A DNA stretch of 64,000 nt from positions 491,374 through 555,373 of the forward strand of contig OZ025806.1 in NCBI GenBank assembly GCA_964019425.1, written 5' to 3'. Under the pieces are notes generated by a model. That model saw only the letters and a program-made list of their open reading frames with translations. It had not been told where the DNA came from and did not search any database. This document shows positions 1-64,000 of the stretch, piece after piece (the stretch's first letter is position 1; every line of letters begins with the position of its first letter). The translations under genes and the position numbers were made by a program. Source of the DNA: Flectonema sp. DT1601. Its lineage: Eukaryota > Euglenozoa > Diplonemea > Diplonemida > Diplonemidae.

Positions 1-1166
1 GCAAAACAAAGACGTACGTATTCACTCGAGGCACTACCAAAGCAGCTTCCAGGACTGGTAGCGATTCCCTTTTCATGTAAAAGAGAAAGACAGAGATTTG
101 TAACATCGTTTTGAAATAGAGACAGTAATGTACCCACGTGTAATAAACAATAAAGTGCTCCAGTTGGTGGACCACCAGGCAGATGATGAAGAAGGCCATG
201 AGTAGATAAAGTCTCCACGACTATAGCACAACGATTGCTGTAAGATTTCAACATTTCTGAAACTTCGTTATCCGCAGCCCCACTAAGAGCAGCTGTTGCT
301 GCAACTTGTGCAAATGGCACTCCACAGCTAATGAAACTCTCACCCAATTTAGACACCTGATCAAGAATTAGTTTGGAGGCTGTCATAAAACCAACTCTGA
401 AGCCAGTCATGCTGTAAGTCTTTGAAACTCCACTAATTACGATATGCTTATCAGAATTGAAGTCATCGCAGCCAAGTAGAGATGGAGCCTTGTCGTCTCC
501 TGCGAAGACGATGTCACCATATATCTCATCACTTAACACGTACAGATCTGATTGTGTTGCAATAGATAAGAACTTATCGAGTGTTGGATAATCAAACACT
601 TGACCAGTCGGGTTTGATGGATTGCACAGAGCGATCATTTTCACATCTGGATTCTGTTCTACCAACAACGACAACTCATCAAAATCAGGTTTCCATCCAT
701 TATCAGCTCTCAATGGATAATAAATAGGTATGGCACCTGCAGCTTGTGATGCCATCTCATAATTTGGCCAACCAGGATCAGGAAGTAGAATCTTCTGACC
801 TGGTTCTACGACTGCCAAGATGCTTGATGCCATTGAAAAAACACATCCTGGAGTTACAGCTACCCTCTCAAACGGAATAGATTGCTGTCCTCTCTTTGTA
901 AAGTAATCTGCTGCAGCTTCTCTTAATTCACGAATTCCTAAGTTAGGACAATAGCGTTGATTTGCTTCGATTTGTAGTGCGGCAGTGCAGGCATCGACGA
1001 TACCTTTTGGGGTTTTAAAATTCGGCTGACCAACTTCTAAATGTCTTACTAATCTTCCTTCGCGTTCAAGTCCCCATGCGACTTCCATTACTTTTCTGAT
1101 ACCACTGTGCGGCATGGCTAACACATTGCTGTTTAGTGATTGCTTAGTAACACACTTTCGAAACAT
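1..1166 (-). CDS. Class I/II PLP-dependent aminotransferase, 3' end cut by window edge
   Basis: I translated this from the minus strand, starting at the ATG at 1166 and running open to base 1. The protein follows the fold-type I aminotransferase pattern: an N-terminal NPS-type start (GQPNF), a CNPSNPTGQ segment, a YVLSDEIYGDI segment carrying the Asp/Tyr pair of the cofactor pocket, and SGVSKTYSMTGFRVGF, whose Lys should form the Schiff base with PLP. The last visible part, GSCFG followed by EYVRLCF, matches the C-terminal substrate-Arg region, so only a few residues are missing. Family membership (aspartate/tyrosine/alanine-type transferases) is clear; the amino-acid substrate is not. The N-terminus MFRKCVTKQ is basic and could be a mitochondrial presequence (inference). 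A probable splice acceptor (TATACTTCAG) ends at 1190, 24 nt before the ATG. Confidence 0.9.
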   Translation of the reverse strand, partial: MFRKCVTKQSLNSNVLAMPHSGIRKVMEVAWGLEREGRLVRHLEVGQPNFKTPKGIVDACTAALQIEANQRYCPNLGIRELREAAADYFTKRGQQSIPFERVAVTPGCVFSMASSILAVVEPGQKILLPDPGWPNYEMASQAAGAIPIYYPLRADNGWKPDFDELSLLVEQNPDVKMIALCNPSNPTGQVFDYPTLDKFLSIATQSDLYVLSDEIYGDIVFAGDDKAPSLLGCDDFNSDKHIVISGVSKTYSMTGFRVGFMTASKLILDQVSKLGESFISCGVPFAQVAATAALSGAADNEVSEMLKSYSNRCAIVVETLSTHGLLHHLPGGPPTGALYCLLHVGTLLSLFQNDVTNLCLSLLHEKGIATSPGSCFGSASSEYVRLCF

Positions 1167-1303
1167 TTTGTAGTATTTTGATGTGTAAGCTGAAGTATAA
1201 ATATAAATTCAATCACAGCAACACTCATGTTGTTATGATCATCAGGAGGGATAAGTTAGAAGAACCCTGTTCCTGTTCATATTGAACTCTTTCAACTAAT
1301 ACT

Positions 1304-2140
1304 CTAAACGTGAGATCTTCCATCAGTTTTCGTTGGTACCTCTTCACCTGCTATTGTTGTTCTATGAAGAATTCGAAGCCCCGCTCTTGAAGCATCAATT
1401 TGCGTACCTGGAGTAGCGTAATGCGCATTTCCTAAATTATCGTTGATGGCAAAATCACCTTCTTCCCAATCCAGTTTGATACCAATTTTCTCGAGAGCTG
1501 TTTGACAAGCATCAGTTAGCTCATCCTGAATAACGTAAGATGGGATAACTGATGTAATGTTTTTATCATCGTCTTCAACAGCCCAAGCTTTACAAAAAGA
1601 ACGACCACAATGAAATAGTAAAGTAGTCTCTCCTTGATGAGGATGTTTATAGACGAGTGGGTGACTTGGTCCTCGTTCAGTCAACATCCAGAGTTTATCC
1701 CAACGAGATTGTATTTCAGGAGGTTGTAGGTCATAAACTTCTTTAAGAGGTACAAAGTGTGTCTCTCCTCCTTTGCAGACAGAATGAAAATGCATTGTTT
1801 GGTACTTAAAAGGCTTCTCTTGAAAGGTACCATCGACATGCCAACCACTTCTACCAACACCAGTGCAACCTTCTTCTTCATCATTCGACACTCTGAAGAT
1901 GTCTGGATGAGGTGATTTTGGATGTTTGTAGAAAGTTGATTCGATTCTTCCTAATTTTCGACTAAGTTCCACCTGTCGTTCCCCAGACACCTTTCCCTGA
2001 CCTCTAAACAACAGTAATCGATGTCTGATAAGGTCTTCTTTAAGATTCCTTACAAACTCATCACTAAAATCTATCGTACTCAACTGTATTCCTTTAACAA
2101 TTGCACCAAACCCCGCTCGGATTTCTTCTATTCGGTACAT
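1304..2140 (-). CDS. TauD/TfdA-family Fe(II)/2-oxoglutarate dioxygenase
   Basis: This 278-residue protein has the usual length of the TauD/TfdA family. The iron ligands are visible: WHVDGTF gives His101 and Asp103, and the distal His is H240 in NAHYATPG. R256 in GLRILHRTT is in the position of the 2-oxoglutarate-binding Arg. Members use 2-oxoglutarate and O2 to hydroxylate small substrates such as taurine, chlorophenoxyacetates or sulfate esters; nothing here identifies the substrate. No signal peptide is obvious, so a soluble location is inferred. The stop lies 138 bp from the start of the aminotransferase, on the same strand. Upstream of the ATG a CTAAC branch-point-like motif and TCTCTCAG acceptor end at 2152, 11 nt before the start codon. 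Confidence 0.92.
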   Translation of the reverse strand: MYRIEEIRAGFGAIVKGIQLSTIDFSDEFVRNLKEDLIRHRLLLFRGQGKVSGERQVELSRKLGRIESTFYKHPKSPHPDIFRVSNDEEEGCTGVGRSGWHVDGTFQEKPFKYQTMHFHSVCKGGETHFVPLKEVYDLQPPEIQSRWDKLWMLTERGPSHPLVYKHPHQGETTLLFHCGRSFCKAWAVEDDDKNITSVIPSYVIQDELTDACQTALEKIGIKLDWEEGDFAINDNLGNAHYATPGTQIDASRAGLRILHRTTIAGEEVPTKTDGRSHV

Positions 2141-2338
2141 CGTACTTTGTACTGAGAGAGTTAGTAAAATTATTTTAAAACTTTTAAAATATCATATCTT
2201 ATAATATAATATTATCTTATCACAATTATTTATTATTTTTTTAAATCCCATGGGGCAGGGAATTCTATTACCCTGTAAGTCTACACAGAAACAGATAGTG
2301 TGGAGGTTAGAGTTCTTCTATTGCTTTCTTCTCGGAAG

Positions 2339-4105
2339 TTAGGCCGCCCCTCTGAACAATTCCGCTGCCAAGAGTCTATCCAGAGGAGGACTATATTTTA
2401 TGTATTTCGTAACAGGTCGTGAAAATGGTAGTTTCGTATATTTAAGAAATGCCTCGTAAGAAGGATTGAGGGATCTCGCAATCCCTCGTAAAAGTTGAGA
2501 CTTTAAATCCTTATTAGGAATTTGATATGTGCGTTCTTCATTCAATCGAATTGTAAGTGATTCATTGAACAATTTAAGACGTTTTTTAATCCATTCACGA
2601 TCATCTGAAGATGGTGATGATCGTGGTTGAAATGAATCCTTCAAAGGGTGAACAACCCGACCCCATAATTCTTTCACATACGCAGCTACTAAACTCGCTA
2701 CTTCCAAATCCAACGATGCTGCAGTGTCATCGACCCAACTAAGACCCAACTTCCTAATCGACTCTGCAAGGTATTGAATATTGTTCATCCTGAATAAGTA
2801 TGATAAGGCTTTTTGTTTCTTCTTTTCAATTAATATATTGGCCCTAGTGCCAACTGTCTCGGACACTATTCTGTAAACGTTTTCAACATAGTCTCTAAAA
2901 GTAGCTGTTTGACTGTGCTTAAACATCACATAGTCAAACATATCAGAACCGTATGTCTCGTTAATGCGATTTACTAGGTGAGCAACTTGAACAGTAATTT
3001 CAAAAACTGTTCCATCTGAAGGAGTCTCAATGGCTGGATTCATAATCTCTTCGCAGTATGCGGTTGCTAATTTTGCGATTCTCACTTCGATTCCTTCCGC
3101 TAGATTATCCCAATTCTGTTTAGGATTCTGTGCCATTCTGATGTGAGGAATAACAGTCCAATCTTCTTGAAATGCCTGCAGCAAATCCAAGTGTAAATAT
3201 AGTTTACCAATTGTACTTACATTCGTCTTCGAAGCAGAAGTAACTCTCTCTATGACCATATTAAGCTGGTAGAAGGTATCAACATGTGGACAACCACTCT
3301 CACTTTTAATATAAGAATCCCACTCTTCTTTAAATACTTCTATCGCTAAGGATGTCGCTGTTTCAGCCAGCATTCGATAATAACGCAGTAACGTTAGAAT
3401 GCCGTGAGAGCCGGGGGCGTATACTTTTTTTTTAGCTTCGGCACTCACTTCAGCAAAACAACTCTTAAGACTTTTTTCCATTATCTTTCCAACATGTTGG
3501 GCGAAGTCTGTGAGATGGTCAATGCCGTGCATTCTACGAGCGAGTTCGTACAGGTTCGACGCTTCCTGACGAGAAATAAATGAAACTTCTGCAGGAAGAC
3601 GATGTTGTCCATCAGGACTTTTAGCGAAGTGGAAAGCCTTCAACTGCGATGTTAAGATACCCCTAAATCTGTTGTCCAGAACGATGGCGGCTTCGGATAA
3701 AAGATCTTCTTGTTCTTGTAGTCGTTTTGCAGCTGCAGCATCTGCGGTTGACTTTTTAAGGGAACGCGCGTATCTCACCGCCTCTTGCAACGCATCACAA
3801 CTGGCTAATAATTCAGGCAGCTCAAGAGTTGCTCCCTTCTCAAGTTGAACCCTCGCTTTTGAACTGTCGTTAAACTTATCAGCTACTTTTACAACAGTTC
3901 TTTTAGTCGCTTCTATGTTCTTAGCTTGAGTTTGTAGCTGTCGCATCTGTTCGCTGAGTTCTTCAACACCTCTCTTCAAACCTCCGATATTTTCATTGTA
4001 CGTAACCAGCTTATGACATACTTCCATTTTATTCTTTTTTATATTAGCCAAGTGAGTCTCAAGCTGTGACAGCGTATCAGTTGAGTCGACAGCCGACATG
4101 TTCAT
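2339..4105 (-). CDS. EXO70: Exocyst complex subunit EXO70
   Basis: The 588-residue product ends in an EXO70 signature: a segment with LSYLFRMNNIQYL and the C-terminal KYIKYSPP...ELFRG motif, where EXO70 proteins carry the basic patch that binds phosphoinositides. The first 110 residues are coiled-coil-like, as expected for the N-terminal rod. EXO70 tethers secretory vesicles to the plasma membrane as part of the octameric exocyst. I chose the ATG at 4105 (MNMSAVDS) because the open frame upstream (to 4402) reads through the neighbouring gene's 3' end and encodes an implausible Cys-rich stretch, and because a splice acceptor (CACTTCAACAG) ends at 4116. Only 89 bp separate this ATG from the stop of the upstream gene. 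Length agrees with fungal and animal EXO70 (about 600-700). Confidence 0.88.
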   Translation of the reverse strand: MNMSAVDSTDTLSQLETHLANIKKNKMEVCHKLVTYNENIGGLKRGVEELSEQMRQLQTQAKNIEATKRTVVKVADKFNDSSKARVQLEKGATLELPELLASCDALQEAVRYARSLKKSTADAAAAKRLQEQEDLLSEAAIVLDNRFRGILTSQLKAFHFAKSPDGQHRLPAEVSFISRQEASNLYELARRMHGIDHLTDFAQHVGKIMEKSLKSCFAEVSAEAKKKVYAPGSHGILTLLRYYRMLAETATSLAIEVFKEEWDSYIKSESGCPHVDTFYQLNMVIERVTSASKTNVSTIGKLYLHLDLLQAFQEDWTVIPHIRMAQNPKQNWDNLAEGIEVRIAKLATAYCEEIMNPAIETPSDGTVFEITVQVAHLVNRINETYGSDMFDYVMFKHSQTATFRDYVENVYRIVSETVGTRANILIEKKKQKALSYLFRMNNIQYLAESIRKLGLSWVDDTAASLDLEVASLVAAYVKELWGRVVHPLKDSFQPRSSPSSDDREWIKKRLKLFNESLTIRLNEERTYQIPNKDLKSQLLRGIARSLNPSYEAFLKYTKLPFSRPVTKYIKYSPPLDRLLAAELFRGAA

Positions 4106-4194
4106 GCTGCGAGTCCTGTTGAAGTGGCAGACTAAGAGCTTTCGATAATTGCTGATGGAGGAACTAAGAAAGTCTATCACACAAGGATAACCTT

Positions 4195-6498
4195 TTATGA
4201 ACATAAACACATTATAGCAACAATCATAGCATCTAAGCAGGAAAACATCAACACCGGTGTAAAGACAGACCAAACAAACAAATGGCCCACTTGATTCATG
4301 TACATTACAACAACAGCTGAAACGAGAACACGTATGAGAAAGAATACAAAAAGCATTCTGGAAAAAGACTTTGATGCTTGGAATCTCGATAACGAACAAC
4401 ACAATAATCCTGAATATCGTGATGACAATATTAGAATTGGTAACACAATCGGATCAAAACCATTAACAAGTTCGTATGCTGATGATAAATTAAAACTTGC
4501 GATTGAGATCGACGTTCCAGTAAATGACAACGTGGCCAGAGAACAGATCGCAGCAATATAATGATCAGCATCTCGTAGGTACTCACCCAGTATAAATGAG
4601 ATGCCCAAGACTGGGATATCAGATATCGAAACAACACCTAACAACGTTGTAAATATTGAAAAATGAAGCATTCCTTTGATGGTAGGAATTGACGTATTAG
4701 TTTGCTGAGGTGGAGTTTTCACAATGAAATTCGAACTATCGAACAAAATAATTAAAGAAACGATACCACCCGTGGCGATAGTCACCCATCTAGTTATCGA
4801 ATTATACCACATAAACATTATTGAGACTACAATCAGTTGAACGGTGATGACAAGGGAAGTAGAGTCGCTTGCCGTTATGCGAGATAACGCTATACCGTAA
4901 GATGTAAAAACAACATGAATTGGAAGTAATAATTTAAAAAAAAAAGTCCAACTATAAAACAAGGCACTAACCACTGCTACGACGATGAAGAAACCCAAAT
5001 TTCTGTTGTCACTTACTTGCAGTATCAGTTTGAATAAAAAAAACGAAGCACTCACGGAGAGAATAGGATGACCCTTAATCAAGGAACTAAGAGAAATGTC
5101 AAAATTCGGGTTTTCACTTTTATAAATACCCGAACACTCCCACATGGTTCCAATTCGCAATGCGATAATCCCAATTTTATTGAATTTTTTTTTAAAACAA
5201 GAATAAACCAACACAGAAAGAGCTAAATAATTATAAAAGTGATGGATTTCCTCTGCATAAGCAGAAGACCATATCGGCAACGACATTGCTATCGAAGTTA
5301 AAATTAAACTTTTAGCCGGAGCTAGTGAATAGATGACCGCAATTAATAACAAAAACCCAACCAAAACAACAACTGGATTAGTTGAGATAATAGACACCGT
5401 TAGATCATCAGAAAGACTTGATAGTGTCATAAACATCTCGTTCAGATCATTCGTTATATTTACTTCGATAACGGTGTCCAAACACGATCTCAATTGCTCT
5501 TGATTACAGCTCATACAATACTGTAGCGACTCAGGTGTGAATACAACAGGCCACAAAACACCATTGTTACATCGCGGGATAGGTAATTTAAGCTGCAATG
5601 CAATCGTTGCAGCAATATCAATTTGTTGAGTGGAAACAGTGTTTCTTGACGGATATGCGGAATACATACTTGTTACGGCTGATTTTTTATGGGAAAGCAT
5701 CATAGCAACTGCTTCAATTTCAGAGTCAGAAGCACCGCCATGATTACCTGCTGAAGTCATTCCATGATCAGATAAAACCCAAATAGCAGTTTTTTTTGTA
5801 TTTAATGACGTCGCTAAGTCGTATATAATAGAATCCATTTCTTGTTCTTTTTTTGTCATTTCTTCATTGTCAGATCCAAGATAATGTCCTATGTGATCAA
5901 TTCCCAAGTAGTGGAGTACTACGATATCAGGATGAGACCATTCATCCATTTCTGTCAACTCAGTGATATGTCTGGTTACGTTATTATCAACCTCTGAATA
6001 ATCAGTTACATTAAAAGAGGAAACAGGATCACCTTTGATATTAAATGTTCTGTGCCAAGTATCATCACCATTTACAACTATCGATAAGTTGTGAGAGATT
6101 GCTTCCGTGAGTAGGGACGGGGCTGATGCAGATTCTCCAAAAAAGTTAAATAAAACATCTGAATAAACTGATGCTCTACCAGAAACAATTGTCTTTATTT
6201 TTGGTAACGTCACAGTTGGCGGTTGTGCTATTGAGACGCTGAGGTGTCCTTTTCCTTCATCCAGTAGTCGACGACATTTTTTAAAATTTCCTCCCTCTTT
6301 CAATCTTGAAAATCGAAGACCGTCAACCAAAACTATTATAACTTTTTCAGATGGTAATTCGCTGTGGCATTCACTGCAGACATTTTGATCTTTTCCGGTA
6401 CAACCTTTCCCACCTGTAAGGCCACCGAACAGTAATCCACACCCTAATAACGTACACAACAATCTGACAAAGTGAAAAATATTTGGTTTTATTTCCAT
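4195..6498 (-). CDS. PIGG: GPI ethanolaminephosphate transferase, PIG-G/GPI7-like
   Basis: This 767-residue ER membrane enzyme has the alkaline-phosphatase-superfamily catalytic domain of GPI ethanolaminephosphate transferases in its first 310 residues: VIIVLVDGLRFS (metal Asp), PPTVTLPKIKTIVSG (nucleophile Thr), LHYLGIDHIGH and LSDHGMTSAGNHGG (metal Asp/His). The LHYLGIDHIGH form resembles PIG-G rather than PIG-O (inference from family knowledge). An N-terminal hydrophobic signal anchor (residues about 9-30) precedes the lumenal catalytic domain, and the second half is a series of about ten predicted transmembrane segments. It is somewhat shorter than human PIG-G. It would add phosphoethanolamine to a mannose of the GPI precursor. 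A textbook acceptor, TTCTTATTCTTTTCAG, ends at 6504, five nt before the ATG. No internal intron is needed. Confidence 0.9.
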   Translation of the reverse strand: MEIKPNIFHFVRLLCTLLGCGLLFGGLTGGKGCTGKDQNVCSECHSELPSEKVIIVLVDGLRFSRLKEGGNFKKCRRLLDEGKGHLSVSIAQPPTVTLPKIKTIVSGRASVYSDVLFNFFGESASAPSLLTEAISHNLSIVVNGDDTWHRTFNIKGDPVSSFNVTDYSEVDNNVTRHITELTEMDEWSHPDIVVLHYLGIDHIGHYLGSDNEEMTKKEQEMDSIIYDLATSLNTKKTAIWVLSDHGMTSAGNHGGASDSEIEAVAMMLSHKKSAVTSMYSAYPSRNTVSTQQIDIAATIALQLKLPIPRCNNGVLWPVVFTPESLQYCMSCNQEQLRSCLDTVIEVNITNDLNEMFMTLSSLSDDLTVSIISTNPVVVLVGFLLLIAVIYSLAPAKSLILTSIAMSLPIWSSAYAEEIHHFYNYLALSVLVYSCFKKKFNKIGIIALRIGTMWECSGIYKSENPNFDISLSSLIKGHPILSVSASFFLFKLILQVSDNRNLGFFIVVAVVSALFYSWTFFFKLLLPIHVVFTSYGIALSRITASDSTSLVITVQLIVVSIMFMWYNSITRWVTIATGGIVSLIILFDSSNFIVKTPPQQTNTSIPTIKGMLHFSIFTTLLGVVSISDIPVLGISFILGEYLRDADHYIAAICSLATLSFTGTSISIASFNLSSAYELVNGFDPIVLPILILSSRYSGLLCCSLSRFQASKSFSRMLFVFFLIRVLVSAVVVMYMNQVGHLFVWSVFTPVLMFSCLDAMIVAIMCLCS

Positions 6499-6505
6499 GT
6501 TGCCT

Positions 6506-7298
6506 GAAAAGAATAAGAATTGATTTATAAGAAATACACGAATTTAATTGTTATTATTATTATTATTGTCACTTGAGCTGTCAAACCATCACTTACGAAA
6601 AGACTAAAATAAGGGGTCAATTAAAAAGGCTTAAACAAAACAAAACAAAAGAAATAATCGTAAATAACGGTTTGCTTTGTGGACCACTGACTATGAGGCC
6701 AACACAAAGCATAGATGCTAACAAAAGGTTAATCTGTTAAAGAGGTTTTTAAAACCATTCTCTTCCAAACCTACCAATGCGTAACAGATTTGATTGCATC
6801 GAAGACTGAAACCGACAGCATGCGAAGAATAAAAAAAATAAAAAAAGTAAAAGACCAAAGTAAAGGCAAGAAATAACCGCCGCCACGATGAGTTAACTCA
6901 ATAGAGTAAACCTTTCAACGAGATTCACATGATAGGACCAGAATAAGAATTGAACCTGACGTGTTTGATTGTTTGGAGCAGCGTTTTTTAATTATTTGAT
7001 ACTCTACAAGGTACACGACAGCATGCAAACTTCTATCCATTTTACACTTTTAAAGACAACCAATTTTTTCTCAGATAGAATTCCAACTTTCTTTTCTTTT
7101 GAAGACAAAGGCGAATTAAAAAAGTGTAAATAAATCGGGATAACATTAAGGTAACTTGTGTAAATGGGAATAATAAAAAAAAGAGATCGAATGGAAATTC
7201 GAAAGGTAAAATAAGAAATCAAACGAACTATTGGCAACGGTGTAAATTTGAGCGTAAAAGTTTAGCCGAGAAGGGACTTGAAAGTGTTTGTTTAACCC
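6506..7298. other. Intergenic spacer, about 790 bp
   Basis: I see no convincing coding region on either strand. It holds an (ATT)n run near 6549, a short A-rich zone near 6830 and an imperfect inverted repeat with an 8-bp perfect arm pair (6674-6681 with 6703-6710). The minus-strand frame at 7004-7237 has no recognisable features. It is the 3' flank of the channel-distal gene side and the 5' flank region of nothing else visible. Confidence 0.5.
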
Positions 7299-9458
7299 TC
7301 ACTGGATGTCCTCAAGGACGTCTTCTAGAACTGGATTGTCTTTATGAATGCTGTTGTTGTTTTGTCGTTGCAGTTTCGACCTCGCTGCTCTCGCACGACC
7401 ATGACGTTTCCAAGATCCTATCTTTCTAGTAAGATTAAATGCATTTAGTTTATGAGGTGAATTATCACTCGATACGACCGCCTCATCTATCTGAATATTA
7501 CATTCACCAATGATGACATGTGTACAGTTACCTTTGGGTGATTCGGTTGACTCACCACAAGAAGATTCAAGTGATTGACAGTAGAGTTGGTTATCAAGTT
7601 CTTTCATTCTATTTTCAATCTCTTCCTGAATAGCTCTGTAAAATTGACTGTTTTCATGTCTTCGTTGAATTGATAAGAAATCTTGTTTTGTTAGGACGAA
7701 CAATTCGCTTGCAGTTACGGTTTTCGCAGCTGCTGTCCTCCTAGTGTCTCGCAGTATTGCTATTTCACCAAACCAAGATCCATCATGAAGAAGAGCAACT
7801 CGGTGATCAATTCCGTTTTTTCGTACGAAAATTTCAACAGTTCCGACCGACAAGAAAAACATTTCCCTCCCGGCCTCATCCGTTTCGATTATAGGAACAT
7901 TCGCTTCCACAACATGCCGAATTAGTTTAGCCGCGAGTTCCAATAAAATAGGTTTCTCTGCTCCTCTAAACATCGGTACCTGAGAAATCATATTTAACCT
8001 CATAGCTAGTGTTATTCGACTTTGTAAACTTGGTGGGAATGCTCGTAATATTTCAGTATGTTGCATACATGTATCACCGAATATTAGGGGGTACAATGCA
8101 TACGCTTCTTTTTTAATCTCTTGAGGGATTTCATAGCGATTGAGAAGTTGGAGAACTATGTTTCGAGTTTTCCTTTGTTTCTTACCAAGAACGTCTTTGG
8201 CCATGAAATAAACTGAAACATTACCAACAAACCAAGCATACGAACCACTGCCTACTAACATTACGATCGTGGTGTAGATTCTGAAACTTGGAGTATCGTT
8301 GTAGGTTGAGAGGTCACCAAATCCAACACTCGAAGTAGTTTGAACCGCCCAGTAGATTGCTTCAATATAATAATCACTAGTTGATCCATCAGCTGACCGA
8401 AACAACATATAAATCACAGCAATAATATGATGACTGATCACTATAAACAAAGCTGCAGACAATATTTCATAACGACGAGGGCTGTCTAACGGATTGGAAG
8501 ATCTAAACATTGATGGTGATCGAAGAATTTTCAACAACCGAAGCACTTGCGCGAGACGATACCCACGTAAAGACACTGTCGCTAATAATATAAAGTCAAA
8601 TGGGACTATGGTTCCCAAATCGAAAGGAAACCATCCCCTTAAATATCTCTCTCTAACATAAGTAGTATCATTGTCGTACAATTGAAATCCATTTAGTTGA
8701 GCAGTTTTAAACCTCGAAGCGATGAAGACAATGGAAAAAACAGTTGCGAGTATCAAAAAAGACAACTCACCCACACTTGGATCGTCATCCCAAACTCCAG
8801 TACACATTATACACGAGATTAACATGAATTCACCACATATAAGAAGTTGGTATATAACTTCAATACTTGTAATGCACGGATGTTCGGGTAACAACAATTC
8901 CTGATGGGCAGTGATGGCTGATGCTTCAAATGCAGGTCGCGTACTATCGTCTGAGTCAGGACGAGAATGTTGTGTCAACACTTCTAACGGAGATATTGGA
9001 GAAGAAACATCATTTTCTAGAGGTAGTGGTGGGAGTGGTGGTAGAGCTCCACTCTGCTCAGAACATTCCGAATCAGCTCGGAATGAAGTGATAGTTTCCA
9101 ACGGACTACCTCCAAATGCGCAGACATTTGCTTTTGTTTTTGTACGTTTTTTGTTTTTCGTTTTCGATTTCCAAGCATCAGCATTTGGTCCCCACCTCCC
9201 CCATGAACCACTCACTGATGATATCGAGTCATCAATAACTATTTCATCATGTTTTACAATCGAGTTTATTTTCGAATCGATTCCAAATAACACCTTTTCA
9301 AATGTTTGCATTCTTTCAACCATAGCCATTAATAATAAATTACTATTAGTAGCACTCTGTTGATCATTCCATGATTGCTCTGTTTTATGAGGCTTCACAA
9401 ATGAAGTGGGTAACTCTCCTAATGACTCCTCCGATGAACCTTCTGTGTTGACAGACAT
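7299..9458 (-). CDS. Voltage/cyclic-nucleotide-gated K+-type channel (CNBD family)
   Basis: The 719-residue protein has the layout of plant AKT/EAG/HCN-type subunits. An N-terminal cytosolic region of about 190 residues includes a basic KTKNKKRTKTK stretch. Six transmembrane helices follow, with an S4 of spaced Arg/Lys (LRGYRLAQVLRLLKILRS, about residue 295), a pore loop with TTSSVGFGD as selectivity filter (about residue 380, GFG instead of GYG), a C-linker, and a cyclic-nucleotide-binding domain (about 490-605) containing FGEIAILRDTRRTAAAKT, the phosphate-binding cassette with its Arg. The filter suggests K+ or mixed cation conductance; ligand and direction of gating are not determined. I start at the ATG at 9458 because CTTTTCTCACTCAG ends at 9461, two nt before it; the frame upstream of it is lysine/phenylalanine low complexity. 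Confidence 0.9.
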   Translation of the reverse strand: MSVNTEGSSEESLGELPTSFVKPHKTEQSWNDQQSATNSNLLLMAMVERMQTFEKVLFGIDSKINSIVKHDEIVIDDSISSVSGSWGRWGPNADAWKSKTKNKKRTKTKANVCAFGGSPLETITSFRADSECSEQSGALPPLPPLPLENDVSSPISPLEVLTQHSRPDSDDSTRPAFEASAITAHQELLLPEHPCITSIEVIYQLLICGEFMLISCIMCTGVWDDDPSVGELSFLILATVFSIVFIASRFKTAQLNGFQLYDNDTTYVRERYLRGWFPFDLGTIVPFDFILLATVSLRGYRLAQVLRLLKILRSPSMFRSSNPLDSPRRYEILSAALFIVISHHIIAVIYMLFRSADGSTSDYYIEAIYWAVQTTSSVGFGDLSTYNDTPSFRIYTTIVMLVGSGSYAWFVGNVSVYFMAKDVLGKKQRKTRNIVLQLLNRYEIPQEIKKEAYALYPLIFGDTCMQHTEILRAFPPSLQSRITLAMRLNMISQVPMFRGAEKPILLELAAKLIRHVVEANVPIIETDEAGREMFFLSVGTVEIFVRKNGIDHRVALLHDGSWFGEIAILRDTRRTAAAKTVTASELFVLTKQDFLSIQRRHENSQFYRAIQEEIENRMKELDNQLYCQSLESSCGESTESPKGNCTHVIIGECNIQIDEAVVSSDNSPHKLNAFNLTRKIGSWKRHGRARAARSKLQRQNNNSIHKDNPVLEDVLEDIQ

Positions 9459-9462
9459 GTCT

Positions 9463-9541
9463 GAGTGAGAAAAGAAAAAAAATATATAAAATGAAAAATA
9501 AGAATATTGAAGAAGAACATGATAGCAGTGAACATTTCTTC

Positions 9542-9572
<31 letters not shown>

Positions 9573-9888
9573 TGCAGAAATGAAATGTGTGCTCAAAAAA
9601 AAAAAAGAAAAGAAAAAAGAAAAAAAGGGGGCTTTAAAACCAATTATTATGTGAATGCAATAAAAAAGGGCAAACACCCGTTAGTTGAATGTTTTCCATT
9701 ATTTTTTTATTTTTTTTTCCCCTTTTCCTTTCTTTCAAAACAAAACAAACCAAAAAATAATAAAGCGTAACTAATCTCTAGAACACACAACAACATTTAC
9801 AGCCTCGCGTTGATTCTGCTTTTCTGCGCAAACACCGAAACGTAACCTAGTAATAAATTAAAGAGTTCCTGCAATGTCGGAGAGCCGG
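9463..9888. other. Intergenic spacer with long T/A homopolymers
   Basis: Contains a T run of about 27 at 9542-9569 and A-rich runs around 9595-9625. No gene seen. Confidence 0.5.
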
Positions 9889-10275
9889 TCAGTAATTAAA
9901 ATATCTTGCTGTGAACGCAGCGAGTGCTGGGATGTGAGTCTTTGCGATTCCTAATACAATAAGTCCCGAGACTAAACCAATTAGTACAAAACAGGTTAGC
10001 TTTGGGAAGAATGCATTTCTATTATAGCATTCAGCCATTAGAAAAGTATTATCACTAATAACGCACTGTCCTAATTCGTTCGGGAACGTTCTCTTCCATT
10101 CGTCTGTCGTGCAGTCACCACAACTAGCTATAGGATATGTTCCTTTCATTGGTTTACAGTCCCAGGGACTGCAACATCGACAGGCACACACCAACGCTGA
10201 GGACCCCTCACCTGCTGTACTGCTCAAAACTGATAACAATAATATCGTGGTAAATAATATTTTAGTGGTGTTCAT
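9889..10275 (-). CDS. Small Cys-rich membrane protein with signal peptide
   Basis: This 128-residue protein begins with a classical signal peptide (MNTTKILFTTILLLSVLSST). A compact Cys-rich ectodomain follows (CACRCC...C...SCGDC...C...C), and then one transmembrane helix near residues 96-115 (FVLIGLVSGLIVLGIA). A type I surface or endomembrane protein with a disulfide-rich ectodomain is the inference; I do not recognise a family. The translated region has ordinary amino-acid composition and sits between poly-A/T spacers, which favours a real gene. The ATG is preceded by an A/T-only leader; a pyrimidine-rich stretch followed by AAAAAAGG about 35 nt upstream could supply the splice acceptor. 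Confidence 0.6.
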   Translation of the reverse strand: MNTTKILFTTILLLSVLSSTAGEGSSALVCACRCCSPWDCKPMKGTYPIASCGDCTTDEWKRTFPNELGQCVISDNTFLMAECYNRNAFFPKLTCFVLIGLVSGLIVLGIAKTHIPALAAFTARYFNY

Positions 10276-11431
10276 TTTATTTTTTTTATTTTTTTTTATT
10301 TTTTTAAAAATTCCTTTTTTAAAAATAAAAAAAAATAAAAAAAAGATTAAAAACAGATAAAAAAAGAGGGGAAAATAAAACAGAATCTACTGCTCATGGT
10401 TTTGTGTACCTGTACATGTGATAAAAGTGAGAAGGAAAAAAAAGATTTAACACAATGCAACAAGATGAATTTAAAAAATTTATAAAAAAAAAAGCGAGTA
10501 CAAAAAAATTCTAGTAACGTGTAGCCGGGTAGAATATTATTTCACCGACTTGTTTTATTTCATTGAATGAAATTGGAGAAGAGGCTATTTATAAAGAGAA
10601 AAAGAAGGGGGGGAAAAAAAGGGGGGGGGAAATCCTAATTCCCGCAAAAAACAAAGCAAATCAGTCGTTAACAAGTCGACATATTTATGTTTTATTAAAA
10701 ATAAAATAAAGGGAAGGTACTTGAGATACAATTATTATTATTATTATTATTATTTTTTTTAAAAAACCCATTAAAACACTTTAATAAAAATAAGTGTGAA
10801 GAATGAACTACTACCGCCTCGTGAATCTAATTAGGGGGTGGGAGGGAAGGGACACTGAAAGAGCATCTACTGTGACCTTACAGTTTTCGATTTAACAAAA
10901 AAAAAAAAAGTTTTACAACCAGCGCTTCACAAGATAACCACGGGGGGGACAGGGGGGGGGTGTGCGCGTTTAGGAAAGATTCTTTGTTGTTGTTTTTTTT
11001 TAAAATAAAAAAATAAATAATGCTACTGCTACTACTACCTGGATTACAACATAAAACAATCATCCACAGCGTCACACTGAGGAGATAGTATTAGCTAAAC
11101 GACAGCAGGTATTTCCTAATAATACATTTTCCTTCTCTCCAACTCTCTACAAAAATATTAATATTGTTGAGGACGGTGGTTTCTTCTATTTTCTTTTTTT
11201 TTTTAAATTTAGCAATGAGGTTTCTCACAAACCCTATCTTACCAAGAGTTTGACGAAGGGGGAAAGGGAAAGAGAAAGAAAGAAAAAAAATATCCCTCTT
11301 ATAATACAACACAGTCATTGCTTCACAAACAAAATCTTTTTTTTTGTGTTTAGTCCGTTCCTGCGGAAAGCCTCGGCTGGTAATGTGACTACAGTTTGAA
11401 GGAATCATCTGTTCTGCTTAGATGTTCAGGG

Positions 11432-11468
<37 letters not shown>

Positions 11469-11788
11469 CAGGGTTGATTTGTTTGATTTATAAAATACAA
11501 ACTGTAATTGTATCTCAACATAAAAAAACGATAATTTTAACGAGTTGCTAAAGACAGTGGACTATAGTGAATATTAAACTCACTCATTCTTTTTTTTTTT
11601 TTTTTTTTTAATTAAACCGGTTTCGAGAGAGTGAATCAATCTTTCTCTATGCTCTCATCAGTATGGTGTATTTGTTTTTGTTTTTTGTTTGTGTGTGCAC
11701 TTTCTTTTTTACTTCTAAATAAAAAATATAAAAAAAAAAAAAGGAAAGAACCAGAAAGCTAATAAGTTTATCATAATAAATTTACTTT
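10276..11788. other. Gene-free spacer, about 1.5 kb
   Basis: Dominated by A/T homopolymers (A run of about 30 near 11437-11466), G runs near 10608-10629 and 10942-10961, and an (ATT)n run at 10731-10753. The minus-strand frame at 11091-11408 is Lys/Phe/Ser low complexity without recognisable motifs, so I do not call it. Confidence 0.5.
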
Positions 11789-13393
11789 CTATGGAAACGG
11801 TACTCCGCTAAGACCAGGTGTTTTTGCGTAGCCTTGACTGCGTTTAGAAGAGCGTTTTAATGCAGTTTCAGGAATGAAAACGGTTATTCCCCGAGTTCCA
11901 TTCACAGATGACCAACCTTCCTCAGTATCCGGCATCAGTATAGGCTGTGAAGTGTCAATATCGAATATATTACTAGCAGGATGCTGAACAGATTGTAACC
12001 CTTGCATAGAAGTGTTACTGTGTTGATGCATTGGAGGAAGTGGAGAACGACGACTTCTCTGAGGAGTAATCGAATTGCTTTGTTGAAATTGCTGTTGTTG
12101 TTGGCGCTCAAATATATCAGAGCCCAGAGTGACATCACCAAGTAATGGTCTGATAGGACTCTCTGCTGGTCTTTGGTATCCTTGTTGTTGATGCTGCTGT
12201 TGATGTTGCTGCAGTAATTGTCGTTGTTGCTGCTGCAACTGCTGCGGCTGTTGTTGCTGTTGCTGCAACTGCTGATGCTGCTGCGGCTGTTGTTGCTGTT
12301 GCTGCAACTGTTGCGGCTGTTGTTGTTGTAATTGCTGCAACTGCTGATGCTGCTGCGGCTGTTGCTGCTGCTGCAACTGCGGAGATGAATCAGCTATTTG
12401 ATGGCTTTGAGGAATATAAGGACTTGGAACTCCAGTACTTCTTTGTGGGCTCATAAGTCGCTGTTGCTGTTGTTGTTGTTGTTGTTGTTGTTGTTGTGCC
12501 GGTTGCTGCTGACCACTCGCCTGTGAGTCTGGAGGACGAACAACACGAATCTCATCTTTGTTGTTTGGATCAAATAGTCTTCTGTAAATCTGAGACACTT
12601 TATAAGTGCTAAACATTTCTTCTGATCCCAAAGCAGTAAAGAGAGCCACAGCAATATTCTGTTGACGCTGAGTGTCGCGAGCCCTAATAGCGTAGTCACA
12701 CTTAACAGACCATTCTGCATCCACAAGTTTAGGATCATTTATAATTGGGTAGGCATCATCTCCTCGTTCATCATTTACTTCTATTTTATTGTAATGCAGA
12801 ACAACAGCTTTAATTGCCCCAGGGAATATCTGTAATAAGATATCTTCTCTTCTTACTCCATTACCAACTTCACTAATAATGTCATCTCTCAAAGCGTCTA
12901 AGAAAGGAACAACATGTTTTGCTCGGTGTTTATGAGCTTCATATTTAGCATAGTTGACACCCTCCATGTGTAAGCTACCCCTGACTACCGGTTCGTATGG
13001 TCCAAAGAATGCAGAGACTGGATCCATCTGACGATCTGACTGAGGGTTGACCCGATCTTCAGGAGCTCTATCAAAAGTATCGAATCCTTTGGATAATAAA
13101 TTAGCTACGGAATTTGGAACACCTGAAGCAAAAGGAACAGTTGCTGCCTTAGGTTGTAAGTCAGCATTAGGATGTGATGGGTGTGACGGAGGTAACTTTA
13201 CATGATCTCTGTCTTCTCTGTTGTAGTCATAACGACCTGATGCTGATCCCCGACGAGATCTCGACCGTCTTCGAGAACTTGGGCGATATTCTGATGGAAT
13301 TCTAACTTCAGAAGGTATGCGAGCATCTGAGGGAATGCGAGCATCTGAGGGTATGTGAGCATCTGAAGGCAAATTGTGAATCCTGGACGTCAT
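11789..13393 (-). CDS. Unknown protein with N-terminal heptad-like repeats and Q-rich C-terminal half
   Basis: No family recognised. The 534-residue product starts with about five tandem PSDARIP-type units, then a basic RRRSRSRRGS stretch that resembles an SR-type phospho-segment. A globular region follows at about residues 115-285, with conserved-looking hydrophobic/charged alternation (FFGPYEPVVRG, DALRDDIISEVG, QIFPGAIKAVVLHYNK). After about residue 290 it becomes Gln-rich, encoded by mixed CAG/CAA. The C-terminal 30 residues are non-repetitive. The globular part is the piece to use in a profile search. A splice acceptor (CATTTCTCACAG) ends at 13411, 17 nt before the chosen ATG; the frame extends 15 codons further upstream but crosses that acceptor. 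Confidence 0.75.
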   Translation of the reverse strand: MTSRIHNLPSDAHIPSDARIPSDARIPSEVRIPSEYRPSSRRRSRSRRGSASGRYDYNREDRDHVKLPPSHPSHPNADLQPKAATVPFASGVPNSVANLLSKGFDTFDRAPEDRVNPQSDRQMDPVSAFFGPYEPVVRGSLHMEGVNYAKYEAHKHRAKHVVPFLDALRDDIISEVGNGVRREDILLQIFPGAIKAVVLHYNKIEVNDERGDDAYPIINDPKLVDAEWSVKCDYAIRARDTQRQQNIAVALFTALGSEEMFSTYKVSQIYRRLFDPNNKDEIRVVRPPDSQASGQQQPAQQQQQQQQQQQQRLMSPQRSTGVPSPYIPQSHQIADSSPQLQQQQQPQQHQQLQQLQQQQPQQLQQQQQQPQQHQQLQQQQQQPQQLQQQQRQLLQQHQQQHQQQGYQRPAESPIRPLLGDVTLGSDIFERQQQQQFQQSNSITPQRSRRSPLPPMHQHSNTSMQGLQSVQHPASNIFDIDTSQPILMPDTEEGWSSVNGTRGITVFIPETALKRSSKRSQGYAKTPGLSGVPFP

Positions 13394-13648
13394 ACTAGTG
13401 ATAAACCCTGCTGTGAGAAATGATGTAATAATTATCAAAGGTATTTTAATATAAATTAAAAAAAAAAATCATATAATTTTTCGGCAAGAATACAAAAAAG
13501 AAATCTACAAAAAAAGGGGAAAAAAAAAGAAGAAAATAACGATAAACAGTAATAAAATAATAACTAATTACTACAAAAAGTTTGTTGAAGAAAAAAGCCT
13601 AGCATAATATTAATAACAAAAAAAAAAAAAAAGTCGGATTAAAATCTA

Positions 13649-15397
13649 TTATATTCCCGGAGGTCGAGTGCCTACACTCGAAGTGTAGGAATAAGAATGT
13701 TGCATACTGGGAGCGTGATGGGATGCTGTTGAATAATTTGATACTGATCGCGCAGGACCCCCAGGTGAACCCGGAGTGTTACCACCAGTAACAAGACTAC
13801 GAATATCAGACACTTGTTGAAGCATTTGTTGTTTTGTGAAAACCGTTCCAGAACCATCTTTTTCGAGAGTTTTCAAATCCTTCGCAAGTGTTGCCAATTT
13901 ATCATGGACTGACAGACGTGTTTCTAAGTCTCTTGAAACGGACATCTGTTCATCAGCTGCAGATGCTGCTGCCTGAAGAGTCTCTTCAATACAAGGAGTT
14001 ACAAGAGATCTGTCAACTTCTTCTCCAAGGTATTCCTTGCCTGTTAATTTAGCGACTATAGCACCAAGAGTATCATCAGCAGAAATAGACACATGTGGAG
14101 TTCCAGGAGACAAAACAGCTGAGGGAAACACTGCTGAACGAGTTGGCAGTTGTTTTGCTACAGAATTGCGAAATCTTCTCATCGGTGACTCTCTTTCTTT
14201 ATCTCTCGCTTGTTTTTCATACATACTTACCATAGGAGGGGGTAGTACCGGTAGTGGTGGAGGTACGATGGAAGGTATTTCTATAACGCTGGTCTTTGCC
14301 TCATCCGTAAGCTCCTTCTGAAGTTTTAATATTTCTTGTTCAAGTCTTTTTTCACGATCACCAGATGCTTTGAGAAGTTTTGACAGTCGTGTGGACTCCT
14401 TTTTCGCTTCTTTTCCGCTCGCAATATCGTCTTTCATCAATTTGATGTCTTCTTGTAGTCGATCGCATTGAGTTTCCGATCGTTCCAGTCGTGAGCGGAG
14501 ATCTTCATTTTCTCTTTGCAGCATTGCATTCTCAACTGTCTGTATGTCTTTTGTTTGTGAAACTGTTTTTGTTTCGGTATGTGCTCGAGATAAAGCCTCT
14601 TGTAGTTCCTTACACTCATTACGAAGTAGTTCAGCCGCCATTCCCTGACGCTGGGGTTCGACTGTTTGAGACTTTGGAGGTTGGAGTGGTGGCGGTGGTG
14701 GTGGTGGTGGAGGTGGAGGTGGTGGCGGTGGAGCATTTTGCTGTGCCATGTTCCTCAATTCATCCTCAATAGGTGGTGGTAATCCAACAGGTGATGAGGG
14801 TTCTATTTTAGGTGAAGGTGGGAGTTGTCCACCTCCTCCTCTCATCGCAGTTTTAAAATTATCAATTCTAGAAGTTGTCTGACCTAATTGATGATGTTGA
14901 TTAGCATATTGAGTTGGTGCTGCTTGAGGTCGGTACCAGTCCATCATACGAAGTTCCCTTTCTGTTTCTTCGTGGATGGCACGCTCTAGTCTGTCGACTT
15001 CATATTTTCTTGTGACTTGAAATAGTTTCTCATCGACGTACATTCCTTTGGGATAGTCAGCTGGTTTTTCAGACATTTTCAATCTCAGAGATCCTGTTGC
15101 CAACGCTTGTTGTACATCAGGATGAGAGACTACATCACACAACCCGTGAAGGTATCCAGCCTTGCATTCTAATCCTCCAATTACATCCAATCGAAACTGT
15201 GGAGCGTCTAAGTCTACTTGCATTTCATCTTTCAAAGCAGCACAGCAATACGCAATAACACTTGCTGCGGTATTTCCTGATACCATAGTTACCTTTAGCT
15301 CTGCAGCACCGTGTTCTTCATCTTCATAAATCACTTGTGCAATGACATCGTGATTAACAGGCATTGGGGAGTCACCCCGAATGCTGCTCGTAGGCAT
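13649..15397 (-). CDS. Unknown protein: N-terminal globular domain, polyproline, coiled coil
   Basis: The 582-residue protein has three visible parts. Residues 1-150 form a compact domain of unknown type (VIAQVIYEDEEHGAAELKV..., repeated beta-strand-like segments). Residues about 218-240 are an almost unbroken proline run flanked by PPPP pieces. Residues about 255-375 are a charged coiled coil (ECKELQEALSRAHTE, ENEDLRSRLERSE). A second proline patch (IVPPPLPVLPPP) follows. The order polyproline then coiled coil is reminiscent of profilin/SH3-binding cytoskeletal adaptors, but I see no FH2 or other diagnostic domain, so function is not assigned. The ATG lies 13 nt after a strong acceptor (CTCTCACACACCCTTCACAG, AG ends at 15411). 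Confidence 0.8.
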   Translation of the reverse strand: MPTSSIRGDSPMPVNHDVIAQVIYEDEEHGAAELKVTMVSGNTAASVIAYCCAALKDEMQVDLDAPQFRLDVIGGLECKAGYLHGLCDVVSHPDVQQALATGSLRLKMSEKPADYPKGMYVDEKLFQVTRKYEVDRLERAIHEETERELRMMDWYRPQAAPTQYANQHHQLGQTTSRIDNFKTAMRGGGGQLPPSPKIEPSSPVGLPPPIEDELRNMAQQNAPPPPPPPPPPPPPPPLQPPKSQTVEPQRQGMAAELLRNECKELQEALSRAHTETKTVSQTKDIQTVENAMLQRENEDLRSRLERSETQCDRLQEDIKLMKDDIASGKEAKKESTRLSKLLKASGDREKRLEQEILKLQKELTDEAKTSVIEIPSIVPPPLPVLPPPMVSMYEKQARDKERESPMRRFRNSVAKQLPTRSAVFPSAVLSPGTPHVSISADDTLGAIVAKLTGKEYLGEEVDRSLVTPCIEETLQAAASAADEQMSVSRDLETRLSVHDKLATLAKDLKTLEKDGSGTVFTKQQMLQQVSDIRSLVTGGNTPGSPGGPARSVSNYSTASHHAPSMQHSYSYTSSVGTRPPGI

Positions 15398-15412
15398 CAG
15401 GGATGTATATCT

Positions 15413-16092
15413 GTGAAGGGTGTGTGAGAGTTTTTGTTATTTTATTTTATTGATCTACTGCGCTTGTTTAATTAATACTTGGTGTACCTTATGAAGAGAA
15501 TAATATAAACCACTGATGGATGCTTTTCAATAATAACAACATAATGTGGTGGGCGAAACCCCTCTATTGAAATAACTGGAAAAAAAAAATTAAAAAAAAA
15601 AAAAAAAAAAAAAGGGGGAAAGTAATCAGAAAATTCTTTTTATCTCTTGTCGCATTCTGCGATTAAGACAAATTGCCACCGGCTGGTTAACAAAGGGCAT
15701 GGGACTACGGGTGAAGATGTGTGGAAAGTGGGAATACCAAAAAAAAAAAAAAAAAAAAAGGAAGACAGAGTTAACACAAAGAATAAAATAAAAATAAACA
15801 AAAAAAAAAAAAAAAAAAAAAAAAGACTGAAAGCATTTTCATTTTATTTAAGAAAAATATAAATTACCAAACAAACTCATAAGTGAGTGACCAAGGGGTG
15901 GGTTCTAAGAAGGGATAAAAAAAGGATAAATTGAAAAATCAATTTTGCGTCAGGAAAATCGAAGCGGCCTTCCCCATACAAAATCGACAAGATGAGAAAA
16001 AAAGAAGAAAATTGGAGGAGGATGGGGAGGGCTGGTCACTTTCGATACTCGTAGCTCCCCACGAAATCTATTGTTAATTTTTTTGTAGATTC
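15413..16092. other. Spacer rich in A homopolymers
   Basis: Contains A runs near 15593-15613, 15740-15759 and 15800-15824. A short plus-strand frame at 15647 becomes poly-Lys and is not supported as a gene. Confidence 0.45.
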
Positions 16093-16487
16093 TTAAAATA
16101 TTAAGTAGTCATCTCTCAGACTTGGTATCGTTGCTTTTGAGGTTTTCAAATTACTCAATTTGACTGGTCTTGGCTGGGGGAGATCGCCAGACTTCAACGC
16201 TTCCAGTCTTTTTAAAAAGAAAAAAAAAAAAAGGAACGAAAGAATTTTCACATCATAATATACAGACAAATTACACAAAAAGTGTGCAAAAATAAGGATG
16301 TAGATCGAAGGACGGATCATTTTTTAGTTGTTTTTTTTTTTTTTTTTTTTTTCTATTTTGCATTGCCTGTTGCTTTGCATTTGTCAAGATTTCTTTTTTT
16401 TTTTTTTTTGGAGGGGCGGGGGGAAAATATGACAACTTACATAGTGGGTGTCGATATGTCATTCAGGTCTTCGAATGACCACCTCAT
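16093..16487 (-). CDS. Probable two-exon small protein, 53 residues
   Basis: Exon 1 is 16487-16441 (starts ATG, MRWSFEDLNDISTPT) and ends at a canonical GTAAGT donor. Exon 2 is 16207-16093 and ends in TAA. The 233-nt intron ends in a long T tract then AAAAAG. The phases fit (exon 1 ends in phase 2, exon 2 supplies the third base), giving 162 nt = 53 codons plus stop. The joined protein is mixed hydrophilic, with a Pro-rich centre (LPQPRPVKL) and an acidic/aromatic tail (LRDDYLIF). An in-frame TGA directly precedes the ATG, so the start is bounded. I recognise no family. Evidence for coding is the non-repetitive composition amid homopolymers and the matching phases; it could still be chance. 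Confidence 0.42.
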
Positions 16488-17134
16488 TCATCCAAGAGCT
16501 ACATATGACGAAGTTACTCTCAGTTGTTGCGGTATATTAATGATGTGAGGAAACGTTGCCTTTAAATTTGAAAAAGCGAACTAATCAGTGATTGGAGGTC
16601 ACTTTCCTTCCTCCACGAACCACAGATTGAGTGGGGGAAAGTACAAAAAACCTAATAACAAAATGGGGATGGGAAGAAGTTGGAAAGAAAGAAAAAAAAA
16701 AAAAAAGAAAAACTACTTCACATTATTTTGTTAACATAAACAGAGTCAGGCGGTTTGAGGAGAAGCTGCTGCTCCCCTTTCGATTTGATAATTTTCTTAA
16801 CAAAAAAAAGAGAAAAAAAAAAAAAAAGGGGAAAAAAAAACATAATACAGAGTCCATAAGACCCACATCACAACCATCTAATTTATATACAGCTTTGGTT
16901 TAACCAGGAAGGTAATTACAGCAAGCAGCAACAGCTTTTCCTTTTTTCTCTAATAACAGTCGGCGTAAAATGTTTTCCCATGGCAATCGTTTGTAATGGA
17001 GTACAGGAGGCCAGCAGGAGAAGGCGGAGCGACAATCTAAGACTATATGTGGCTTCCGTGTGTGATTGCCATTAATACTTACATATGTTGTGGCATAACT
17101 TAAATTAACACGTGCTTATCAACACAATGGTTGA
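16488..17134. other. Intergenic spacer
   Basis: Downstream of the first lipase-like gene. It contains A-rich runs near 16690-16706 and 16802-16829, and no supported gene. Confidence 0.45.
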
Positions 17135-22868
<5,734 letters not shown>

Positions 22869-23017
22869 TTTATTGCTGGATGTGCTTTAGGAAACAGTGA
22901 GTAATAACGTACTTCATGGTTAGGCAAGTCAGTACATAGTAGAAGCCGCAGATCGATACTTTACTCCTCCACTCCCGGTGTCTTTTTATAATCTTAGTTG
23001 ACAAGCAAACAAACACG

Positions 23018-23046
23018 GAAGGAACTCACGGAAGGTGAGTTCCTTC
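23018..23046. repeat. Perfect 12-bp inverted repeat with 5-nt loop
   Basis: Arms 23018-23029 (GAAGGAACTCAC) and 23035-23046 (GTGAGTTCCTTC), loop GGAAG. Intergenic, 150 nt upstream of paralogue 1. Confidence 0.85.
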
Positions 23047-23430
23047 ATAATTTTTTTTTTTCTTCAAAAAGTTTAACTGAACATCAGTCATGTTGGAAAT
23101 ACAAACAAAAAAAAGAAAAAAAAAAAAAAAAAATGTCTCCAACAACTTCTATTCCTTTATTAGACTACCGTACGTGTGTTTCAATTAACAATACAATAAT
23201 TAGTGTTAAAGGTCGGTTTGGATGAAGTAGTACTTCATTTCGTCTTATTACAGTTTTCACATATCAGCCGTGAGGAAGCCAAGGATTCACATCAAATAAA
23301 AATTATACATCCTCTTCTGTAACTCAATTCACTGCAACAGAGTGCTATCCGAGTGGAGAAAAAAAAAATGAGATTAGAAGAAATAAAATTTATTTCATTT
23401 CTGATTGAAAATTTTATTTTTTCCGTTCCC

Positions 23431-23512
23431 GATCTGTTTTCCTGACAAGACTCATCTCGCAGTGTTTCTCCCGATCTGTTTTCCTGACAAGACTCATCTC
23501 GCAGTGTTTCTC
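23431..23512. repeat. 42-bp direct tandem duplication
   Basis: Unit starting GATCTGTTTTCCTGACAAGA at 23431 and again at 23473, with about 39 identical bases. Non-coding. Confidence 0.9.
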
Positions 23513-24484
23513 ATTGGTGTCTGCTCTTCGAAAAAAAAAAAAAAAAAGCATTTCTATTTTCCTTTTCCACGATTTAATTTAAAAAGAAACAGAAAGAAGA
23601 AAGAACAAAAAAAAAACAAAAGGATAGACTGAAAACACAAAAAAGAATGCTCTGTGATGAAACAGACAGGTTGAATTTTCAATAAATAAAAAAACAAATC
23701 TAACATTAATGCTAACTACGGCTTATCAACGCAAGGAAGGTTGCAAGGTTCAAATTATCTCAATCAAGATTCTCCATTGGTGAACATTGCTACTCCTCAC
23801 ATTGATGGGGAAAACGATGAATCAATAGCTCAGTAGTACGGCTTGCATTCAGGTAATAAATACATACTACATTCGACGATTAAAAAAAAAAAAAAAAAAA
23901 AACACTATAACTGCTACCGGATAATATTATTATTTTTTTTTTTTTTTTTCTGTTTCCAAGTAAAGTTATTTTTTTTTTTTTTTTTTTTTTTTTTTTCTTC
24001 ATCCAACATAAGCCCCCCAACAAGGGGAAACACGCCCCAATAGATAACCAGCAACATAAAAAGGACATCGGATATATCAATAATATAGAAAGATAAATAC
24101 AAGGATATATATGAAACTACTAAGAAAGAGCTATTCTGTTTGAGTGACTACACAAATATATGTGCTGGTTGATAAAAAACGATGGCAAGAATTTCCCAAA
24201 AGGGGAAAAATAAAACAAATTTAAAAAAAAAAAAAGATATCTACTTTACTAAAGGTACAACTAAACCGGAACGTTATATTTCTATTGGGGAAGAAAGGAT
24301 TTGGGCGAGAACTAATATTTGTGAACTACTATTTTCTATTTTTTTTTTTATTTTTTTTTTCCCCTCCAAAAAAAAAAAGAACTAAATCCCTACAATAAGG
24401 AATATCATCTTACATTTGTCTATTTGACGAGTCTGCAACGGCTGTGATGGTAGGGTCTATATCGGTATGCAAACTGCTAAAAAT

Positions 24485-27370
24485 TTAGTCAGTCAGATCA
24501 CACTCAAATCCGGCAACCCCAGGTTCGAATCCCGTGAATGATCTTCCTCTAGTATCACCACAGCCTTTGAGAATTTCACAAAGAGTGTTTTTATAGTTTT
24601 GACATTTCACATTACTCATCGACGATCCACAGTTTATCTTTTGAGTGAAACCAACATGCGAATCAATGGAAGGAAGAAAAGCGTTATCAGGGATGATAGA
24701 AACACTACTTGAAATAAGGGAAGCAGACGTGTACTTTTCGTGTGTCAGACGGCTTCCTGGAGAACCGAACGACACCACAGAATATTCCTTAGTACCTTCC
24801 AGTTGACTTCCTATAATTGAAGCCCATGCTCCGTGCATTCCAGAGCCAGCTAGGAAGACCTTTCCTGTCGATGTTTTTATTTGGTCCAGGGCAAATTGGT
24901 GTTCTGAAGTTCCCTTCATCGGTTTCTTTATAAAATTAGTAAAGGAAACGAATCCCTTTCTTTGTGACACACTCCACAGAGAGAAAAATGGATTCACGTA
25001 GCTCAGAAGGTCGAAGAATGCGGCGTCGCTGAACAGATCTACATCTCGCATCCAAGAACGACCGAATTCGGGATCACGAAACACGTAAATATCTGAGCTG
25101 TCAGAGACAAGTGTGTACTTATCATATAATAAAGGAGACCCTGCTGGGTTGACTGACAGACCAAGTCGGGTGCGAGCAGCTTCAGAAGTCTCAGTTAGTA
25201 CGATGCCACCACTAAACCATTGCGTGAGATCCCTCCCGATTGTTGCTTCACGAGATTCTGCACCACCTTGTTTTTGATGACTTGCCATTACAAGTAAAGC
25301 GAAATCTTGAATTGTAACTGATCTATCAGTTCCCCAACGGAGATCACACACAAGATAAGGAGTACTTCCAGTATAAGATGCTCCTGTTGCAGCAATTGGT
25401 TCTGATAGTCCGAAAGTTGACCAGTCACCAAATCCATAAGTCATACCAACAAACACAATAAATAACACCAAATACCATGTCATTATCATTGCGTCAGCAG
25501 TAAGGACTCTATCTCTTCTGTTGTAGTATGATTCTCTAGGAGGTTTATTCGATGGTGGAATTGTGGAGTTTACGACAGCTGTTGCCTCTCCTTCGATCTC
25601 GAAACCAAGACTTTCGATAGGTCGCATGACTGTGTCATGAGAAGAAGTGATATCATGAACACTGTTGTCAAAATCTAAAGGAAGCTGACGAGGTTCCGCA
25701 CAACGAAGTCGAGAACAACATCCCTGCCATACATTACTACAAGGAAGCAATGGTATGCATCGTGATGGCTTTCCTAACCTTTCTCTTCTTCTTTCTTCTT
25801 TCAATTCATAAACATCTGATAAAGGTAAAACCATCACAGTCGCTTCATGTTCTTCTCTTACATGATGATCATGTCTTCGTAAAGTTAGTGCTTGAGTTAG
25901 TAATAAGATGATACTTAATTCTAAAGCTAAGGTTCCCTTCTCAGTTGCCGCAGCCCCACCGATACTTGTAACAATAAATAATCCCCAAACAATGAACATT
26001 ACCATGGTGACAACTCGTTGCCTTTTAGCAATTTTTTTAGCACTCTTGTGGCGGAAACCTTGCCAGATTAGGAGACCTCCTCCAACGAAGATAACAACGG
26101 TTATAACAAACCACAGATAGTCGATAGTACCAAGAACTGGATGAGCTGTTACAAATACCCAAGCGATTCCTATTAAGACATGGATAACATAGGCTTGGAT
26201 GCTGAGTAAGTCAACACCGAATTCAGCCATTACTAAAGGGTTTGTGATCTTTTTGCGATGCCATGCAGTTGCTTTACTTTCTCTTCGCCTGTTGTTGATG
26301 TTGTTGTTGTTGTTGTTGTTTCTGAGAAGGATAGACTAACTGATGGACCAAAATAAACAATGATGGGCATACCCTTCGTCACCACTTCCTTCTCCGTCAT
26401 ACTCAGTTCTGCGTTCATTTTCATTGTATCTGTTGGGAATTGTTGTTGTTGTTATTTTTTTCATTAAACACATCATTACTGATGCTGAAGCAACAATTAC
26501 ATACCTCGCTGCGTCGAGTGCCTTTGCTGCTTTTTTTAATTTGGAGCCCATTCGAAGGGCACGAGCTTTCTGACGAAATGAAACCCACCAAAAATATATA
26601 AATATGAGCATCACCAGACTTTCAAAAACTACGAACCCAGCAAAAGTAAAATTACCAACAATGGAGAAGAAAGGCTCTTCATTTGAAATAGTGGTGGCGA
26701 TACTGAAGGCTAAGGGACCGAAAAAGACAGCAATAGTAAAAAAGAAAAGCTGATAATCTCTGTAGCGAATGGTACTCTCCTCAGAAGAACCATAACTTGG
26801 AAGCAATAATAAATTAACTGAAGTACGAGTAAATCCTATCCAGTGCATAATAAGCTTCACAGACATAAATATCAAAGCAGCGAGTAAAGTGAGGGTACTC
26901 CAGAACATACAAAGCATTGCAAGAGGTGAGAAGAACGTTGTTCCTTTATCAGTGGTTGGAATTACAGTTCTATATCCAGCAGCTAAGAGAACATTTGTTC
27001 CGAGGACAATGATGAATGTCAGATTGCAAAATAAAAGATAAAAAACATAACACCGAAACCAAAGTGAGAATCCAATCTCTTGAGATAGACTTGACACGTA
27101 TCCCCCAACAGTGCATCCCGTGAAATTCCAGCTACTACTTCCTTTGGGACTCGTGTTTTCAATCACGATGCTTTCAACAGGTGCTTGTGGTTTGTTTCGA
27201 TTTTCTCTATTATTTCTACTCCTGCTTTGATCCGCATTAGTGTATTGGTATTGACTGTACACATCCTGATCTGTGTACGGAATAGCTGCTTGTTCACTTT
27301 GAAGGTATTGTTGGCTGAGATCAACGCCAGCCGTTTCATCGACGATCTGCATCTCCTCTACCGAACCCAT
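24485..27370 (-). CDS. Multi-TM protein with serine-less lipase-like domain (paralogue 2), three exons
   Basis: Exons 27370-26505, 26429-26373 and 26288-24485 (866+57+1804 nt) join to 908 residues. Introns of 75 and 84 nt have GTATGT and GTATGC donors and CAACAG/CAACAACAG acceptors, both phase 2. The layout matches paralogue 1: acidic N-terminus, four TM helices (exon 1), short acidic linker, about five TM helices beginning NPLVMAEFGVD (NPLVMSEFGMD in the paralogue), then a class-3-lipase-like domain. The elbow reads AGSGMHGAWA in place of GHSLGG, so the nucleophile Ser is again Gly, but a downstream PDNAFLPSIDSHVG keeps Asp and His. A lipid-binding or regulatory role is inferred; catalysis is unlikely. 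The acceptor TATTATTAATTACAG ends at 27390, 19 nt before the ATG. The third exon alone could be mistaken for a separate gene. Confidence 0.85.
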
Positions 27371-27391
27371 TTTCGTGTTTCAGATGAAACT

Positions 27392-27797
27392 GTAATTAAT
27401 AATACATATTAGATAAGTCTATTTGACGATACAAATAATCATAAAGTCGATTAGTAGTAATTCGGATCTACATGATGTAGCATTTTCGTTGTTTTCAATT
27501 TTCTTGAAAAAATAAAAATAATTAATAAAAAAAAACATAAAACACTCTCAGCTACCACATTAGTTAAGATTTCAAGTGCCATGTCGTTAAATATTTTTTT
27601 TTATTTTGAATTATTATTTTTTTTTTTTTTTTTAAAAAAGGATTAACTTAATCATTAAGAGAATGAATGAAGAAGAAGAGGATTAAAAATCACCGGTACT
27701 TGAAGGGAAAAAAAAGGGCGAGCAAGCAGGTTTTTTTTTTTTTTTTTTTTTTTTGCCTTTTTTTAATCAAAAAAAGGCAAGTGTATTATAAAAACAT
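27392..27797. other. Intergenic spacer with A/T homopolymers
   Basis: T/A tracts at 27616-27633 and 27731-27754 (T run of 24). No gene seen. Confidence 0.5.
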
Positions 27798-29033
27798 TTA
27801 AACTTTTGCCTCTGCTAACATTTTTGTTAAGTCTGTTGTGGATAACCCTTCCCCATCATCGTCACCAAAAGCACCGATGATTTGATCCAACATAGCGGAC
27901 ATTTCCTTAGAGCTTTCCATTACCCTCTTGGGATCAGTTAGTAATTTTCGATGTTCTTCAGCAAGTTCTTTCCAGTTAGTTCCGTGACAAATACTATTAA
28001 TTAGTCTTGGAACAGGCTCGATGACGAGTGAAGATCTGAATTTCTCTTCTGTTGAATGCGGTGGTTCCAAAAATGACAGTTCATCCAGGGCTCTTTGAAC
28101 TTCCTCGAGGGGTGGAATCTGGTCTACTAAAATTTCATTTAAAAATTTTCTGATTTTTAAAATCTGTTCCTTCCTCCACATGTTGTAGTTATATTTTTCA
28201 CGACAGACAGGGGATGTTAGTAACATATGCATTATGAACCAAGTGTGAGCTTCGTATTCACAGACGACATAAATATCAGTTTTTTCAACAGTTTTCCATT
28301 CCTTTGTTTTAAATTTCGACATCCCATTTGCGTCTCTTCGCAGCCAAACTCTATTGTCCAGCAGCGTTGCTAGTCCTACGGGCATGTCATTCTTTTTTAA
28401 GATGCTGTTGACAGCAGACATAGGTAGGATTTTTATTTTATCAATGATATACCAAAGAACTGATATTGAAGTCATGCATATAGTGAATTCTTGTCGTCTT
28501 TCAGATTGTAGCCGATGGTCTATTTTATTTGCTTCTTCGACATCTGTTGGTAATACAGGCCAATAGTCATCATCTGCGTGAGAGTTTAGTGTAATGATAT
28601 TACGCCATAAGTAATCGAGGACTTCAAGTAGGTCCTCATCTGCGCGACAAACTCCTTCTTCAGTCCAAAAAATTAACTCCAACAGATTAACCAGAATCCC
28701 TTCATAGTATAATAGCGAATACATTGCTGCCGGGTTCTTTGTTGCGACATCGTCTCTTATGATTGGGTAAATCTTTTTTCTCCATTGTTCAATGACTAGT
28801 AGTTCGTGAATCAACACGGATACTTTATCGTGATTTAAGATACCCTCAACAACATAATCACTAACTTGACTAGCAGTATTGTGATGTGCTTGACAGTTTA
28901 ATTTCTCTACTTGAGATCTCTGAGCCTGCCATCCTTTTTCTCCAACTTCTGAAATTGTAAATGGCTGCAATCCTTTTATTATAGCCTCTGTTTCTGGTTG
29001 CATTAATATTTGAGAACCTGTAAATCCTTCCAT
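27798..29033 (-). CDS. ZMYND10: ZMYND10-like dynein arm assembly factor lacking the MYND finger
   Basis: The 411-residue protein aligns by eye with ZMYND10/BLU along its helical body: an N-terminal GLQPFTISEVGEKGWQAQ, IHELLVIEQWRKKIYPI, YYEGILVNLLELIFW, VLWYIIDKIKILPMS, LLDNRVWLRRD, and a C-terminal region with LRDFLNEILVDQIPPLEEVQ-like helices. ZMYND10 acts in the cytoplasm as an HSP90 co-chaperone for axonemal dynein heavy chains. Human ZMYND10 ends in a MYND zinc finger; here the protein stops at LAEAKV with no Cys/His cluster, so the finger is absent or encoded elsewhere. I chose the ATG at 29033, because upstream is a poly-A leader: an acceptor (TTTTTATTGTTTCAG) ends at 29085 and is followed by about 30 A-rich bases ending AACAACA|ATG. 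Confidence 0.82.
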   Translation of the reverse strand: MEGFTGSQILMQPETEAIIKGLQPFTISEVGEKGWQAQRSQVEKLNCQAHHNTASQVSDYVVEGILNHDKVSVLIHELLVIEQWRKKIYPIIRDDVATKNPAAMYSLLYYEGILVNLLELIFWTEEGVCRADEDLLEVLDYLWRNIITLNSHADDDYWPVLPTDVEEANKIDHRLQSERRQEFTICMTSISVLWYIIDKIKILPMSAVNSILKKNDMPVGLATLLDNRVWLRRDANGMSKFKTKEWKTVEKTDIYVVCEYEAHTWFIMHMLLTSPVCREKYNYNMWRKEQILKIRKFLNEILVDQIPPLEEVQRALDELSFLEPPHSTEEKFRSSLVIEPVPRLINSICHGTNWKELAEEHRKLLTDPKRVMESSKEMSAMLDQIIGAFGDDDGEGLSTTDLTKMLAEAKV

Positions 29034-29354
29034 TGTTGTTTTTTTTTTTTTTTTTTTTTTCTCTTTTTTTAAGGTAGGATACCTCTGAAACAATAAAAAT
29101 AGGGACACGTGACGATTATACGAAATTAAAAAAACACCCTAAATGGAGATAGATCAAAATATTATTTTTTTATATAAGGGAATCACCCTCTATTTTATGA
29201 GGCTATTCTCTCTCTCACATACAACACACTGCATATAATAAAAAGGCCTCTAAAAAAAAAAAAAAAAAAAAAAAATGAATATCAATTCTAAATATTTTTT
29301 TTAAAAAAAAAAAAAAAAAAATAGGGATAGATAATTAATAAAGAGAGAGTAGTC
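29034..29354. other. Leader and spacer with long A runs
   Basis: Contains the ZMYND10 poly-A leader (T20 on plus, 29041-29060), its acceptor, and A runs of about 25 at 29251-29275 and 18 at 29305-29322. No other gene. Confidence 0.55.
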
Positions 29355-29919
29355 TTACAAAACAAGCTCTTCGAGATCGTCTTCTTCTTCGGTTGGTTTA
29401 TTTTTTTCATCCAGATCAGGGTATTCTTCCTCATCTTCAAGCAGGTGCATAGTACATTTCTGTGGAGGTTGGACTATTGGATCAATTTTATCAACGAGAC
29501 CTGAGTAGCCTCTCGATATCAGTTCTTTTTCCATTTCGGATATGTCGTTTTCCATTCTTTTCATTACAACCTCATTCTCTCTTATGGCCAAGCTATATTC
29601 AACTTCTTCAGGATCCTTGCTTAGTTCTGCTTGGAGTTCTCTGTTTTGTTGGTTGTTGGTTGGTTGGTTGTCGTTTTTTTCATCAAATCAAAAATAAAAA
29701 TAAAACAAACAAGACATACTCGTTAGTTTTTACAAGTAATTGAATACTCTCACGTAGCTTCTTTATCTGATCCGGATAAAGTCTATAATCGCTTCCATAC
29801 ATGATTAGCGTATCTTCAGGGTTTGGTGTTTTCTTTTTTCGGTTTAAAATATAAATTCCTTCTGCTAATTTTTCTCCCCAATCTGCATCAACTTCATCAC
29901 TGCTTTCTTTTAAAGGCAT
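29355..29919 (-). CDS. Small acidic coiled-coil protein, two exons
   Basis: Exon 1 is 29919-29720 and exon 2 is 29640-29355 (200+286 nt, 161 residues), joined over a 79-nt phase-2 intron with GTATGT donor and an acceptor of CAACCAACAAAACAG type. The protein has an N-terminal acidic region with a KKKTPNPED patch, a central coiled coil (LRESIQLLVKTNE then ELQAELSKDPEEVE and MKRMENDISEMEKELISRG) and an extremely acidic tail (EEEDDLEELVL). I do not recognise it. It is next to a ciliary assembly gene on the same strand, but position says little about function in arrays of this kind. The ATG is directly preceded by an A18 run; a TTTCAATCAG acceptor ends at 29949. Confidence 0.72.
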
Positions 29920-29950
29920 ATTTTTTTTTTTTTTTTTTTTATTCGTTGCT

Positions 29951-30569
29951 GATTGAAAGAAGATAATAAATTTAAAAAATTTTAAAAAAAAAAATTCATA
30001 TTTTTGATTTAGACGTTTAGTTTAATTGCTTAATGAATAAGGCATCTTTAATTAGCAGTTTATTCTTTACATCGAAAGAGAAAAAAAAACTAAAAAAAAA
30101 GTGATCCTAAGACTGACAGTTAAACTGGCAGCGGGCAGTGTAGTACACGATAGCAAAAAAAAGAAAAGAGTTCAAAGAAAAAAAAAAAAAGGGTTAGGTT
30201 GGTAAAAAATATGAAGAATGAGATAACAATATTCCCTTGGGTCGGCGTTGTGAGAATAAATTCTGCTTTTTTTTTTTTTTTTTTTTTTTGCATTTAGCAA
30301 GTATTGTAAGAACGAAAAAGAATGTTGGGCAGCACACGTAAACCTCCTTTAGCTTTATCAGTTTAAGTCGGTTCACGGGTTTCGTGACACAAACAAAGTT
30401 CACTCACGATATTGAATTCAACGTTAAGAAGTTCATCGACAGGTAGACGAACGACTTTCAGTAATATTGTTACGAAACAGTTTTTAAAAAAAAATAAAAC
30501 GCAAAAAAATCAAAATCAAACACACAGAAATACTCTCTCAAGGTATTTAGAGAGTACTTCTGGTTTTGT
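29951..30569. other. Intergenic spacer
   Basis: Poly-A/T tracts (T run of 23 at 30267-30289) and a hairpin next to the upstream gene's stop. No gene seen. Confidence 0.5.
30531..30556. repeat. Perfect 8-bp inverted repeat, 10-nt loop, in 3' flank
   Basis: Arms TACTCTCT (30531-30538) and AGAGAGTA (30549-30556), 14 bp past the stop of the RING gene, so in its 3' UTR region. Confidence 0.75.
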
Positions 30570-30980
30570 TTATCGATTATAACCCCACAGAGCTAAAAGT
30601 AAAATTATATCATCGAGATACCCTATGATTGGTATAAAATCCGGGATCACGTCAATAGGACTTATGCAATACAGTACTACTAACATAATAAAAATATATA
30701 ATTTGAGATCTGATTGTTGCTGTGGAGGTGACTGCGGTGGAAACAATCCTTTTAATGTCTCATCAGTTTCACGATGGGCGGCATTATCACCGACGAGCTG
30801 TCGTATGGTGTATCCAGGGTTTTGTGATTTTATTAAAGACCTGCAAATAGGACATTTTAGTTCACTTCTTCCTGATCTTGCCATTTGAATTAAACACTGT
30901 CCACACAAAGTGTGACCACATCCGATCTCCACCGCTCCTGTTAGTGTTTCCATGCAAATTGGACATTCGCTATTCGACAT
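30570..30980 (-). CDS. RING-HC plus DUF1232 membrane protein (RNF170-like)
   Basis: The 136-residue protein has a C3HC4 RING at residues 6-47 (CPICMETL...CGHTLCGQCL...CPICR) followed by a hydrophobic C-terminus with YCISPIDVIPDFIPIIGYLDD, the DUF1232 signature. This order is that of RNF170, an ER membrane E3 ligase that ubiquitinates IP3 receptors in animals. Here two short membrane segments flank the DUF1232 motif. It is shorter than animal RNF170 (about 258 residues), lacking the extra TM region. E3 activity is inferred from the intact ligands. The acceptor TTTTTATCAACAG ends at 31006. Confidence 0.88.
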   Translation of the reverse strand: MSNSECPICMETLTGAVEIGCGHTLCGQCLIQMARSGRSELKCPICRSLIKSQNPGYTIRQLVGDNAAHRETDETLKGLFPPQSPPQQQSDLKLYIFIMLVVLYCISPIDVIPDFIPIIGYLDDIILLLALWGYNR

Positions 30981-31007
30981 TTTTTATTGTGAATTTCCCT
31001 CCCCCCT

Positions 31008-31318
31008 GTTGATAAAAATACATAAATTATATAGGGGGGGAAAAAAAAAAATTTGTTTTTTTTTTTTAATTGAAGTAAAGAGTGATTCCTCCCTTCCTTT
31101 CGGTTAGATAATTTGTGAACTCTTTTTGTTCGAAATAAAGGCGACGTGACGATTTACCTGCAAAGAAACATCCAATGAAGTTTCTTGATAGCATTGAAAG
31201 ACAAAGCAGCCTGACATGCTGAACAATATTTACTCTTACGTGACACAGTAGTCATAGGAAAATAGCAGGTATAAGACAAACAGAATGTGATGGCAATTTA
31301 AAAAAAAAAAAAAAAAAA
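31008..31318. other. Intergenic spacer
   Basis: About 310 bp with A/T runs and one G7 run. No gene seen. Confidence 0.45.
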
Positions 31319-32176
31319 CTATTTAAAATTAACATCAGCAGCATCATAAACTGGTCTATAGCGTTGACGTTTCTCAGACAACCCCTTAATATTATCTTGG
31401 AGGGTGATAAGTTTAAATACTTTAGTGTCGTTAGGTTCTTTTTCATAAAGTCTGTCGAGTTTATTTTGTCTATGAATTTTTCTGGTAGCAGGTCTGTCGG
31501 CATTTGATAGGGTGCAATCAATAACGTCAACTGTTCTTACCAAGTGTTTATTCTCTTTCAAAGCATGAAATACTCCTCCTCGACCACGATAACGACCATT
31601 AACTTTAACACAAAGAGGTATCCTTTCACGGGGTTGAACAAGTTTTAAATCTAAACACTTTTGATACAAATGATACAGAGCTTCATTAGTCATTATTTGG
31701 GCTGATGCATAACCACCTGCAGCATCTGCGTGATACCCAGCATCCTTTGGTGTATATGTTAGTATTATTCTGTCGTCTTTACGGCGTACAGTTTCCCATT
31801 GTTTTGGTATGAACGAAATAATAGTATTCCCCCATGTGCTTCGCACGTACATTATAATAGTGTCGTCCGGTACTGATGTTGTTAGGGCTATCGGGTCGAT
31901 TTGTGTTTGGTTTTTTTCCCTGCGAATCATTTTTGTTACTTGTTGTTCACTTTTTGCACCTCCCATTCTGATTTTCATATTTTCTCTCGTGGTTTCCACA
32001 GGAACGTCCTCCTTAATCAATGGGTACTTAACGGTAGATGATAGAAGCTGTCGGTCTTTCCATTCATCGTCTCGTCGAAGCATCTCCTCGACATGCTCTT
32101 CACCCATAACATGATATAGCTTATCAATTGTGTTATTTCCTTTCCATCGAAAGTTTCTTATTGTTCGGCGAAACAT
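31319..32176 (-). CDS. MRPS11: Mitochondrial ribosomal protein uS11m
   Basis: The C-terminal half of this 285-residue protein carries the uS11 pattern: IIMYVRSTWGNTIISFIP (bacterial HVRATFNNTI), a variant of the SAGSxGFKGSRK segment (DAAGGYASAQIMTNEAL), a central helix, and VKVNGRYRGRGGVFHAL then VIDCTLSNADRPATRKIHR, which is the PHNGCRPPKKRR-type rRNA-contacting end. The first about 125 residues are a lysine/arginine-rich extension, usual for mitochondrial ribosomal proteins, beginning MFRRTIRNFRW, a plausible presequence. It would sit on the small-subunit platform. The acceptor CTCTCTTATCAG ends at 32179, two nt before the ATG. No intron. Confidence 0.78.
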   Translation of the reverse strand: MFRRTIRNFRWKGNNTIDKLYHVMGEEHVEEMLRRDDEWKDRQLLSSTVKYPLIKEDVPVETTRENMKIRMGGAKSEQQVTKMIRREKNQTQIDPIALTTSVPDDTIIMYVRSTWGNTIISFIPKQWETVRRKDDRIILTYTPKDAGYHADAAGGYASAQIMTNEALYHLYQKCLDLKLVQPRERIPLCVKVNGRYRGRGGVFHALKENKHLVRTVDVIDCTLSNADRPATRKIHRQNKLDRLYEKEPNDTKVFKLITLQDNIKGLSEKRQRYRPVYDAADVNFK

Positions 32177-32426
32177 TCCTGATAAGAGAGTATTTTAATA
32201 TTCTTTAACAAACGATAGAACGAATCAAGTTAGTTACCTCTTCTACTCAGTCATTTAGAAAAACATTCTTGAAAATGTACCTGAAAGACTGCATTAAAAA
32301 AAGTAATTAAAAAGCAGCGTATGAAATAATTATATTCCGACTTAGTTTGAAAGGAAATACAAAATCTATTTTTTCTATTAAAAAAAGAGAGAAAAAAAAA
32401 AAAGAAGAAAAAAAAGGAGACCCCGA

Positions 32427-33200
32427 CTATGTTAGTTCTTTTGTTTGTGTTAACCGGCTGATAATTTTATCTTTTGCACAAATATCTGATTGGAGGAGTT
32501 GTAGTTGATACTTTAATGAACCATCATCAGTCTGTGATGACTGAATGTCGAATATTTCAGTCCAATCGGTAATACAAACCCAACCACCAGAATCTAATAA
32601 TAACCATGAAGCAGTACGAGCAGACACAGTCTCAATATCACCATCACTTCTGGTAGAGATGACTGGTGAAGAATGAGATGGAGAAGTATGAACTTTACAA
32701 TCATCATTTGGACTAACAAGAACATATCTCCTCGAGGTGCATGAGTTTAATGAACTATACTGAGATACAGAACGATGTTCTGTTGATAAACCTTTACTAG
32801 CTGCTGGACTCTGTGATCTACTAACAACTACAGCAGTCGTACCAATCTGTGATATAACTGGTTGTTGTGAAGGTACAGAAGTACTTCGTGTGGATGAACT
32901 CTTTACAGGAAGTCTCATGGGTGACATTAGACTACATCCACCTTTAACTCTCTGAGCTAATTCTAATTTCTGTTGAGCTAATGCTAATCTCTTTATTAAT
33001 TTATCTTGTAATGATCCATCAGGTGATCCAATCGGAGGTGATAACGATAGGCTTTTCAAAGCTAATCCACTTCTCAAAGGACTCACACACTCTAATTGAT
33101 CAGACGTATTCTGCGGACTACTCGCAGCAGTTAAATTTAACTTCGCAGATGCGAGATCCTTCCAACAGGATAAGGCTTCATTAGTCCAAGTGGATACCAT
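32427..33200 (-). CDS. Unknown Ser-rich protein, 257 residues
   Basis: I recognise no family. The start at 33200 (MVSTWTNEALSC) follows an acceptor CTCTCATTCAACAG ending at 33211. The visible parts are an N-terminal helix-prone stretch, a repeated LxxxIKRLALAQQKLELAQ coiled-coil-like segment at about 65-88, a long Ser/Thr/Pro-rich disordered middle, and a short C-terminal LQLLQSDICAKDKIISRL helix. The composition is non-repetitive and the frame is open over 770 nt, so coding is likely. Ser-Pro sites suggest regulation by proline-directed kinases (inference only). Confidence 0.65.
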   Translation of the reverse strand: MVSTWTNEALSCWKDLASAKLNLTAASSPQNTSDQLECVSPLRSGLALKSLSLSPPIGSPDGSLQDKLIKRLALAQQKLELAQRVKGGCSLMSPMRLPVKSSSTRSTSVPSQQPVISQIGTTAVVVSRSQSPAASKGLSTEHRSVSQYSSLNSCTSRRYVLVSPNDDCKVHTSPSHSSPVISTRSDGDIETVSARTASWLLLDSGGWVCITDWTEIFDIQSSQTDDGSLKYQLQLLQSDICAKDKIISRLTQTKELT

Positions 33201-33473
33201 CACTTATATCCTGTTGAATGAGAGAGTTAAAAATATATAAAATCAGACTTTAAACCAACACCCCACTTCATTCACATTGAGGTAGTCCTGTCTCTAGTAA
33301 GGTAACGATAATATCGCAATGTTAAGTCAAAATTATTAATCTTTTTTTTCTTATTAAAATTAGACATCACAATGACAACACAGTATCCATAACAGAGATA
33401 TCTGAGTCGACACCGGTCGTTGGGTAAATGTTGTTATTATGAATTGAGTTAAAGATACGAAACGTCGTTCAGG

Positions 33474-34538
33474 TCAGTCAGCAGTCCAGAAATCCTCTCC
33501 TTTGGTGTCTACTCCTCGTAGTTGCTGCCATCGATCACCTCGACGATGATCGGATCCCATCCAATTAGTGATACTTTTATCAATAAATTCATCTAAAGAC
33601 ATTTTTGTTTTCATTTCCTCACTCACGGGTTTATTCAATGAAATTGGTTCCCGAAGTGCAAGCGAACGTAATTCAGAGTTTCCGTTAAAAGCGATTGTTA
33701 AATACTCAGTAGTAAGATTAACCAGACACATATTTAAATTACAACAAGAGTCACAATGAAGTGTTCCTAAGAAGTATGCAGGATAATTAGAACACTTTCC
33801 AGCTTGTATTCCTGAAGTGCATGCGTATCGACAGTCAACAAGAGATGTATTCGAACATGTCTCAACAGAACACGGAGGACAGTATTGTAATTTCGGATTA
33901 GCTCCGACAACAAAAGCTCCACAACTTTTATTAGGATATCTCTGAGGGCAATTACAAGAACACGACTGAGGAATATCCAACAACGTGTTGTCACAGTCAC
34001 AACCAGTAGCACAGATACCGCTGTCACAATCTGCGTACGTGTCGCAAGGATCAGCAAATTGCTTTAACATTTTAAAAGGACTGGTAGCACTGAATGGTTT
34101 CATTTTATAATCCTCAAGTGATGTAAATATCGACTGGTGATCATTACACGTTGCCTTCCTAACTTTTGATAAGAACTTCGATGATTGTACGCCTTGATCA
34201 CCTCTGAGTAGAGTGCCACAGCAGCATTTTCCAACTGGGAATTGTCCATTCCACGGACCATTTTGCGATCCTAATTCACCCCTATCAGAACAGGGGCAGA
34301 CACAACTTCCTTCTTCAGAACTGCAAGATGTGCAGCACATGCCAGAATCACATTGTTCATCATCGTCACAAGGATCTCCAAAATGTGATCCTGTAGTCTG
34401 TCCAGCACTTATTGCTGATGCCCAACCACGTCTCTCTTGGAACCTCGTTGGTAAAGACAACACGCCAGGCGGTGTTACGAAGGAATTGCAATCCTCCAAA
34501 AGCATCAACGAGATACACGTGAAAGTGAAGATGTTCAT
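33474..34538 (-). CDS. Secreted Cys-rich protein with two DPCDxxxxCDSGxC modules
   Basis: A signal peptide begins at the ATG at 34538 (MNIFTFTCISLMLLEDC). The secreted part (354 residues total) has two related Cys modules, DPCDDDEQCDSGMCC and DPCDTYADCDSGICATGC, each followed by a CxCxC cluster, and a third Cys-rich stretch with CSVETCSN, CRYACTSG and CDSCC. N-glycosylation sequons (NKS, NTS, NLT) are present. The C-terminal 100 residues are Cys-free. I do not recognise a family; the spaced Cys modules suggest a disulfide-stabilised extracellular protein. The ATG at 34568 is not real (it is GTG in the upstream frame). No clear acceptor was found immediately upstream. Confidence 0.7.
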   Translation of the reverse strand: MNIFTFTCISLMLLEDCNSFVTPPGVLSLPTRFQERRGWASAISAGQTTGSHFGDPCDDDEQCDSGMCCTSCSSEEGSCVCPCSDRGELGSQNGPWNGQFPVGKCCCGTLLRGDQGVQSSKFLSKVRKATCNDHQSIFTSLEDYKMKPFSATSPFKMLKQFADPCDTYADCDSGICATGCDCDNTLLDIPQSCSCNCPQRYPNKSCGAFVVGANPKLQYCPPCSVETCSNTSLVDCRYACTSGIQAGKCSNYPAYFLGTLHCDSCCNLNMCLVNLTTEYLTIAFNGNSELRSLALREPISLNKPVSEEMKTKMSLDEFIDKSITNWMGSDHRRGDRWQQLRGVDTKGEDFWTAD

Positions 34539-35437
34539 ACTACTACTTATTAATTTAAGATTCCTCACCCTAATTAATTCATTTTAAAAATTCTGTTGAG
34601 AGAATTGAATGAACCCACGGCTGCTAATCCGAAATCCAAATACAAATTTTCTATCTCGCACATTGCTGAAGCTTACACGCTCTCAGTAATGTATTAAAGG
34701 GTTATCCTGGGAAGGTGAAGCTGTCCTGAAATCGAATATCTAAGCGAGTAATAAATCTCATGAAGACTTCCGACACGCTATGCTTGTTATACAGGGTTTA
34801 ATGGAAAAGGAAAGATACCTTCTCGAGAGTCATTTCAGTCGGAAGATTTTTTGTGCGTTGGAAGAAGAACAAAAAAAGACAGGTAACACCCGCCCGGGGG
34901 AATTAAAAAGATCACAAATTTTAATACAACTAACGTTATTTTACTCAGCGAAGTCGGTAACTTGCCAACCATGCAGTTGGTCAAAGTAGACAACTAGGAT
35001 CTACTGACGCTACCTTACGAGATCTCATTGGTGAATGAAATCAATAGGAGAGCAAGGTCATCCCTCCAGATGGGGAGGGCGACAACAAATAAAAAAAAAC
35101 TACAAAAAAAACGAGGAAATTACACCTGACAATCCACAACAAAAAAAAAAAAAAGAAAGAAAGAAAGAAAGAAAAAGAAGAAGAAATCTCCTCTCTTACG
35201 CTAATAAGAATAATGAATTGATTTTAGGGAAAACCTACAGATCCACCCCCAGGTTTGGAGAAACGTATACTACGGTCACGGCCTTGTGTAGCTTTTTTAA
35301 AATCGTTGGCCCTCTATCTCTGGGCGGAGATTTTTTCAAATCCGTGATAGCGCAGTGGTGTTTTATTTTGTTTTTAAGGCATTATTATAAAAAAAAATAG
35401 GGGGAAAAAATATTTATAAAAAAAAAAAAGGGCAGAA
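34539..35437. other. Intergenic spacer, about 900 bp
   Basis: No convincing gene on either strand. It contains a GAAA/AAAG stretch near 35154-35185. Plus-strand frames at 34780 and 35035 have no recognisable features. Confidence 0.45.
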
Positions 35438-37166
35438 TCAAAGCCTTGACGTATCACCAACAACAGGGGAAGGCTCAGTAAATATATTATGGGTAAATGT
35501 TCCATGAAATGATATTGGAAGGTGTTCGTGCAGTTTCAATCTGCAAATAGGACCGTTTTCGATATTAGAAGCATCGAGGATAACAAACTGCGTTTGATGC
35601 TTATGTGGAATGTATAACTGCGATATCAGCCAGCCATCGTCTTCGTTTCCATGATGAGCAGCAGCTTCTCCGAGACGAGGGATAAAAACAGGTTCACCAA
35701 TCACCCCTTCTGAATCCCACTCAGTTTTAGTATCCGAAACATAATCATATTTTACGATATTTGCAAAAGGAAGAGCAACACCTTCACGACCAGCCATCAT
35801 ATAAAAATACCTCGGCTTATTCACAGCAGTTCTCACACAATGTCTGTACTGATTAGTAAAAGGAAACTCACAAGAATGCCTACTCAAAGTTGCAATTTGA
35901 CGACGTTGAAGCTCCGCCTTGTCAGCATTAAAAGTAACTGTGTACTGATGCATTGTACCAGGATAATCACCAACATTCGCTAAGAATGATTTATATTGCC
36001 AATCCATTGTAAAACCTGGAGGAAGACAACAAGCGTCGAATACGATGTCACCACTTTTTGGATCTTCAAATGCAGTAGCATAGTGATATATGTGACAAGG
36101 TTCTGTTTCCATTTCAATTATTTTACCCGAATTTGAATTTCCTCTTCCTACGAGAACCATCTTAGAAGGACACTCAGGGCTGTAGCGGAAGCTCTCTCCT
36201 GGACTTGATTTCCCCTTAACAATATCCATGGTTGCCTTTATTGATGTATTGACAAACGGAGTCATGTGAATAATATACCAATTTGGAGTTAACAAAAAGT
36301 CATGCGCGTAGTTAAGTCCCGGAACACTGACTTTCGTCTGTTTATTTATTTTTTCTTCTTTTTTTTTTCTTTTTCCCTTCTCATTTTGAAGGGGTAAGAA
36401 CAAAACAAACCTTTTTATGAAGCTTCCATGACCTGTCGAACTCATACAAACGAATTTGAGGTTTGGTCTTTAACAGTTCAATACCGGGTTTAAATGAAAT
36501 AAGAACAATTAAATCTTTATCAGCATCATAACGATAATGAGCCGAGAGTGTTTTGATATCTAAAGTACCTCCAAGGGTATCCCTGCCAATAGTTTCAAGT
36601 GTGTGAGGATCAAGAGAATGAGGAAGAGCATACTCGTGACAACTAATGACCTTTCCTCCCCAGTAAAATACGTTAGTGTGAGAAGGATCTCTGTATGTCA
36701 AACGCTTTTTTTTCTTTTTCCCTTGAGAATCGTATTCTGCAGGTGGCTTCGAACCCATTTGACCAGGAAATAACATTCTCCGAGCTTCCTTTTCTTTCAT
36801 GTGGGATTCAGTTTTTACGAATCTGTTTCTAAAATGAACACCTTTGTCAGTGAATGAAACTTTTGCGATCATCCCATCGCCATCTATTGGATGTTTTAAT
36901 GGTGTTCCGTAGACCTGTTTTAGTCATTTATAAACATATTGCTTCACGTTAGTTAAGAGAACGAATTATTACAAATGAAACCATACCTCAGTGACACCAG
37001 GACCATTACGAAGGTAAGTACCACGTAATTGATCTGGGATGGCCCCTTCAATGTCAGTGTCTGGATTGAACCAGTAGTCAAACTCACCAGTCTGACTCTC
37101 CCATCCACGAGCACCAGCAGGTAACACTTCACGAATCTCTTTTTCTGTTGGAGATCGGATCGTCAT
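35438..37166 (-). CDS. Carotenoid cleavage oxygenase, three exons
   Basis: Exons 37166-36987, 36914-36411 and 36337-35438 join in phase 0 to 527 residues, over introns of 72 and 73 nt (donors GTATGG and GTTTGT; acceptors AAAACAG and AAACAG). The four iron-binding His of the CCO/RPE65 family are each visible: LSAHYRYD, the AHDFLLT (MHDF) motif, IYHYATAFED (FHxxNA-like) and ISFHGTFT near the C-terminus. Other signatures are LRGTYLRNGPG, ISCHEYALPHSLDPHTLETIG and GEPVFIPR followed by EDDGWLIS. Such enzymes cleave carotenoid or apocarotenoid double bonds with O2. The product is not predictable. The second exon has a KKKKKR loop. An acceptor ends at 37185, and the leader contains A8. Confidence 0.9.
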
Positions 37167-37186
37167 TGCGTGTTTCTTTTTTTTCT

Positions 37187-37627
37187 GTGGTGAATAACAA
37201 AAAATAACAACATAGCAAACTTAAAAAAACAAAAAGGGACGGTAACGAACAGCTTTTACTGTTTTCAACAAGGATAAGCATAGAAGCTAGCGGGATAGAT
37301 GTTCACATTGAATCATACTACTTTTATAAAAAGAGAGGAACAACTCGGATCGAAAGGTTAGGCTCGAAGGTAGAACGAGTACTTTTTTTTTTTTTTTTAC
37401 TTTATTCATTTTTTTTTTTCTCGACTATGCAAGTTGGACTGTAAGAGTCAGCAAGATTACACATATGTTACTTCACAACATTATTTTCTTTTTTTTTGGT
37501 TTTTTTTTTTTTTTTTTTTTTTTTTTCTCACTTAAATATCAAGTACAGAATGTTGTCGGGGTGTAAAAAAAAAATAATAAACAAAAGAAAAAACTAATCA
37601 AAACGATAAGTTTAAGAAGGGGACTAT
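37187..37627. other. Intergenic spacer with T homopolymers
   Basis: T runs at 37383-37398, 37409-37420 and 37499-37526. No gene. Confidence 0.5.
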
Positions 37628-38218
37628 TCATACGTCCTGAAGTGTTTCTGAAAGCCAACGAAAACCATCTCCGTAACCAGTGCCCTTAACGACAGAGCAC
37701 ATCTCTAATCGTATTGCTCTTGATCTGTCTCCTTTTGATTTATCATGTAAGATGTCTTCTAATCCTAACGCAGAGATTAATGCTCTCTTAGAACAAGAAT
37801 GAGGGAGGTCAATCTTATTACCCAGAAGTAGGATCGGAACATCATTGAGTTGGTCATCTTTGAGGATGTCGTCGAGTTGTTCTTTCGCGAGTTCGAATCT
37901 CTCATCGTCTTGGGTGTCAATTAAAAACACAATTCCATCTACGAGTGTGTAATATTGATCCCACAACATTCTAGCATTCTCATGACCACCCAAATCATAG
38001 GTTCTTAATAACAGACTTCCAACAGCCAACTCACCACAATTTGGATGAATAGTTGGCTTTGGAGCAGAGAGCTTTCCATCAATCATCTTTTTCAATAATG
38101 TTGTCTTCCCAGCATTATCGAGGCCAAGAAATAATAACTTTCCTCTTTTGTTGGCTAGGCCTAGAGAAATCAGAGAGTACTGCACCAGAGATTTTAGATA
38201 TCCTAAAATTCCTTCCAT
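37628..38218 (-). CDS. SAR1: SAR1 small GTPase of COPII vesicles
   Basis: The 196-residue protein has all GTP-binding motifs of the Arf/Sar family: P-loop GLDNAGKTTLL, switch II DLGGHENARMLW, NKID and a CSVV near the end. The amphipathic N-terminus MEGILGYLKSLVQYSL is in place of an Arf myristoylation site, as in SAR1. Family members recruit SEC23/24 at ER exit sites. The switch I Thr of the PTxHP segment is Asn here (PTIHPNCGEL), a minor departure from the usual PTLHPT and worth checking. Length equals the family standard. A TCCTCAG acceptor ends at 38240, 21 nt upstream. Confidence 0.95.
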   Translation of the reverse strand: MEGILGYLKSLVQYSLISLGLANKRGKLLFLGLDNAGKTTLLKKMIDGKLSAPKPTIHPNCGELAVGSLLLRTYDLGGHENARMLWDQYYTLVDGIVFLIDTQDDERFELAKEQLDDILKDDQLNDVPILLLGNKIDLPHSCSKRALISALGLEDILHDKSKGDRSRAIRLEMCSVVKGTGYGDGFRWLSETLQDV

Positions 38219-39890
38219 CTTTAACGAGATTACAGCAACCTGAGGAGGGGTGTTAAGGTGATAAGTTTATTGTGTTCGTGACATGTAGGAAGAAGTTAAT
38301 ATTTTAATTCTGTTTTCTCCGCTATTGGTTTTGACTCCTGTGATATAAAAGAAGGAAAAAAAAAGATGTTCAAAAAAAAAAAGAAAATTTAATAATAAAT
38401 TTCGCCCACAGCATTGCATACGCCACCTATTGCAACAATTCTTCTTCTTTTTTTTTTTTTTGGTTTTTATGTTATTTTTCTTTCTTGGTGTTGTTTCAGC
38501 TTTTTTTGAATCTTGGTTGTTGTTTTGCTGTTACATTTGTTTTTAGTTTTCTTTATAATTACCGAAATGCGTCAGCTGTTGCCCAAGTGGCGTTTTTTTT
38601 TTTTTTTGCTTTTTTTTTTCTGTTCTCTTTCTCTTCTTTCTTAGCGTTTATAAGTAGACGAGTAGGATGGGTTGGAGGATTTTTTTTTTTTTTTGGTTTT
38701 GTTGTTGTTTCTTTTTCTTTTTTTTTTCTTTTTTCCTTATTCACTTTACAGCAACGTAAAAAAGCACGGCTGTATTGCGGGGTGTACATTCTGCTTTCTT
38801 ATTACGTAAGAAGGGTTTTTTTTTTTCTTTCTAAAAAAAAAAAATAGGGGGAAAAAAAATATCGCGAGAGAAAAAGAAAAAAAAAGACTTTTGAAAGGGG
38901 CAAGGGGAAAGAAAAGATACGATTCTTTTTATGTGAGTGGGTAAACTAATATAAAGCTCCTTCTTGGGCCAGTACGTTTAAGTGTACCTGTAGTATAACA
39001 AGTTATCTAACAAGGAAATTAATAATAAATTGTTATCACTTTTTTTTTTTTTTTTTTTTTTTTTTGCGACAGCAAAATAACAAGCAGAAAGAACAACCAA
39101 CGGTAAACAGATTAACCCCATAAACACAGTCTTAGTCTAAGCTCGGAGTTTGTGATAAAAAGCTTAGTGATCGTGTGTACAGAGTATCCTTTTTTTGGTT
39201 TTTTTTTTTTTTTTTTTTTTTCAAAGTCAAAAAGTCGCATTTTCAGAAAGACAAAAAAAGACGGGGACGGGATAAAGGGGGGTCAAACACAAAAAAAAAA
39301 AAAGGGAAAACTTGCTCAAAAAAAACTAACTATCACCTCCTCAGTGATGATCGTTGATTAGGATGGTTTTGCAATTGTTGTTGATTCCGTTTTTTTTTTT
39401 TTTTTTTTGCTGTCAAAATCGATTGCTTGTTTTGCCTTATAAATTAGGTTCAATTAAAGTCAATTCCTTTTTTTTTTTTTTTTCCTTTTTTAGAGATTAG
39501 TGTGCTGCACGAGATTGCTTTGTTGTTGTTTTTTTGTTTTTTTTTATAAAAAAAAAAAAAAAAAAAAGAAACTACAACTTCACTATATTAATAAATAGCT
39601 GTATGTACCCACACAGTGATGTAGGATAACCTTGTTGGTAAATTGATTCTGCGGACTTATAAAGAAAGAAAGAAAAAAGGAAAAGAAAAAAAAGGCACCC
39701 GTCTCGAAACACGGACCAAGGAGTCTACACGTGTAAGGCCTGGTAAAAAATAAATTGCACCACCTTAAGTGGTAGAAAACCATTGGAATACAACTTTTAT
39801 TTGCCGAAGTCAATGCACGTTGTATATCGGGGGTTGCTTACGGAGGGTAATCATTCAAAACCAACACAGGCGATCTTGGTAATTATACAC

Positions 39891-39930
39891 CACATCAATC
39901 CCACCACATCAATCCCACCACATCAATCCC
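39891..39930. repeat. 14-bp tandem repeat, about 3 copies
   Basis: Unit CACATCAATCCCAC. Non-coding context. Confidence 0.8.
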
Positions 39931-40907
39931 TTTTTCTTTCTTTTTTTTTTTTTTTTTTTTTTGAGAGGTTTCTCCACCCGCTCATCCTTATATTTTAAAA
40001 AAGAATTATTATTTTTTGCTGTAACTTCCCTTACATCACCTGCTTCTCTGCACAGATATGTATCGTGTTGAGCGGGAGAAGAAATAAGAAGAGGGAAGGG
40101 GGAAAAAAAAACAAAAAGGAAATACCTCTTTTCCCACCCTGAAGATTCGCAAAATAGATCGCAGTTAAAAAAAAAAGGAATAGGGGTGGGTAGGGTGAGT
40201 CACCTCCAGCAAGTTTGACGCAATTTCTGTTGGTGCTGTTGAGGGACTGTTGAGGGTCGAGTGTCTTGTTGCAAGTAGCGATTTGACAACTCCCTGTCGG
40301 CAATAAAAAAGACGAGCGTTGGGATAAGATTACGTGTCCAATTCTTTATATTAGTTTTATTTTTATTTTTCAATATTCGCGCAAGAAATTCCAAAAAGAA
40401 AAAAATCGTATCAGGAAGGGTGGGGGTGAAAAAAAAAAAAGGAAGAGAACAGGAGAGTCAAACATACATAACTTCTGCTGAGGCGAGCACTCTACTCAAT
40501 CAAAACCTTACACGATGGATGTGTCACAGATGCAAGATTGATTCGAACGACAAGCATGCTCATCACAACTCACCTCTTTTATAATGGAGCTGAGGTTGAG
40601 TGAGAGACCCTAAGAAGACTAAAGAACTAGAATTACGAAATGGGAGAGGGAGAATAGAAAAAAAATTCTTGAATATATACAATTTAAAAAAAAGGGAAAA
40701 TAATGAGGAGGTTTTTTTTTTTTCTTTTTTTTTTTTCCCGTTTGAAAAACAAACAAAGGAGAAAAAAAAAAGGAGGAGGGGAGTGAAAAAAAATAACAAA
40801 CTTTGAAATAAGACATATTACCTGTTTGCGCAATAAATAAAACAAAAGAAAAAAAAAAAAAAAAAAACGCAGAGAAAATAAATATTTCATGCTCTCTCTG
40901 GGTAAGC

Positions 40908-40929
40908 GGGAGACTACTAGAGGTCTCCC
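40908..40929. repeat. Perfect 7-bp inverted repeat, 8-nt loop
   Basis: Arms GGGAGAC (40908-40914) and GTCTCCC (40923-40929) in the gene-poor stretch. Confidence 0.7.
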
Positions 40930-41009
40930 ACATAGAAATGGCTGCTGTAAAAGTAACCACTGACAAGAAGGAAAAAAAAATACTTAACTGTACCAAAAAA
41001 GTTTTTTTT

Positions 41010-41042
<33 letters not shown>

Positions 41043-41132
41043 CCCCTCATGCCACCGTGTGGTCAGCCGGCAATGTTGCGAGTGAGAACAATCAAACGTT
41101 GCATGTTCAGCAGAACAGGAGGCTGAGTCAAA

Positions 41133-41167
<35 letters not shown>

Positions 41168-42457
41168 ACAATAATGTGCTAATACAACTGTTGCCCAAAC
41201 AGGGGTGAGAGTGAAACAAAAAAAAATGGGTGTTGGAAGAAAAAAAACTTAATCGACCGCCGATAATATTCATCTGGTAAGTGAAGCTCACAAGAATAAA
41301 CAACAACCTCCTATGGAAATCCCTGGTAGATCTTTTCTTGCGCACATTTTTCGCGCTGCTGTGCTGCTACACAACGAATAAGCACTGATAAAGGGAAGGG
41401 TATGGAAGGAAGCAACTTGGGTCTACTTCTACAACAAGCCAGCAGCATCGACACGGAAACCCTTGCTTACTTTTGTATTTTTTTTATTTTACACAAGACT
41501 TTCTTTTTTTTTTTTTTTTTTTTTTTTAATTGCTTTTCTCTTCCCTCAGCAGAGCATTCTTTCTTCTCGTTTCGTAATTTTACTTCAATTTGAAACACTC
41601 AGTGGGTAGATATTGGAAAGGAAAACCCTGAAAACATAACATAACGCTAATGTATTGAATACATAGAGAGGGGAGAAGATAGGAATTTCTTTTTTTCTTC
41701 TTTTATTTCACACAGCTTGATGCATTTATTATTTGATACTTTCATTGTTCCGGCTCGCGCACATCATAGCCTGCAAAGTCTTTGATGAGGGGTGTTTTTT
41801 TTTTTTTTTTTTTTTTTTGTCCTTCTCTGGATTCCCCTCATTCCACAACATCAACATAGCATAAATAAATTTGAGAAAAAAATTTTAGTTCATTTTTTTT
41901 TGTTTTTTTTCTTCTTATTTCGTCGGTTGGAGGGGAATAATAAAACATGGGTCTTCTTTTTTTTTTTTTTTCTTTCCTTTTTTTTTTTTTTTTTCATTTT
42001 TTTTCCCCCCGAAATAAAAGGCATTAAAGTGCTACTCAAAAGTAAAGCACCACAGTGCACCTTCAAAAAGGGAGAACCCCCACAGGTCTGCCTCACGGCG
42101 GACACTTCAAATTTGTATTTTCCTGCTGATTATGTTGTGACACAGGAATACATCAACGAGGGTTTCGGACGAACAAACTAATCAAGCGAGAAAGACGCTG
42201 CTATTTTTTTTTTTTTTTTTCCCCTCCCTCCCTCCTTCAAGAAAATAGGAAACTTGTTTTTTTCAAAACAGTATAAAAAGAAAAAGGGGAAGGAGAAAGT
42301 AATTAAGTTCGAGATGAATAATATACTCAAGCATTGTGGAATGATGAAGGACGCATGAGTTTATCGAATGCATTCGGGAACGACTTTGCAGTTCAAAAAG
42401 GATGAAATAAGAATATACGTACAAGAAATAAGGCAACCAAATAACTTTCTAGATTTA

Positions 42458-43040
42458 CTAAACTCCCTGAGATGGTTGATCCGCAGAGATCTCTGCTTCT
42501 GGTTGTGGAGTAAGCTCAGCTTCAGGTAATGCCTTGCCGTTATTCGCTGCTGCTTCTGCTGCTATAGGCCTTTCACCTTGCGATTCCTCTTTAGCGATTA
42601 CGTCTTGTTCTTGTCCAACAGATACTTCTTTTTCAGGTTCTCTGACTGTTTCTTCAGCTGGTTTCACAACCTCATCTTTGTCACGTGTCTTAGTCTGTGA
42701 GTGGTAGTGATAGAGAGCAATAGTGATGATTATTAAAGTCTACAGCAAGGAATGCATACCTCTTGAGGTGGTTCATCGACCACCTGTTGTTGTAGCTGCT
42801 GTTGTTGTTCTTGTTGTTGTTGTTGTTGTTGTTGCTGTTGTTGTTCTTGTTGTCGTTGTTGCTGTTGCTGTTCTTGTTGTTGTTCTTGTTGTTGCTGTAG
42901 CTTTTCTTGCTGTTGTTGCTGTTGTTGCAGCTGCTTTTCTTGCTGCTGCTGTTGCTGTTGTTGCTGTAACTTTTCTTGCTGCAGTTGTTGTTGCAGCTGC
43001 TTTTCTTGTTGCTGCTGCTTTTCTTGTTGCTGCTGTTGTA

Positions 43041-43080
<40 letters not shown>

Positions 43081-44234
43081 CTGCTGTAGCTTTTCTTGCT
43101 GCTGCTGCTGCTGCTGTTGTTGTTGTTGCTGTTGTTGTTGTTGTTGTTGTTGCTGTAGCTTTTCTTGCTGCTGTTGTTGTTGTAGTTGTGGCTGCTGTAA
43201 TGGAGGTGGTTGTGGCTGTTTTTGTCGCTCCTCCGGAGATTTCCGTCGAGTGTCCGGCGACTTCGGCTGCTGTAAGTTATTATGTTGACAAACTGTCAGT
43301 TAAAAGAGTAAATTAATTCAAAAGGGGGTACTTTATTTATACGAATAATTCATACTTTTTGATGTGCCGATCCTTCCTTGTCAGACGGTGAGTCGTTATT
43401 GTTACTTCTATCAGCTTGTTCAGCCATATTGCTTTGATGTTGATCTTTTGATTTTGTGTCTCTGGACTTGTGAGGCGACGCAAGATTAGCAGCAAGATGA
43501 CTTTTTTGTTCCCGCTGGTGTTTCTTATCCCGCTCATGGGTGTCTAACAATTCCTGATTGACACGAAGAGTATTCTCTCTAGGTTGTCGACCAGCTTCTG
43601 TTGACTCTTGAGGTGCCGGAATAGGATCGAAGGGAGGGACGTAATCAGCCCAACGTCTGATTCTCTGCAAATCTTTCGGAGACAATTCCACAGAAGGGGC
43701 AATTGATTTGAGGTACACTCCAGCAACTTTAACTTCAGATAAAGGTATTTTACGAGCCTCAAGTATAGTTTGCTCTCGTAGTTTTTGAATAGATTTTAAA
43801 ACACCGTCGTCGTTTTCTTCATCCTCTGGTGCCGGTACTGATGTGATGGTTCCAGTTGTGGTTGTAGACTGACTAAGACGTTTTCCAAGTGTGCCTCCGC
43901 CACCGCTCATTGATCTGCCAACATCGAGAGTCGCGTCCGCACTTTTTTCGCCTTCTTTTTCTTTTTCACGCTCTTCTGTTGGCTGTGCCTCGGGTGGGGC
44001 TGCACCTGATACCCGTTGTTTTTCTTCTTCTCGTGGTTTTTCTCGCTCCAGCCTTTCTCGTTCTTTCTCCTTTTCATCATTCTGAGTCTCAACAACTTTA
44101 TTGCTGGAACCCTTTTCATCATCCTTTGAGATTGGGGTATTGCTGTTGGCTTCACCCTCAGTGTATTTTGTGTGACTCTTTGACTTGCTCTCACCACCCC
44201 CCGTTTCCTTAGCTGTACTGCCACCACATCCCAT
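42458..44234 (-). CDS. Dual-acylated (MGCGGS) Q-rich protein with EKLQ repeats, three exons
   Basis: Exons 44234-43356, 43269-42760 and 42694-42458 (879+510+237 nt, all phase 0) give 541 residues. The N-terminus MGCGGSTAKE has Gly2 and Cys3, the substrate pattern for N-myristoylation and palmitoylation, so membrane attachment is inferred. Exon 1 is charged and disordered, with a short globular piece (GVLKSIQKLREQTILEARKIPLSEVKVAG). Exon 2 is almost entirely Gln, broken by EKLQ or EKQLQ units at intervals, likely an extended coiled coil. Exon 3 is acidic Pro/Ala-rich. No family recognised. Introns are 86 and 65 nt (GTATGA, GTATGC donors). The acceptor TTTTTTACTCTTCCAACAG ends at 44286. Confidence 0.78.
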
Positions 44235-44305
44235 AGAAGGGAAGGGGAAGGGGGGTTCTCAAGCAGATTACTGTTTGAGGGTTTCCTGTTGGAAGAGTAA
44301 AAAAT

Positions 44306-44344
<39 letters not shown>

Positions 44345-44784
44345 TCGTCAAGCTACGCAGCACGATAACCTCCCTGTCCTCAGTATCAAAAGCTGAGAAT
44401 AGAATCAAGAGTGAGTTTGGTTTATTTCAGTTTTTTCCTTTTTTCACTAACAGCAACTAGTGGCTACAGTGACATAGAATTCAAAAAACAAAACTGCAAT
44501 AAAAAATATTATCTAAAAAGCAAAGAAGAAGAAAAAACTACAAGAATACATCTATAGAAGGAAAAGAAGGGGGGTTGAATGTTTTAATTTGTAAAATACA
44601 ACTGTTTTGTATCGCGTTAACATAGCGATGGTTTAACAATCTGTTAAGGATACAGTGACTATGGTGATGCTTAACTTAGCCTTTTAAAGTAACTATTAGG
44701 TTTCGAGGGTAATCCATGTACCTCTTACCTCTATTCTCTCATCATCAGTATGGAGTAGAAGTCAATCAATTATTAAGACTGAAG

Positions 44785-44809
44785 CACTCCAGTTTGCAGG
44801 ACTGGAGTG
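44785..44809. repeat. Perfect 9-bp inverted repeat, 7-nt loop
   Basis: Arms CACTCCAGT (44785-44793) and ACTGGAGTG (44801-44809). Confidence 0.8.
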
Positions 44810-45934
44810 TAGTTACTTTGTTTATTTTATTAAAATATAAAAAAAACTTTATATCATTATTACTAGTTCGTAGCGCACTACTGGTGAAGGAAGGGGGGGA
44901 GAAAAAAAAAAAAAAAAGAAAAAAGAAAAAGAACAAAATTATGCTAGCAGGCAATTAAAGGCCGTCAACAGTTAAGGCGTATAGTATAGTAGAGGTTATT
45001 TTTATTTATTAATTTATTTACGAAGCCTAGGAAGCCAAAAGCCAGGAAAAAGCTCAACAGGGGTAACAGTTATATCGCTACCAGGTTATCACAAATAAAT
45101 AAATAATAAAATCATAGGAAACGTTCTTTGTTAGCGGATCATATCAAACGCATCGCGTATTAGTTAGTGGACTCTCAAAAAGAGAATCGACCCATCACTA
45201 CGATTCGAATGAACTCATCTCAGAGGCTCTAGTAAGATATAAAAAGAAGAAGAAAGAACAAAAAAAAAAAGATGGCAGTGGGGGGAAAAGAAAATATATT
45301 TATCCAACGTTTGCAAGGTGTACCGATGTAATGACATTGTCTCTCTAATAACTCCACTGTTTCCTATTCCTCACCGTTAGTTTTTGGGGATTTCATTCCA
45401 ATTTCTTTTTTGATAAACCCGCAAAACCCGCATGCTTTTGTACTGCTACTTAGTAAACTTAGATAACTAGACCGGCATCAAATATAGCTGATCACAGTAC
45501 ATGAAGATGTGTCCAGTTGTGATGGAAAAGAATCACTTTTTCTTAATCACTGACCGACTAGTGAGTACACCAACCACTGAGTGCCAGACTTAAGTGGACT
45601 CTCAAAAAAAAAAGAAATTTCATCTCAAAAATAAAAAAGGATAGTTGCTTACACTCTCATCCACTATCATTCACAACAGTGTTCGGATACCTGGAGTCTC
45701 AAGTTAGAGTCAAGGAACGGAAAATTTTCTTTTTTTTTTTTTTTCTTTTTTTTTCATTCTCTTGTTTTTGCACATCTCTGTGATACACAATTGCAGGAAA
45801 AAAAAAAAAAAAAAAAAAGCGGGAAAAAAACCATTCCGGCTTTTTTTATTTTGAGAGCAAAAGGTTTGAGAGTAAAATCAATTATCTCCAAATAGTAGCA
45901 CAAACTATTAAAAACATGCACGCAATAAAATACA

Positions 45935-45969
<35 letters not shown>

Positions 45970-46256
45970 AGAAATCTTTTTCAGAGATGGAAGAAAGGGA
46001 TCTTTAAAAAAAAAAGCTATAAAAAATAATAAGAATTAGTAATAAAAAGAAATTTTACTGTTTCATAAAATCCAAACTAAGTCTACTACTAAAAAGAAAA
46101 CGAACTCAGATAAGCCTTATATTTCGCTGAACGCAGCGTTTTAAAAAAAAAAGGGAATCTGACAGAATTAGTTCATGTCAAACGACAGTGCATTTAAAAG
46201 GGGGAGGAAGGACAGCACAATGTATGAGCCCAACACACAAAGACAATTAAATCGGT

Positions 46257-46281
46257 AGGAGGAGGGTGGAGCCCTCCTCCT
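46257..46281. repeat. Perfect 10-bp inverted repeat, 5-nt loop
   Basis: Arms AGGAGGAGGG (46257-46266) and CCCTCCTCCT (46272-46281), 283 nt past the stop of the gene 46564-49584, so possibly in its 3' UTR. Confidence 0.8.
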
Positions 46282-46563
46282 TTATCAATTCACTTGTTCA
46301 GAGAGCTTATAGAAAGAAGAAGAAAAAACTAATCAGAATACAACGTAAAGAAAAAAGAAAAATGATAAAAATAAAAAGTATAATCTAAAGCAAAGTGCAA
46401 AGGATAAGAACCCAAAACAAGTAACGCTACCTTCACTTGCTTGGCATTCGTTTTCCTTGAAGGACGAGGTGAGGTGAGGGAGAGTTTGAATTCAACATAC
46501 TACTCGAAGATATCAACAGAAATATTGATTGAGCGTCGAATAAACTTCCAATCAGAAATGGTA

Positions 46564-47499
46564 TTAAAGATTACGGACAGGCATTCTCTCACGAGTTCTA
46601 CCCGGACTGACATTCCAGTGACCAGGTGGCTCTTGACGAGGATGACACTGAACTGGAAGACCATACCGCTGTTGCTGTTGTTGGTGTTGTTGTGTCATTA
46701 AAGGTGGTGAATGTACCTGTTGAGGACTACAAGCAGACGGTTGTGAAAGAACTGCTAAGTTTCTATTACGTACTAAATTACTTCCTATCGGAGGTGTGTT
46801 CTCATCATCTGGTGAAATGATTGGCTGTCTCTGTTGATGATGAACATTACCAACAGGTTGAGAGACAGGTTGAGGGACGCTATAGTTCCAACCACCAAAT
46901 TCCTGCATCCCTGGAGAACGAATACCATTCTGAGGTTCCTCTTGTTGAATTGTTATCTGTTGAAGTGGTGCTCTGGAAATTGGAGCAGGCTCTGAACACA
47001 CAAAGTGTCTGGATGTCTGCTTTAGTTTCTCAGGATCAATAGTAACTGTGTGATGACCTCCACCAGGACTTCTTACAGAGAATTCGAGCGCTCCATCATC
47101 AGAGAAGTCTGACTCTGATTCCGCCGGAGGGATATTTTCGGCTGACTGAGCTCCGAATATTGAAGAGAGTTGTTGAACTGATTGTTGCACTAATTGGATA
47201 CCTCGCTGCTCAAATGGTGGACACGGTCTGCTGTTCTGCCTCGATGGCGGCTGCAGCTGTGGAGAAGTCATCTGCTGATTCCAATTCTGTTCAGCAGCTG
47301 GTTGTTTGTAAGGACCAAGTTGGACAGAATCTTGATTCCTATCAACATTCTGTTGCGGCCGAGTGGGAGACTGGAGCGGCTGCTGTTGATGTTGCAACTG
47401 GAGTGGCGGCTGCTGAAGCGACTGCTGCGAAGTTGCCTGCATGTGATGCTGCGGAGCAGTAGAAACTAAAGGAACTCCATGTTGCGGTTGTTGTTGTTC

Positions 47500-47591
<92 letters not shown>

Positions 47592-49584
47592 GGTGTTTTT
47601 GTTGCTGCTGTACCTGCTGTAAGTCCATGTTCTCACCAAGAGTTGCAGGATTTCTATACTGACTTTGGTTGGCAGTTCGCGGTGGTGACATCATCTGCTG
47701 GCGGTTATTCTTCGTCGGTGGATGTAACTGTTGGGAGGTTTAAATAATACGACAGACTTACTTCATCAAACCTCAAACAGCAATCAGAGTTTGTTTGATA
47801 AACACAACACGTTATTTGTGATAATTGAAATAAAAGAAAAACATAAAATAAAATAAATAAATAAAAAAACACACCTCCTCCTCACTATCGGCTTCCCAAA
47901 CAGGTGCAGTAGGGCTGTGATTTGAAGTAGGCCTGTAACTAATTAGTTGTGTTGAGTTTGGATTAATAAGTTGCGATCCAATACTCGATGATCTGAGTGC
48001 TGATGGTGTTCCCAAAGCTGATCCTCTCCTAGACTGTGGAGTAGTAATATTAAGTGAACTCGGGATTGAAGAAAGTGTATTTGGATGTACTGGCGGCAAC
48101 ATCGTAAACGCTGAGGGTGTTATCGGCGCGGCAGGAATCGCCGCCCTCTCTGAAAAATCAGACGTGTGATTTGATAACGGAGGCATTGGTGTTACTCTAC
48201 TTGACCTGGCAGAAGCTAAGGTCGCTTCAACACGAAGTTCTTCTTTAATTTTATGACGAAGTTCGCGTTCTACTTCCATCCTCCAACGCTCCATTTCCTC
48301 GTGTTTCATTGTGTCTAAAGGAGAAATACTTTGTTCACCTCCACTTAGTAAAGCACTTTGTTTTAATGAAGATATCTCTTCTGATAATCTGATCTTCTCT
48401 TTGAGAAGTTGTTGCTCTCGACGATTATTCTCTTCGTCGTGTCTCTCTAAAGATGCAACTCTGCTTCGAAGTGAAACTAAATTACCATTCTCTCTCTCTT
48501 TCTGAGATAGCTTTGCTTTTAGTGATTCTGTTTCCTTCTTAGCTGCGATGATTTCTTGTTGTAGTTGCAGGTTAGCTTGAGTTTTTGATTCTGAACGACG
48601 AGTATTTGTTGTAGACCTAGCAGGTAATAGATTAGATGACTCACTTCTTAAAGAACTCAACTCATCACGATGACCATTCACATGATGAGATAGAAGACTT
48701 GGACTTGGAATAGATACTTGTTGTGTATTGTCAACTTTATCTGATTCTACGTACGGAGGTACTTTACCGACTGGGGTGATGCTGGACATTCGAGACACCT
48801 CATATTGAGAATCGTCGTGATTCGATTTCTTATCGAGTTGAGTATTCCTAGAACTCTGTTGGTATGAATGAGCACTGTGTTCACTTCCAGCAACTGTTGA
48901 TTTCCGATTCGATCTTCGTGACTCTCCGTCATAGTCTTGTTGAGAGACTTGATTCGTATGGCGAGATGAGGCTGCCACACTCCCAACATTATTATGAACA
49001 ATACTTCCTCCCTTTCCCGTAATTTCAGAATGACGATCCAGTTCGGTTCCGGCTGGGACAGTAGCATGACTTGCAGAAGCAGTATTACCATAACCCTGAG
49101 AACTTGCATTGCTGCTTGCGCGAGTTGAATGAGTTCTGTTTGAGTTGGCGGTTTTCTCTGTAAACATATTCGAGTTGGAAGCCAATGAAGCTGAAGGAGG
49201 TCTGCTAGTTCCAGCTTCAGATCTTCCTTCTTGTAATAATATGGTTATGACTTTTACAAAATCAGGAAAATAGCATCTCCCATCCTGACGAGGTGACAAT
49301 TGAGGCCACAATTTCATTGCAACTCTCTGGTCAGATGCGGTCATGGAATCTGGGTTCGAAAAGACTCCTAAATATCCCAAACAATTAGTAACTTGATGAT
49401 AAAGTAATCGACAGTCTTCGTTCTTCATTAGATCTTCAGATTCAACTCTTTCTGGTGCGAGATTTCCAAAAGACTTACTTGGACAAGGTCCATAGTCACT
49501 ACTACCAATAAACTTCTGAAATACCTCGGCTAAATATTGTGAATTTCGACCGATCGTTGTCACGGATTGCCCCCCGTCACTCAT
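46564..49584 (-). CDS. Coiled-coil protein with polyQ C-terminal region, two exons
   Basis: Exons 49584-47875 and 47727-46564 (1710+1164 nt, phase 0) give 957 residues over a 147-nt intron (donor GTGTGT; acceptor CCTCCCAACAG). The N-terminal 130 residues form a compact domain with Cys pairs and a repeated helix pattern (LYHQVTNCLGYLGVF...). A Ser/Asn/Thr-rich disordered region follows, then a coiled coil at about 330-430 (LQLQQEIIAAKKETESLKAKLSQKE, LKEKIRLSEEISSLKQ). The second exon has a long Gln run encoded by pure CAA (47531-47592) and mixed CAG/CAA, then Pro/Gln-rich sequence. No family recognised. An acceptor TTATTATTTTCAG ends at 49615. Confidence 0.78.
47531..47592. repeat. Pure (TTG/CAA)n microsatellite in coding exon (polyQ)
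   Basis: About 20 perfect units encoding Gln, the same trinucleotide class as the intron array at 19259-21754. Confidence 0.85.
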
Positions 49585-49616
49585 GTTGATGAAGAACCTT
49601 CTTAGGGACCGTTACT

Positions 49617-50049
49617 GAAAATAATAAAAAGTAAAACAGGCAGCGCGCTATGATTGTTCACAAAATACGTAAAGTCAAATCTCGACTCTCAGGTTTCTCT
49701 CAATCTGAAACTATCACTCGATGTTTGTTGGGCGACACCTGCAAAAAAGAGAAAATTAATCAATTTCTCAAAAAACACAGAAGCGTTCTTTTTTTTTATA
49801 ATAAAAATTAGTATTTGTTTCACATCTACCCAGGCTGGCCACAAGAAAAAAAAAAAAAAAAAAGAAAGAAAGAAAAAAAAATCTTCCAGAGAAACAGCTA
49901 CGCAAGTCCGTAGCTGTAATCATTAATTAAAGAGAGAAGTTGGATTAGAAAAAAATAAAAAATAAAAACACGTTGGAGAAACTTAACGCCTGCTATCACC
50001 ACGTGATTGCTTTTACAAGTCTGTCACGGCGGGCTACGAACCCACTGTC

Positions 50050-50080
<31 letters not shown>

Positions 50081-50128
50081 CATTCAGCTAATTGAGCAAA
50101 GCAGGTTCAATATAATATATCATAAAAG
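49617..50128. other. Intergenic spacer between the polyQ gene and the NRPS-like gene
   Basis: 510 bp with A runs and one perfect hairpin. No gene supported. Confidence 0.5.
49894..49917. repeat. Perfect 9-bp inverted repeat, 6-nt loop
   Basis: Arms ACAGCTACG (49894-49902) and CGTAGCTGT (49909-49917), in the 3' flank of the NRPS-like gene. Confidence 0.8.
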
Positions 50129-53100
50129 TCAATACTTCCTTCCTAAAACCCTCAGAGACTGGTAATAACTTACATAAGTTGATATAAGTACTTTATCAAT
50201 ACGAGGAACCGGAATTGGTTTTCCTATTTTCAAAAGATCAGTTTGAGCCTGTGAAGCCACAACGGAAGAACTATTCTCAAACACATCATCAGAAATATTA
50301 AAAAGAGGAGACACCACTCTTTGAAGTGCCTGAGAAGTTGAATCAGAACAGAAATGATCGTGAAGACGAGACTTCCACGTCGATAACTCAATGCGATGCA
50401 TGAGTAAGTGATGTTTTGAATGCATGTGTGAAATCACTGAGTTCCACTGCATACTTCCTCCAGATAAATGATACACTTTACCACTTGAGACTGCCTCACT
50501 TGACAATCCAACGATTATCTTTGAACAATAATCAACAGGAAGTAAACTGCACGGTGTTTGTAAATCAGGTGCAGATTTCATAAGCAAAAAAGCCAACAAG
50601 AGTCTTTCACTGATGTTGTTTACGTTAGTCACACCTGTTAAAGCTGATCCGGTGACGTTGTTGAGACGGAATATAGTCACATCGATTCCGAGTGAGTTCA
50701 TCTTTTTAAGAAGATTCTCACAAACGAAATCTGACATTGCTCCACCAGTCGTAATACCGCTCGGAAGTGATGACCCGTTGCAATTTGAATTGATTATTAC
50801 TTCTGGATGTGATGATGGAATTACACCACCAGCAAGATGAGTCGCAAATACTATTTTCTTCTTCCGCAGTTGAACAACCAGAGATAAAATAGTTTTCATT
50901 CCTTCAATACTTAACAATCTCAGTAGTGAATAAGATAGAGAGCTGTAATTGAAGGTATTACCCACCAAGTGATAGACAATAGAAACGTCAGAGCATAATT
51001 GATCCCAATGGCACCGTGAGATTCCCAAATGAGGATGTTCTGCGTTACCTAACAATATGACGATAGTACCAACATTGATTAATTTATTTAACAGGTGGCT
51101 GTCCAGTTGGTATTTTGAAAATGATTTTCGAATTCGATCAACTCCGTCTGAGACACTCCTCGCTCTGACAAGACAATAAATTATAACGTCTCTCTGAGTT
51201 GAATCTTTTCTTTTCATTTCCACCATCAAATCATTCAGGACAAAGGAAGCAATAAAACCAGTAGCTCCAGTTAATAAAACATCACTGCGTCTCTCGCTGT
51301 TTAATTCATCTGAGTAGTTCTCAACAAACGAGTCAATATTCAGATCGTTTTTCATCATTTCGATCTCTTTCAGAGAAGGCTTGCTTCCTTCTTCTTTATT
51401 GGTTTGTTTTGAAAATCTCTCTACGTACGATGCCAGTCTTTTCGGTGTTGGATTTTCTAATAAATTAATAAGCTGTAAAGGAACACTGAGTGACAGCATT
51501 GAATTTATCATTTTAATGACCCTGGTCGCCGTTGTCATGTCACCTCCGCAATAGAATAAAGTGTCACCGCAACTCACGGATATTGACACATCGTTTCCAA
51601 GTGATTCAGCAAACGCAAGGCAAATAATGTGTTCAACATAGGAACGTGGTGGGATGAATTTGATTCTAAAATTCGAAGGGTTGCTTTGAGAAGTGATCAG
51701 TCGCAAGGATCTCCTCACATCTGATATTGGTAAATGCTCCAAAACTACAATCCTATCAATCTGTATGTGAGGTGATATAACTCCGACTTGACTTAACCAA
51801 ATTTCATTTATGATGTCTTTGTTAACCAACGAGTTTAATGATTTTTGAACATAGCAAATTAAGCGTCTCTCACCAACTGAATCATCCTTTGTTATGACGA
51901 TAGCTTTTGAGATTATGTCCTTATTGAGATGTAATATAATTCTTTGAAGATGAGCGCAGTCGATATGATGACCTCTTCTCTTAGCAGTTAGAGCCTCTTG
52001 TGATCCAATCTGGATAATTTTATTATTTATTATCTGTGCGAGGATTCCTGTTCTGTATACTCTACCGTTCGACCATTCAGAAAATTTACTCCGAGTTGAA
52101 CTTTTTTGTTTTTTGTGTATTGAATTCCATTTAAAGTGTTTTGACTTTATTAGAAGCTCACCTGGAACAGAAAAATCAGTTTGCTGTTTGAATTTATTAA
52201 TTGTCAGAAGTGAGTACAGTGGTGTTGCCTCACCTAGTATGAATTTAACACCGTCACGATCCTCAATTTGATTTGAATTTTCTTTTTTATTAATTCCAAT
52301 GTTAGCAGCGACCACACCAAAACACTCCGGTAAAACAAACAAAGACGATACAACAGTTTTTTTTAACTTTTCAATACTCAAATTAGGTGCCGTTGAAACC
52401 AACAAATGACGAACCCCCAACTCATCCGCAATATCTACCAATCCAGAAGAATACCGTCCGGCTATGACAGTGATGTTAGAAGTAGATATAATAAAGTTAT
52501 ACGATTCTTGTAATGTTTTTTGAGTATTTGATGATAATAGTCGAGCATCGGAACAGCAAATTGATCCGCCAATTAATAAAAACGGAAGTACATTAGAAAC
52601 AAACAGAATTAGAGAATTTGAATGACCCACTGCGACCTCAGACAAAAACTGATTGATGAATCCAAGACAGTCAGTTTGTTCAATTTGAAAAGTACTGCTG
52701 AACCACTCACAATGTTCTCTGATCACATCTTCGGTGTGATAAATTGAAGTCCCGTCATAACAATTAATTGAGAAGACATTATTTGATGAAAATTCATTTT
52801 TATCAAAATTATTTTTTAAATGTTCTTCAACACCAATAATCATATCCCGATTAATTAAAAGATGATCATCTGACTTAGTAGTCCAATGCTTGTGAGATTC
52901 AGTGCCTGACTGAACTACGAATGTCTTTCCTGATAAGATTGCTGCTATGACGCATAATAAATGGGAAACGTCAAACCTTGCGGCAGATGAATTTTCTATA
53001 CACACTGATGTCTTGTCAGAATTCTGTATTATTGACGCTAACGATATGGCTTCATCAAAAAACGATTTAAACGTCACTGTTGTGAAATTTCCTGTTCGAT

Positions 53101-56100
53101 GATCAATTTCTTTACAGATAATTCGATCAGAGAACTTTTCTGCTGAAGATAGAAGTAGATGACGGAGTTGAATATTGTTGTTTAATTCGTGTGAGGGTGA
53201 GACTGGTTTATTGGGTTCTGAGTTACCAACAACACGAACGTCAGCGATAATTTGACTTCTTATTACAGACAGATCTCTCAACCAAAAACAAACATGTTGT
53301 AGAAGAATTATTGAATTTTGATTACTCACTTTCGATGAATCGTATCTTAGTTTCATGACTGACTTTGAGTTATGTCGTTCCAACGTGAATGAGAAATTTT
53401 GTAACGATCCGACTGGCATGTTGGTATCAACAATATTGTGATCATCATATAAATCTCTGTAGCTGACTACAATGTCATAGAGAGGATTGGAGAGCAGAGT
53501 TCTATGTCGATGAACTGTTTTTATAATTTCACTCTCTGGAACAAAATTATAACCAACAGACTCAGAGTACTGCCGCGACAGAGTTGACAACAACCCTGCG
53601 AGACTGTCTTTACCTTGAAATGGAAATTTTATTCTCATTGGAAGAATTTTGGTATAATTCCCCAGAGTATTGAAATCGTTATACGACTCTCTTAAATTAT
53701 CCCACAACCCAACCATCACATCACACTGTGATGTATATAAGTGAAATATCGATGACACCACAGCAGTTAAAACAACTGACGGAATAGTACTGAACTCAGA
53801 TGATATTTTTATCAAATTCTCAACTACGCAATCATTTACAACAATCGATTCAGTGTTGTAATTTCTGATTTGTTGATCTTCACGTATCCAGTCCCATGGA
53901 AAAGATAGATGGCTCGATGACCCAAACAGCAATCCCGTCCAATAGCTGATCGCATTATCACCAATAGGACTTTCTAAAATAGATTTTTGACTAAACGTGA
54001 AATTAGTATATTTACAAACACTCTCACTGATGCTGTCATTCGATTTCAGTAACGAGATTATCGAACTCAGAACAGTTCTGAGACCCTCATCATCAGAGAA
54101 GACAGGGTGACATGCTAATATTAAATATTTCTTATCCAAAACAGATGAAGTAATTAAGTCTGTCCCATGCAACACAGTATCACTGTAGAACTTTAAAGTT
54201 GTGATGTATTCCTTAACTGAGGTCTGGATATCCTCATCGGTGGTGGTGGCTGAGGTAACAACTATTTCTCTTTTCAGATTCACATCATCGCTTACTTGTA
54301 AAAACCCATCACAAAATTCAACTTGAAGAAGTTCCTGTGTTGATATGATGTCGTTCATTACCGATTGCACTTTTAAGACGTCCAGTTCGAATCCGACATC
54401 AGAACAGATGTAAACTACGCGACTCTCAAATTTGGATGTGAATTCAGAAGATAAATACTCCATTTGAATGTGAGAAAGTGGATTTCGATCAGAAAATGAC
54501 GAGACAGGTATTTCGACCAACGGTGAAGTTTTTCTAATCAAATCAACGTGAGATGCTATTTTACGAAGAGTCGAAGCGGAAAGTAAATCCCTCGGAGAGA
54601 ACTTGACTTTAAAAAAAGAAGCAACGTGACAAGCAATCCTCCTCAAGGATACAGAATCACATCCAATCCCCAACACAGGACTTTGTATACTACTGAGATT
54701 ACTTGACCAGAATCTACTCAGAAGTAATAATTTAATTTCAGTGAGACTCTCTGGCTGAAACCTAACCACCAACAGCGGATTCAAGATCGATTGTGAAGAA
54801 ACTATGTCACTTGAATATTGAAAAGTTTCTTCTTCTGATTTAAACTTTTTAAAAAACATATCAACATCAGATGGTTGACATATCTCATCATCGTCGTGAA
54901 CTGGAATATGCGGAAGTATATTACACACAGCATTGGTTAAGGTTGGTTTCCTTGATGATTTCGTTAAAATAAAAAAATCAGGAACAACACAACCCACATG
55001 ATGATCTTTAGAAAACTCTCGCAGTTCAATTCCCGTTGCGGATTCCGTTAGTGAAACGATTGCAACCAGATACTCAAATGATTTTCCGTTATTAACATGC
55101 GAGTGTTTCGTTACAGATGCAAAAATAATTTTTGGATTTTGTTTCAAATTCCTTACAATGTCGCAAAGGTTAACCACAACACCTCTGTAGGTAATCATTT
55201 GTTTATTATTATCAGTTTGAGTGTGGTTAAAAATATATCCTTTTTGATTCCATGAACACGTCATATCACAACAGAATGATAGCAGATGATCATCTGTTGA
55301 ATTTAAATAACAAAAATTTTGAGATTCAACATCAGAAACAGTTACGACACCCCCACCTGATAAAAACAATTGACCGGATGCGTACAAGGGAATCATCTCA
55401 CCTGATGGCCCAACAATAGTGGCGGTAATGCCTTCAGATGGTTTGCCTAAAGGGAGATTGTCAGTAGTCTTATTTTCAATCTCATTTAAGTACCGATGAA
55501 CATCACATTGAAGGGCTGGTATTCCTGAACATTCGTATCCACTACAACTTGTTATTCTTTTGAAACAAATATTTTGATTTTTTGAAACCAGTTCACATAT
55601 TTTACTACTCTCGTTCTGATCACAACTAAACCAAATTACAGAAACTGATTTCGGAATTGCGTCATTCTGATACAGATGGATCAGGTACCATGATGGAATA
55701 ATAATATCAGTCGGACTGATGTCTTTAAAAATATCTATTTCCAAATTCCGATGATCATTTATACCGTTTTTGTATAACACTGAATCACATAGATAGAACC
55801 CACCTCCACTGGTGATACATCCGAAAAGCTCAAATGGTGTAATTGTCTGACCGATCAAAGCTAATTTAGTGCAGTTGTTCCAATTTAGTTCATCAACAGA
55901 TATTTTTGTACAGTAATGGTGAAGGTCAGTGTTTGTGAATTTCTGATGAATAGAACCCGTAGATGGATTGATAGTAAAGAAAACTACGTCGGTGGCATCT
56001 CCTGTATCCTCTATGTGATCGACATTGTCAGTTATTTTTATTTTTTCAATATTTACAATACTTGTAACTGAATTGTTGTCATTTTCATCGAAGTCCTCGT

Positions 56101-59100
56101 CATCGACTAGGAGATAATTTATTTCTAGTTTTTCACAAATTTTAATTACTTCTTTGCGATCAAACAAATCCGTCCTCACTATTGAAAAGGAAATCCTCGA
56201 CAAGAGGCAAGCGAATACCGTTTTCACTATATCAACGGCACTGGTCATGTATATCACAGATTTCTTTCCAGGATTTTGGATTGTCGATAAGTAAGAAGAA
56301 ATAGATGAGCTGCTGTCCATCAAACCAGAAATAGTAATTGGCTGAACAGACTTCACTCCTCGTGGGTAAATTACAACTGAGTCAGAATCTGTCACCAATC
56401 TTTGTATTAAAGCATTAGTAACAGTCCAATTGGTATTGGATGAAACATGTACTTGAGACCAATCCCTCAGTTTTAAAGTACTATTTTCATCAAGCAAAGA
56501 TTCAGATCGCTGTAATATAAATCCAACAGACGAATCGAATGAGAATTCTCTACTCTGAGAGGTAAATGAAATGAGTTGGGTGTACGAATCTAACAATGAA
56601 GAAACCTCTTCTACGGAGTACTTTTCATTATCAAATGTGATTTGAATATTTAATTCTCCGTTGGTGCCTTCTGTCATACTGGTTGATAATGTGTATCCGT
56701 GTCGTGATCTGGAATGATAATTTTGTGTGATGTCGAGAGAGTTTAATTCAACATTCTTCATTCGTAAAGTTGAGTTTGGAAAATTCAAAAGATTTCTGGA
56801 TAATTTTTGAGGTGTTTGGGTCAAGTCAACAAAACACTTTTCACAATCGGTTTCATCTTCTCTGAAATGTTGATCATAAAGTCCCTGCGATAAAGAATCA
56901 AACGTACTATTACAAAGTGCTCGAAAACTAAGCGATCGAGAAGGTGTCACAACCACTGAGTGAGTACTTGAAAAACAACCAACCGTAGACCCAAACTCAA
57001 CACGACATCTATTCGAAAATGGAAATGCCATTTTGACTTCGTCACTACTTTCAAAGACAGATATCACAATAATATAAAGTGTTAAAAACACACTTGTTCT
57101 TGTCACGGCACATTCTTTTGCTATTCCCTGAATCGACTTTACAGAATCAGAAGATATAATTTTATTTATTGATCGCATCGTTGATCTACTCAAAGATTTT
57201 TTACCAATCACACCAACTCCACTATTGAGTTTTGCGTGATCACCCGCCAAAAGCAACAGTCTTTTTTCATACTGTGTGTAACTCACATAAGGTAAAGCGT
57301 GTTGTGCTGAGGTTGATTTTGGACTGGTCAAAAGTGATGATTCAGCTTGAGTTGTATAACAACACTTTAAATCTCTCATAATGATGGCGACAGAGTAATC
57401 ATCAGCACAGATTGGATGAGTTACGAGCTGGAATATCGTTGAGTTTTTGAAATGAAAAAGACGAATCCTTACAAGACAATCCTCACTAAGCTCAAATGGT
57501 ATTGATGCTTCAGAAACTAACAGAGACGATGCCTCTTCACTCTGACTGCAGATATCTTCACACTGCAATTCACTTATATTTAAACAAACAGAATCAGGTG
57601 TCGTGACTTTCTGATAAATCGATTGATCTTTTCTCAAATGATACGTTGTTCTTAGCATTCCATGATTGCTAACAATTCTGTAAAGGCAATCAGCAAGTCT
57701 CTTTAAATCCACAACACCAAGTTGAATAACCGCATGAATAAACTTATTTAAGTCACCAGGATGTCTCATGCTGCAGTGCCTATTGTATAACTCTGCTTGT
57801 GAGAGTGAGACAGCTGAAGGTTCACTTGCATATGGAGAAATTGGTATTGGTCTTTTCCCCTTTAGTTGAGCTATATTTACTAAAAGTGATATGCCGCTAA
57901 CAGACGCATGTTCGAGTACTTCTGAAATGGAAATAACACAATTCAACTTTGAGCATATCCTTCCAACTATCGTCACCGCTGTTAAAAAGCTACCTCCGTA
58001 ATAAAAAATAGATTTTTCAACATCAATTACCGTCAAGTTCAATTCCGTTAAACAGATACTTTTAACGCTGTCGAGTACCATTGGCGGGGGCGGTTGAATT
58101 CTTTCAATCATAACATCTCGTGACTTTCCAGTTGGAGAGCTACTTGGCGAAGATGAAGCGCTTGAGGCATTTTCAATGTTCTGCAACAGAAACCTACTCC
58201 GATCCGAGCTTATAATTTTTATTTTTTCTACTTCTCCAGCAATATAGGACGCAACCTTTTTCCTATCGACATCACCTGTTGGTGTTGTAGGTATTTTTTT
58301 TATTGTGAACAAGAAGCTGGGGATTAATTCTGAAGTCACTAACTTTGTTATTTCATCTCTGATAAACTCCACTGAAACTGTTGTGTGTCGTCTAGTCTTG
58401 AGAACAACCGCCAAGTGATGCTCGTGTTGGATCGCCACGCAGTCTTCAACAGCAGAAATACTTCTCAGCAACACTTCAAAAGCATGAAACGAAATCCGAC
58501 TTGAAAATGAAAATATTTGCATCTGAGAAGGATTCTTTCGTAAGTATTGAATATGGTTTTCATCATTAATGGTAACGACATCTTCACATGATGTGATGTG
58601 TTCACTACTCTGATTATGACAAAGGCATAATGGAGAATGTTGTCGACTACCCGATTTCGGATCTTTATTTCCATCTTTGAAAGCTGACTTAACACCAGTC
58701 CAGTCAGGTAGCAATGCATCAACGTCATGCAATGAAAAGTTTGGTACAATTTGGGCAATCGGTGCTGCAGTTTCACTACACAAACAACTACCCGCGCAGT
58801 GTAGTGTACCCTCAACTCCCTTTGGAACTTGTTGCATGTCAGTATCAAGTATTTTGCAGTAGTTTCCTGATATAGGTTGGCCGAGGGAAGCAATATCGCT
58901 CTCTCTCCATGTTTCACAGGCTCCTAATAATTTAATACTGGAAACAATAGTTTGTTGACCTCCGTAGTAGTCTACGTACACTGAACTAAAAGGAGCATTT
59001 TGTAAAAACAAAACTATCGCTGGTGACATTCTCAATCCCTCTCCACAGATGATGATATCCCTGAGACTAGATGGTCTGCAGTTTAGTATTCTACTCACAG

Positions 59101-61732
59101 ATGATAAGTCGCTCAGATAAGACGGCGATACAAATATTCGTTCAATCCCAAAGTGAGAGATATAACTACCAAGAACAGCCGCATGAGACTCTACCTCCGT
59201 ATCAACAACACATAAAGTACCTCCACTATTAATGCACGACCATAACAGAAGTGGATAAACAGGAGATGTGATCTTTGCGTTGAATAATATCCGAACACCC
59301 GCAGCGATAGGTCTGTTTTCACACGACCACAGCACTTCGTTTATTATACTACTGTGAGATACTATAGTTGCGTGATTGTAAATATTTTGACCACCTCCGA
59401 GATCGCTGTTTTGTAGAAATGAAGGAAACGACATCAATGCTGCATGATCATCATCATCATCATCATCATCGCCATTATTATTTGAAAGGTTACAACCATC
59501 GTACGATGTGAGGAGATCACATATAACTTCCTGGACTAAAACTTTAGTTTGATGATTATCACTACTATTCCACGATAGTAATTCATCAACGTGTGGATAT
59601 CTTTTTGATGTGATAATTGAATGAAGTCTGCAGTTATTAATCACACTCTCAACACAAGAAAAAGGTGAATTCGAATCCAAAGGAATACACACGCCTCCCG
59701 CTTTTAATATTGCCACCAACGTCAGTGTACAGAAATAACCGTGTGGAATCAACACGGCTATCCTTTTTCCGGTTAAACTACCAACACCACTACCCGACAG
59801 CATTGATTGTGTGAATCGAGCGTATTGATTTGCTTGTGAGTTTAATTTTTGAAAACTAACTGCGATTGACCCTTCAAGCAACGCAGTCACTTCAGGAAAA
59901 TCTTCTGCAGCCTGTTCCAATAGTTGAGTTATTTTTGTGTAAGTGTTTTTGACGGGTATTTGATTGACTGATGACAATACTTTTTGTATAGATGCTGCCT
60001 GAGCAGTTGACACAACTTCCAGATTGTTTATTTCATTATTTTGTAAAACTTTAACGAGAGTGTGAATGTAGTTCTCGCACATGTCTTGTACCCTAACTGG
60101 ATCGTAAGCCTCACAATAGACAAGTGAACCTTGAAGTGTTCCGTTTTTTGTATAACAGACGAGCTGCATGTCGAATAAAGACTGAACGTAGTCATCAGCT
60201 AGCAGCTGACATGGTTTTGCACCGAAGCTTAGAGTGTTGTCAGAACTAGGTGTACTTAAAGTGAATGGCAACACTCGATACCCAATTTCACTATTTTCAA
60301 AAAATTGAAATCCAATTCTGCAAAAACCACTTCCATCACCACCACCACCACAATTTGCAGATTCCTCTATCGATGTTATCTTTTGAAGTATTCTGTAGAA
60401 TGGAGTGTGGTCATCAGTGGTCTTAATGGAGCTCAAGATCGATTCCGCCGAAGAGCAAATTTCATCAAAAGTATCCCCAGAAGGAGAGATCGGAATGATA
60501 TTATCAAACATTCCTAAACCTGGTCTTGTGTCAGGTGATTGCTGAAAACCAATAGAAACATCCCTTCGATTACAATACTTTCGCAACAACACTATCCAAG
60601 TTGCTAATAAAACTGTTTCTTGAGAAATTTTATTTTCACCCGAAAACGAAGCAATCGTATCAACCAATTTTGATGAGAACACTATTGGAGAAGACTTACA
60701 CTTGCTACCTCTTTTTGAAGGGTACGTTCCACTTGAATTCCGTTTACCAGGAAGTTTTAAAGAAGTAATATTGGTAAACACCGTAGACTTTGAAGGGTTT
60801 TTATTTTCAGCTGATAAAAATTTTTTCCAGTAAATTATATCCGAACAATGCGATGAGACGGTTTCCATATTTTGATGAGTTTTTGGACCAGCAATCCTAA
60901 CACCGGTCCCGGTGTAGTCACCTTGACAGAATACATCTCCAAACAGGTAGTCGTCTGGGGGGGAAGTGGTTTCTTGAGCTTCACATGTGCGGAGGGTTTC
61001 TTCGCATGAGTTTGATGTTTTCTTTTTTATGTTTAGGTTGAAATTTGTCGTATATCCATGACACAGATCTTTAATAAAGATGTCAACAGATTTCAAATCA
61101 CATAAAACCGCGTGAAAGGTTATTATAATCGAATCCGAATCATGGCCTCTAAAAATACCAACTCTGAATAGTGATTTTGATAAATCAGAAAATGGTATTG
61201 TCATCTGTTGAACAAGAGCATTCCAGGATGACTTTTGATCATCAGAGATTGTAATATCGAAGTTAAAAGACCCAACAGAGTGTTCCACGAGCATCATATT
61301 ATCGACGTCAATACCAAGTCTAAGTATTGGATGGTGATGTGATAAGCTTATCACAATCTGTTTAAGTCTAGGAATATCAATTCTACTTCCTAAAGCAGCT
61401 TTCCAACACAAAACTTGAGATGAAGCTGCCAGCTGTTCAACCACAAACTGCTGCATGCTACTGAGTAATAATTTATTTTCATTTTCCTTGTCATTATTTC
61501 CAATTGTTATTTCCGAAGCATTCGATTTCTTTCTCAGTGGAGCGACAGATATTTGTACAGAGCAATCAACACAAGTATTATCTGGATGCCTCTTTGCGAT
61601 TATTTTCATATCACTGGAACTACACCCTCGACAAATCGTACGAAGGCAGCTTCTACACCAATGCCGCCTGGTGATCAAACTGAAGTCTTTCTGACATATA
61701 CAACATTTTTGTTGACGACGATCGACAGGCAT
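50129..61732 (-). CDS. Giant FYVE-C-A-T-C-A-T-C-A-T-R protein, degenerate NRPS-like (3867 residues)
   Basis: A single ORF of 11.6 kb starts at ATG 61732; the acceptor CTTCACTAG ends two nt upstream, with a TTAACTAAT branch-like motif nearby. Residues 9-58 are a FYVE zinc finger: CxxC (10, 13), RRHWCRSC (R23 H24, C26, C29), CxxC (34, 37) and CxxC (54, 57). Approximate following domains: C1 85-520, A1 600-1160, T1 1205-1280, C2 1295-1740, A2 1770-2290, T2 2315-2385, C3 2400-2850, A3 2880-3330, T3 3355-3430, thioester-reductase-like R 3480-3860. The catalytic residues are largely absent. C motifs read H207-AVLC-D, H1439-PICA-DD and H2542-PVFS-DD (second His lost). T motifs read GGSF (S1248 shifted), GCDS (S2360 kept) and GGDM (M3399). 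A1's A10 Lys is D1154. R has TGATGFIA but G3664/D3668 replace Tyr/Lys. Confidence 0.88.
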   Translation of the reverse strand: MPVDRRQQKCCICQKDFSLITRRHWCRSCLRTICRGCSSSDMKIIAKRHPDNTCVDCSVQISVAPLRKKSNASEITIGNNDKENENKLLLSSMQQFVVEQLAASSQVLCWKAALGSRIDIPRLKQIVISLSHHHPILRLGIDVDNMMLVEHSVGSFNFDITISDDQKSSWNALVQQMTIPFSDLSKSLFRVGIFRGHDSDSIIITFHAVLCDLKSVDIFIKDLCHGYTTNFNLNIKKKTSNSCEETLRTCEAQETTSPPDDYLFGDVFCQGDYTGTGVRIAGPKTHQNMETVSSHCSDIIYWKKFLSAENKNPSKSTVFTNITSLKLPGKRNSSGTYPSKRGSKCKSSPIVFSSKLVDTIASFSGENKISQETVLLATWIVLLRKYCNRRDVSIGFQQSPDTRPGLGMFDNIIPISPSGDTFDEICSSAESILSSIKTTDDHTPFYRILQKITSIEESANCGGGGDGSGFCRIGFQFFENSEIGYRVLPFTLSTPSSDNTLSFGAKPCQLLADDYVQSLFDMQLVCYTKNGTLQGSLVYCEAYDPVRVQDMCENYIHTLVKVLQNNEINNLEVVSTAQAASIQKVLSSVNQIPVKNTYTKITQLLEQAAEDFPEVTALLEGSIAVSFQKLNSQANQYARFTQSMLSGSGVGSLTGKRIAVLIPHGYFCTLTLVAILKAGGVCIPLDSNSPFSCVESVINNCRLHSIITSKRYPHVDELLSWNSSDNHQTKVLVQEVICDLLTSYDGCNLSNNNGDDDDDDDDHAALMSFPSFLQNSDLGGGQNIYNHATIVSHSSIINEVLWSCENRPIAAGVRILFNAKITSPVYPLLLWSCINSGGTLCVVDTEVESHAAVLGSYISHFGIERIFVSPSYLSDLSSVSRILNCRPSSLRDIIICGEGLRMSPAIVLFLQNAPFSSVYVDYYGGQQTIVSSIKLLGACETWRESDIASLGQPISGNYCKILDTDMQQVPKGVEGTLHCAGSCLCSETAAPIAQIVPNFSLHDVDALLPDWTGVKSAFKDGNKDPKSGSRQHSPLCLCHNQSSEHITSCEDVVTINDENHIQYLRKNPSQMQIFSFSSRISFHAFEVLLRSISAVEDCVAIQHEHHLAVVLKTRRHTTVSVEFIRDEITKLVTSELIPSFLFTIKKIPTTPTGDVDRKKVASYIAGEVEKIKIISSDRSRFLLQNIENASSASSSPSSSPTGKSRDVMIERIQPPPPMVLDSVKSICLTELNLTVIDVEKSIFYYGGSFLTAVTIVGRICSKLNCVISISEVLEHASVSGISLLVNIAQLKGKRPIPISPYASEPSAVSLSQAELYNRHCSMRHPGDLNKFIHAVIQLGVVDLKRLADCLYRIVSNHGMLRTTYHLRKDQSIYQKVTTPDSVCLNISELQCEDICSQSEEASSLLVSEASIPFELSEDCLVRIRLFHFKNSTIFQLVTHPICADDYSVAIIMRDLKCCYTTQAESSLLTSPKSTSAQHALPYVSYTQYEKRLLLLAGDHAKLNSGVGVIGKKSLSRSTMRSINKIISSDSVKSIQGIAKECAVTRTSVFLTLYIIVISVFESSDEVKMAFPFSNRCRVEFGSTVGCFSSTHSVVVTPSRSLSFRALCNSTFDSLSQGLYDQHFREDETDCEKCFVDLTQTPQKLSRNLLNFPNSTLRMKNVELNSLDITQNYHSRSRHGYTLSTSMTEGTNGELNIQITFDNEKYSVEEVSSLLDSYTQLISFTSQSREFSFDSSVGFILQRSESLLDENSTLKLRDWSQVHVSSNTNWTVTNALIQRLVTDSDSVVIYPRGVKSVQPITISGLMDSSSSISSYLSTIQNPGKKSVIYMTSAVDIVKTVFACLLSRISFSIVRTDLFDRKEVIKICEKLEINYLLVDDEDFDENDNNSVTSIVNIEKIKITDNVDHIEDTGDATDVVFFTINPSTGSIHQKFTNTDLHHYCTKISVDELNWNNCTKLALIGQTITPFELFGCITSGGGFYLCDSVLYKNGINDHRNLEIDIFKDISPTDIIIPSWYLIHLYQNDAIPKSVSVIWFSCDQNESSKICELVSKNQNICFKRITSCSGYECSGIPALQCDVHRYLNEIENKTTDNLPLGKPSEGITATIVGPSGEMIPLYASGQLFLSGGGVVTVSDVESQNFCYLNSTDDHLLSFCCDMTCSWNQKGYIFNHTQTDNNKQMITYRGVVVNLCDIVRNLKQNPKIIFASVTKHSHVNNGKSFEYLVAIVSLTESATGIELREFSKDHHVGCVVPDFFILTKSSRKPTLTNAVCNILPHIPVHDDDEICQPSDVDMFFKKFKSEEETFQYSSDIVSSQSILNPLLVVRFQPESLTEIKLLLLSRFWSSNLSSIQSPVLGIGCDSVSLRRIACHVASFFKVKFSPRDLLSASTLRKIASHVDLIRKTSPLVEIPVSSFSDRNPLSHIQMEYLSSEFTSKFESRVVYICSDVGFELDVLKVQSVMNDIISTQELLQVEFCDGFLQVSDDVNLKREIVVTSATTTDEDIQTSVKEYITTLKFYSDTVLHGTDLITSSVLDKKYLILACHPVFSDDEGLRTVLSSIISLLKSNDSISESVCKYTNFTFSQKSILESPIGDNAISYWTGLLFGSSSHLSFPWDWIREDQQIRNYNTESIVVNDCVVENLIKISSEFSTIPSVVLTAVVSSIFHLYTSQCDVMVGLWDNLRESYNDFNTLGNYTKILPMRIKFPFQGKDSLAGLLSTLSRQYSESVGYNFVPESEIIKTVHRHRTLLSNPLYDIVVSYRDLYDDHNIVDTNMPVGSLQNFSFTLERHNSKSVMKLRYDSSKVSNQNSIILLQHVCFWLRDLSVIRSQIIADVRVVGNSEPNKPVSPSHELNNNIQLRHLLLSSAEKFSDRIICKEIDHRTGNFTTVTFKSFFDEAISLASIIQNSDKTSVCIENSSAARFDVSHLLCVIAAILSGKTFVVQSGTESHKHWTTKSDDHLLINRDMIIGVEEHLKNNFDKNEFSSNNVFSINCYDGTSIYHTEDVIREHCEWFSSTFQIEQTDCLGFINQFLSEVAVGHSNSLILFVSNVLPFLLIGGSICCSDARLLSSNTQKTLQESYNFIISTSNITVIAGRYSSGLVDIADELGVRHLLVSTAPNLSIEKLKKTVVSSLFVLPECFGVVAANIGINKKENSNQIEDRDGVKFILGEATPLYSLLTINKFKQQTDFSVPGELLIKSKHFKWNSIHKKQKSSTRSKFSEWSNGRVYRTGILAQIINNKIIQIGSQEALTAKRRGHHIDCAHLQRIILHLNKDIISKAIVITKDDSVGERRLICYVQKSLNSLVNKDIINEIWLSQVGVISPHIQIDRIVVLEHLPISDVRRSLRLITSQSNPSNFRIKFIPPRSYVEHIICLAFAESLGNDVSISVSCGDTLFYCGGDMTTATRVIKMINSMLSLSVPLQLINLLENPTPKRLASYVERFSKQTNKEEGSKPSLKEIEMMKNDLNIDSFVENYSDELNSERRSDVLLTGATGFIASFVLNDLMVEMKRKDSTQRDVIIYCLVRARSVSDGVDRIRKSFSKYQLDSHLLNKLINVGTIVILLGNAEHPHLGISRCHWDQLCSDVSIVYHLVGNTFNYSSLSYSLLRLLSIEGMKTILSLVVQLRKKKIVFATHLAGGVIPSSHPEVIINSNCNGSSLPSGITTGGAMSDFVCENLLKKMNSLGIDVTIFRLNNVTGSALTGVTNVNNISERLLLAFLLMKSAPDLQTPCSLLPVDYCSKIIVGLSSEAVSSGKVYHLSGGSMQWNSVISHMHSKHHLLMHRIELSTWKSRLHDHFCSDSTSQALQRVVSPLFNISDDVFENSSSVVASQAQTDLLKIGKPIPVPRIDKVLISTYVSYYQSLRVLGRKY

Positions 61733-61736
61733 TTCT

Positions 61737-62249
61737 AGTGAAGCAAATTAGTTAAGGATTAGAGGGATGACAATTCTGAAAGGTTAATAAGTTTCTACAG
61801 TTTGTTCTGACTGATGTATTGTAATAAAATAGTGTAGCCGACTGAGGAGGGGGTGATGATGATTTTAATGTGAATAAATAAAATGAAGAAAGAAAAGAAA
61901 ACAAATGACAGATTACGAAAAGAAATAATATTTTCTTCTTCTGATAACTGAAGCAGGTGAATCAGAGAGAGAGAAAAGACTTTGTGATGTAACGATGGTA
62001 TAAAATATAAGTTTGTTTGTTTTTTTTGATATTTTTTTTTTCCTCAGCAGCTGAATAGAATCTCCATCAGAGTTTTCCTCAGCCTCGTCTTTCGGATCCC
62101 AACAAGTTTACTTTGCTTCAAATCCTTTTCAAATAAATCGGATTTGTTATGAGAAGGATGACATGCGATGTGAATCTTACATCAGGTAAATGCTTTGAAG
62201 AATTTACTAATTTTGTTTTCTTATAACCATTAACCTAATTCATTCATGA
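61737..62249. other. Spacer between the NRPS-like gene and the helicase
   Basis: About 510 bp without a gene. It includes an inverted repeat CAAATCC/GGATTTG (62119-62125 with 62140-62146) and a pyrimidine-rich TTTTTTTTTCCTCAGCAG on the plus strand at 62032-62049 that resembles an acceptor in the wrong orientation for the genes. Confidence 0.4.
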
Positions 62250-64000
62250 CTAACCAAATGAAGGACTAGCGCTCATCGTCATTCTTCCAGATCCTCTCTT
62301 TCCAGCAAGAGGATTTAAATCCAACGGCATTGGACGACCATAGTTACCTAACTTACGACGTAAGTGTTTCTTCTCTTGTGGTTTCATGGGTTTGTAAAGC
62401 ATAGAAGAACGAACACCATTTCCAATATACTTTCTGTTAGCACCCATCGTACTCTTAAGTAACCTTGCTGGTGATGACTGACGCCTATTAAATTTACCCG
62501 TACCACCAGTACTTGCTTGGTGAGCGAAGGAGTACTGAAACTGTAAGCGATTCAGAATTCTTTTGGGGATCTGGGCGTGTTTTGATCTGCCCATGATGCC
62601 GCTGTTTTTTTTTTTTTTTTTGTAATGATTAATGAAAACAGAAAACAATAACAAAAAAAAAACAAGTTAAAATTAATTCATACTTAGGATCTGGTCTCTT
62701 TTGAAGCGATCTCGTAGCAGTAACTCTTTGTAACTTTAGAAGTTCTTTTTTCGATGCAAATCCTCTCCATTGAGCAACGTGCCATTTTCTGTCTAAAGTT
62801 TCTTGCCTCTGCTTCCACCATTTTTCTAACGTAGGTTTTTGAAGCTCCGCATCCTGACCGATATTTTCCAACTCTTTTCTCTTCGCAAGACGACTTTCTA
62901 AGAGTCTGCAAAACTGTCTCTCTATGGAATTGCTTTTCTGTTTTTTTTTTTTTTTTTTTGAATTATTATTTGCTATTTTAGTTTGACGACGGATACAAAT
63001 TATAAAAAAACAAGAAAACACACCACAACTAAACTCTGCACCATTCCACGTCGACCCATTCTCCCAGTACGACCTGCACGTAGAAGGTACTCAGCAGGGT
63101 ATTTTGGAAGATCAAAATTGATAACCTGATCGACAGGGAAATCTAAACCTCTAGAGGCTATGTCTGTTGTGATTAGAATGTTGCATTCTCCGCTTGCCCA
63201 TTTTTCAAATTCAGAAGTACGAGCATTATGAGAATTAGAACCAATAGTATTATGCATCATTGACACTCTGTAACCATCACGAGTCAATTGCCTAGCTACA
63301 CCGATACTTTGGGCTTTACTTTGGAAGAATATAATAACACGAGACCCTCGTAATGGACTTCTCTGTGGACATAATGGAGGAAGACCTGTGAAAGGACCAG
63401 CCGTAGCTTGTAAATGTCCCCAAGTCATGACTGGTGGTTGTGGTAATACGGGAACCATACAATCATTCGTTTGATTCACAATCGGAACTATTGATTGCTC
63501 GCCATCATAGTCATCCTCAACTCCTGGGAGGATAAGTGAAGGTGGAGCTGGTAACGCTTTCGGAGCAGCAACATCTTCTGAATAATCTTGTTTATAAAAT
63601 TGTCTTCCTTCAGTGTTCAGAAGTCTTCTATAAAGGGGTTCCCCGACCTCTTCACTTCCACCCCGCCATTCTTTTGATGCGACGAAGGACCCTTTTTGCA
63701 ATGGTCCATATTTACCAGATTCAAAGGTTATCGCATCTGGAAACCAGAAATTCATTTTATTATGCAAATCTTCCTTCTGGAATTTTGGATCCGGACGATT
63801 ACCATACGTCCCTAACAGACCTATTAGGGTTGAGTATTTATCTTTATTTGGTATTATGAGGAAATTGTGTGAAGTGTTCAGAGGTGATACATGAAATCCA
63901 TTCGGATCAACAATAGTGTTAACGTGAGGGATTAAATTATTTACACGCGACTCGTAACTCTGAGTCACAGCTGCGGATGCTAATAAAAATTGAACTTTAT
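62250..64000 (-). CDS. DEAD-box RNA helicase, 5' end beyond window, at least three exons
   Basis: Exon pieces 64000-63024, 62937-62684 and 62601-62250 join in frame over 86- and 82-nt introns whose acceptors are an A run then CAG (poly-A 62942-62958; poly-A 62605-62621). The visible helicase part has FLLASAAVTQ at the motif III position (SAT usual, SAA here), IIFFQSKAQS (motif IV), TTDIASRGLDFPVDQVINFDLP (motif V) and LLRAGRTGRMGRRG (motif VI, normally HRIGRTGR). A roughly 150-residue insert lies between motifs III and IV. The C-terminus is basic (RKLGNYGRPMP...AGKRGSGR), fitting RNA binding. Subfamily not assigned. Removing the introns is phase-consistent, supporting the model. Motifs I and II lie beyond the right edge. 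Confidence 0.82.

Follow-up and report, generated by a model that had tools for sequence, protein, structure and literature searches.

A single open reading frame of 3867 codons in the diplonemid Flectonema sp. DT1601 encodes a protein that begins with a FYVE zinc finger, continues with three condensation-adenylation-carrier (C-A-T) modules of the nonribosomal peptide synthetase (NRPS) type and ends in a thioester-reductase-like domain (R), and in which 10 of the 11 essential catalytic residues scored are replaced. The reading that we favor, at a probability of about 0.58, is that this protein is a pseudo-NRPS, namely a FYVE-headed three-module line with a reductase whose chemistry would have been lost and which would have been kept as a protein in a diplonemid lineage. 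It would thus be a retained, non-enzymatic polypeptide, possibly used as a scaffold or recruitment platform.

The window analysed here is a stretch of 64,000 nt of contig OZ025806.1 (491,374-555,373, labelled C27:491374-555373), and the genome searched along with it comprises 89.5 Mb in 92 contigs. Its uL2 protein most likely places this genome among the diplonemids: in the protein collection searched it is 99% identical to an EukProt transcript and 86% identical to one labelled Rhum, which we read as Rhynchopus humris, and its nearest PDB matches are chain 11he_L8 (459.6 bits) and then the Euglena ribosome 6zj3 (363.8 bits). The reading frame occupies window positions 50129-61732 on the minus strand and contains no internal stop, compared with approximately 266 stops expected in a frame of 3867 codons from base composition, and the remaining five frames across the same interval (50129..61732) hold 192-382 stops each. 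The open frame reaches only five codons further upstream than the start used here (3872 versus 3867 codons). The acceptor-like stretch in front of the ATG (61735..61760, Table 1) is probably a spliced-leader addition site, with trans-splicing inferred from the clade; diplonemid introns are dealt with in excerpts of PMC12621601, which also describes Paradiplonema papillatum as open to genetic manipulation. Because one antisense frame scored +0.024 and the intact NRPS control C28a scored -0.117, codon-usage scoring along the frame (+0.030 bits per codon) was uninformative, and it lent no support to our reading.

The FYVE finger and the first condensation domain (C1) lie within this one frame with no interruption between them, so the fusion of FYVE to NRPS is independent of any gene model. 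That an assembly or gene-model artefact misjoined a FYVE piece to an NRPS is accordingly highly improbable. The identical protein also has an entry giving 316,765 bases as the longest contig, against 1,177,056 for C27, which may hint at a second assembly. Non-repeat frames of at least 200 aa listed for the window numbered 21, every one of them on the minus strand, including the frame studied here and its upstream neighbour. The window also contains a TTG-type trinucleotide array of approximately 2.5 kb (19260-21760) in which several frames are open, and genes of the GTP_EFTU family form tandem arrays in this genome.

Table 1. Features of the 3867-codon frame and its start, in window coordinates.
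Feature	Residues	Position	Strand	Sequence character	Basis
3′ acceptor-like stretch		61735..61760	(-)	branch-like, pyrimidine-rich, CACTAG end, two bases before ATG	read from the sequence
FYVE zinc finger	4-61	61550..61723	(-)		Pfam 33.1 bits; EEA1 alignment
C1	88-580	59993..61471	(-)	H207-AVLCD-L	HMM; hhalign 99.5%; AlphaFold2 model
A1	610-1157	58262..59905	(-)	P-loop replaced, TGDVDR at A10	HMM; hhalign 100.0%
T1	1219-1288	57869..58078	(-)	GGSF	HMM; hhalign 89.2%
C2	1307-1731	56540..57814	(-)	H1439-PICADD	HMM; hhalign 99.8%
A2	1760-2292	54857..56455	(-)	strongly eroded	HMM 19.6 bits on part; hhalign 95.5%
T2	2324-2399	54536..54763	(-)	GCDS	own HMM -1.9 bits; hhalign 42.9%, E 4e-5
C3	2417-2850	53183..54484	(-)	H2542-PVFSDD	HMM; hhalign 98.8%
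A3	2855-3344	51701..53170	(-)	strongly eroded	HMM 28.8 bits on part; hhalign 95.7%
T3	3359-3439	51416..51658	(-)	GGDM	HMM; hhalign 97.1%
R	3482-3865	50138..51289	(-)	thioester-reductase-like	Pfam PF07993; own HMM 146.3 bits

The domain order (FYVE, three times C-A-T, R) was recovered from Pfam, custom domain HMMs built from bacterial matches together with the genome's own NRPS domains, and hhalign taken together, and the C-A-T order is that of a catalytic NRPS. A preliminary description made from the letters alone had proposed an intact frame with this architecture, and the reading of the frame and the combined searches confirm it. For the whole protein, the Pfam scores were 248.2 bits for Condensation, 96.6 for NAD_binding_4, 92.5 for AMP-binding, 51.4 for PP-binding and 33.1 for FYVE (cut-off 27.8). 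The five families proposed there for a search were therefore all found, but the second and third adenylation domains are so eroded that neither the A2 nor the A3 stretch, searched by itself, matched an NRPS family in Pfam. Both were recovered by hhalign at full profile length at the probabilities given in Table 1; control alignments with two unrelated proteins of the window and six shuffled sequences did not exceed 1.0%. With the custom HMMs, C1, C2, C3, A1, T3 and R were clear, T1 scored less (10.8 bits), and A2, A3 and T2 were weak. The best solved relative of R in the PDB is MxaA (4u7w, 117.5 bits).

An AlphaFold2 model of residues 1-600, covering FYVE and C1, reached a mean pLDDT of 67.3 and a pTM of 0.69. 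Within residues 81-590, 31 of 51 ten-residue blocks had a mean pLDDT of at least 70, and the FYVE part, for which the model's alignment held no relatives, stayed below 50. Loss of catalytic residues with retention of the fold, as in a pseudoenzyme, is thus seen by residue alignment and hhalign, and for C1 also in this partly confident model.

The losses concern every type of catalytic domain. The condensation motif HHxxxDG keeps its first His (H207, H1439 and H2542) and its Asp (D212, D1444 and D2547) in all three domains, and the catalytic second His, which a working NRPS needs, in none (A208, P1440 and P2543). The carrier Ser that such an enzyme likewise requires is present only in T2 (S2360 of GCDS), with F1249 in its place in T1 and M3399 in T3. 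The ATP loop (P-loop) of A1 is replaced and immediately preceded by an Asp-rich run, and D1154 stands for the Lys of its A10 motif; at the P-loop and A10 Lys places, A2 and A3 are changed, gapped or unaligned. In R, the Thr-Tyr-Lys set of active SDR-type thioester reductases reads H3632, G3664 and D3668. The stretch TGATGF is kept, and the last Gly of TGxxGxxG is A3495, which makes nucleotide binding by R uncertain; this Gly is kept in one of the two R domains used as own-genome controls.

The motifs given in the preliminary description (HAVLCD, HPICADD and HPVFSDD in C1-C3, GGSF and GGDM in T1 and T3 with GCDS in T2 alone, TGDVDR in A1 and G...D for Y...K in R) were all reproduced by HMM alignment, with D1154 falling in the A10 Lys column and G3664 and D3668 in the columns of Tyr and Lys. 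We rejected the idea that the catalytic residues sit at shifted positions, an outcome that the same description had named as speaking against it, because none was placed elsewhere by the models from bacterial matches or by those from the genome's own NRPS domains; in T1, S1248 misses the Ser column, which holds F1249, by one residue.

The NRPS genes of the same genome gave a different picture. Among these controls, the second His was kept in 19 of 20 C domains, the A-loop Lys and the A10 Lys each in 22 of 22 A domains, the carrier Ser in 22 of 22 T domains and the Tyr and Lys in both R domains (4 of 24 C and 1 of 23 A pieces fell below the score limit and were left out). The sole exception among the C domains is that of C28b, with the motif HRSVLDA. 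This locus (C28:716715-721595, L026 and L027) is a C-A-T-R frame of 1627 aa in which the motifs of the A-loop, T and R are intact, and its C motif resembles that of the dead X-domain.

We also counted how many conserved columns (at least 80% in a background of 393 C, 421 A, 281 T and 7 R domains) each domain retains. C1, C2 and C3 keep 24, 20 and 20 of 50 columns (lowest other own-genome C domain, 25/50) and A1 keeps 41 of 97 (lowest other A domain, 53/97), with A2 and A3 at 14/97 (54 gaps) and 19/97 (44 gaps). The carriers T1-T3 keep 5, 3 and 9 of 15 (lowest other T domain, 7/15), and R keeps 51 of 93 (lowest other R domain, 55/93). Only T3 reaches the range of the intact NRPS domains of the genome; every other domain of the protein falls short of it. 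The essential residues were retained in 1 of 11 cases and the other conserved cells without gaps in 172 of 347 (Fisher p 0.007), a comparison that is descriptive rather than proof because the 11 residues were picked with knowledge of the list in the preliminary description, and for which cells were entered by hand, A2 and A3 were left out as too gapped and the R background comprised only 7 domains.

The loss of synthesis together with an open polypeptide is, at the level of sequence, well supported by four observations: all catalytic classes are affected, the frame is intact, non-catalytic columns are better kept than catalytic ones, and the NRPS genes of the same genome are nearly all intact. 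We regard it as rather unlikely that the protein still works in part, with T2 loaded with phosphopantetheine by a PPTase of the genome and charged in trans, the remaining domains serving in docking and R perhaps nucleotide-bound. Such partial function would be consistent with S2360 in GCDS, with the three ACPS-family matches and several intact NRPS genes of the same genome, and with TGATGF in R, but T2 is the weakest carrier match (Table 1) and the last Gly of the R motif is an Ala.

Whether the frame is maintained or decaying was addressed through the tree of C domains, in which the end branches of C1, C2 and C3 measure 3.29, 2.14 and 3.57 changes per column and the median is 0.9. If stops had been tolerated throughout, approximately 69-115 would be expected per C domain, and none is observed; the estimate uses branch lengths from a quicker tree, near-equal to those of the main one, and a ratio of 0.07 stop changes to each missense change, and it is an upper one because catalysis may have been lost only partway along each long branch. 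The grouping of C1-C3 has low support (70/63), in a tree that carried long-branch warnings and whose bootstrap had not settled. C28a and C28b likewise have long branches (2.53 and 2.18) and retain the motifs of the A-loop, T and R, which means that loss need not follow from divergence alone, but the C domain of C28b did lose its second His.

A pseudogene in slow decay, with a frame open by chance or recency, could account for losses that extend to every domain, including FYVE, and for the heavy erosion of A2 and A3. This reading is quite unlikely given the absence of stops (approximately 266 expected) and frameshifts over 11.6 kb and C-domain branches of 2.1-3.6 changes per column, and it sits poorly with the retained Asp of the C motifs, the retained TGATGF of R and the acceptor-like site before the ATG. 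The open frame on such long branches argues against decay. The 14 and 19 of 97 columns kept in A2 and A3 and the position of C1-C3 just below the lowest own-genome domain also fit slow erosion, however, and count against a pseudo-NRPS. We consider that the 3867-aa polypeptide is likely maintained by selection. Thus, of the earlier proposal that synthesis was lost and the polypeptide maintained, the first half stands, with every catalytic class affected and the frame intact, and the second half is likely only.

The FYVE finger retains all eight zinc-ligand Cys residues. Canonical FYVE domains contact PI3P through the motifs WxxD, R(R/K)HHCR and RVC, and alignment with EEA1 showed that these read MPVD, RRHWCR and NTC here. 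Arg22, Arg23, His24 and Arg27 are kept, as is the preceding hydrophobic pair (LI). Because all three PI3P-contact motifs are altered, PI3P binding cannot be assumed, and binding of the canonical kind is doubtful from the sequence; the PI3P-binding endosomal scaffold suggested in the preliminary description is unproved, with Met for the Trp of WxxD in addition to RRHWCR and NTC. The genome contains 88 FYVE matches, 85 of them above the cut-off. At seven of its own loci, HHCR and the Arg of RxC were kept in 7 of 7 and WxxD in 6 of 7, although these were the readable ones, by a pattern demanding HxCR, among the eight best-scoring loci and therefore lean to the canonical form.

The erosion of the finger itself weakens the membrane step of our reading. 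A maintained non-catalytic protein in which FYVE is only a structural zinc module with no membrane role would explain why WxxD, RRHHCR and RVC are altered while the eight Cys residues are kept. We think this unlikely because Arg22, Arg23, His24, Arg27 and the LI pair are also retained. Furthermore, some FYVE fingers of variant sequence are known to bind other lipids.

Some other FYVE matches of the genome lie in very long frames, one of 4094 aa and one of 5203 aa, the latter just below the cut-off; the first 895 aa of the 4094-aa frame contain no further Pfam domain above cut-off. In addition, a 437-aa frame (L038, C85:62715-63719, minus strand) joins a NAD(P)-binding dehydrogenase-like domain to a FYVE domain with HHCR and RVC and adds a further FYVE-enzyme fusion to that of the 3867-aa protein.

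The fusion of FYVE to an NRPS was found nowhere else in our searches. A full-length search returned 224 proteins, and among the best 120 FYVE occurred only in the query; the N-terminal 260 residues, compared with 392 candidates, matched only themselves, so the homologues with the same FYVE head that the preliminary description had hoped to find came down to the protein itself. Both searches cover proteins of 0.55-1.75 times the query length, a range too high to include fragmentary transcripts of an orthologue, and no orthologue was found among proteins of that size. Searched against the genome that encodes them, residues 1-600 matched themselves and two places spanning the FYVE part alone; a second copy was not found. 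The lists of further FYVE frames and of NRPS frames in the genome (14 of 55 candidates scored for the latter) do not overlap, and the N-terminal 1868 residues had no match among phage records. In the literature searched, which included work on NRPS in Euglenozoa and diplonemids and was judged by title, we found no FYVE-NRPS or FYVE/AMP-binding fusion, in line with the earlier remark that none was known. The words nonribosomal, NRPS, polyketide and FYVE do not occur in the main text of the Diplonema papillatum genome paper, in the portion available (PMC10161547).

Several other long multidomain frames were seen in this genome. On C85:246001-311845 (plus strand; L017-L023, L129), four long open frames of 10,080, 8,611, 392 and 2,868 aa have C domains split across frames 1/2 and 2/3 and an A domain split across frames 3/4, with GT-AG intron-like borders, and we read the four as one hybrid gene of about 21,900 aa. 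Its start is PKS-like (ketoacyl synthase, acyltransferase, KR and three carrier stretches) and is followed, by our count, by 18 domains each of the C, A and T types; the complete C motifs observed are HHxxxDG except for CHIITDG, HHLISDE and HHIIMDA. A 3497-aa frame (C28:882571-893061; L024, L025) contains AMP-binding, flavin amine oxidase, PP-binding, Condensation, PP-binding and NAD_binding_4 domains, and a 2623-aa frame (C27:86418-94286; L030) contains three acyl-CoA-binding and two AMP-binding stretches, a ketoacyl synthase and an acyltransferase.

The closest functional parallel that we can offer for a pseudo-NRPS is the X-domain of glycopeptide NRPSs, which the excerpted text of PMC6565677 describes as condensation-inactive, with HRxxxDE in place of HHxxxDG, and as recruiting P450 enzymes. 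The second His and the Gly of the motif are replaced both there (HRxxxDE in Xkis, same excerpt) and in C2 and C3 (HPxxxDD), but the X-domain is a single domain within an active synthetase, whereas in the 3867-aa protein every domain is affected. With multimodular (C-A-T)n-R synthetases the protein shares three C-A-T modules followed by R, all nine C, A and T domains and R being recognised, T2 weakly; it differs in the loss of essential residues from the C domains, A1, R and two of three T domains, in the erosion of A2 and A3 and in its N-terminal FYVE. With FYVE proteins of the EEA1 and VPS27 type it shares the eight Cys residues and an RRHxCR core, but the Trp of WxxD, the second His of RRHHCR and the Arg of RVC are replaced. 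The 1627-aa C28b resembles it in its T-R end and its changed C motif, but has intact A-loop, T and R motifs and does not occur in the list of FYVE matches. Among kinases and proteases, pseudoenzymes are a familiar phenomenon. We are aware of no other multimodular NRPS that is dead throughout yet retained as a protein, and in the collection of papers searched none combined pseudoenzyme with nonribosomal peptide synthetase.

We propose that, in a diplonemid lineage, a three-module C-A-T line with a terminal reductase gained an N-terminal FYVE finger, and that the chemistry of adenylation, condensation and reduction was lost while the protein was retained. The C folds might then act in the manner of the X-domain, and the folds of the assembly line would by analogy be docking surfaces positioned by the FYVE finger, which could attach the protein to a membrane or a partner, not necessarily via PI3P. 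T2 may still carry phosphopantetheine, given the three ACPS-family matches in the genome, and R may still bind nucleotide. More tentatively, a whole NRPS line may have been turned into a membrane- or partner-tethered non-catalytic scaffold, its folds forming interaction surfaces, one carrier perhaps in the holo form and FYVE supplying the location.

The intact NRPS genes of the same genome provide an internal control for the pseudo-NRPS reading. If that reading is true, a megasynthase without chemistry has nevertheless been kept open, which would mean that the folds of an assembly line can be recruited to serve as scaffolds, and the protein may represent a link between a machine of secondary metabolism and the endomembrane system.
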